From Bacteroides sp. (GTDB taxonomy: Bacteria; Bacteroidota; Bacteroidia; Bacteroidales; Bacteroidaceae), in NCBI RefSeq assembly GCF_029057325.1, contig NZ_JAICZW010000029.1, forward strand, positions 1-38,032: DNA of 38,032 nucleotides, read 5' to 3'. The notes beneath the pieces are model-generated. The model saw only the letters and a program-made list of their open reading frames with translations, ran no database searches and was not told the DNA's origin. This document shows positions 1-38,032 of this stretch, one piece after another. Position numbers and translations under genes: made by a program. The number at the start of each line of letters is the position of its first letter. Positions within the stretch are counted from its first letter, which is position 1.

Positions 1-11
1 GGTAAATAGAA

Positions 12-50
12 GAAGGGGGGTGTGTCAATCTTGAATCAACCCCCTCTTTT
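12..50 (+). terminator. Probable Rho-independent terminator of an upstream gene outside the window
   Basis: A GGGGGT run (16-21) pairs with ACCCCC (39-44) across a 17-nt loop, and a T-rich stretch follows at 45-53. This has the form of an intrinsic terminator for a plus-strand gene lying before the window. The stem is short, so confidence is moderate. Confidence 0.5.
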
Positions 51-180
51 TCTTTGGGCTTCATGATTTCTCTGATGTGACTGCAAATCGGCTGTCGGGT
101 TGTCATCAGGTAAAAACGGATGGCGGTTGCTGTATGGATGGGATAGAGGGAAATCCCCCCTATATTCCCCGGTTTGACAG

Positions 181-268
181 ACACTTGCGTCTGTCGTCTC
201 AAACACTTGTGTCTGTCGGCTTGAACACTTGTGTCTGTCACGTTGAACACAAGTGTCTGTCAAATCGT
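181..268. repeat. Four tandem 22-bp units in the leader of the BlaI-like gene
   Basis: Units start at 181, 203, 225 and 247. Each begins with a version of ACACTTGTGTCTGTC followed by 7 variable bases. In the last unit the core reads ACACAAGTGT, the reverse complement of ACACTTGTGT in units 2 and 3. The first unit, with GACAG at 176-180, forms a near-perfect dyad (GACAGACAC/GCGTCTGTC). The 22-bp period is close to two helical turns, so all sites would lie on one face of the DNA. Function is unknown; an array of protein-binding sites is an inference. Confidence 0.7.
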
Positions 269-340
269 TTTTCAATATCTGATAATCAGTGCATTAAGAA
301 GCTCAGGAAGCAGGCCTGCGAATTAATTCCGCCAACGGGT

Positions 341-359
341 AAACTAAATCCTTTAGTTT
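341..359. promoter_or_regulatory. Dyad operator-like site 1 upstream of the BlaI-like repressor
   Basis: AAACTAAA (341-348) and TTTAGTTT (352-359) form a perfect 8-bp inverted repeat around a 3-bp centre. It shares its core (AACTAAA N3 TTTAGTT) with a second dyad 44 bp downstream. BlaI/MecI-family dimers bind dyads in their own promoter regions, so autoregulation is a reasonable inference. Confidence 0.6.
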
Positions 360-384
360 CTTTTAACGAAATAAATTCGTTTAT

Positions 385-403
385 GAACTAAATTATTTAG
401 TTC
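385..403. promoter_or_regulatory. Dyad operator-like site 2 next to the BlaI-like start
   Basis: GAACTAAA (385-392) and TTTAGTTC (396-403) form a perfect 8-bp inverted repeat with a 3-bp spacer, ending 22 nt before the ATG at 426. A partial -7-like TTCTTTG (401-407) overlaps its right edge, so a bound repressor would block initiation. A separate dyad AACGAA/TTCGTT (365-381) lies between the two operators. Confidence 0.6.
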
Positions 404-425
404 TTTGCGGAAAACAAAGAACATT

Positions 426-794
426 ATGAAAGGACTGACTGCAAAAGAAGAAGAAATCATGGGCTTTTTCTGGACGAAAGGGCCGTTGTTCGTGAAGGAG
501 ATGCTGGCGTTCTATGAAGAGCCGAAGCCACACTTCAATACGCTCTCCACCATTGTGCGAGGGCTGGAAGAGAAGGGATTCCTGAGCCACCACACGTATG
601 GCAACACCTATCAATACTATCCGGTGGTGAGCGAAGAGGACTTCCGCAAGCGGACGCTGAAAAACGTCATCAGCAAGTATTTCAACAATTCCTATCTCAG
701 TGCCGTGTCGTCGCTGGTGAAGGAGGAAGACATCTCGCTGGAAGAGCTGAAGCAGCTGATAAGCGAGGTGGAAGAAGTGAATAGTAAATCGTAA
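426..794 (+). CDS. BlaI/MecI/CopY family transcriptional repressor
   Basis: A 122-residue winged-helix protein. The opening MKGLTAKEEEIM and the segment HFNTLSTIVRGLEEKGFL match the helix-turn-helix and recognition-helix region of the BlaI/MecI/CopY (penicillinase repressor) family, whose members are usually about 120 residues. I chose ATG 426; the frame is open from a TTG at 405, but that would add a non-family N-terminus. It lies 13 nt before an M56 membrane protease, the usual repressor-sensor pairing in which the activated protease leads to repressor cleavage. Two matching dyads upstream suggest autoregulation. No beta-lactamase is nearby, so the controlled process is probably not classical penicillin resistance. 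Confidence 0.88.
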   Translation: MKGLTAKEEEIMGFFWTKGPLFVKEMLAFYEEPKPHFNTLSTIVRGLEEKGFLSHHTYGNTYQYYPVVSEEDFRKRTLKNVISKYFNNSYLSAVSSLVKEEDISLEELKQLISEVEEVNSKS

Positions 795-807
795 ATCCCT
801 TCCTCTT

Positions 808-2709
808 ATGGGCCTCTTCTTCGTTTACATACTCAAATCATCGGTTTGTCTGGCGGTGTTCTACCTGTTCTACCGTCTGTTGCTGGCACGTGAGACTTTC
901 CACCGCTTCAACCGCTTTGCACTGCTGGGCATCTTGTTGCTGTCGTGCCTGTTGCCCCTGACCGAAGTGACCGTGGAGCAGGAGTCGGAGGTGCACCAGA
1001 CCATGCTGACGCTGGAGCAACTGCTGCTGATGGCGGATGCGGCTTCTGTCACAGAGGTAGGGGCGGATGCGGAAGTGGCGACATCCATCTGGATAGAAGG
1101 GATGTTGTTGGTCTATTTGGCCGGAATCGTTTTCTTTGCCTGCTGCAACGTATGCTCGCTGGTACGGCTGTTGATGCTGCTCCGGTCGGGCAGGAGGGAG
1201 GCTATAGACCGTTATCTGCCGGGCAGGAAAGAGTGGGTCAGGCTGGTGGTGCACCGTCGCGACATCTCCCCGTTCAGCTGGATGGGCTACATCGTCCTGT
1301 CGCAGGCGGACCTGGAGGAGAACGGGCGGGAAATCCTTATCCACGAGCTTGCCCATATCCATAACCGGCACTCCTGGGACCTGCTGGTGGCGGATATCTG
1401 CATCTTCTTCCAGTGGTTCAATCCGGCTTCGTGGTTGCTGAAGCAGGAACTGCAGAACATCCATGAGTTTGAGGCGGATGAGACGGTCATCAAGGAGGGC
1501 GTGAATGCGAAACAATATCAACTATTATTAATAAAAAAAGCTGTCGGCACAAGGCTCTACTCTATGGCCAACAGCTTTAATCACAGTAAACTTAAAAAAC
1601 GTATCACTATGATGATGAAAGAAAAATCAAGTCCGTGGGCACGTTTGAAGTATCTCTATGTACTTCCGGTAGCTGCCGTTGCAGTGACAGCTTTTGCCCG
1701 TCCCGAGGTCTCCGACAAGGTGGAGGAGATTTCAGCCGTCAAAGTTAATGATTTGGCAGCAATTGTAGAAACAAAAGTGGCGGAAAGTGTGGGTGACACC
1801 CTGAAACCCGCCAATGTGAAGTATGTGCCGATCGAAGTCGGCGAGGAGTTGAAGGGAACGCCGGTCTTTGAGGTGGTGGAGGAGATGCCCGAATTTCCCG
1901 ATGGCGGCGTGTCCGGCCTGATGGATTATTTCAGGAAAAACATGCGTTATCCCGAAGCCGCCAAAAAGAAAGGAATGCAGGGACGTGTCGTCATGCAGTT
2001 TGTGGTGGACAAGGATGGCAGCATCCGGAATGCGAAGATCCTTCGTGCGGTGGACGAGGCACTTGATGCCGAAGCATTGCGTCTGATAAACAGCATGCCG
2101 AAGTGGAAACCGGGTAGGCAGAAGGGCGAACCGGTGGCGGTGAAATATACGGTGCCGGTGATGTTCAAGTTGGATGGTGAGGATGCGGAAAGCTCCTCCA
2201 TCGGAAAAAAGCTATTGCGCATTTCGGGAGAGGATGAGCCCCTGTACATTGTGGATGGAAAAGAGGTGACTCCGAAGATTATGGAAGCGCTGAAGTCCGA
2301 TAGGATAGAGGGTATAACAGTGTTGAAAGACAAACAGGCGGTGGAGCTCTATGGCGACAAGGCAAAAAACGGAGTGATATTGATAACCCTGAAGAAAGAG
2401 GGGAGTCCTTCTGTTGCAGGCGCGCCCATGAAGGAGGGCGAAGTGTCTGAGAAAGAGGGTTTGCGTGTGACGGTGGTCGGAACCCTGATGAAGGTGGAAG
2501 GCAAAGTGGTGGACGAGCAGGGCGAACCTGTTGTCGGTGCCTCTATCTTGCTGGAAGGGACCAAAAAAGGGACGGTGACCGATGTGGATGGCAACTTCAG
2601 GCTTTCCGTGCCCGCCAATGATGCCGTGCTGGTGGTTTCGTATATCGGCATGGCGACCGTCAAGGTGAAGGCGCAGCCTAAACTGACAGTCGCGCTGAAA
2701 GGCGAATAA
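808..2709 (+). CDS. BlaR1/MecR1-type M56 membrane metallopeptidase with TonB-C and SusC-like C-terminal domains
   Basis: A 633-residue inner-membrane sensor protease. Hydrophobic segments lie near residues 1-25, 38-53, 96-118 and 282-300. The zinc site is HELAH at 179-183, with a downstream HEFEAD (219-224) supplying the usual third-ligand Glu. After the last membrane span comes a TonB C-terminal-type domain (about 360-456, with the MRYPEAAKKKGMQG segment), then a plug-like stretch with LYIVDGKEV (about 470-530), and finally a carboxypeptidase-regulatory-like domain (about 563-633, GEPVVGASILLEGTKKGT). There is no penicillin-binding sensor domain as in classical BlaR1. The last domain closely resembles the N-terminal domain of SusC at 33078. 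By family knowledge it should relay an envelope signal to the adjacent repressor; the ligand is unknown. Confidence 0.88.
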   Translation: MGLFFVYILKSSVCLAVFYLFYRLLLARETFHRFNRFALLGILLLSCLLPLTEVTVEQESEVHQTMLTLEQLLLMADAASVTEVGADAEVATSIWIEGMLLVYLAGIVFFACCNVCSLVRLLMLLRSGRREAIDRYLPGRKEWVRLVVHRRDISPFSWMGYIVLSQADLEENGREILIHELAHIHNRHSWDLLVADICIFFQWFNPASWLLKQELQNIHEFEADETVIKEGVNAKQYQLLLIKKAVGTRLYSMANSFNHSKLKKRITMMMKEKSSPWARLKYLYVLPVAAVAVTAFARPEVSDKVEEISAVKVNDLAAIVETKVAESVGDTLKPANVKYVPIEVGEELKGTPVFEVVEEMPEFPDGGVSGLMDYFRKNMRYPEAAKKKGMQGRVVMQFVVDKDGSIRNAKILRAVDEALDAEALRLINSMPKWKPGRQKGEPVAVKYTVPVMFKLDGEDAESSSIGKKLLRISGEDEPLYIVDGKEVTPKIMEALKSDRIEGITVLKDKQAVELYGDKAKNGVILITLKKEGSPSVAGAPMKEGEVSEKEGLRVTVVGTLMKVEGKVVDEQGEPVVGASILLEGTKKGTVTDVDGNFRLSVPANDAVLVVSYIGMATVKVKAQPKLTVALKGE

Positions 2710-2723
2710 CCTCTCTGACAATC

Positions 2724-3244
2724 ATGATAAAGAAAATTCTCTCTTTGTTTTTTATTATAATGGCCGTTTGGGCAGAGGTCGGCTCTGCCCAAACGGTTGC
2801 CAAGAAGTATTACCTGGTGGATGGGCTTTTCTTTGAAGAAAAGCCTTTCCGACATTTCGCGTGAAAGATACGGCAGGGAAGGAGTGGGGCAACGCTGAGG
2901 TGTCAGGTCGTCCCATGGTCTTGAATTTCTGGTACACCAGCTGCGGTCCCTGTATCGGCGAGATGCCGGAGCTGAACAAATGGGTGGAGCTTTATCCCGA
3001 TGTCACTTATCTTGCCACCACCTTCGACAGTGCCGCACAAATCAAGAAAATAGTGGAGAGCCGTCCGTTCCGTTTCACGCAGATAGCCGATGAATTATTT
3101 TTCTTCGATACTTTCCACGTAAGCGGTATGCCTGTCACGATACTGACAGATAAGAAAGGTATCATCCGTCACATAGAAGAAGGAACGGGGATGGCGAAAC
3201 TCAGGTATATGACTGACTTATTGAAGAGAATGGTTGAGGAATAA
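2724..3244 (+). pseudogene. Thioredoxin-like (TlpA/AhpC-TSA type) protein, frameshifted
   Basis: An exported thioredoxin-fold protein split by a one-base shift. Frame 1 starts at ATG 2724, encodes a signal peptide ending near VGSAQ, then KKYYLVDGLFFEEKPF, and stops at TGA 2862-2864. The rest (KDTAGKEWGNAEVSGRPMVLNFWYTSCGPCIGEMPELN...) is open from GTG 2861 in the next frame to TAA 3244. One extra C in the TTCC at 2848-2851 would restore a continuous reading (KPFPTFRVKDTAGKEW), a normal start for these domains. The active-site CGPC is intact. It follows the M56 gene by 14 nt and is probably co-transcribed. It could be a recent pseudogene or a sequencing error; I see no slippery heptamer for programmed frameshifting. 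Confidence 0.75.
2764..2796 (+). other. Perfect 13-bp hairpin inside the signal-peptide coding region of the thioredoxin-like gene
   Basis: CCGTTTGGGCAGA (2764-2776) and TCTGCCCAAACGG (2784-2796) are exact reverse complements around the 7-nt loop GGTCGGC. It lies 40 nt after the start codon and about 50 nt before the frameshift. It is not followed by a T-run. It may slow translation or affect mRNA stability; function is inferred only. Confidence 0.6.
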
Positions 3245-3278
3245 CCGGTTCTTTGCTCTGTTTCTCAAATAGAATCTT

Positions 3279-3286
3279 TATCTTTG
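3279..3286 (+). promoter_or_regulatory. Possible Bacteroides -7 element for the C45-type hydrolase gene
   Basis: TATCTTTG matches TAnnTTTG. A TTTG at 3252-3255 lies 23 nt upstream, slightly more than the usual 19-21 nt. Initiation here would leave a leader of about 60 nt before ATG 3356. Confidence 0.4.
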
Positions 3287-3355
3287 CTGTTGCATAAGTT
3301 TACCGCCGTAAAGTTTGCGACGGAAGATCTGTAAAATCCCTCATGATTATAGTTT

Positions 3356-4612
3356 ATGAAGAAAAGAGCGTTGCTTTTTGTGTTGTGTGCCCTGACTGCC
3401 GCATTCGGATGTCTGAATCCTGCGGCGGCTTGCACCTCTGCCGTTGTTTCGGGAAAGGTTACTCCCGATGGCCGTCCGTTGCTGTGGAAAAACCGTGATA
3501 CGGACTATCTGCGAAACCATGTCGCATACGTGAAAGGCGAGAAGTATGACTTCATTGCCGACGTGAACAGTGACAACTTCCCCGGCTTGAAAGAGGCGTG
3601 GATAGGAACCAACTCAGCCGGCTTTGCCTTGATGAATACCCAATCTTATAATCTGGTTGACGTGAAGGAGGGCGAAGAGCGCGGTGCCGCCAACGGCAGG
3701 ATTATCTACCGCGCGTTGGAGGTCTGTGCCACGGTGGAGGAGTTCCGCCATTTTCTGGATACCATCGCCAAGCCCAGTCTGATAGAGGCGAACTTCGGGG
3801 TCATTGATGCCCGGGGTGGTGCCGCTATGTTCGAGGTGGACTACCATCGGTATGTGATGTATGATGCCAATGACCCGAAAGACGCTCCCCATGGCTACAT
3901 TGCCCGCACCAACTTCTCGTTGACGGGCGAGGTGAACCAAGGCGCAGGTTATGTGCGCTACATGGAGGCGGAGCAGGTGCTGATGAAGGCTTCGGCCACG
4001 GGTGGCATCACGCCGCAGGGCATTTTCAACGACCTTTCCCGCTCTTTCCATAACTGCATGCTCGACATCGACCTGAAGAGCGGCGATTACAACCGTCCGA
4101 AGGCCTCCGGTTGGTTCGTTGACCAGGATTTCATTTCCCGTAACAGCACCTCGTGCTCGGTTGTGGTGCAGGGCGTGAAGCCGGGTGAGAATGCCGAGCT
4201 GACAACGATGTGGGCGCTGTTAGGCTATCCTCCCACGGGTGTCGCCCTGCCGTTGTGGGTGAAGGATGCTTCCCGACTTCTTCCATCGATGGTCTGTTTC
4301 AGCAAGGCAGATGCCGCCGCTCCGTTGAGCGCCAGTTCGCTTCGCCTCGCCGGTCGTGTATTCTGTTACCATCAAGGGATGGGCACCGACCGCTATCTGA
4401 ACTGGGAGAGACTGTACAGCCCTTCGAAAGGGGACGGTTACATGACACGGCTTGCCCCTGTTGAGGCAGAGGTGTTCCGTCGTACAATGCCGCTGCTCGA
4501 GGGTTGGCGTGCACAAGGAGGAATCGATGTAAAAGAGATGCAGCGGTTGTATCAGGAGCTGGCAGAACCGATTATGTCGGCCTATAAACAGCTTGTTGAA
4601 GAGGGATGGTAG
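3356..4612 (+). CDS. Secreted Ntn-hydrolase, C45/choloylglycine-hydrolase-like (acyltransferase/amidohydrolase)
   Basis: 418 residues. The signal peptide (MKKRALLFVLCALTAAFGCLN) ends at PAAA, directly before Cys26, so cleavage would expose Cys as the N-terminal nucleophile, as in Ntn-hydrolases of the penicillin-V-acylase, choloylglycine-hydrolase and isopenicillin-N acyltransferase families. CTSAVVSGKVTPDGRPLLWKNRDTD and the later WIGTNSAGFALMNTQS follow the pattern of C45-like enzymes that cut linear amide bonds. Expected location is periplasm or outer surface; the substrate cannot be read from sequence (acyl-amino acids, N-acyl amides and bile-salt conjugates are family options). It probably has its own promoter, and it converges on miaA with a 10-bp gap. 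Confidence 0.78.
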   Translation: MKKRALLFVLCALTAAFGCLNPAAACTSAVVSGKVTPDGRPLLWKNRDTDYLRNHVAYVKGEKYDFIADVNSDNFPGLKEAWIGTNSAGFALMNTQSYNLVDVKEGEERGAANGRIIYRALEVCATVEEFRHFLDTIAKPSLIEANFGVIDARGGAAMFEVDYHRYVMYDANDPKDAPHGYIARTNFSLTGEVNQGAGYVRYMEAEQVLMKASATGGITPQGIFNDLSRSFHNCMLDIDLKSGDYNRPKASGWFVDQDFISRNSTSCSVVVQGVKPGENAELTTMWALLGYPPTGVALPLWVKDASRLLPSMVCFSKADAAAPLSASSLRLAGRVFCYHQGMGTDRYLNWERLYSPSKGDGYMTRLAPVEAEVFRRTMPLLEGWRAQGGIDVKEMQRLYQELAEPIMSAYKQLVEEGW

Positions 4613-4622
4613 GGACCACCGT

Positions 4623-5531
4623 TTATTGTCCGCCCTCGATTCTTTCTTGAAGATATGCCTTAATCTCCGCTTCTTGTTCCGGGTGGAACCATCGAACCTC
4701 TTCGTCCCGCTTGAACCAGGTCATCTGTTTGCGGGAATAGATGCGTGAGTTTTGCTTTATCTTTTCGATGGCGAAGGGCAGTGTCCATTCACCGTCCAAG
4801 TATTTGAACATTTCCTTGTAGCCCACCGTGTTCAGTGAGTTGAGGTTCCGGTAGGGATATACCCGGCGTGCCTCTTCCATCAATCCGTCCTCCATCATTT
4901 GTTCTACACGGCGGTTGATGCGGTCGTAGAGTTCTTCGCGGTCGCGGGTCAGTCCGATTTTGAGGATGCGGAAGGGGCGCTCTTTCTTCGGACCGGTGCG
5001 GAAGGAGGTATAGGTTTTTCCTGTCAAGTAGCAAACCTCCAGGGCGTGGATGACACGTTTGGGGTTCTTTAAATCGACAATCTTGTAATATGCCGGGTCT
5101 AATAGTTTGAGTTCGGCACACAACTGTTCCAGTCCTTCCGTCTCATATTTGTGCAGCATCAGTTGACGGGTGTCGGTATCTACGGTCGGGATGTCGTCGA
5201 TACCCTTGCAGATGGCATCCACATACATCATCGAACCGCCGGTCAGCAGCACGGTGTCTTGCTCGTTGAACAATGTTTCGAGGAGTTCCAGTACATCGGT
5301 TTCGTATTGGGCGGCACTGTAGTAGTCGGTCAGTTTCAGTGTGCCCACAAGGTAGTGTCGCACACGCCGCAATTGTTCAGGGGTGGGGGCGGCTGTACCT
5401 ATCTTCAGGTCGGCATAAAGTTGTCGCGAGTCGGCCGAGATGATGCAAGTGCCGAATTGCTCTGCCAGTCGGAGGCTCAACTCTGTCTTGCCTACTCCGG
5501 TAGGACCGATAAGTACGATGAGTGTGTGCAT
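4623..5531 (-). CDS. miaA: tRNA dimethylallyltransferase MiaA
   Basis: 302 residues, normal length for MiaA, which adds dimethylallyl to N6 of A37 in tRNAs reading UNN codons. The P-loop GPTGVGKT is at residues 9-16, the conserved [14 protein letters not shown] follows at about 35-48, and [21 protein letters not shown] is the substrate-channel region. The C-terminal [14 protein letters not shown] is also typical. It is last in the minus-strand gene series, about 100 nt after the pRiA4b ORF-3-like gene, with a 12-bp imperfect hairpin in the gap. Confidence 0.95.
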
Positions 5532-5570
5532 GGAAGTTTTTCTTGAGTTTGTGGGTTCTTGGGGGGATAA

Positions 5571-5615
5571 GTGGATGGGCGGCAGTTCAGCTTAGCGACC
5601 TTCCCGCTCATCCAC
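5571..5615. repeat. Imperfect hairpin between miaA and the pRiA4b-like gene
   Basis: GTGGATGGGCGG (5571-5582) pairs with CCGCTCATCCAC (5604-5615), 11 of 12 positions complementary, around a 21-nt loop. It is one of a series of inverted repeats sitting in intra-operon gaps in this window. Confidence 0.55.
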
Positions 5616-5630
5616 TCATCTGCTTACTAT

Positions 5631-6191
5631 TTAATATGCTTCATCATCGTAAGGATTGCCGCCGGAGCCTTCGTCAAAGCCGTCGAAGCCATCCTTGTCG
5701 AAGTCTTCCATGTCGAAATCCTGGTCTCCGTAGAAGTTCTCGTCCAAGTCGAGGGAGCTGCCGGCAGCTGTCAATTCTTCAAAATCGACTGTTTGCTTGG
5801 GAGCTTCACCTGTCTTCTTGCTGCATTTGGCACCGTTTATCTCTTTGCCGGTGATGATTTCAGACAATTCGATGAAGAAGCATCGCTCTGTCATGTAGTC
5901 GAACACATAGAGAAGTTTCTGCTTTTCATCTTCCACCAATTCGCTTAGCTGGGTCTCTTTCATCACCCAGCTGTCTATTTCCGGATTGTCATCCATTTCT
6001 TCCAGTGTGACCTCTTTTTCTTTCTCCCAATATTCATCGCAGATGAAGAAAGAAGTCATTTGGTCGTTGGTATAGCCTACCGACTTCAGGATTGCTTCAT
6101 GGAAGTCGTAGAAAGTTGCTTCCGGGTCTATTTGTATTTCTCGGATAAAGTCGTCCACTTCATCAGAGATGATTGTAAATCTGTAAACCAT
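5631..6191 (-). CDS. pRiA4b ORF-3-like (IS1096 TnpR-like) domain protein
   Basis: 186 residues beginning MVYRFTIISDEVDDFIREIQIDPEATFYDFHEAILKSVGY, the usual opening of the plasmid pRiA4b ORF-3-like family. FFICDEYWEKEKEVTLEEM and LLYVFDYMTERCFFIELSEI are further family segments. The C-terminal 40 residues are very acidic (Asp/Glu/Gly rich) and probably disordered. Some members are annotated as IS1096 passenger TnpR, but there is no transposase or terminal repeat here, so it is more likely a resident gene of unknown function. Confidence 0.75.
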   Translation of the reverse strand: MVYRFTIISDEVDDFIREIQIDPEATFYDFHEAILKSVGYTNDQMTSFFICDEYWEKEKEVTLEEMDDNPEIDSWVMKETQLSELVEDEKQKLLYVFDYMTERCFFIELSEIITGKEINGAKCSKKTGEAPKQTVDFEELTAAGSSLDLDENFYGDQDFDMEDFDKDGFDGFDEGSGGNPYDDEAY

Positions 6192-6195
6192 GGTG

Positions 6196-6300
6196 ATTTG
6201 TAATTTGTAATTTATGATTTCAGATTTTAGATTTCAGATTCATTGCCGATGACCATGCTTGAAATCACAAATCATAAATCTGAAATCATAAATCTAAAAG
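6196..6300. repeat. AT-rich stem-loop repeat (ATTTATGATTTCAGATT family) between the pRiA4b-like gene and lpxA
   Basis: ATTTATGATTTCAGATTT at 6210-6227 is perfectly complementary to 6276-6293, giving an 18-bp stem around a 48-nt loop. Partial copies of the motif extend both arms. The same motif recurs at 7085-7205, 22083-22176 and 26137-26250. Confidence 0.7.
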
Positions 6301-6305
6301 TTCTA

Positions 6306-7082
6306 TTATTTTCCTGCGGGAATAATGCCGCGTGCCGATTCGCGTATAAAGTTTACGATATAGTTGATTTCGGGAGTCATTTCCATTTCTTCCTCAATCT
6401 TCTTCAAGGCGTTGGTGATGTTCAGTCCGCTTTGATAGATGATGCGGTAGGCATCATGGATTTTCTCGATGGCTTCGTTGGAGAATCCGCGGCGTCGCAA
6501 GCCCACAATGTTGATACCTGCATAGCAGATGGGTTCGCGTCCGGCGATGATGTATGGCGGAACATCCTTGCTGAAGCGGCAGCCGCCTTGTATCATGCCA
6601 TATCCGCCCACCCGGCAGAACTGGTGCATCAATACGCCTCCACTAATGATGGAGTTGTCGTCGATGACGATTTCGCCTGCCATTTTGGTGGCATTGCCGA
6701 TGATGCATCCGTTGCCTACAATGGCATCGTGAGCCACATGCACACCCTCCATCAGGAGGTTGTTGCTGCCGACGATGGTCTTGCCTTTTGCCGCCGTACC
6801 ACGGTTGATGGTCACGTTCTCACGTATCGTGTTGTTATCACCTATTTCAGCGGTGGTCTCTTCTCCTTTGAATTTCAAATCTTGCGGGATAGCACCGATG
6901 ACGGCTCCGGGGAAAATGGTATTTCCGTTGCCGATACGTGCGCCATACAGGATGCTGGCGTTTGCCATAATTTTGTTATTATCGCCGATTACCACATTCT
7001 TATCAATGAAAACAAACGGAGCAATCTCTACGTTTTCCCCGATTTTGGCTTCGGGATGGATATACGCTAAGGGACTAATCAT
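6306..7082 (-). CDS. lpxA: Acyl-ACP--UDP-N-acetylglucosamine O-acyltransferase LpxA
   Basis: 258 residues, close to the E. coli enzyme. It carries out the first step of lipid A synthesis, moving a 3-hydroxyacyl chain from ACP to O-3 of UDP-GlcNAc in the cytoplasm. The N-terminal two thirds is a left-handed beta-helix of hexapeptide repeats (IGDNNKI, IGNGNTI, VGNGCII). The VHVAHDAIVGN segment places the catalytic His at residue 118. A helical C-terminal domain follows. It lies downstream of lpxD and lpxC-fabZ, so the three early lipid A steps are encoded together, with a repeat-filled gap before it. Confidence 0.95.
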   Translation of the reverse strand: MISPLAYIHPEAKIGENVEIAPFVFIDKNVVIGDNNKIMANASILYGARIGNGNTIFPGAVIGAIPQDLKFKGEETTAEIGDNNTIRENVTINRGTAAKGKTIVGSNNLLMEGVHVAHDAIVGNGCIIGNATKMAGEIVIDDNSIISGGVLMHQFCRVGGYGMIQGGCRFSKDVPPYIIAGREPICYAGINIVGLRRRGFSNEAIEKIHDAYRIIYQSGLNITNALKKIEEEMEMTPEINYIVNFIRESARGIIPAGK

Positions 7083-7084
7083 GT

Positions 7085-7205
7085 TAATTATTTATGATTT
7101 TAGATTTATGATTTCAGATTCTAGAAGATTTCAGATTTATGATTTCTATGTATCGTTTATGAACTGATAGTGATATAAATCATAAATCTAAAATCTGAAA
7201 TCTTA
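7085..7205. repeat. AT-rich repeat patch between lpxA and lpxC-fabZ
   Basis: Several copies of TTTATGATTT and GATTTCAGATTT lie in one orientation on the left (7090-7145) and in the opposite orientation on the right (7177-7203). A 14-bp block (AAGATTTCAGATTT, 7125-7138) pairs with the right edge. Same family as the patch at 6196. Confidence 0.65.
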
Positions 7206-8591
7206 TCATTTGTTCTTAACTATTTGTGCCATAAACTCCGCTTCGCAGACCACCTTTTCGCCTACGAATACATATCCTTTCATGGTGGATACGCCACGGC
7301 GTATGGGAGCCATCAGCTCTACGCGGAAAATCAGCGTGTCGCCCGGCACTACTTTCTGGCGGAACTTCACGCCGTCTATTTTCATGAAGTAGGTGGAGTA
7401 GCGTTCCGGTTCGTCCACCGAGTTCAATACCAGCAGTCCGCCGGTCTGTGCCATGGCCTCTATCTGCAATACGCCGGGCATGACGGGTTCTTGCGGGAAG
7501 TGTCCTGTAAAGAAAGGCTCGTTGGAGGTGACGTTCTTTACACCTACGATGTAGTTGGCGCCAATTTCGATGACCTTATCCACCAATTGCATGGGATAGC
7601 GGTGGGGCAGGAGCTCGCGGATGCGGTTCACGTCCATGATGGGGGCGCGGTTGCAGTCGTATGCCGGTGCCTGAATCTCGTGCAGACGGATTTCCTTGCG
7701 CATCTGGCGGGCGAATTTGTTGTTGATGGTGTGTCCCGGACGAGTGGCGATGATGCGTCCCTTGATGGGCTTGCCAATCAGAGCGAGGTCGCCTATGACG
7801 TCGAGCAGTTTGTGGCGGGCACATTCGTTGGGCCATACCAGCGGTTTGTGGTTGATGTAGCCCAGTTGCTTGGCATCCATGTGGGGAACTCCCATGACAT
7901 CTGCCAGCTTGTCGTAGTTCTCTTGCGACATTTCGCGTTCGTAAATCACGATGGCATTGTCCAAGTCGCCGCCTTTGATGAGTCCTGCTTGCAGCAACGG
8001 TTCTATTTCACGCACAAATACGAACGTGCGGCTTGCTGCGATTTCGTCCTTGAACTTCATCATATCCTCCAGTGTGGCAAACTGGTTGGGAAGTATGTCC
8101 GAGTCGTATGATACCAGCACATTCAGGCTGAAGTTCTCATCCGGAAGCACAATGATGGAGGAGCCGGTTTTCTCGTCGCGGAATTCGATTTTAGACTTGA
8201 TGATATAGAAGTCTTTGACGGCATTTTGCTCTACGGTGCCTACACGCTCTATTTCGTTGACATAGTATTGGGCGCTTCCGTCCAGAATCGGGAATTCCGG
8301 TCCGTCCACTTGTATCAAGCAGTTGTCAATACCCAATGCGTAAAGGGCGGCCATGCCATGTTCCACGGTGCTTACCTTCACTCCGTTTTTGGAGAGTACG
8401 GTTCCGCGGGTGGTTTCGGTCACGTTGTCTGCAACGGCATCAATCATGGGCTGTCCGTCCAAATCCATACGTTGGATTTTGTAACCGTGATTATCCGGGG
8501 CAGGATTGAAAGTAACGGTCAGGTTAAGTCCCGTATGAAGACCTTTACCACTGAGTGAAAAACTGTCTTTCAGAGTCTTTTGTTTCAACAT
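7206..8591 (-). CDS. lpxC-fabZ: Bifunctional LpxC deacetylase / FabZ dehydratase
   Basis: 461 residues with two enzymes in one chain. Residues 1 to about 310 are UDP-3-O-acyl-GlcNAc deacetylase (LpxC): His78 in STVEHG and His260/Asp264 in RHKLLDVIGD are the expected zinc ligands, and His287 in RPGHTINN the catalytic His. Residues about 318-461 are a hot-dog-fold 3-hydroxyacyl-ACP dehydratase (FabZ), with LLPHRYPMQLVD, catalytic His364 in TGHFPQ and Glu378 in IEAMAQ. This fusion is known in Bacteroidetes and links the committed lipid A step to fatty acid elongation. LpxD lies only 3 nt upstream, so translation may be coupled. Confidence 0.95.
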   Translation of the reverse strand: MLKQKTLKDSFSLSGKGLHTGLNLTVTFNPAPDNHGYKIQRMDLDGQPMIDAVADNVTETTRGTVLSKNGVKVSTVEHGMAALYALGIDNCLIQVDGPEFPILDGSAQYYVNEIERVGTVEQNAVKDFYIIKSKIEFRDEKTGSSIIVLPDENFSLNVLVSYDSDILPNQFATLEDMMKFKDEIAASRTFVFVREIEPLLQAGLIKGGDLDNAIVIYEREMSQENYDKLADVMGVPHMDAKQLGYINHKPLVWPNECARHKLLDVIGDLALIGKPIKGRIIATRPGHTINNKFARQMRKEIRLHEIQAPAYDCNRAPIMDVNRIRELLPHRYPMQLVDKVIEIGANYIVGVKNVTSNEPFFTGHFPQEPVMPGVLQIEAMAQTGGLLVLNSVDEPERYSTYFMKIDGVKFRQKVVPGDTLIFRVELMAPIRRGVSTMKGYVFVGEKVVCEAEFMAQIVKNK

Positions 8592-8594
8592 TGG

Positions 8595-9635
8595 TTACTT
8601 ATTTAATTGTTGTTTAAGTTCATTCAGTTCTTTGCGGAGGGCGTTCACCTCCATATACATATCCGGCAATTTGCGGAACACCGCTTGCGACTTGAAGTAA
8701 GGTTTCATCTCCATGGGCGGAGTGCCAATCAGTTGGCTGCCTTCTTTCAGGCTGCCCGGTACGCCGGATTGTGCGCCGAGGTTCACCTTGTCGCCGATGT
8801 GGATATGTCCGGCAATACCCACTTGTCCGCCGAACATACACCATTCGCCTATCTTGGTGGAACCTGCTATGCCCACTTGCGCCGCCATGACGGTGTGCGA
8901 ACCTATTTCGTCGTTGTGTGCCACTTGAATCAGGTTGTCCAGTTTCACGCCGCTGTGCACGATGGTGGCTCCCATCGTGGCACGGTCCACACACGTATTC
9001 GCACCTATTTCCACGTTGTCTTCCAGTATGACGATGCCGATTTGGGGAATTTTCTCATATCCTTGGGGAGTCGGTGCGAAACCGAAACCGTCTGCGCCGA
9101 TGACGCAGCCTGCGTGGAGGATGCAATGATTGCCTACGCGGCAGTCGTGATAGATGGTTGCATTGGCATAGATGATGCAATCGCTGCCTATTTTGGCGCC
9201 ACTGCCCACCGTGGCGTGCGGATGAATGACGGTGTTGTCGCCCACTTCGGCATGGTCGCCAATGCAGGCAAAGGGTGCGATGTAAACATCTTTGCCGATT
9301 TTGGCTGTTTCGGCCACAAATGCCAACGGGTCTATTCCTGTGCGTTTGGGCTTGCTTTGCTCGTATAGGTTCAGCAGTTTGGCAAGACTTTCGTAAGCGT
9401 TATCCACCTTTATCAAAGTAGCTTTCACTTCCTGTTCGGGAACGAAATCTCTGTTTACCAAAACGATGCTTGACAGAGTCTCGTAGATATAGGGGGTGTA
9501 TTTAGGGTTGGATAGGAAAGAGATGGCACCTGGTATTCCCTCTTCTATTTTGGCAAAGGTATGTACGGTCGCATTTTCATCTCCAACAATTTCTCCTTGG
9601 ATAAATGTAGCGATTTGTTTAGCAGAAAACTCCAT
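8595..9635 (-). CDS. lpxD: UDP-3-O-acylglucosamine N-acyltransferase LpxD
   Basis: 346 residues, normal length. LpxD adds the second 3-hydroxyacyl chain to the LpxC product. An N-terminal uridine-binding domain (about 1-100) is followed by a hexapeptide left-handed beta-helix (IGKDVYI, VGDNTVI, IGSDCII). [10 protein letters not shown] puts the catalytic His at 240, matching His239 of E. coli. A C-terminal helix ([19 protein letters not shown]) fits the ACP-binding and trimer end. It precedes lpxC-fabZ in the operon. Confidence 0.95.
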
Positions 9636-9718
9636 ATATTATTCTGTTAGATGGTTTCAATACGCAAATAACGGATTTTTTTTTTATATATCCTTGTCCG
9701 AAGGGGATTATTTTGTAT

Positions 9719-10948
9719 CTACTTATGCAAACGTTGGTAGCACAAGTAGTATTTTTTTACTTTTTTAGAGAGCAGGGGTAGATTGAACATATCCGAAGCG
9801 TCGGCAATGTTCTTGATGCTGCCGTCATTGTAAAGGATGTCAATACTATCGTCTGCCGCGTCGTACATGTTCTTTTCGATGCTGTAGGTAGAGACGAAAT
9901 AGCTTGTTTCGCTCAAGGGGATGTCCAGATATTTGCTGACTTGCATGCACAGCACTTTCTTCCACTCTTCGTTGGCAGGGGCGGTAGATACTTCCACTTT
10001 GAAGAGGTGACGGTTTACCATGCCTGTACTCAGGGTGGCGAGTGTCTTGTCGGGATGGCTGCTCCATACTTTGAGTGCTGTCCATATATCGTTGTCGTCC
10101 AGCTGGATGAAGTTTTCCAGGCATTCGGGGTTGTTATAGAAAGTTTCCCGGTTGATGTCGTTGTAGAGGAAGAATTTCAATGCGGGTGAGGCGAACAGTT
10201 CCGTGCCCTGGCTTGCAAGCTCCTTGGCACGTAGCAGGGCGCTGATCAGCATCTTCTCGTAGGCAACGGAGGTCTTGTGCAGATAGACTTGCCAGTACAT
10301 CAGCTGGCGGGCGGTGAGGAAGTTCTCGATGGAGTAGATGCCTTTGGCTTCCACCACCAGGTGGTCGTCTTTCACGTCGAGCATCTTGATGATGCGGGCA
10401 GAGCCGATGTTTCCTTCTATCACTCCCGTATAGTAGCTGTCGCGGCGCAGGTAGTCCAGACGGTCCATATCCAACTGCCCGCTGACCAATTGGTGCAGAA
10501 ACCGTTTCGGGTATTCATCTTTGAAGATGCGGATGGCAAGTGCCAGTTGTCCGTTCATCTCTTTGTTGATGCGTTCCATCAGCATCAGCGAAATGTCTTC
10601 GTGCGAGACGCCGCGGACGATGGTGTTCTCCAGCACGTGCGAGAAGGGACCGTGCCCGATGTCGTGCATCAGGATGGCGGCCTCTACGGCTTCCGCCTCG
10701 CTGTCGAAGATGAAATTGCCTTTGGCGGTGAGGTGCTGTATGGCTTCGCTCATCAGGTGGAACGCTCCCAGCGAGTGCTGGAACCGTGTGTGCTGCGCAC
10801 CGGGATAGACCACGGAAGAGAGTCCTAATTGCTTGATGCGGCTCAGGCGTTGCAAGAGGGGATGCTGTACGATGTCGTACAACAATCCTTTGGGGATATG
10901 GATGAACCCGAACACCGGGTCGTTGATGATTTTACGTTCGTAGGACAT
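9719..10948 (-). CDS. HD-domain phosphohydrolase (dGTPase/SAMHD1-like)
   Basis: 409 residues. Metal-binding HD signature: His58 in RFQHSLG, His95-Asp96 in AILMHDIGHGPFSH, and a later QLDMDRLDYLRRDSYYTG, the order seen in dNTP triphosphohydrolase-like HD proteins. Members of this family in Bacteroidetes sit next to lpxD, as here. Predicted cytoplasmic; a nucleotide or phosphate-ester substrate is likely, but specificity cannot be read. About 80 nt separates it from lpxD. Confidence 0.85.
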   Translation of the reverse strand: MSYERKIINDPVFGFIHIPKGLLYDIVQHPLLQRLSRIKQLGLSSVVYPGAQHTRFQHSLGAFHLMSEAIQHLTAKGNFIFDSEAEAVEAAILMHDIGHGPFSHVLENTIVRGVSHEDISLMLMERINKEMNGQLALAIRIFKDEYPKRFLHQLVSGQLDMDRLDYLRRDSYYTGVIEGNIGSARIIKMLDVKDDHLVVEAKGIYSIENFLTARQLMYWQVYLHKTSVAYEKMLISALLRAKELASQGTELFASPALKFFLYNDINRETFYNNPECLENFIQLDDNDIWTALKVWSSHPDKTLATLSTGMVNRHLFKVEVSTAPANEEWKKVLCMQVSKYLDIPLSETSYFVSTYSIEKNMYDAADDSIDILYNDGSIKNIADASDMFNLPLLSKKVKKYYLCYQRLHK

Positions 10949-11014
10949 GGCTGAATGTTTGCCGGTAAAGGTAATTCTTTTTTGGGGGGAGACAGCTAAA
11001 TGCGGGCAGATTTC

Positions 11015-11749
11015 TTACATCGCTTTGAATGCCTCTTGCACCTCCTCCCACTTGTCGCAGAATGCCTGCATGGAGGGGAACAGCAGATTGGCACCTGCAT
11101 CCAGCAACACTTGCCCGTCTATCGGTCCCGTATTGACGGCTATGGTGAAGATGCCTGCCGCTACTCCGGCCTGCACGCCGATGGGGGCATTCTCCACGAC
11201 GATGGCTTCGTGGGCTTCGACACCAGCTTTCTCCAATCCCATCAGATAGGGTTCGGGATGGGGTTTCCCGTATTTCACGTCGAAGGCGGTAACCATGTGT
11301 TCGGGCCGGAACATGCCGGGAAAGTGATGGGAAAGGCGGTTCAACAGAGAGTGTTGTCCCGAACCGGTGACAAGTACCGGTGTCAGTCCCGCCGCTTTTA
11401 CTTTCTGCAAGGTTTCCCAGGCTCCGGGCATACGGTCCGGTTCGGGATGCGTGCTGAATTCCAAGCTTTTCTCCGCATAGATGCTTTCTATCATTTCGGG
11501 CGTGGCATCTGTGCCGTATTGCCGTTGATAGACCAAGTTGATGGTGGCGGCACCGGTGCGTCCTTCGTGCATATAGGCCTCCTCGCGGCTCAGGTGCAGG
11601 CCATGACGTTCCATGACTTTGTGCCAGGCATCTGCATGATAAGGCATGGAGTTGAACAATACGCCATCCATATCGAAAAGAACAGCTTTCAGGTGGATGT
11701 GAGCGTGTCCGTGCTTCTCCAGATAGCGGGCAATGGTTTCTTTGAACAC
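11015..11749 (-). CDS. HAD-superfamily phosphatase, beta-phosphoglucomutase-like
   Basis: 244 residues starting at GTG (11747-11749); no ATG fits before the catalytic motif. HAD motif I is LKAVLFDMDGVLFNSMPYHADAW, motif II is in VLVTGSGQ, and motif IV is IVVENAPIGVQAGVAAG. The helical cap after motif I resembles beta-phosphoglucomutase and 2-deoxyglucose-6-phosphatase-like enzymes. A sugar-phosphate substrate is plausible, and pgi is the adjacent upstream gene, but specificity is not certain. Confidence 0.85.
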   Translation of the reverse strand: MFKETIARYLEKHGHAHIHLKAVLFDMDGVLFNSMPYHADAWHKVMERHGLHLSREEAYMHEGRTGAATINLVYQRQYGTDATPEMIESIYAEKSLEFSTHPEPDRMPGAWETLQKVKAAGLTPVLVTGSGQHSLLNRLSHHFPGMFRPEHMVTAFDVKYGKPHPEPYLMGLEKAGVEAHEAIVVENAPIGVQAGVAAGIFTIAVNTGPIDGQVLLDAGANLLFPSMQAFCDKWEEVQEAFKAM

Positions 11750-11756
11750 TTGTTTA

Positions 11757-11873
11757 ATTGAAAATTGAGAATTAAAAATTAAGAGATAGAGAATAAATTG
11801 AGAATTGAAAAACAGCTTTTACGCACTTACCACGCAGCCATTTCTCAATTCTCAATTTTCAATTTTTAATTTA
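11757..11873. repeat. AT-rich stem-loop (ATTGAAAATTGAGAATT family) between the HAD gene and pgi
   Basis: ATTGAAAATTGAGAATT at 11757-11773 is perfectly complementary to 11847-11863. Further partial copies (AATTGAGAATTGAAAA) lie inside. The same motif family appears at 30166-30193 between gmk and nadD and, in degenerate form, in the gpsA-lysS gap. Confidence 0.65.
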
Positions 11874-13211
11874 TTACAGTCTGGCCTGGATGGCTTTTGA
11901 CTCTTCCTCATAGCCGGGTTTGTTCAGCAGGGCGAACATGTTCTTTTTGTAGGCCTCTACGCCCGGTTGGTTGAACGGGTTCACGCCAAGCAGATAGCCG
12001 CTGATGCCGCAAGCCTTCTCGAAGAAGTAGAGCAGGCCGCCGATGCTTTCTTCGTTCAGTGCGGGGATGACGATGCGCATGTTGGGCACACCACCGTCCA
12101 CGTGGGCGAGCTGTGTTCCCAGTTCGGCCATCTTGTTCACTTCGTCCACGTGCTTGCCGGCGAGGAAGTTCAGGCCGTCCAAGTTGGCTTCGTCCGAAGG
12201 AACTTGCAGGGAGTGCTGTGTCTTTTCTACGGAGATGACGGTTTCATAGATGGTGCGTTCGCCTTCTTGAATCCATTGTCCCATGGAGTGCAGGTCGGTA
12301 GAGAAGTCAACGGCAGCGGGGAAGATGCCTTTGTTTTCCTTGCCTTCCGATTCGCCGTAGAGCTGCTTCCACCATTCGCTTACGTAGTGCAGTTTGGGGT
12401 TGAAGTTTACGAGGATTTCAATCTTCTTTCCGTCCTTGTAGAGTTCGTTGCGGGTAGCTGCATAGATGGCGGCGGGATTCTCGGCAAATGGTACGTCGGC
12501 ACCACAAGCCTTCTCCATGGCAACGGCACCGGCTACCAGCTTCTCTATATCAAATCCTGCTACGGCGATGGGCAGCAAGCCTACCGGAGTCAGTACGGAG
12601 AAACGTCCGCCTACGTTGTCGGGGATGATGAACGATTTGTAGCCTTCGTTGTCGGCAGTGACACGTGCGGCGCCTTTCTTGGCATCCGTGATGGCGACGA
12701 TCACCTTCTTGGCCATCTCTTTGCCGCGTTGGTCTTCGCATTGCTTTTTCAGCAGGCGGAAGGCCAGGGCTGTTTCAGTAGTGGTTCCTGATTTGGAGAT
12801 ATTGATGACACCGAATTTCTTGTCTTTCAGGTATTCGGTCAGTTCGTACAGATAATCTTCACCGATGTTGTGTCCTGCATAGAGGATGACGGGAGCCGTC
12901 TTCTTGTCTTGCAACCAAGTGAAGCTGTTTGACAGCGCCTCAATCACCGCACGTGCGCCAAGGTAGCTTCCGCCGATGCCGGCAACGACTACGACTTCGC
13001 AGTTCTCACGCAATACCTGTGCGGTAGCTTTCAGATCGTCCAGGTGTTCTTGGGTAATGGAAGAGGGGAGGTGCAACCAACCTAAAAAGTCATTACCCAG
13101 GCCTGTGCCATTTTCTAACGCTTCCTGTGCAGCCTTTACTTGGGCTTCATAAGCGAAAACGTTCTCTTTGGAAATGAATCCAAAAGTCTTTTCAATGTTT
13201 AAACTAATCAT
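11874..13211 (-). CDS. pgi: Glucose-6-phosphate isomerase
   Basis: 445 residues, the short Bacteroidetes/Firmicutes-like form. Interconverts glucose-6-phosphate and fructose-6-phosphate in the cytoplasm. Visible SIS-fold motifs are [33 protein letters not shown] (phosphate-binding) and [16 protein letters not shown], which is the PGI signature. The later [15 protein letters not shown] and the C-terminal [21 protein letters not shown], containing the conserved active-site Lys region, are also standard. It follows gpsA, separated by a strong palindromic repeat. Confidence 0.96.
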
Positions 13212-13232
13212 AATATTCGAATTTAGGAGAAA

Positions 13233-13390
13233 GCCTCTCCCCCAACCCCTCCCCCGTAGGGAGGGGGGAGTGTGTGGTTACTCCGGTTTATATCGTATAA
13301 TCTATCTATTCTCCTTTCTCCCATTAATTCTCTCCCATTTTCTGTCTATCTCTATTCCCCTCCCTACGGGGGAGGGGTTAGGGGAGAGGC
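13233..13390. repeat. Palindromic element with 34-bp C/G-rich inverted repeats between pgi and gpsA
   Basis: The left arm 13233-13266 and the reverse complement of the right arm 13357-13390 agree at 33 of 34 positions. They enclose about 90 bp of T/C-rich DNA. Each arm also holds its own hairpin (CCCCTCCC, 5 nt, GGGAGGGG). The right arm ends 3 nt from the gpsA stop codon. Transcribed from gpsA into pgi it would fold into a very stable structure. No transposase or clear target duplication is seen. Confidence 0.8.
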
Positions 13391-13393
13391 TCC

Positions 13394-14389
13394 TTACCTC
13401 AACGAGTCTGTCAGCAACTTAATCTCTATCATCGGCGAGATGCGCTCATATAGAATGTTATAGACCGCATCTACAATCGGCATGTTGACGTGATAGTGCT
13501 TGTTGATTTCCTTGATACACTTTGTTCCGTAATATCCTTCGGCGATCATCTCCATCTCTATCTGGGCACTTTTCACGGAGTAGCCTTTGCCGATCATCGT
13601 GCCGAACGTGCGGTTGCGGCTGAAGTTGGAGTAGCCCGTCACCAGCAAGTCTCCCAGATAAACAGAATCGTTGACGTTTCTGTTCAGCGGGTGGACGGTT
13701 TGCAGAAAGCGGTTCATCTCCTGTATGGCATTGGACACCAGTACGGCCTGGAAGTTGTCGCCATACTTCAAGCCGCTGCATATTCCGGCGGCAATGGCAT
13801 ACACGTTCTTCAATACGGAGCTGTATTCAATGCCCGCCACGTCGTCGCTGACGGAGGTCTTGATATAGGTACTTGCCAGGTTGCGTGCGACAAGGCAAGC
13901 CTTGTCGGTATCCGGACAAGCGATGGTCAGGTAAGAGAGGCGTTCCAAAGCTACTTCCTCCGCATGGCAGGGACCTGCCAGTACGGCGATGTTCTTTGCC
14001 GGTACGCCATATTCTTTGGTGAAATACTCCGAGACAATCAGGTTGTCGTCGGGCACGATACCTTTGATGGCCGTGATGATGAATTTATCCTTGATTTTGG
14101 TTTTCAGCTTCTTCAAGTGATTCTTCAGATAGGGAGAAGGCGTCACGAAGATAAGCGTGTCGGACTCTTTCACCACCTCGTTGATGTTAGAATTGAAGTT
14201 GATGCGTTTGGTGTCGAACTTAACGCCCGTCAGGTAGGCCGGGTTGTGTCCCAGTCGTTTGAAGTCGGCGATACGGTCATCGCGTCTCATATACCAATTT
14301 ATCGACTCAGCCTGCTCCAGCACCATTTTTGCAATGGCTGTCGCCCAACTTCCTCCGCCCATAATGGCTATCTTACCGGGTAGTTTCAT
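13394..14389 (-). CDS. gpsA: Glycerol-3-phosphate dehydrogenase [NAD(P)+]
   Basis: 331 residues. Makes sn-glycerol-3-phosphate from dihydroxyacetone phosphate for phospholipid synthesis. The N-terminal Rossmann motif is IAIMGGGSWATAIAKM. LIFVTPSPYLKNHLKKL, AVLAGPCHAEEVALERLSY and the C-terminal-domain segment GIEYSSVLKNVYAIAAGICSGLKYGDN with its catalytic Lys are typical. It lies between lysS and pgi on the same strand. Confidence 0.95.
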   Translation of the reverse strand: MKLPGKIAIMGGGSWATAIAKMVLEQAESINWYMRRDDRIADFKRLGHNPAYLTGVKFDTKRINFNSNINEVVKESDTLIFVTPSPYLKNHLKKLKTKIKDKFIITAIKGIVPDDNLIVSEYFTKEYGVPAKNIAVLAGPCHAEEVALERLSYLTIACPDTDKACLVARNLASTYIKTSVSDDVAGIEYSSVLKNVYAIAAGICSGLKYGDNFQAVLVSNAIQEMNRFLQTVHPLNRNVNDSVYLGDLLVTGYSNFSRNRTFGTMIGKGYSVKSAQIEMEMIAEGYYGTKCIKEINKHYHVNMPIVDAVYNILYERISPMIEIKLLTDSLR

Positions 14390-14401
14390 ATCGAAATTAA
14401 T

Positions 14402-14493
14402 AATTAAAAATTAAAAGAGAGGGAAAGGAGTGCTTTCCCCCCTCTTCTTGTCTTTCTTACTTATTTAATTCTTTACTTCTTTAATTTTTAATT
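14402..14493. repeat. AT-rich stem-loop in the gpsA-lysS gap, overlapping the lysS stop codon
   Basis: AATTAAAAATTAAA (14402-14415) is perfectly complementary to 14480-14493. The loop holds a second short pairing (GGGAAAGGAG with CTTTCCCCCC-type sequence). The right arm overlaps the last codon and stop of lysS. Confidence 0.6.
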
Positions 14494-16218
14494 CTTAATT
14501 CGCTCAATCCAACCCGCCACATCGTTGACACTGGGGTTCGTCAGTTCCAATTTATATTTCTTGTTGATGCCGCAGATGTCCATGTGGAGTTTTTGCGGGT
14601 TCACGTCTTTCATGTCGCTTACCAGGTTGTAGCCTGCTTTCTGGATGACGGGCACCCACTCTTCGGCGATGCCCAATTCCATAAATTTGGAGGGAGCGTC
14701 CTTCAGAGTCACTTTCTCCGGGCGCATCTGTGGGAAGAAGAGCACTTCTTGGATGAAAGGCTTGCCTGTCATCAACATCGTCAGACGGTCGATGCCGATG
14801 CCGATACCCGATGTGGGAGGCATGCCGTATTGCAGTGCCTTCAAGAAGTCCTGATCGATGAACATGGCCTCGTCGTCGCCCTTCTCGCTCAAACGGAGCT
14901 GCTCTTTGAAGCGCTCTTCTTGGTCTATCGGGTCGTTCAGCTCGCTGTAGGCGTTGGCCAGCTCCTTGCCGTTCACCATCAGCTCGAAGCGTTCGGTCAG
15001 TCCCGGTTTGCTGCGGTGCATCTTGGTCAGCGGGCTCATTTCCACGGGGTAGTCGGTGATGAAGGTCGGCTGTATGAAGGTGCCTTCGCAGAATTCGCCG
15101 AAGATTTCGTCTATCAGCTTGCCCTTGCCCATGGTGTCGTCAATCTCCATCTTCAGTTCCTTGCAGATTTGGCGGATTTCGTCCTCGCTCTTTCCTTCGA
15201 GGTCGTAGCCGGTCTTCTCCTTGATGGCTTCCAGAATGGGCAGACGGCGGTAGGGAGCCTTGAAGCTGATGGTCTTGCCGTCTATCACGCTTTCGGTGCA
15301 GCCGTTTACGGCGATGCAGATGCGTTCCAGCAGTTTCTCGGTGAAGCTCATCATCCAGTTGTAGTCCTTATATTGCACGTAGAGTTCTACGCAGGTGAAC
15401 TCGGGGTTATGGTTCTTGTCCATGCCCTCGTTGCGGAAGTTCTTGCCTATTTCATATACGCCTTCAAAACCGCCTACAATCAGTCGCTTCAGGTAAAGTT
15501 CGGTAGCGATGCGCAGGTAGAGGTCCATATCCAGCGAATTGTGGTGCGTGATGAAGGGGCGTGCGCTGGCTCCGCCGGGGATGGATTGCAGGATGGGTGT
15601 CTCTACTTCCGTATAGCCGGCCTCGTCCAGTACGGCACGCATCGTGCTGATGATTTTGGCGCGTTTCAGGAAGGTGTCCTTCACGCCGTCGTTCACGATG
15701 AGGTCCACGTAGCGTTGGCGGTAGCGCAGTTCGGGGTCTTCAAAAGAGTCGTAGGCAACACCGTCCTTATACTTAACGATGGGCAGCGGTTTCAGGCTCT
15801 TGGAGAGCACGGTCAGCTTCTTGGCGTGGATGCTGATTTCGCCCATCTGGGTGCGGAACACGAAGCCTTCGATGCCGATGAAGTCGCCCAGGTCGAGCAA
15901 ACGTTTGAACACGGTGGTGTACATTTCCTTGTTCTCTTCCGGGCAGATGTCATCGCGGGTGATATAGACCTGGATGCGTCCTTTGGAGTCCTGCAATTCG
16001 ATGAAAGAGGCTTTTCCCATGATGCGTCGGCTCATCATACGTCCGGCTACGGACACTTGGCGAGGTTCTGCATCGTCTTTGAATTCAGCTTTGATATCGG
16101 TAGAGAAAGCATTGGTTACATACTCTGCTGCGGGATAGGGTTCGATGCCCATCGCGCGAAGTTCATTCATGCTGTTGCGGCGAATGATTTCCTGTTCACT
16201 TAGTTCTAATACGTTCAT
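14488..16218 (-). CDS. lysS: Lysyl-tRNA synthetase (class II)
   Basis: 576 residues from the chosen start. The N-terminal OB fold binds the anticodon ([34 protein letters not shown]). Class II motif 1 lies near [28 protein letters not shown], motif 2 at [15 protein letters not shown], and motif 3 at [13 protein letters not shown]. An in-frame ATG at 16231-16233 would add MKHSD, but the promoter just upstream predicts a transcript start near 16239, leaving only about 6 nt. ATG 16216-16218 ([15 protein letters not shown]) is therefore preferred. The last residues (RIKN) and the stop come from an AT-rich repeat. Confidence 0.95.
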
Positions 16219-16245
16219 ATCGCTATGTTTCACTCAATTTGGGGA

Positions 16246-16276
16246 CAAAAGTACGAAACATTTTTCAGATAGCGAA
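16246..16276 (-). promoter_or_regulatory. Bacteroides-type promoter for lysS
   Basis: On the minus strand TTCG (16273-16276) is followed after exactly 19 nt by TACTTTTG (16246-16253). The -7 element matches TAnnTTTG fully and the -33 element has one mismatch. The expected transcript start is near 16239. Confidence 0.7.
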
Positions 16277-16434
16277 CCTTTTTGGTAAATAAAGCGACTA
16301 AAAGCGGGGCATAATCTCTTGCCCAGACTTTTTGTGAACGCTTGCCTCGCATGTCCGAAGCCCGTAGTGAGACTGCTTCAGCTACGGAACAAACGTGTAT
16401 AACATACGTTATAAAGATGCTTTACATAGGAGGA

Positions 16435-16528
16435 AAAGTTCATCTCGCGTGCTGAGATATACATCTCGTGCGCCGGGATGCACATCTCAGCAGGCGAGAT
16501 GTATATCTCAGCACGCGAGATGAACTTT
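16435..16528. repeat. Perfect 34-bp inverted repeat with nested CATCTC/GAGATG motifs
   Basis: The left arm 16435-16468 and the right arm 16495-16528 are perfect reverse complements around a 26-nt centre (16469-16494). The arms contain repeated CATCTC and GAGATG/GAGATAT blocks, and the centre holds further copies (GATGCACATCTCAGC). It lies between the divergent lysS and MATE promoters, about 90 bp upstream of the MATE -33 element. The rest of the 450-bp gap has no gene that I can support; a weaker dyad CCGTAG/CTACGG lies at 16369-16387. Confidence 0.85.
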
Positions 16529-16616
16529 AAGAAGGGGCTTTTGCCTTTTTCCCTCGTATGAAAGCAGGCTTTGTCTGCCGGGTATATCGTTCTTTCTACT
16601 AATGTCTGCTAAATAG

Positions 16617-16648
16617 TTTGTCTGCATTTTGAGTTTTGAGTACCTTTG
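16617..16648 (+). promoter_or_regulatory. Full-consensus Bacteroides promoter for the MATE gene
   Basis: TTTG (16617-16620), 20 nt, TACCTTTG (16641-16648): a full match to the vegetative consensus. The predicted start near 16655 leaves a leader of about 23 nt before ATG 16678. Confidence 0.8.
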
Positions 16649-16677
16649 CACCCGTAAAAAGTAAATAGGTATATAGT

Positions 16678-18033
16678 ATGGCAGGACAAAAAACACCCAC
16701 GGCGTTGGGTACAGAAAGTATAGGAAAACTACTGATGCAATATGCCATTCCGGCAATTATTGCGATGACGGCCTCTTCTTTATATAATATGGTGGACAGC
16801 ATCTTCATCGGTCACGGTGTAGGCACGATGGCTATTTCGGGTTTGGCGCTGACCTTTCCGCTGATGAACCTTTCGGCGGCCTTCGGCTCGCTGGTGGGCG
16901 TGGGAGCTTCGACACTGATTTCCGTCAAGTTAGGACAAAGAGATTATGACACGGCGCAGCGGGTGCTGGGCAATGTGTTTGTGCTGAACATTCTGTTGGG
17001 CTTGGCGCTGACTGTGGTGGTGATGTGCTTTCTGGACCCCATTCTTTACTTTTTCGGCGGAAGCGACCAGACGGTGGGCTATGCGCGCGACTATATGCAG
17101 ATTATCCTGCTGGGCAACGTTGTCACCCATCTCTATCTGGGGCTGAACGCCGTGTTGCGTTCTTCGGGACATCCGCAGAAGGCGATGTATGCCACCATCA
17201 CCACGGTGGTGGTGAACACCATTCTCGACCCGATTTTCATCTATGGCTTCGATTGGGGCATCCGTGGGGCGGCGATTGCCACCATCCTGGCGCAGATGCT
17301 TTCGCTGGCGTGGCAGTGCCGCCTGTTCTGCGACAAGGACGAGCTGTTGCATTTCCACCGGGGCATCTTCCGGTTGCGTCGCAAGATTGTGCTCGATTCG
17401 CTTGCCATCGGCATGTCTCCCTTCCTAATGAATCTGGCGGCGTGCTTCATCGTGATTATCGTCAACCAGGGGATGAAGGAGCATGGCGGTGACCTTGCCA
17501 TCGGCGCGTTCGGCATCGTGAACAGGCTGGTGTTCATTGTCGTGATGATTGTGATGGGGCTGAACCAAGGCATGCAGCCCATTGCCGGCTACAACTTCGG
17601 AGCGCAGCAATACGGGCGTGTCAACAAGGTGCTGCTGCTGACCATCGGCTATGCCACTGCCGTCACTACCTTCGGCTTCCTGGTGGGCATGCTGGCGCCG
17701 GAACTGATGGTGGGCATCTTTACCACCGATGACGAACTGATAGCGCTTGCGGCGCGCGGGCTGCGCATCACAGTGGTGTTCTTCCCCATCATCGGTTTCC
17801 AGATGGTGACTTCCAACTTCTTCCAGAGTATCGGCATGGCAAGCAAGGCGATATTCCTTTCTCTGAGCCGGCAGATGCTGATATTGCTTCCGTGTCTGCT
17901 CATCCTGCCGCGGTTCTATGGATTGGCGGGTGTGTGGTACAGCATGCCGGTGTCCGACCTTCTTGCCAGCCTGATAGCATTGGCGATGTTGATGGCGCAG
18001 TTCCGCAAGTTCAAGGTCAAGGCGGGAGAGTGA
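16678..18033 (+). CDS. MATE family multidrug/cation efflux transporter
   Basis: 451 residues with about 12 hydrophobic spans. ESIGKLLMQYAIPAIIAMTASSLYNMVDSIFIGHGVGTMAISGLALTFP is the classic first half of the NorM/DinF/MepA-like MATE domain. The second repeat begins near IVLDSLAIGMSPFLMNLAACF, with MGLNQGMQPIAGYNFGAQ. It would export organic cations or other compounds using a Na+ or H+ gradient; substrates cannot be predicted. It has its own promoter and stands alone on the plus strand. Confidence 0.92.
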   Translation: MAGQKTPTALGTESIGKLLMQYAIPAIIAMTASSLYNMVDSIFIGHGVGTMAISGLALTFPLMNLSAAFGSLVGVGASTLISVKLGQRDYDTAQRVLGNVFVLNILLGLALTVVVMCFLDPILYFFGGSDQTVGYARDYMQIILLGNVVTHLYLGLNAVLRSSGHPQKAMYATITTVVVNTILDPIFIYGFDWGIRGAAIATILAQMLSLAWQCRLFCDKDELLHFHRGIFRLRRKIVLDSLAIGMSPFLMNLAACFIVIIVNQGMKEHGGDLAIGAFGIVNRLVFIVVMIVMGLNQGMQPIAGYNFGAQQYGRVNKVLLLTIGYATAVTTFGFLVGMLAPELMVGIFTTDDELIALAARGLRITVVFFPIIGFQMVTSNFFQSIGMASKAIFLSLSRQMLILLPCLLILPRFYGLAGVWYSMPVSDLLASLIALAMLMAQFRKFKVKAGE

Positions 18034-18164
18034 TTGTATTTCCCAATTTCCCATGGTGACTGTGTTTGCCGCAAAAGTGATGAATCAGATTTAATATCCG
18101 ACAGGGGAGGTGGAATACCTTTGCCTCTTTGGGTGAGATGCCCTTTGAGATTTTCAGCATTTTT

Positions 18165-18195
18165 TTTGCAGAACCTGACAAATGTGTTACATTTG
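18165..18195 (+). promoter_or_regulatory. Full-consensus promoter for the cytidylate-kinase-like gene
   Basis: TTTG (18165-18168), 19 nt, TACATTTG (18188-18195). The expected start near 18202 leaves about 27 nt before ATG 18229. A second TACCTTTG at 18116-18123 lacks a good -33 partner. Confidence 0.75.
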
Positions 18196-18228
18196 CAATA
18201 TGTAGAATCACTATAAAGAAGTATCGGT

Positions 18229-18858
18229 ATGAACGGTAATTTTATAATCAATATAGGCCGTCAGTTAGGCAGTGGCGGACGGGAGATAGGCGAGAAACTG
18301 GCAACTCGTATGGGAATTGGCTTTTATGACAAGGAGCTGATTCAACTGGCTTCCGAAGAGAGCGGCCTCTGCTGCGAGTTTTTTGAAAGGGCCGACGAGA
18401 AGGCTTCTCAAGGCATCATCGGCGGGCTGCTTGGCATGCGTTTTCCCTTTGTCGGCGACGGTGCCATTCCTGTCACAAACTGCTTGAGCAACGATGCCCT
18501 GTTCAAGGTGCAGAGCGACGTGATACGCAAGCTGGCGGAAGAGAAATCTTGTCTGTTCGTGGGCCGCTGTGCCGATTATATCTTGCGCGATAATCCTCGT
18601 TGTGTCAATGTGTTCATCTCCTGTTCCAATGAAGAACGCATCAGGCGCCTCTGCCAGATTCATTCCATTTCCGAACACGTGGCAGAGGAAATGATGAACA
18701 AGGCAGATAAGAAACGCGCCGAATACTACAATTATTACAGCTACAAGAAGTGGGGAGCTGCCGAGACATACCACCTGTGCATCGACTCTTCCGTGCTGGG
18801 CATCGATGCTACGGTGGACTTTGTAGAGGAGTTTGCGAAAAGAAAGCTGGGAATCTGA
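18229..18858 (+). CDS. Cytidylate kinase-like family protein (Cytidylate_kin2 type)
   Basis: 209 residues. FIINIGRQLGSGGREIGEKLATRMGIGFYDKELIQLASEESG is the modified P-loop and following helix of the cytidylate-kinase-like family (GRQLGSGG replaces a canonical GxxxxGK[ST]). CLFVGRCADYILRD and ADKKRAEYYNYYSYKKWG match the conserved later segments. True CMP kinase is a different protein, so the substrate here is uncertain. It runs toward ruvA with an 11-bp gap and has its own promoter. Confidence 0.82.
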   Translation: MNGNFIINIGRQLGSGGREIGEKLATRMGIGFYDKELIQLASEESGLCCEFFERADEKASQGIIGGLLGMRFPFVGDGAIPVTNCLSNDALFKVQSDVIRKLAEEKSCLFVGRCADYILRDNPRCVNVFISCSNEERIRRLCQIHSISEHVAEEMMNKADKKRAEYYNYYSYKKWGAAETYHLCIDSSVLGIDATVDFVEEFAKRKLGI

Positions 18859-18869
18859 GAAGGGAGCCG

Positions 18870-19475
18870 TTACAATCTTTTCAGTGCCAGCTTGATGACC
18901 TGTTCCACCGGCGTGCTTGGGTCTTCTTTCAAGATGGCGAGCACCACCTTCTGTGAAGGGGCTTGCGCAAATCCAAGCATGGTCAGGGCGGCTATCGCTT
19001 CTTCCTGTACTTGTGCATTGGCGGCGTTCAGTGTCGCTATGCCGGTGCCTCCTGCGCTGTCGGTTGCAACCGCGCCGGTCTTTATCTTGTCTTTCAGGTC
19101 CACAATTATCCGTTGGGCGGTCTTCAGCCCGATTCCTTTGACGGTTTTCAGCAGATGGGCATTCTCTGTGCTGATGACGTTTGTCAGTTCCGATGGCGAT
19201 AGTGCCGACAGAATCATGCGGGCCGTGTTTCCGCCGATGCCCGATACGGAGATGAGCAGCAGGAAGAGTTCGCGCTCCTGCTTGTCGGCAAAGCCATAGA
19301 GGACGTAAGCGTCTTCGCGGATGGCTTCGTAGATGTAGAGTTTGCACTCTTTCTTGCCCTGGATGGCGGCATACGTGTTCAGGGAGATGCTGATGCCATA
19401 TCCCAATCCGTTGCAGTCCACTACGGCGGTGGCGGGAGTCAGTTCGGCTATTTCGCCTTTGATGTATTCTATCAT
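18870..19475 (-). CDS. ruvA: Holliday junction branch migration protein RuvA
   Basis: 201 residues. [38 protein letters not shown] is the N-terminal OB fold that contacts the junction. Two helix-hairpin-helix motifs follow, at [17 protein letters not shown] and [19 protein letters not shown]. The C-terminal three-helix domain ([21 protein letters not shown]) binds RuvB. A TACATTCG at 19528-19535 on the minus strand is a weak -7 candidate. It is monocistronic here and divergent from ddh. Confidence 0.95.
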
Positions 19476-19634
19476 AATTTCAGGTTGCTTATTGGGTTTG
19501 AAGTGCGTTTTGCATGCATATTGCCTGCGAATGTAGGGATTATTCTTGAACTTTCAGGCACTAAAAAAAGAAAAACTGTGTAAAAGGGCAGGAAGTTTTG
19601 CCTTGCTTCTGTCTGTGGAATAAATGAAAATGCT

Positions 19635-19642
19635 TACTTTTG
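19635..19642 (+). promoter_or_regulatory. Probable -7 element for ddh
   Basis: TACTTTTG matches TAnnTTTG. The best upstream partner is TCTG at 19612-19615 (19-nt spacing), one mismatch from TTTG. The predicted leader is about 36 nt. Confidence 0.5.
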
Positions 19643-19684
19643 CACCGATAAAGTGGAAAACTGATAACTAAAACTATAAAAAGA

Positions 19685-20584
19685 ATGAAAAAAGTAAGAG
19701 CAGCCATCGTTGGTTATGGCAATATCGGGCACTATGTGCTCGAAGCCCTGCAAGCGGCTTCCGACTTTGAAGTGGCCGGTGTAGTGCGTCGTTCCGGAGC
19801 AGAAAACTGTCCGGAGGAACTGAAGAAATATCCCGTTGTGAAGAGTGTCAAGGAGTTGGAGGATGTGGATGTCGCCATTCTCTGTACGCCTACCCGCAAG
19901 GTAGAGGAGTATGCCAAAGAAATCCTTGCCTTGGGCATCCACACAGTGGATAGCTTCGACATCCATACAGGCATCACGGACTTGCGCCGTACGCTGGATG
20001 CGGAAGCGAAAGCCCACAACTCCGTCTCCATCATTTCTGCCGGATGGGATCCGGGAAGCGACTCCATTGTACGCACCCTGCTCGAAGCCATCGCCCCGAA
20101 AGGCATTACCTATACCAACTTCGGCCCGGGCATGAGCATGGGACACACCGTAGCCGTGAAAGCTGTGGAAGGAGTGAAGGCCGCCCTCTCCATGACCATC
20201 CCCACGGGAACCGGCATTCACCGCCGCATGGTGTATATAGAACTGAAGGAAGGCTACGATTTTGATAAGGTGGCAGCCGCCATCAAGGCCGACCCCTATT
20301 TCGTGAATGATGAGACGCACGTCAAGCTTGTTTCAAGTGTGGACGCACTCCTTGATATGGGGCATGGCGTGAACCTGACCCGCAAGGGTGTGTCCGGCAA
20401 GACGCAGAACCAGCTCTTTGAGTTCAACATGCGCATCAACAACCCCGCCCTTACGGCACAGGTGCTGGTATGCGTGGCTCGTGCTTCCATGCGTCAGCAG
20501 CCCGGTTGCTATACGATGGTGGAGATTCCGGTCATCGACCTTTTGCCGGGCGACCGCGAGGAGTGGATCGGACATCTGGTATAA
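19685..20584 (+). CDS. ddh: meso-Diaminopimelate D-dehydrogenase
   Basis: 299 residues. One-step, NADPH-dependent reductive amination of tetrahydrodipicolinate to meso-DAP, feeding lysine and peptidoglycan synthesis. The N-terminal Rossmann motif is AAIVGYGNIGHYVLEAL. VAILCTPTRKVEEYA, SIISAGWDPGSDSIVRTLLEAI and YTNFGPGMSMGHTVAVKAVEGVKAAL are distinctive substrate- and dimer-region segments of Ddh. Closely related enzymes are about 300-320 residues long. It is a single-gene unit, ending at a strong bidirectional terminator. Confidence 0.93.
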   Translation: MKKVRAAIVGYGNIGHYVLEALQAASDFEVAGVVRRSGAENCPEELKKYPVVKSVKELEDVDVAILCTPTRKVEEYAKEILALGIHTVDSFDIHTGITDLRRTLDAEAKAHNSVSIISAGWDPGSDSIVRTLLEAIAPKGITYTNFGPGMSMGHTVAVKAVEGVKAALSMTIPTGTGIHRRMVYIELKEGYDFDKVAAAIKADPYFVNDETHVKLVSSVDALLDMGHGVNLTRKGVSGKTQNQLFEFNMRINNPALTAQVLVCVARASMRQQPGCYTMVEIPVIDLLPGDREEWIGHLV

Positions 20585-20652
20585 AAGGATACAAGAGTTA
20601 AAGGTATTAGAGCCGATACTCTTGGGTATAACGACGCCATTCGTCCATAAAC

Positions 20653-20714
20653 AAAGCCCTCACTCACTGCCGGAATACCAATTATCGTATTTCCGGCAAT
20701 GGGTGAGGGCTTTT
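20653..20714. terminator. Bidirectional terminator between ddh and rseP
   Basis: A long stem pairs 20653-20678 with 20687-20713, with two mismatches and one bulge. It is anchored by AAAGCCCTCAC and GTGAGGGCTTT and flanked by A- and T-runs, so it can end transcription from both ddh (plus) and rseP (minus). Confidence 0.85.
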
Positions 20715-20738
20715 GCTATAAGAAGTCAGATTCTCTTT

Positions 20739-22070
20739 TTAGAAGAGAAACCGCAATATATCGTTAAAGTTCGCCCACAATAGCAGACCGAACAAAAGGA
20801 ACATGCCCACCATCTGCGCATGCTCCATGAACTTGTCGCTGGGCTTGCGGCGTGCTATGATTTCGTACATCAGGAACAGGACGTGTCCGCCGTCCAGTGC
20901 AGGGATGGGCAGGATGTTCATAAAGGCCAGGATGATGGAGAGGAAGGCCGTCATGTACCAGAACTGGTGCCAGTCCCAAGTAGCAGGGAAGATGCTGCCG
21001 ATGGTGCCGAAACCTCCGAGCTGCTTGGCTCCCTCTTTGGAGAAGAGGTATTTCATCTGTCCTACATATCCTTTCAAGGTATTTACTCCCAAAGCGATGC
21101 CGGCGGGGAAGGAGGAGAAGAAGTTATACTCCTTACGGACAACGGGCAGCAGCTTGTCAGTGGCGGTGCGTGCCATTATACCGATCTCATAATTGGCATC
21201 GGTTGTCAGGCTGAGGGTATCTGTCATGCCGTTGCGGACGTAGGTTAACACGATTTCATGGGAGGCATCGGCTTTCTGGCGTTTCAGCATCTCTTCTTTA
21301 AAATCGAAATAGGCGATTTTCTTACTATCCAGGTGGGTGATGCTGTCGCCCGCTTGCAGACCTGCCACAGCGGCGGGGCGTCCGGCAGATACACTGTCGA
21401 TGACAAACGGGAAACGGAAACTGGCGAAGCGTACGCTGTCTGCCAGCAGGCGGTTCATCATGTCTTCGGGAATATAGACGGATGCGGGCTTCCCGTCACG
21501 GAGCACGCTCACCTGACGGGCATCGACTATGCTGGTCAGCAGGTCTCCATCGTAACGTTCGAACGGCACTCCGTCGGCAGACAGCAGGATATCGCCGTCT
21601 TGAAAGCCAATCGCCTTGGCCGTTTCGTTGAAGTCCATGCCCAACGGCACTTGCTGTACGGGGATGTATTCATCGCCCCATTTGAACAATATCATGGAGT
21701 AGATGAACAAGGCGAGCAGGAAGTTGAACAACACGCCGCCCACCATAATCAGCAGACGTTGCCAGGCCGGTTTGGCACGGAATTCCCACGGTTGCATGGG
21801 CTGTTTCATCTGTTCCAGGTCCATGGATTCGTCTATCATACCGGCAATTTTCACGTAGCCGCCCAAAGGCAACCAGCCGATGCCGTATTCCGTTTCACTG
21901 TTTTTAGGCTTGAACTTGAATAAAGTGAACCACGGGTCAAAGAACAGACAGAACTTTTCTACCCGTGTCTTGAACAGACGTGCAAAAAGAAAGTGTCCCC
22001 CCTCATGAATGATAACGAGCAACGAAAGGCTCATAACGAGTTGCAGGGTACGAATTAAGAATGTTTCCAT
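20739..22070 (-). CDS. rseP: RIP site-2 metalloprotease RseP
   Basis: 443 residues, an intramembrane zinc protease that cuts membrane-bound anti-sigma factors and signal-peptide remnants. The HEGGH motif lies at residues 22-26 in the first transmembrane segment, and the LDG motif (NILPIPALDGGH) at 392-394. A PDZ-type domain sits between (GRPAAVAGLQAGDSITHLDSKKI, about 205-235). GWLPLGGYVKIAGM is the conserved membrane-reentrant region. It is last in the tsaB-to-rseP series, about 100 nt after dxr. Confidence 0.94.
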   Translation of the reverse strand: METFLIRTLQLVMSLSLLVIIHEGGHFLFARLFKTRVEKFCLFFDPWFTLFKFKPKNSETEYGIGWLPLGGYVKIAGMIDESMDLEQMKQPMQPWEFRAKPAWQRLLIMVGGVLFNFLLALFIYSMILFKWGDEYIPVQQVPLGMDFNETAKAIGFQDGDILLSADGVPFERYDGDLLTSIVDARQVSVLRDGKPASVYIPEDMMNRLLADSVRFASFRFPFVIDSVSAGRPAAVAGLQAGDSITHLDSKKIAYFDFKEEMLKRQKADASHEIVLTYVRNGMTDTLSLTTDANYEIGIMARTATDKLLPVVRKEYNFFSSFPAGIALGVNTLKGYVGQMKYLFSKEGAKQLGGFGTIGSIFPATWDWHQFWYMTAFLSIILAFMNILPIPALDGGHVLFLMYEIIARRKPSDKFMEHAQMVGMFLLFGLLLWANFNDILRFLF

Positions 22071-22082
22071 TTTCAGAGTTAT

Positions 22083-22176
22083 GTTTTATAATTTATGAAT
22101 TATAATTTCAGATTTATGATTGATATGCTTGGCAATGTCTCGCAAGTCAGGTCATAAATCTGAAATCTAAAATCTT
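22083..22176. repeat. AT-rich stem-loop (ATTTATGATTTCAGATT family) between rseP and dxr
   Basis: ATTTCAGATTTATGA (22105-22119) is perfectly complementary to 22152-22166, around a 32-nt loop of unrelated sequence. Confidence 0.65.
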
Positions 22177-23321
22177 AAAGTTTCCATCGCTATCCTTCTG
22201 GCTTCTGCATCGGTGGCGACATAGTCATCGTAAGTGGGCTTCTGTATGAAAGATACGCGTGCCATGGTTTTCTCTATGACGTCGCTCATACCGAGGAATG
22301 AAATTTTGTCTTGCAGGAAGGCGGCGACCACCACTTCATTGGCCGCATTGACGATGCAGGGCATATTGCCGGCACGGTGCAGCGCTTCGTAGGCCAGTGC
22401 CAGGTTGCGGAAGCGGGTGGTGTCCGGCTGCTCGAACGTCAGTTCCGTGCACAGCTTGAAGTCCAAGCGGGGGAAAGAAGAGGATAGTCGGTCGGGATAG
22501 GAGAAGGCATACTGGATGGGCAAGCGCATATCCGGCATGCCTAATTGCGCTTTCACGGCACCGTCCTCAAATTGCACCATGGAATGGATGATGGATTGCG
22601 GATGCACCACCACTTCTATCTGGTCGGGGCGCACGCCGAACAGCCATTTGGCTTCGATGACCTCGAATCCTTTGTTCATCATCGAGGCAGAGTCGATGGT
22701 GATTTTGGCTCCCATCTCCCAGTTGGGGTGCTTCAATGCTTGCGCTTTGGTGACGGTTGCCAGTTGCTCCATCGTACAGGTGCGGAACGGGCCTCCGGAG
22801 GCGGTCAGTATCACTTTCTCTATCGCGTTGCCTATCTCTCCGGTCAGGCATTGGAATACGGCGGAGTGTTCGGAATCGACGGGCAGGATGGGTACACCGT
22901 TGAGGCGTGCCAGTTCATTGATGAGTTCTCCTGCCACTACCAATGTCTCTTTGTTGGCAAGGGCTATCGTTTTGCGGGCACGGATGGCGTTCATGGTCGG
23001 TTTCAGTCCGGCGTAGCCCACCATGGCGGTCAATACGATGTCGATAGGTTTTTCGCTCACAATCTGGCAAAGTGCCTCTTCGCCGGCATATACCTTGATG
23101 GGCAGGTCGGCAAGCGCTTCTTTCAGTTGCGGGTATTTCGATTCGTTGGCTATCACCACTGCCTCAGGCTTGAATTTTCGTGCCTGGGCTATAAGTTCTT
23201 CCACCCGGTTGTTGGCGGTCAATACGTATGCTTCGTATTGGTCGGGATGCTCTTCGATGACTTGCAGTGCCTGTGTACCGATGGAACCGGTAGATCCAAG
23301 TATGGCTATTTGTTTTTTCAT
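22167..23321 (-). CDS. dxr: 1-deoxy-D-xylulose 5-phosphate reductoisomerase
   Basis: 384 residues. Second step of the MEP isoprenoid pathway (DXP to MEP). The NADPH-binding N-terminus is IAILGSTGSIGTQALQVIEEHPD. LANKETLVVAGELI, ILPVDSEHSAVFQCL (metal-binding region), LTASGGPFR and HPNWEMGAKITIDSASMMNKGFEVIEAKWLF are diagnostic. It lies directly after the M23 peptidase gene (2-nt gap), suggesting translational coupling. Confidence 0.96.
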   Translation of the reverse strand: MKKQIAILGSTGSIGTQALQVIEEHPDQYEAYVLTANNRVEELIAQARKFKPEAVVIANESKYPQLKEALADLPIKVYAGEEALCQIVSEKPIDIVLTAMVGYAGLKPTMNAIRARKTIALANKETLVVAGELINELARLNGVPILPVDSEHSAVFQCLTGEIGNAIEKVILTASGGPFRTCTMEQLATVTKAQALKHPNWEMGAKITIDSASMMNKGFEVIEAKWLFGVRPDQIEVVVHPQSIIHSMVQFEDGAVKAQLGMPDMRLPIQYAFSYPDRLSSSFPRLDFKLCTELTFEQPDTTRFRNLALAYEALHRAGNMPCIVNAANEVVVAAFLQDKISFLGMSDVIEKTMARVSFIQKPTYDDYVATDAEARRIAMETLRF

Positions 23322-23323
23322 AA

Positions 23324-24190
23324 TTAAAATACGATATATAGTTCCGGGTTGATGGCTCTTCCTCTATGCCACAACTCGAAGTGGAGATGTGGCCCGGTAG
23401 TCAATTGCCCGGTGTTTCCTACTAATGCGATGGCTTCGCCTCCCTTTACGGCATCTCCCTCCTGTTTCAGCAGTGAGCCGCAATGCTTGTAAACAGATAC
23501 GAAGTCTTGGCTGTGTTGTATCTCTATCAGATAGCCTGTTTCGGCTGTATAAGTACTCAGTATAACGGTGCCGTCCAGGGTTGCCACCACGCTTTCACCC
23601 GAATTGGCGGCGATATCGGTACCAAAATGTTTTCTTTCGACATTGAAGGTGCCCGAAATCATGCCGTTGGTCGGTCGGTAGAAAATCAATCCATCCGTAT
23701 CGGGACGGGCGGTGATGCTTGTCAGGTTGTATTTTTCCGTCTCCTCATATTGTTTGCGGAATTCGGTCTCCCGCTGTGTCCGTTCCATGAGTGAGTCTTC
23801 GCGGATGTTGGTCAGCGAGTCGATGGAGTGCACGGTATCCGCCTTTACCTTGCCTTGGAAGATGTCCTGGATGTTCATGATGTAAAGCTGCTGTCTATCC
23901 ACCAATTGCTGGAGTGAGTCCACACGCAGGGCGTTTTCCACCACCTGGGCGCGTACCTCGCTGTTCATGTAGCCGGGCAGGTAGTTGCGCAAGGGGGTGA
24001 AGGCGATGATGAGGGAGGCTATCAGGAACAGAACGGTCAGTACAGAAAGCAATACGGATATTCCGTTCAGTTTGGATACGCGTAGTCCCACCACCTCTTC
24101 AAGCGTATTCTCGTTGATGATGGTCAGCTTATATTTGAACTTGATGTTGTTCCAAAAAGCCTTGTTCCTTTTTTTCTTCTTTTTCTCCAA
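23324..24190 (-). CDS. M23 (LytM-type) peptidase, membrane anchored
   Basis: 288 residues. A Lys-rich N-terminus (MEKKKKKRNK) and one transmembrane segment at about 45-66 anchor it in the inner membrane. A Glu/Gln-rich region (about 80-155) looks coiled-coil. The M23 domain (about 170-288) keeps His188 and Asp192 (KHFGTDIAA) and His268/His270 (GPHLHFELW), so it should be an active zinc endopeptidase on peptidoglycan cross-bridges or a cell-wall remodelling partner. It lies between rimM and dxr. Confidence 0.9.
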   Translation of the reverse strand: MEKKKKKRNKAFWNNIKFKYKLTIINENTLEEVVGLRVSKLNGISVLLSVLTVLFLIASLIIAFTPLRNYLPGYMNSEVRAQVVENALRVDSLQQLVDRQQLYIMNIQDIFQGKVKADTVHSIDSLTNIREDSLMERTQRETEFRKQYEETEKYNLTSITARPDTDGLIFYRPTNGMISGTFNVERKHFGTDIAANSGESVVATLDGTVILSTYTAETGYLIEIQHSQDFVSVYKHCGSLLKQEGDAVKGGEAIALVGNTGQLTTGPHLHFELWHRGRAINPELYIVF

Positions 24191-24234
24191 TTGCTTTCTC
24201 TCCTAAATTTAGCAATGTTCTTTTTTAGATTTTC

Positions 24235-24774
24235 TCAATTGAATTCTTCCGTCTCTTCCAATGCCAACAGTCCTTTCGGTAGATCCATGGTGATGACTTT
24301 GTGTTTTTGGTCAATGTCCACGATAAACTCTTCTTGGGCGGGAATCAGCAACTCTTCTCCGTTATAATCTATTATGAACAGGGTGTTGATGGTGGACGTA
24401 TCCACATCCGTAATCTCCCCCAATTTGCCGTGATGTACTTCTTCCACACGGAAACCGACAAAGAAACTCCAACTCAATTCCTCTACTTCGGCCTCTTCCA
24501 CATGCTTGATGGGGAAATAGACTTCGACGTTGGTAAACATGCGGGCGCGTTCCGCCGTGTCCACTCCTTCCAGTTTGACGAGGGCGGTCGTGTCCGAACG
24601 GAAACGATACTCTTCTAAGAAGAAGGGTACCAAAATGCCATCCAACAGACAGACAAGGTATTCCGCTTCCACCCGGTCGAAGATGTCGTCCGTGAAAGTG
24701 AACGATAGTTCCCCATGGATTCCATGAGGTTTATTGAATACACCTATCTTATATACTTCTTCTTTTTTAATCAT
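24235..24774 (-). CDS. rimM: Ribosome maturation factor RimM
   Basis: 179 residues. Binds ribosomal protein S19 during 30S head assembly. [35 protein letters not shown] is the RimM N-terminal barrel, and [33 protein letters not shown] followed by [30 protein letters not shown] is the PRC-type C-terminal barrel. It lies between murA and the M23 gene; in many bacteria it clusters instead with rpsP and trmD. Confidence 0.94.
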
Positions 24775-24821
24775 CGCTCAGTCCGATTATTACATTAGCA
24801 TATTTGCATATCCTCACATTC

Positions 24822-26126
24822 TCATATTCTCGTAATCCTCGCTCCCAAAGCATTCAGTCGTCCTTCAATGTTCTGATATCCGCGGTCTATCTGTTCGATG
24901 TTGTGGATGCGGCTGATGCCGTCGGCGCTCATGGCAGCTATCAGCAGGGCGATACCGGCACGGATGTCGGGCGAAGTCATGTTGCCGCCTCGCAATTTGA
25001 AGCCGTGGTTGTGTCCGATGACGACAGCACGGTGCGGGTCGCAGAGAATGATTTGTGCTCCCATGTCTATCAGCTTGTCCACAAAGAACAGGCGGCTTTC
25101 GAACATCTTTTGATGGATGAGCACGCTCCCTTTGGCTTGCGTGGCAACCACCAGCAGCACGCTGAGCAAGTCCGGTGTGAGTCCGGGCCAGGGCGCATCG
25201 GCAATGGTCATGATGGAACCGTCGATAAAGGATTCTATCTGATACCTCTCTTGCGCGGGTACGTAGATATCGTCTCCCCGTTGTTCCATTTGGATGCCGA
25301 GGCGTCGGAAGCTGTCGGGAATGATGCCTAAGTTTTCGTATGAGACGTTCTTGATGGTCAGCTCACTTTGTGTCATGGCTGCCATACCGATGAAACTGCC
25401 CACTTCAATCATGTCGGGCAGAATGGTATGGTCGGCGCCGTGCAGTTCGTTTACCCCTTCGATGGTGAGGAGGTTGGAGGCGATGCCTTCTATCTTGGCT
25501 CCCATCCGGTTCAGCATCCGGCATAACTGTTGTACGTAGGGTTCGCAAGCCGCATTGTAGATGGTTGTTTTTCCTTTGGCCAAAACCGCTGCCATCACGA
25601 TGTTGGCGGTTCCCGTTACCGACGCTTCGTCCAGCAACATATAGGTGCCGTGGAGCTGTTCCGCTGATATCTCGTAAACTTCCCGCTCTTCGTTGTAGGC
25701 GAAGTTGGCGCCCAATCGTTGGATGCCGATGAAGTGGGTGTCCAGACGGCGGCGGCCTATCTTGTCTCCTCCCGGTTTGGAAATCATCGCTTTGCCGAAG
25801 CGTGCCAGCATAGGGCCTACCAGCATGACAGAACCACGGAGGCTGGAACATCTTTTCAGAAACTCGTCGCTTCCCAGATAGGCGAAGTCGATGTTGGCGG
25901 CTTGGAAACTATATGTGTCTATGCCTTCCTTCGATACGCTGACACCCATGTCGCGCATCAACTGGATGAGATTGTTGACGTCCAGTATGTCCGGTATGTT
26001 GTGTACGGTTACTTTGTCGGCTGTGAGCAGCGTGGCACAGATTATCTGCAGAACCTCGTTCTTCGCTCCCTGGGGATGGATGTCGCCGCAGAGCCTGTGT
26101 CCTCCTTCGATTATAAATGATGCCAT
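24822..26126 (-). CDS. murA: UDP-N-acetylglucosamine 1-carboxyvinyltransferase MurA (Asp active-site variant)
   Basis: 434 residues. First committed peptidoglycan step, transferring enolpyruvyl from PEP to UDP-GlcNAc. Lys22-Asn23 (PQGAKNEVLQ) and the EPSP-synthase-like repeats are present. The active-site loop reads SKPGGDKIGRR: the residue normally Cys (Cys115 in E. coli) is Asp121 here, from codon GAC on the minus strand (25764-25766). Cys-to-Asp enzymes in Mycobacterium and Chlamydia are active but not alkylated by fosfomycin, so intrinsic fosfomycin insensitivity of this enzyme is expected. It sits between the DUF4290 gene and rimM. Confidence 0.95.
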   Translation of the reverse strand: MASFIIEGGHRLCGDIHPQGAKNEVLQIICATLLTADKVTVHNIPDILDVNNLIQLMRDMGVSVSKEGIDTYSFQAANIDFAYLGSDEFLKRCSSLRGSVMLVGPMLARFGKAMISKPGGDKIGRRRLDTHFIGIQRLGANFAYNEEREVYEISAEQLHGTYMLLDEASVTGTANIVMAAVLAKGKTTIYNAACEPYVQQLCRMLNRMGAKIEGIASNLLTIEGVNELHGADHTILPDMIEVGSFIGMAAMTQSELTIKNVSYENLGIIPDSFRRLGIQMEQRGDDIYVPAQERYQIESFIDGSIMTIADAPWPGLTPDLLSVLLVVATQAKGSVLIHQKMFESRLFFVDKLIDMGAQIILCDPHRAVVIGHNHGFKLRGGNMTSPDIRAGIALLIAAMSADGISRIHNIEQIDRGYQNIEGRLNALGARITRI

Positions 26127-26136
26127 GGAAAGGGTT

Positions 26137-26250
26137 TGGATTTATGATTTCAAATTTCAGATTTATGATTTTAGATTTATGATTTCAGATAGCGTTACGC
26201 CCAGCATAAATCATAAATTTCTCAGTCGCCCAGCATAAATCATAAATCTT
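26137..26250. repeat. AT-rich repeat patch between murA and the DUF4290 gene
   Basis: The left half holds several GATTTATGATTT(TCAGATTT) copies; the right half holds two direct 21-bp copies (26198-26218 and 26227-26247) beginning CGCCCAGC and ending ATAAATCATAAAT. The halves are complementary and can form a hairpin. Confidence 0.65.
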
Positions 26251-26867
26251 CAGTACTTTCGTTTGTTGTTCCGGTTGTAGTTCCGGTTGTTTTGGTTTAC
26301 TTTTGGGCGATAGTTGAGTGCTATCCGTTCTGCCATGAGGCGGAGGAGGCTGTCGGTCAGTTGCAGCTTCCCGTCCGACAATTCGGCAAGGTCGTCGGCT
26401 ATCTTGCGGTCATCTACCGTATCTTTGTTCCACGACATGTAGTCTTTCTTCATGTGGTTGCAGATAAGGGCCACTAAATTTTGCTTTTCGTCTCCCTCGG
26501 GAAACTCGATAGCCTTCTTTATCAGCACTTCCAGCGTGCGACCGTAGTGGCGGTACCGGATTTTGGTATTGGGGTAGGGGACGTTTCCCGGTTTGGTATC
26601 CAAATTGTCCTTGCGTATGATTTCGTAGGGATAGTCGATATCCAGTTTGAAGTCGGCCATGATGGCGAGGTGGTCCCACAGTTTGTGCTTGAAGTCGGGT
26701 ACGTCGCGCAAGTGCGGGAACATGCCTCCCATGATATTGATAATCGTATTGGCGCAACGTTGACGTTCCGCACGGTCTTCAATGGTGAGTGCGTGATCTA
26801 CCATGTTCTGGATGCTACGGCCGTATTCGGGCAGAGGCATTCGCTTTTGTTGGGTATTATACTGCAT
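26250..26867 (-). CDS. DUF4290 domain-containing protein
   Basis: 205 residues opening MQYNTQQKRMPLPEYGRSIQNMVDHALTIEDRAERQRCANTII, the standard DUF4290 start conserved across Bacteroidetes. NIMGGMFPHLRDVPDFKHKLWDHLAIM and VALICNHMKKDYMSWNKDTVDD are further conserved parts. The C-terminus is Asn/Arg/Lys rich (NQNNRNYNRNNKRKY), suggesting nucleic-acid contact, but that is inference. Function is unknown; its fixed place before murA hints at a housekeeping role. Confidence 0.85.
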   Translation of the reverse strand: MQYNTQQKRMPLPEYGRSIQNMVDHALTIEDRAERQRCANTIINIMGGMFPHLRDVPDFKHKLWDHLAIMADFKLDIDYPYEIIRKDNLDTKPGNVPYPNTKIRYRHYGRTLEVLIKKAIEFPEGDEKQNLVALICNHMKKDYMSWNKDTVDDRKIADDLAELSDGKLQLTDSLLRLMAERIALNYRPKVNQNNRNYNRNNKRKY

Positions 26868-26888
26868 ATATCTAAGTTAAGAATTAAA

Positions 26889-26976
26889 AATGAAGAATGA
26901 AGAATGAAAAACACATTGTTGGCCATGTTTGTATGCCGTATGCTGATTCTTCCTTCTTAGTCCTTCATTCTTCATT
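26889..26976. repeat. AT-rich stem-loop between the DUF4290 gene and tsaB
   Basis: AATGAAGAATGAA, present twice in overlap (26889-26901 and 26896-26908), pairs perfectly with TTCATTCTTCATT (26964-26976). Confidence 0.55.
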
Positions 26977-27667
26977 ATAATAGTTTTTTGGGTTTTCCTG
27001 CCACGAACTCTTTCAGGTAGAACGGTTCAAAGTAGGCGACATCCTTGAAGTCGTTCTCGGAGATGGCTTTCTCTGCCAGCGGCATCATCATGCTTGCCAG
27101 CGGGCGGATGCCGTCAATGAAATGTGCGTTGGGGTGCGTGATTTTCTCTTTGCATTTGGCGGCACCGTCGCCAAAAAAATAGACGGGCTGCTTCTCCAGA
27201 AATTCCAGATAGGAATGCTCGTCCACAATGTCGGCGGCAATGTCGCGCACAGGGCGCAGCGCACGGTCGTAAACGGCGGCATACACTTCCATGCGGCGGG
27301 CATCTATCATGGGGCAGAGCAACGCGTCGTCGGGCAGTTCGTCGTGATAGAGCAATACCGGTACGCATTGCACTTTCAAGGTCGGCAGGCCGATGAGGGG
27401 CACGTTGCGTCCGTAGCAGACACCTTTTGCCATGGAGACACCGATGCGCAGTCCGGTGTATGAACCCGGTCCGCAACTCACGGCGACCGCATCCAACGGC
27501 ATGGCGTGGCTGTCGGCGAATGAGAGCGCCTCGTCCACAAAGACTCCCAACGATACGGCGTGCGAGGGACCGTTCAAGTCCTCTTTCTTGAAAACGTTCT
27601 GCCCCTCGTCGCTCACGGCTACGGAGCAGGCGGAGGTGGACGTCTCAATATGTAAGATACATGACAT
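26975..27667 (-). CDS. tsaB: tRNA threonylcarbamoyladenosine biosynthesis protein TsaB
   Basis: 230 residues. Non-catalytic ASKHA-fold partner of TsaD in forming t6A37 in ANN-reading tRNAs. ILHIETSTSACSVAVSDEGQ is the N-terminal nucleotide-fold segment, and DAVAVSCGPGSYTGLRIGVSMAKGVCYGRNVPLIGLPTL is the TsaB signature. It is first in the minus-strand series, under a full-consensus promoter at 27691-27722. Confidence 0.94.
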   Translation of the reverse strand: MSCILHIETSTSACSVAVSDEGQNVFKKEDLNGPSHAVSLGVFVDEALSFADSHAMPLDAVAVSCGPGSYTGLRIGVSMAKGVCYGRNVPLIGLPTLKVQCVPVLLYHDELPDDALLCPMIDARRMEVYAAVYDRALRPVRDIAADIVDEHSYLEFLEKQPVYFFGDGAAKCKEKITHPNAHFIDGIRPLASMMMPLAEKAISENDFKDVAYFEPFYLKEFVAGKPKKLL

Positions 27668-27690
27668 AGTTTTTGTTCTTGATTTTGTGG

Positions 27691-27722
27691 CAAATTTACG
27701 TGATTATTTTCAGATACACAAA
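27691..27722 (-). promoter_or_regulatory. Full-consensus promoter for the tsaB-to-rseP series
   Basis: On the minus strand TTTG (27719-27722), 20 nt, TAAATTTG (27691-27698). The predicted start near 27684 leaves about 17 nt before the tsaB ATG. Confidence 0.8.
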
Positions 27723-27826
27723 TGAATCCTCTTGCCTCTTTCTGTCTTATCCCGACAATTCTTTTTCTTTTCCCCTGTCTTCCCCTCATTTTCTCCCTGT
27801 CTATGGAGAAGGAACATACAAGGAGC

Positions 27827-27880
27827 AGGTAGGGAGCAGGTAGGGAGCGGGTAGGGGCAGATAGGGGAAGGAAGCAGAAA
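27827..27880. repeat. Purine-rich direct repeats (GTAGGGAGCAG type)
   Basis: GGAGCAGGTAGGGAGCAGGT, a variant GGTAGGGAGCGGGT and a shorter GGTAGGGGCAG follow one another; related GGTAGGGGTAAGACAGGGAG occurs at 28137-28156. The strand is almost all A and G. It is part of the 1-kb gene-free stretch 27668-28679, where I see no supportable gene. Confidence 0.55.
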
Positions 27881-28058
27881 GATAGGCGGCTGTCTGTCCC
27901 GGCACACCTTCCTGTTGCCTATGACTTTTGTATTTGAATGAAGGAATCGCGTTTTGATATTTATAAATATTTACACGGAAAATCTACAGCCCGAAAAGCC
28001 CGTTACTTTCTGTTCCTCCTGTCCGCACCCTGTCCGCTCCATGGTTTCTTCGGTGTTT

Positions 28059-28123
28059 CTTCGGACGTTCTTCGGACATTCTTCGGTCCTAGGGAGTGGA
28101 GTTTGTCCGAAGAACGTCCGAAG
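28059..28123. repeat. Perfect 20-bp inverted repeat in the tsaB-yicC intergenic region
   Basis: CTTCGGACGTTCTTCGGACA (28059-28078) is the exact reverse complement of 28104-28123. The 25-nt loop includes CCTAGG. Each arm is itself a double copy of TTCGGAC. No T-run follows, so it is not a typical intrinsic terminator. Confidence 0.8.
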
Positions 28124-28508
28124 CCGAATAGGCGCTGGTAGGGGTAAGACAGGGAGCGTATAGGGAGGAGATAGGAGAAAAAAGGAAGGAGTTTTTTTCA
28201 CCGGGATGTGCCGGCTGTGAGAAAGAAATGGAAAAATATTTTACATTTTGAGAGGGGCAACGTTTGCCTCATTTGCAGGAGTTATCACTTCGTTAGGAGT
28301 TACAGGAGTTAAAATCGATACGCTTGTACATGATACCATTACGGGAGTATTGGTTTTAACTTCTAAGCCGGCTTGTCGGCTGATAGTTCCTTTTGGCTTC
28401 TCTAACTCTTTTCGTACCTGTTCTGCTGTTTACCTGATTGGGATTCAATAGTTTATAGGGCTATACCTTGGTGCAGCCGCTCATTTGCATGCTGTCGGCC
28501 GGTATTTC

Positions 28509-28528
28509 GGATGCACCAGGGTGCATCC
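28509..28528. promoter_or_regulatory. Perfect palindrome upstream of yicC
   Basis: GGATGCACC, AG, GGTGCATCC: 9-bp arms with a 2-bp centre, about 125 bp before the yicC -7 element. A half-site-like TTGGTGCA lies at 28469-28476. It has the form of a dimeric regulator site; the protein is unknown. Confidence 0.5.
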
Positions 28529-28654
28529 TTACATTGAAAATGAATACGTTATACATGCCATAGTAGGTGAATAGTTACCTTTTTTCAATGGAAAGACCGT
28601 GCCTGTAACCAAAGATTTATTGGTATTTACGCAAAAATAATCATTGGGAATGCG

Positions 28655-28662
28655 TATCTTTG
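28655..28662 (+). promoter_or_regulatory. -7 element for the yicC-gmk-nadD operon
   Basis: TATCTTTG matches TAnnTTTG, but the nearest -33-like TTTA (28626-28629) is 25 nt away. Start near 28669 would place the in-frame ATG at 28644 upstream of the transcript, supporting the ATG at 28680. Confidence 0.5.
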
Positions 28663-28679
28663 CGCAAAACTATAACAAT

Positions 28680-29558
28680 ATGATACAATCTATGACAGGC
28701 TATGGCAAAGCAACTGTCGAATTGCCTGATAAGAAAATCAACGTCGAAATAAAGTCGCTTAACAGCAAAGCGATGGATTTGTCCACCCGCATCGCTCCGC
28801 TTTATCGGGAGAAGGAGATGGAAATCCGCAATGAGCTATCCCGGAAACTGGAACGGGGAAAGGTGGATTTCAGCCTTTGGATAGAGAAAAAAGAGGGTGT
28901 GGAGAGCGCTACCCCCATCAATCAGGGGCTGGTAGAAGGATATTATAAGCAGATTAGCGCCATATCTCAGAATCTTGGCATTCCCGTACCTGAAGATTGG
29001 TTTGCCACGTTGCTTCGCATGCCGGACGTGATGACCAAAAACGAGACGCAGGAACTGAGCGAGGAAGAGTGGGCTGTGGCTTATACGGCTGTAGAAACGG
29101 CGGCTGACGCTTTGGTGGAGTTTCGCAAACAGGAAGGTGCCGCGCTTGAGAAGAAATTCCGCGAGAAGATTGCCAACATCGCACACCTGCTTGAGAGCAT
29201 CGAGCCTTACGAGAAGGAACGGGTAGCCAAGATAAAGGAGCGTATCATCGATGCGCTGGAAAAAAAGCTGGGCGTGGACTACGACAAGAACCGCTTGGAA
29301 CAAGAACTTATCTACTACATCGAGAAGCTGGATGTGAATGAAGAGAAACAGCGCCTCGGCAACCATCTGAAGTATTTCGTCAGCACGCTGGAGACCGGAA
29401 GTGGACAAGGCAAGAAGCTGGGATTCATCGCTCAGGAGATGGGGCGTGAAATCAACACGCTGGGCAGTAAGTCCAATCATGCCGAAATGCAGAAAATTGT
29501 CGTTCAGATGAAGGACGAGTTGGAGCAGATTAAAGAACAGGTGCTCAATGTGATGTAA
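28680..29558 (+). CDS. YicC/YloC family endoribonuclease
   Basis: 292 residues from ATG 28680 (MIQSMTGYGKATVELPDKKINVEIKSLNSKAMDLSTRIAP), the invariant start of the family; an upstream ATG at 28644 adds 12 non-family residues and lies before the probable transcript start. YicC N- and C-terminal domains are both present, the C-terminus reading LGFIAQEMGREINTLGSKSNHAEMQKIVVQMKDELEQIKEQVLNV. E. coli YicC is linked to RNA cleavage and sRNA turnover. gmk follows 25 nt later, as is common. Confidence 0.94.
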   Translation: MIQSMTGYGKATVELPDKKINVEIKSLNSKAMDLSTRIAPLYREKEMEIRNELSRKLERGKVDFSLWIEKKEGVESATPINQGLVEGYYKQISAISQNLGIPVPEDWFATLLRMPDVMTKNETQELSEEEWAVAYTAVETAADALVEFRKQEGAALEKKFREKIANIAHLLESIEPYEKERVAKIKERIIDALEKKLGVDYDKNRLEQELIYYIEKLDVNEEKQRLGNHLKYFVSTLETGSGQGKKLGFIAQEMGREINTLGSKSNHAEMQKIVVQMKDELEQIKEQVLNVM

Positions 29559-29583
29559 TGTTCCTTATTAAAATAGAAAAAAC

Positions 29584-30150
29584 ATGGGTAAACTTATCAT
29601 CTTTTCAGCCCCTTCGGGCTCCGGCAAGTCAACGATTATCAACTATCTGCTGACTCAGCATTTGAATCTTGCCTTTTCTGTCTCTGCCACCAGCCGTCCG
29701 CCCCGTGGCACGGAAAAGGATGGAGTGGAATACTTCTTTTTGTCTCCCGAAGAGTTTCGGCGGCGTATAGCCAATGACGAGTTTCTGGAGTATGAAGAGG
29801 TGTATCAGGACCGCTTCTACGGAACGTTGAAAGCGCAGGTGGAGAAGCAGCTCGCCGCCGGGCAGAACGTGGTGTTTGATGTCGATGTGGTGGGCGGTTG
29901 CAACATCAAGAAGTTCTATGGTGAACGCGCCTTGTCGGTATTCATCCAGCCCCCTTCGGTGGAAGAGTTGCGCAAGCGGTTGGTAGGTCGCGGAACGGAC
30001 GCTCCCGAGGTGATAGAGAGCCGCGTGGCGAAAGCCGAATACGAACTGGGCTTTGCGTCGAAGTTCGACAAAGTCATTGTGAACGATGACTTGGAGACGG
30101 CAAAAGCGGAAGCGTTGAAAGTAATCGCTGGTTTCTTGAAAGAAGACTGA
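29584..30150 (+). CDS. gmk: Guanylate kinase
   Basis: 188 residues. Phosphorylates GMP to GDP. P-loop SAPSGSGKST, then SVSATSRPPRGTEKDGVEYFFLSPEEFRRRI and FLEYEEVYQDRFYGTLKAQVE, the GMP-binding region, and VVFDVDVVGGCNIKKFYGERALSVFI. Length is normal. Middle gene of yicC-gmk-nadD. Confidence 0.96.
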   Translation: MGKLIIFSAPSGSGKSTIINYLLTQHLNLAFSVSATSRPPRGTEKDGVEYFFLSPEEFRRRIANDEFLEYEEVYQDRFYGTLKAQVEKQLAAGQNVVFDVDVVGGCNIKKFYGERALSVFIQPPSVEELRKRLVGRGTDAPEVIESRVAKAEYELGFASKFDKVIVNDDLETAKAEALKVIAGFLKED

Positions 30151-30165
30151 TTTCAGTCTCAGTAT

Positions 30166-30193
30166 TTCTCAATTTTCAATTCTCAATTCTCCA
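30166..30193. repeat. Single-arm copy of the AATTGAGAATT repeat between gmk and nadD
   Basis: TTTCTCAATTTTCAATTCTC and following bases match the right arm of the stem-loop at 11841-11868. Only one orientation is present here, so no stem forms. Confidence 0.5.
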
Positions 30194-30201
30194 TTACCAA
30201 A

Positions 30202-30774
30202 GTGAATATAGGTATTTTCAGCGGTTCGTTCAATCCGATACACATCGGGCATCTGGCTCTCGCCAATTATCTTTGTGAATACGAGGGGCTGGATGAAGTG
30301 TGGTTCCTTGTCTCTCCCCACAATCCGCTGAAGGAGGAGGGCGGGCTGATGGACGACAAGTTGCGCTTGAAGCTGGTGCAGCTTGCCGTGGCGGGCTATC
30401 CGAAGTTCAGGGCTTCCGATTTTGAATTCCACCTGCCCCGTCCTTCTTATACCGTCCATACGCTGGACGCGCTGAAGCGTGCCTATCCCCGGCATATTTT
30501 CCATCTTATCATCGGTTCGGACAATTGGGCGCTCTTCTCTCGCTGGCATCAGTCGGAGCGCATTTTGGCAGAAAACCGTCTGCTGGTCTATCCTCGTCCC
30601 GGCTATCCGGTGGAGGCGGACGCTTTGCCGCCTCGTGTCAGGCTGGTCGATTCGCCGATCTTTGAGATTAGTTCCACTTTTATCCGCCGGGCGATGGAGG
30701 AGGGGAAAGATATCCGCTATTTCCTCCATCCGGCGGTGTATGAAGAATGGAAAAAACGTTGCAGTTTACTCTAA
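30202..30774 (+). CDS. nadD: Nicotinate-nucleotide adenylyltransferase
   Basis: 190 residues starting at GTG 30202; there is no in-frame ATG before the [17 protein letters not shown] nucleotide-binding motif (the HIGH motif is intact). [44 protein letters not shown] and the late [10 protein letters not shown] motif are diagnostic. It adenylates nicotinate mononucleotide in NAD synthesis. Its last 9 nt overlap the end of the convergent COG0523 gene. Confidence 0.94.
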
Positions 30775-31989
30775 GCACTTGTCAAGCTCCTTAATAAGCG
30801 CTTCTTTGTCTATATGCTGACCGATGAATACAATCTTTATCATGCGGTCGCCATACTTTTCGTCCCAGTCGCGAAGCAGTCCCGGCTCTTGTCGCATCAG
30901 TTGGATGAGGTCTTCTTCGGGAGCGGTGGCATACCACAATCCTGCTTCGGTTATCTTTTTTTGTACGCCTGCCTGTTCAAAGAGGAAGGACATGTCGCGG
31001 TTGTGGCTGAAGTAGCACACGCCTTTGGCACGGATGATGTTCTTCGGCCATTTGGAGGCGACAAAATAGTCGAACTTGTGTATGTCGAATGCCGCACGGC
31101 GGTAATAGACGAAGGTGCCGATGCCATATTCCTCCACCTCTCCGCCTTCGTGGTGGTGATGGTGATGGTGGTGATGTTCGTGATGCTCTTCGTGATGCGG
31201 GTGCTCCCCTTCATGGTGATGGGGGTGGTGCGCTTCCCTCTCTTCCTCTTCGGTGACTTGCCTTTCGATGCCCCGAATCCATCCGGCGGAGGTGGCGGCG
31301 CGTTCAAAGTTGAAGAGGTTGGTGCGGAGGAGCTTTTCCAAATCCACGTCAGCGTAGTTGCATGTTATGATTTCGGCGCCGGGTTGCAGTGTGCGGAGAA
31401 TCTGCTTGATGCGTTCCAGTTCTTCCGGTTCCACTTCGTCGGCTTTGTTCAGCAGGATGATGTTGCAGAACTCAATCTGCTGTATGATGAGGTTTTCGAT
31501 GTCCTCCTCATCGATGCCTTTTCGGGTCAGGTTGTCGCCGCAGGCAAACTCGCTTTGCAGGCGCAGCGCATCGACCACGGTCGTGATGCAGTCCAGGTGG
31601 CAGATGCCGTATTTGGTGTAGGCGCCTCCCATGCTTGGGATGGAGCAGATGGTCTGTGCGATGGGTTCCGGTTCGCAGATGCCGCTTGCTTCGATGACGA
31701 TATAGTCGAAGCGTTGCATTTTCATGATTTCGAATATCTGTTCTATCAGGTCTGTCCTCAGCGTGCAGCAGATGCAGCCGTTTTGCAGCGCAACGAGGCT
31801 TTCGTCCTTCTTGCCCACGACGCCCCCTTTCTGTATGAGGTCCGCATCGATGTTCACCTCTCCTATGTCGTTGACGATGACGGCAAACTTGATGCCTCGT
31901 TCGTTGGAGAGGATGTGGTTCACCAAGGTGGTTTTGCCGCTACCGAGGTAGCCGGTCAGGAGGAGGACGGGGATTTCTAATGCGTTCAT
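30766..31989 (-). CDS. CobW/COG0523 family GTPase, putative metallochaperone
   Basis: 407 residues from ATG 31987-31989 ([21 protein letters not shown]); an in-frame ATG at 32130 would add 47 residues with no family match. The Walker A motif is at residues 13-21 and the metal-binding GCICC motif at 71-75 (Cys72, Cys74, Cys75). A His/Glu-rich stretch (about 249-285) is typical of members handling Zn or Co. A CobW C-terminal domain follows ([20 protein letters not shown]). Expected role is GTP-dependent metal delivery to a client protein. The promoter is not clear. Confidence 0.9.
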
Positions 31990-32129
31990 AATCTTTCTTT
32001 TAAATCTATATCTAATAGGTATAACATGTGTATTCGTTTTTTTCGCAAATGCTTTATTCTTTTTTGAGTGCGAAGTTACGGCTTTCTGGCATAAATTGAA
32101 CGAACTTCGATTAAAAAAGGTCTTTTCCA

Positions 32130-32161
32130 TTTACTTTATTTCTTTGTCTTCTCTATCTTTG
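32130..32161 (+). promoter_or_regulatory. Possible plus-strand promoter without an assigned gene
   Basis: TTTA (32130-32133), 20 nt, TATCTTTG (32154-32161), one mismatch from consensus. The only feature downstream on this strand is the dyad at 32164-32196. Could be a small RNA promoter or chance. Confidence 0.35.
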
Positions 32162-32163
32162 TG

Positions 32164-32196
32164 ACGATTATCATTCCGAGCGTGGGCGATAATCGT
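32164..32196. promoter_or_regulatory. Dyad ACGATTATC/GATAATCGT upstream of the COG0523 gene
   Basis: A perfect 9-bp inverted repeat (32164-32172 and 32188-32196) with a 15-nt centre, followed by TTTTT on the plus strand. The ATTATC and GATAAT blocks recall Fur-family hexamers, but spacing differs from a standard Fur box. It may be an operator, a weak terminator or an attenuator. Confidence 0.45.
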
Positions 32197-32213
32197 TTTT
32201 GTGGGAATTCCTT

Positions 32214-32606
32214 TTATTCCTCTCCACATTGTAGATTGTATAGATGAATACCATATATTGGGGCAGGGATTTTGGCCTTATGGTTATCAGGGATGCACTG
32301 TATGTATTCAACAGCATTGACAGCAATCTTCAATTCAACCAATAGCTCCTTGTGTTCAAGAACAAAAGAATATGCATCTTGCATTTCCTTCGGGAGATTG
32401 TCAAAGCAGTCAAGCGTTTGGTTACCCCAATCCACCCATGGATTCAAATTCATGAATCTTGCAGTACTGCGCATGTTTGGTGGTAAAATTAAGATGATAT
32501 TGCAATTTGATTTTTCCAGAAAGAGTGGTATCTTTCGGAAATGGGTACGAAAGCGGCTCAACATGTCTGATGTTCCTGCAGATGTCCCTGTAAAACTGAC
32601 CGACAC
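32214..32606 (-). pseudogene. Probable degenerate transposase fragment
   Basis: A 130-residue frame whose middle (NMRSTARFMNLNPWVDWG, then NQTLDCFDNLPKEMQDAYSF and VLEHKELLVELKIAVNAVEY) reads like real protein, while both ends do not. The N-terminal part appears to continue in another minus-strand frame (32422-32613). I believe this resembles the C-terminal part of Bacteroides transposases, but I cannot name the family. No intact terminal repeats are seen. It lies just outside the putative invertible segment. Confidence 0.35.
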
Positions 32607-32767
32607 TCACCAAAAAGGGTTATAGGCTTATTGGGTTTTCAGTTCGGTTGTCACTACCGATTCCGGATGAGTCATATCTTTTGCGTGAAGTATCTACCCT
32701 TTTTCTACAACCACCCAATAGATAATATTTAATATCCTGATAATTAGGGATGATTGAGAAATGCGCT

Positions 32768-33030
32768 AAGTTCCGTTAGAACTTATGCATTTCAATAAAT
32801 TTTAAATTTCGGCAGCAAATATATAAAAAACATTATGAATGGCAAACAAAGCACCCAATTTTTATTACGATTCCAATAAAATACTTAAAATTTAGATTGT
32901 TGTCGTAGAATTACCGGAAACCTGCCGCATGAGTATAGCCTCATTGAAAAGCGGTAATATGCTGATTTTTAAAAGAATATCGTCTTCTATTATTTAAGGT
33001 TTATCGAAACCATAAGTTCTAACGGAACTT
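32768..33030. other. Putative invertible DNA segment (phase switch) upstream of susC, OFF orientation
   Basis: AAGTTCCGTTAGAACTTATG (32768-32787) is the exact reverse complement of 33011-33030. Similarity continues inward for about 20 bp on each side with one indel and a few mismatches. Each 20-bp arm has an internal dyad (AAGTTC, 5 nt, GAACTT) like a tyrosine-recombinase core site. The enclosed DNA is AT-rich, has no gene, and carries one full-consensus promoter directed left (32816-32846). Inversion about the centre would put its -7 element at 32975-32982 and the transcript start near 32989, reading into susC. No recombinase gene is in the window. Confidence 0.8.
32816..32846 (-). promoter_or_regulatory. 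Full-consensus promoter inside the invertible segment, pointing away from susC
   Basis: On the minus strand TTTG (32843-32846), exactly 19 nt, TATATTTG (32816-32823). The predicted start is near 32809, running out through the left repeat. I find no equally good rightward promoter between 32788 and 33077; the closest, GAACTTTG at 33043-33050, lacks the TA. Confidence 0.8.
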
Positions 33031-33077
33031 TATATCTTAAGAGAACTTTGCTTTTCTAAAACCTTAAAAAACATAAT

Positions 33078-36000
33078 ATGATTAAGAGTCTAAAGTCCGT
33101 GGGTGCTCTGCTGTTCTTGTCAACTTTTTGTAACGGAACAGTTTACGCCACTCAAGTAGAAAAAACAGCGGACGTAAAGGTGGTTCAGCAAAATGGTACT
33201 TGTACCGGAGTTGTAAAGGATGCTACAGGCGAAACGGTCATCGGTGCATCTGTGTTAGTGAAAGGTTCTACAAATGGAACCATCACAGGAATAGATGGAG
33301 ATTTCTCCCTTTCTAATGTTCCAAGAGGAAGCGTGATTGTCATCTCTTTTGTCGGCTATCAGACGCAGGAGGTGAAATGGACGGGAACTCCATTGAACAT
33401 TGTCCTGAAGGACGATTCGAAATTGCTGGACGAAGTAGTCGTAGTGGGCTATGGAACACAGAAGAAAGTGAATGTGACAGGTGCGGTGAGCATGGTGAAC
33501 TCAGACGTGATTGAATCGCGTCCTGTTGCTAATGTGAGCCAGGCATTGCAGGGTGCCATTCCCGGTTTGAACCTTTCTGCCAGCTCAAGCGGTGGTGACC
33601 TTAACACCAGCATGAGCATTAATATCCGTGGTACAGGTTCTATCGGTAACGGTTCTGTGGACAGACCTTTGATCTTGATTGACGGTATCGAAGGTGATTT
33701 GAATTCCTTGAATCCCAATGATGTAGAAAGCGTATCAGTACTGAAAGATGCGGCTTCGGCTTCTATCTACGGTTCGCGTGCTGCATTCGGTGTGATCTTG
33801 GTTACCACCAAGAGTGGAAAGGCCGGCAAGGTGAAGGTTACTTATTCAGGTGACGTTCGTTTCAGCACTGCAACACAGGTGCCTAAGATGGCCAATTCAC
33901 TGCAATTTGCCACTTACTTCAATGCCGCGAATGTTAACGCAGGAGGTTCGAATATATTCACCGATGAAACGATGGAGAACATCAAGAAGTACATGAACGG
34001 CGAATTCACAGACCCCAGCCGACCGGAATATTGGGGAACAACAGCCAATCCGTCGAACGGAAAGTGGAACAACTATGGTTCGGCTTTTGCCAATACGGAC
34101 TGGTTTAATGAGTTCTACAAGAAGAATGTACCTTCTACACAGCATAACCTGAGCTTGAGCGGTGGTAACGAGAAGTTCAATTGGTCAGTTAGTGGAAGCT
34201 TCCTGTTGCAGAACGGTTTGATTGCTCACGGACACGATGAACTGGACCGTTACACATTGAACAGCAAAATCGGAGCCGAACTCGCTTCATGGGCACGTTT
34301 GGATTACTCTACCAAATGGACACGCAAGGATTATGAGAAACCTCAGTATCTGACAGGTTTGTTCTTCCACAACATTGCACGCCGCTGGCCTTCTTGTCCG
34401 GTTGTTGACCCGAATGGAAACTGGATGGCCGAAATGGAGATTTATGAATTGGAAGACGGTGGTATCTATAAGGAGAACAACGACGAGTTCACTCAACAGC
34501 TGAAGTTCACCTTCACACCGGTGAAAGGATGGAACATCTATGCGGAAGGAGCTTTGCGTCTTAGTAATAACAAGACTACCAAAAGCGAAATTCCTATTTA
34601 CAATTACAATGCGGCCAACGAACCGATGTTGCGTGACTCCGGATACGGAACAGTGACTTCTGTGTATGACAACCGCTACAGACAAAACTATTATGCAGTG
34701 AATGTCTATACCGACTATACTCGCAGCTTCGGAAAACACAACGGAAAAGTATTGGTGGGTGTGAACTATGAGCGCTATAACCAAGACAACATGTGGGGTA
34801 GCGGTAAGAACCTGACTACAGAAGACAAGACTTTCCTGAGCCAGGCACAGAGCAACAAGAAGAATGGTGACGGCTATTGGAACCGTGCTACAGCCGGTTA
34901 TTTCGGACGTTTCAATTATGACTATGACGGCAAGTATCTGGCAGAGTTCAATATCCGTTATGACGGTTCTTCACGCTTCTTGGCCGACAAGCGTTGGGCA
35001 TGGTTCCCGTCAGTATCTTTGGGATGGAACATCGCCCGTGAGGAATTCTTTGAGAATCTGACTGAAACAGTCAATACATTGAAACTTCGTGCTTCTTGGG
35101 GACAATTGGGTAACACCAGCTCCAATTATGGCAGTTTCTGGGATTGGTATCCGTTCTACCAGCAGCAAGCCATCGGCTCCGCAAACAGCAACTGGCTGAT
35201 TAATGGAGAAAAACAGAACACAGCTTCATTGCCCGGCATTGTGAATGCTACCATGACTTGGGAAACGGTAGAAACATGGGACATCGGTTTCGATTTCGGA
35301 GCTTTCAATAATCGTCTGACCGGTACTTTCGACTGGTACAGCCGTACAACGAAAGATATGATTGGTCCGGCACCTGTCTTGGGTTCTGTATTGGGTACTG
35401 ATGCACCGAGGACCAACAACTGCGATATGCGTACTACAGGTTGGGAATTGGAACTCAGCTGGCGCGATCAGATCAATGACTTCACATACGGCGCACGATT
35501 CAATATCTCGGACAACCGTTCCAAGATCCTGTCTTATCCGTATGATGGTGATTTTGAAAATCAAAATGTCGGCGGTTACTACAATGGCAAGTACTTGAAT
35601 GAAATCTGGGGTTATGAAAGTGTAGGTCTGGCATCCACCAAAGAAGAAATGGACAACTGGTTGGCAAACAATAAACCCAACTGGGGAAGCAACTGGGGTG
35701 CAGGTGACGTCATGTATAAGGACCAGAACGGTGACGGTATTGTCAATTCCGGTGCAGGCACTCTGAAAGATCACGGTGACTTGAAGCGTATCGGTAATGC
35801 GACTCCGCGCTATCGCGTAGGTTTGAACCTGGATGCAGCATACAAGGGATTTGACTTCTCTGTATTCTTCCAAGGAGTGTTGAAACGTGACTGGAACTTT
35901 GGAGCAGGAGATGCTTATTTCTGGGGAGCACAGGGCAACCAGTGGCAAAGTGCTTGCTTCGAGGAGCATCTGGACTACTGGACAGAAGAGAACAAAGGCG

Positions 36001-36314
36001 CCTATTATCCCAAACCTTATATGGGTGGTATCACGAAGAACCAGCAGACACAGACACGCTATCTGCAGAGTGCCGCCTACCTTCGTTGCAAGAATATTCA
36101 GTTGGGATACTCTTTGCCGAAGTCTCTGCTGTTACCGGCCGGAATCAGCAATTGCCGTGTTTATCTGTCATGCGACAACTTGTTCACTATTACAGGTTTG
36201 TCAAGCATCTTTGATCCCGAAGCATTCGGTGGATATGGTGACGAAGGTTGGGGAAGTGGTAAGACTTACCCGCTGCAACGTACCATCTCTGTGGGTGTAA
36301 ATCTTAGTTTTTAA
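33078..36314 (+). CDS. SusC/RagA-type TonB-linked outer membrane protein
   Basis: 1078 residues. The signal peptide (about 1-25, ending VYA) is followed by a carboxypeptidase-regulatory-like domain (about 42-112, GETVIGASVLVKGSTNGTITGIDG), a TonB-box-like LLDEVVVVGYGTQKK (about 115-130), a plug domain (about 130-240, with LILIDGIEGDLNSLNPNDVESVSVLKDAASASIYGSRAAFGVILVTTKSG) and a beta-barrel to the C-terminal Phe. It imports a glycan or other large nutrient with its SusD partner, 26 nt downstream. No glycoside hydrolase or regulator is in view, so the substrate is unknown. Expression is probably set by the invertible segment upstream. Confidence 0.95.
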   Translation: MIKSLKSVGALLFLSTFCNGTVYATQVEKTADVKVVQQNGTCTGVVKDATGETVIGASVLVKGSTNGTITGIDGDFSLSNVPRGSVIVISFVGYQTQEVKWTGTPLNIVLKDDSKLLDEVVVVGYGTQKKVNVTGAVSMVNSDVIESRPVANVSQALQGAIPGLNLSASSSGGDLNTSMSINIRGTGSIGNGSVDRPLILIDGIEGDLNSLNPNDVESVSVLKDAASASIYGSRAAFGVILVTTKSGKAGKVKVTYSGDVRFSTATQVPKMANSLQFATYFNAANVNAGGSNIFTDETMENIKKYMNGEFTDPSRPEYWGTTANPSNGKWNNYGSAFANTDWFNEFYKKNVPSTQHNLSLSGGNEKFNWSVSGSFLLQNGLIAHGHDELDRYTLNSKIGAELASWARLDYSTKWTRKDYEKPQYLTGLFFHNIARRWPSCPVVDPNGNWMAEMEIYELEDGGIYKENNDEFTQQLKFTFTPVKGWNIYAEGALRLSNNKTTKSEIPIYNYNAANEPMLRDSGYGTVTSVYDNRYRQNYYAVNVYTDYTRSFGKHNGKVLVGVNYERYNQDNMWGSGKNLTTEDKTFLSQAQSNKKNGDGYWNRATAGYFGRFNYDYDGKYLAEFNIRYDGSSRFLADKRWAWFPSVSLGWNIAREEFFENLTETVNTLKLRASWGQLGNTSSNYGSFWDWYPFYQQQAIGSANSNWLINGEKQNTASLPGIVNATMTWETVETWDIGFDFGAFNNRLTGTFDWYSRTTKDMIGPAPVLGSVLGTDAPRTNNCDMRTTGWELELSWRDQINDFTYGARFNISDNRSKILSYPYDGDFENQNVGGYYNGKYLNEIWGYESVGLASTKEEMDNWLANNKPNWGSNWGAGDVMYKDQNGDGIVNSGAGTLKDHGDLKRIGNATPRYRVGLNLDAAYKGFDFSVFFQGVLKRDWNFGAGDAYFWGAQGNQWQSACFEEHLDYWTEENKGAYYPKPYMGGITKNQQTQTRYLQSAAYLRCKNIQLGYSLPKSLLLPAGISNCRVYLSCDNLFTITGLSSIFDPEAFGGYGDEGWGSGKTYPLQRTISVGVNLSF

Positions 36315-36340
36315 ATCACAATAATAATAAGAAGAAGAAT

Positions 36341-38032
36341 ATGAAAATAAATACAAAACACATCGGATTATGTCTTTTGCTGGGTGCTACTGCCATGGGT
36401 ACCACCTCATGCAACGACCTGCTTGATCTTGATCCTATAAGCCAAATTACACCTGGCTCATACTATACATCTGCCGATCAGTTGGCTACTTACTTGAACA
36501 ATTATTATAGTTCCTATCTAGTTGCTCCCTACAGTGGTGAAATGTATCACACGCAGAGTTATAGTGACGGTATGGCACGTTCTGACGGCAATACCGATAT
36601 CATGTTGTCCAGTTTGAACGGTAGCACCACGCTCTTCGCCGATGACCACTGGGAAGTTTCTTCCGGAAAGACTCTTCAGGGATACTACGGAGGAGTGCGC
36701 ATTTACAACTATTTCTTGGAGAAGGCAACCACCGGTTATAAGAACGGAACGATTTCCGGCGATGCCGAACTGATAAAGAACTATATCGGAGAGGGCTACT
36801 TCTTCCGTGCGTTGTGCTACTTCCGAATGTTGGCCTATTATGGTGATTTGCCCATAATTACCGAAGTATTGGAAGACAGAGATGATGTCATCGTAGAAAA
36901 CAGTAAGCGTAGTCCGCGTAATGAAGTGGCCCGTTTCATCTTGAAAGATTTGGACGAAGCCATCAATAACCTGGCAAGTCGAGGTAAGTTCAATGGCCAG
37001 CGTGTCAACAAAGAGGCAGCTTTGTTATTTAAAGCCAGAGTAGCCTTGTTCGAAGCCACTTTTGAGAAGTATCACAAGGGAAGCGGACGTGTGCCGGGAG
37101 ACAACAACTGGCCGGGCAAGGATATGCCTTACAACAGTGGAAAGACTTTCAACATTGATGGTGAAGTGAACTTCTTCCTGACAGAAGCCATGAACGCATC
37201 AAAACAGATAGCAGAAAGCGCGCAACTCACTGAAAACAACCACGTGATCGAACCTCAGCCGGGTGTCATCACCGGTTGGAACGAGTATTTCGAAATGTAC
37301 AGCCAGCCTTCATTGGCCAATGTTCCTGAAGTCTTGTTGTGGAAGCAATACAACTATAGCCTGAGCGTCAGCCACAATGCACCCTATCGTGTGAAGACCG
37401 GTTGTGCCGATGGTTATACCCGTACCTTTGCAGAATCTTTCTTGATGAAGAACGGATTGCCTATTTATGCCAGCAACGAGTATCGGGGTGATGTCAGCAT
37501 CGATGATGTGAAGGCCGGCCGCGACGAACGTCTCCAGCTGTTTGTTTGGAGCGAGAACACGCTGCTTGATTCTGATCCTACTGCTCCTCAATACGGTCAG
37601 GTGTTCACGAAGCCCGGTATCGAGAGCTCCAATCAGGAAACACGTTGCGTCACAGGCTACCAGCCGCGTAAGTATTATACGTATGACTATGCCCAGACTC
37701 CGAACGATGAGATACGTGGTACCAATGCTTGCCCCATTTTCCGTACGGCAGAAGCGTTGCTGATCTACATGGAAGCTTGCTATGAAAAGAATGGAAGTTT
37801 GGATGCTGATGCTAAGAAATACTGGCAGGCGTTGCGTAAACGCGCCGGTGTGAGCACAGATATCGACGCTACGATTGCCGCTACCGACCTTGAGAAAGAA
37901 AAGGATTTCGGCGTGTATTCAGGAACTACCAGAGTAGATGCAACCTTGTATAACATTCGTCGTGAACGTATGAACGAACTTTTCAGTGAAGGACAACGTT
38001 TCGCGGATTTGATCCGTTGGCGTTCGTTCGAC
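36341..38032 (+). CDS. SusD/RagB-type nutrient-binding outer membrane lipoprotein (3' end outside window)
   Basis: At least 564 residues, still open at the window edge. The N-terminus MKINTKHIGLCLLLGATAMGTTSCND is a lipoprotein signal with the acylated Cys at residue 24. LLDLDPISQITPGSYYTSADQLATYLNNYY and YIGEGYFFRALCYFRMLAYYGDLPII are typical SusD-like segments, and the end of the window (ERMNELFSEGQRFADLIRWRSFD) is the conserved C-terminal region, so little of the gene is missing. It caps the SusC barrel as the surface-exposed substrate-binding lid. Confidence 0.94.
   Translation, partial: MKINTKHIGLCLLLGATAMGTTSCNDLLDLDPISQITPGSYYTSADQLATYLNNYYSSYLVAPYSGEMYHTQSYSDGMARSDGNTDIMLSSLNGSTTLFADDHWEVSSGKTLQGYYGGVRIYNYFLEKATTGYKNGTISGDAELIKNYIGEGYFFRALCYFRMLAYYGDLPIITEVLEDRDDVIVENSKRSPRNEVARFILKDLDEAINNLASRGKFNGQRVNKEAALLFKARVALFEATFEKYHKGSGRVPGDNNWPGKDMPYNSGKTFNIDGEVNFFLTEAMNASKQIAESAQLTENNHVIEPQPGVITGWNEYFEMYSQPSLANVPEVLLWKQYNYSLSVSHNAPYRVKTGCADGYTRTFAESFLMKNGLPIYASNEYRGDVSIDDVKAGRDERLQLFVWSENTLLDSDPTAPQYGQVFTKPGIESSNQETRCVTGYQPRKYYTYDYAQTPNDEIRGTNACPIFRTAEALLIYMEACYEKNGSLDADAKKYWQALRKRAGVSTDIDATIAATDLEKEKDFGVYSGTTRVDATLYNIRRERMNELFSEGQRFADLIRWRSFD

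Follow-up and report, generated by a model that had tools for sequence, protein, structure and literature searches.

The question raised by this locus is whether the short segment upstream of a susC/susD gene pair is a promoter that can be turned around, as a sequence-only reading of the DNA had proposed. We analysed the whole stretch of 38,032 nucleotides (hereafter the window), which is an entire contig of a 3.25-Mb genome that is 84.62% complete. We put the probability at roughly nine in ten that the locus is an invertible promoter, that is, an ON/OFF phase switch, for the two-gene susCD operon, and the reading of it as a further example of an established type of phase-variation switch, present here in the OFF orientation, is well supported. 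The support covers the structure of the sites, the promoter, the occurrence of both orientations among orthologous units and the matching of centres within pairs of sites; from these we infer that flipping is probably ongoing in the window strain, and that the orientation of the segment would set the silence or expression of susC. The features of the locus are collected in Table 1.

Table 1. Predicted elements of the switch and its target operon in the window
Feature	Position	Strand	Remark
Left flank	32687..32767	+	conserved with the unit in 4/4 genomes carrying it
Left recombination site (putative)	32768..32787	+	palindromic core 32769-32783, AGTTC-CGTTA-GAACT
Left arm, imperfect inner extension	32788..32807	+	88% self-match with right side
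Putative invertible segment, OFF orientation in window	32788..33010		inverted relative to G028 and G124, same as IMSAGC_004
Promoter TTTG (32843-32846)-N19-TATATTTG (32816-32823)	32816..32846	-	directed away from susC
Right arm, imperfect inner extension	32992..33010	-	self-match
Right recombination site (putative)	33011..33030	-	core 33015-33029
susC-like TonB-dependent outer membrane importer gene, 1078 aa	33078..36314	+	predicted switch target
susD-like lipoprotein gene	36341..38032	+	PF07980 and PF14322; cut by contig end

The two arms (32768-32787 and 33011-33030) form a perfect inverted repeat, each being 20 nt long, 100% complementary to the other and separated from it by 223 nt, and the imperfect extension to about 40 nt that had been described was recovered in a self-comparison, in which 32768-32807 matches 32992-33030 at 88%. 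The segment between the arms is gene-free and contains a single consensus Bacteroides promoter: the plus-strand letters CAAATATA and CAAA correspond to a minus-strand TTTG-N19-TATATTTG, a strict match running from 32846 to 32816 and hence away from susC, which places the window in the OFF orientation as claimed. A strict promoter scan of the segment returned no plus-strand match, in keeping with the earlier statement that no other obvious rightward promoter is present. The right arm lies 47 nt from the susC ATG (33078). The product of this gene scores 924 bits against TIGR04056 (cut-off 368) and carries Plug, CarbopepD_reg_2 and barrel domains according to Pfam, so that it is a full SusC/RagA family protein.

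The core of each site is a palindrome around a 5-nt centre, and a palindrome around a short centre is the general layout of tyrosine recombinase sites. Nakayama-Imaohji reportedly described Tsr0667-controlled invertible regions of Bacteroides fragilis in 2009, and the sites of Tsr0667 are said to have the consensus AGTYYYN4GDACT, although we found no paper carrying this string in the literature searched. The sequence AGTTCCGTTAGAACT fits it, and both sites in the window match the motif exactly. We propose that a recombinase, most likely of the tyrosine family and encoded at another locus, binds the two 15-bp palindromic sites, and that strand exchange within the identical 5-nt centre CGTTA inverts the 223 bp that lie between the 20-bp arms. 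As sequenced, with its only consensus promoter directed leftward, the switch should leave susC silent. Once the segment is inverted, the -7 box would by arithmetic fall at 32975-32982, and the same promoter would start a transcript near 32987-32991, roughly 90 nt upstream of the susC ATG, which agrees with the start near 32989 predicted from the letters alone.

An exact inverted repeat of at least 18 nt with arms within 600 bp occurred in none of 40 first-order Markov windows. However, the repeat alone is not decisive, because the window holds other exact inverted repeats of at least 20 nt (13244/13357, 16435/16495 and 28059/28104, as well as a 23-nt pair at 6277/7098). Strict promoters number four in the window versus a mean of 0.475 per random window. 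The exact 20-mer of the arms had no match in wider collections of genome contigs and viral contigs, and an exact 17-mer searched in 61 genomes was found in the window's own genome only.

The orientation of the segment in related genomes bears on the question more directly. A 24-mer from the left flank (32687-32710, up to three mismatches) occurs once in each of four genomes and in none of the nine others searched. Besides the window genome, those with a close susC relative and the same left flank are G028, the metagenome-assembled genome G124 (contig CAMWGU010000129.1; locus L025) and IMSAGC_004 (G123, L026), and the four units sit in clearly different genomes. The TATATTTG box is aligned in all four; on reading, G028 and G124 also show the full TTTG-N19-TATATTTG, and IMSAGC_004 has CTTG at the -33 place. 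The promoter points away from susC in the window and in IMSAGC_004, and toward susC in G028 (L029) and G124 (L096 with L025), so that among these orthologous units, all from different genomes, two of the four face each way. The flipped form that the sequence-only reading proposed to look for in relatives is therefore carried by two of the three other genomes with the unit, and the invertibility that it had inferred gains support from G028 and G124.

We compared the segments by alignment after removing 35 nt next to each arm, the partial G028 segment being trimmed at one end only. Each of the four cross pairs exceeded all 300 shuffles only when one segment was reversed, with inverted-orientation scores of 46.5, 71.5, 52.5 and 45.5 against shuffle maxima of 25, 29, 30.5 and 33, respectively. 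G124 with G028 rose above the shuffles only un-inverted (74 in the same orientation versus a shuffle maximum of 31.5). For the window with IMSAGC_004, the trimmed scores were 27.0 in the same and 20.5 in the inverted orientation (shuffle 99% point 26.0, maximum 28.5), and the untrimmed ones 45.0 and 29.5 (shuffle maximum 41.5); the shared orientation of these two is weakly supported after trimming and clearer before it. A single G124 contig (C21) carries the left flank together with both sites and the entire inverted segment, and the extended repeat is exact over 51 bp. Between C21 and the susC contig there is an exact overlap of 55 nt. We take this for the word length of the assembler; it ends at the last base common to both possible neighbours, the base that follows being A on the path to susC and G on the path to the left flank. 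The 51-nt repeat is shorter than this word and is therefore by itself too short to break the assembly graph, and there is a hint here that both orientations may be present in the G124 sample; however, a mixed sample would be expected to branch at the left junction as well, and C21 is unbroken there. The G028 contig C29 covers the left flank, the site and, beyond it, the far end of the segment; its overlap with the susC contig is 90 nt long and contains three single-base differences. As the break between these contigs falls at those differences, we dropped it as a proof of inversion, and of the two breaks only that in G124 fits one.

These orientations also weigh on a static interpretation of the locus, namely, that the arms are a pair of regulator-binding palindromes or a leader hairpin, and that the promoter serves a leftward transcript. 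In favour of such an arrangement, each arm is itself an operator-like palindrome, and all four units share the conserved left flank. However, the leftward frame toward 32214 is interrupted by stops between 32606 and 32767, the 130-aa ORF beyond it, left of the switch, has no Pfam match, and the segment is reversed in two of the four orthologous units. If this difference in orientation is accepted, a static feature is already refuted, and we regard it as highly improbable.

We then considered whether sites of this kind occur in pairs elsewhere. With up to three mismatches, the 20-mer has only its two known places in the 84.62% of the genome that is covered, and its reversed control has one match; the idea that further copies of the repeat might stand next to susC genes thus failed for the 20-mer itself, but it held for the architecture, of which two more switches were found. 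The motif AGTYYYN4GDACT has 53 matches at 42 places in the same genome compared with 52 for its reversed control, so the total is not elevated and only the pairing is unusual. Close inverted pairs number three, namely, the window pair, C30:4193/4436 and C37:33499/34429 (930 bp between site starts); all three stand directly before susC genes, those after the C30 and C37 pairs passing the SusC model. The C30 pair (L050:3694-3951) seems to be OFF and the C37 pair (L056:2000-2944) ON. A search by pair pattern returned two matches in the window's own genome, and its reversed control none in 99 genomes. Pairs found by the pattern in G085 and G083 also precede SusC genes, one of which is partial (348.8 versus the cut-off of 368); a match in G034 was set aside as a direct repeat.

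Among the fetched loci, all 10 distinct inverted pairs have identical centres (L018 duplicates L033 and was counted once), and four of the 10 have one arm mismatch; as susC was the reason for fetching five of these loci, their position before that gene is not independent. We also listed at least 20 close motif pairs without a mismatch filter, spaced 100-1500 bp apart, in the genomes G000, G126, G061 and, among the matches listed, G125. Identical inverted 5-nt centres were found in 17 of 20, with arm mismatches in 10 of these 17 among the pairs listed. Centres differ between loci while matching within pairs. Among the orthologous units it is position 2 of the centre that varies (CGTTA, CATTA and CTTTA), always in both copies. 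Identical centres with diverging arms are predicted by strand exchange within the centre. This matched-centre rule, by which the arms may differ and the central 5 nt may not, could serve to screen the sequence of unread genomes for active switches in a simple way. An outward -7 box (TAnnTTTG) lies 25-46 nt inside one arm in eight of the 10 pairs, seven of them pointing away from susC and one (C37 in the window's own genome) toward it, and no clear box is seen at the loci L059 and L060. Adding G028 and G124 gives a total of seven OFF and three ON. A strict -33/-7 promoter is present in one of the 10 pairs, the window's own.

As for the enzyme, a Pfam integrase search gave 11 matches on ten contigs of the window's own genome (about ten tyrosine-recombinase genes or fragments) and none on the window contig; therefore, the inverting enzyme is probably encoded elsewhere and acts in trans. 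One of these genes (on C190) passes the XerD cut-off, another (on C153) is XerC-like, and P0003 (on C131) is a stand-alone recombinase of 377 aa. No motif pair lies beside P0003 or its relatives in nine stretches, which contain one single looser match (L099), as expected for an enzyme acting at a distance. P0003 has homologs at 77% identity in IMSAGC_004, 76% in GM023, 44% in G028 and 32% in G124. This distribution does not match that of the susCD unit, so we did not assign P0003, which stands as an unproven candidate for the switch enzyme. P0005 (on C35) has 59% matches of near-identical score in four genomes, with at most 41% in IMSAGC_004 and 45% in G124; we suspect a mobile-element integrase, and it was dropped.

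The low identities of the P0003 homologs in G028 and G124, both of which are ON, would fit a relic that was inverted in its ancestry and is now locked OFF in this strain, the recombinase being missing or the sites decayed, and so would the fact that both orientations were seen only between different genomes. However, the absence of a closer homolog from G028 is weak evidence, since that genome is 64% complete, and two further intact pairs, of which one is ON, are present in the window's own genome. Moreover, the sites in the window themselves speak for recent exchange, as they match perfectly over 20 bp and, compared with the relatives, show the same change of centre in both copies. We thus consider a relic unlikely, and a working switch remains the preferred reading.

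Work on B. fragilis (PMC4747536 and PMC11852207) describes invertible promoters near susC/susD and enzymes that act on many such promoters. The Tsr0667 regions, as summarised in PMC4747536, resemble the present locus in having a promoter-bearing segment between short inverted repeats that adjoins susC/susD, with a distant enzyme serving many regions; they differ in that the present locus belongs to another species, is a simple switch with two sites and not a shufflon, and has a candidate enzyme only. The promoters IVp-I and IVp-II of B. fragilis, inverted by the tyrosine recombinase BF2766/Tsr19 (PMC4747536), are likewise simple ON/OFF inversions controlling surface products, and one enzyme acts on them both near and far. 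However, their targets are polysaccharide and other outer membrane genes, and the recombinase gene lies near one promoter, whereas none was found on the window contig. According to PMC10939037, invertible regions near susC/susD change orientation in bowel disease and vary in the human gut; these are the same type of Bacteroidales locus, detected from metagenomic reads, and that work is based on 39 named genomes. Two marks of Bacteroidales invertible promoters are present in the window, namely, an intergenic segment that contains a Bacteroides-type promoter and is bounded by inverted repeats, and the occurrence of both orientations, here among different genomes. Like a Tsr0667-type SusC/SusD switch, the locus adjoins susC/susD and has a site that fits the consensus given above. 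Judged by its sequence, the locus shares the testable features of known susC/susD invertible promoters, the enzyme apart, and would add a phase-variable outer membrane importer, with both orientations across relatives, to the surface-variation repertoire of gut Bacteroides.

The SusC/SusD shufflons of B. fragilis, whose layout also recurs in P. vulgatus ATCC 8482 (L035), have the same class of palindromic site before susC, but there several susC genes share sites with one promoter. In L035, three SusC-like genes each have one like site with the same centre (at 3206, 7938 and 13725), and the TATATTTG box is found only near the middle gene, which is a shufflon layout. The window might accordingly be one arm of a shufflon, with several susC cassettes sharing a promoter and the partners missing from the assembly, as the incompleteness of the genome and the end of the contig in susD would permit. 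However, instead of at least three sites with a shared centre and several susC genes, the 84.62%-complete genome has two copies of the 20-mer (up to three mismatches) and the window one operon. The site pair is complete around a single promoter, and IMSAGC_004 and G028 are without a second susC in the DNA read downstream of susD. We therefore find a shufflon arm very unlikely and retain the two-site switch.

The unit has a history of its own. Left of the site, homology stops after 82-100 nt in five of the six pairs of units compared, and between IMSAGC_004 and G124 it reaches about 218 nt; on the right side, IMSAGC_004 and G028 diverge about 97 nt past susD. The left neighbours differ among the units, being a CobW-type GTPase, a DEAD-box helicase, an outer membrane barrel and an ABC transporter ATPase. 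We counted identical fourfold sites in susC and in a housekeeping comparator, an EPSP-synthase family gene that is probably murA. The window compares with G028 at 469/478 in susC versus 112/187 in the housekeeping gene, with G124 at 388/450 versus 57/163, and with IMSAGC_004 at 300/423 versus 48/163. As susC is far more alike than the housekeeping gene, we conclude that the susCD unit has moved horizontally. Between the window and G028, identity is about 99% in susCD (33030-38032), compared with 75% in the segment and 83% in the left flank (32687-33010 region), so that switch and susCD have separate histories: in the most recent exchange the genes were replaced, while the switches stayed distinct. 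This contrast suggests that cargo and control can be exchanged separately. Tentatively, and with more doubt than confidence, we picture a unit of about 5.7 kb without its own recombinase that spreads between Bacteroidaceae and settles at various sites in the chromosome, where a resident switch may receive new genes in place of the old, the shared family of palindromic sites letting whichever enzyme the host has operate it.

The window also holds other repeats. At 16435-16528, a perfect 34-bp hairpin with a 26-nt loop lies between divergent ORFs, and a palindrome like its TTCATCTCGCG is also present on contig C131 of the same genome (L055:14166); the two are perhaps copies of an interspersed palindromic element. 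The stretches 6210-7202 and 13244-13379 hold a set of ATTTATGATTTCAGATTT-like repeats, which occur on both strands, together with an inverted repeat 23 bp long and rich in C/G.
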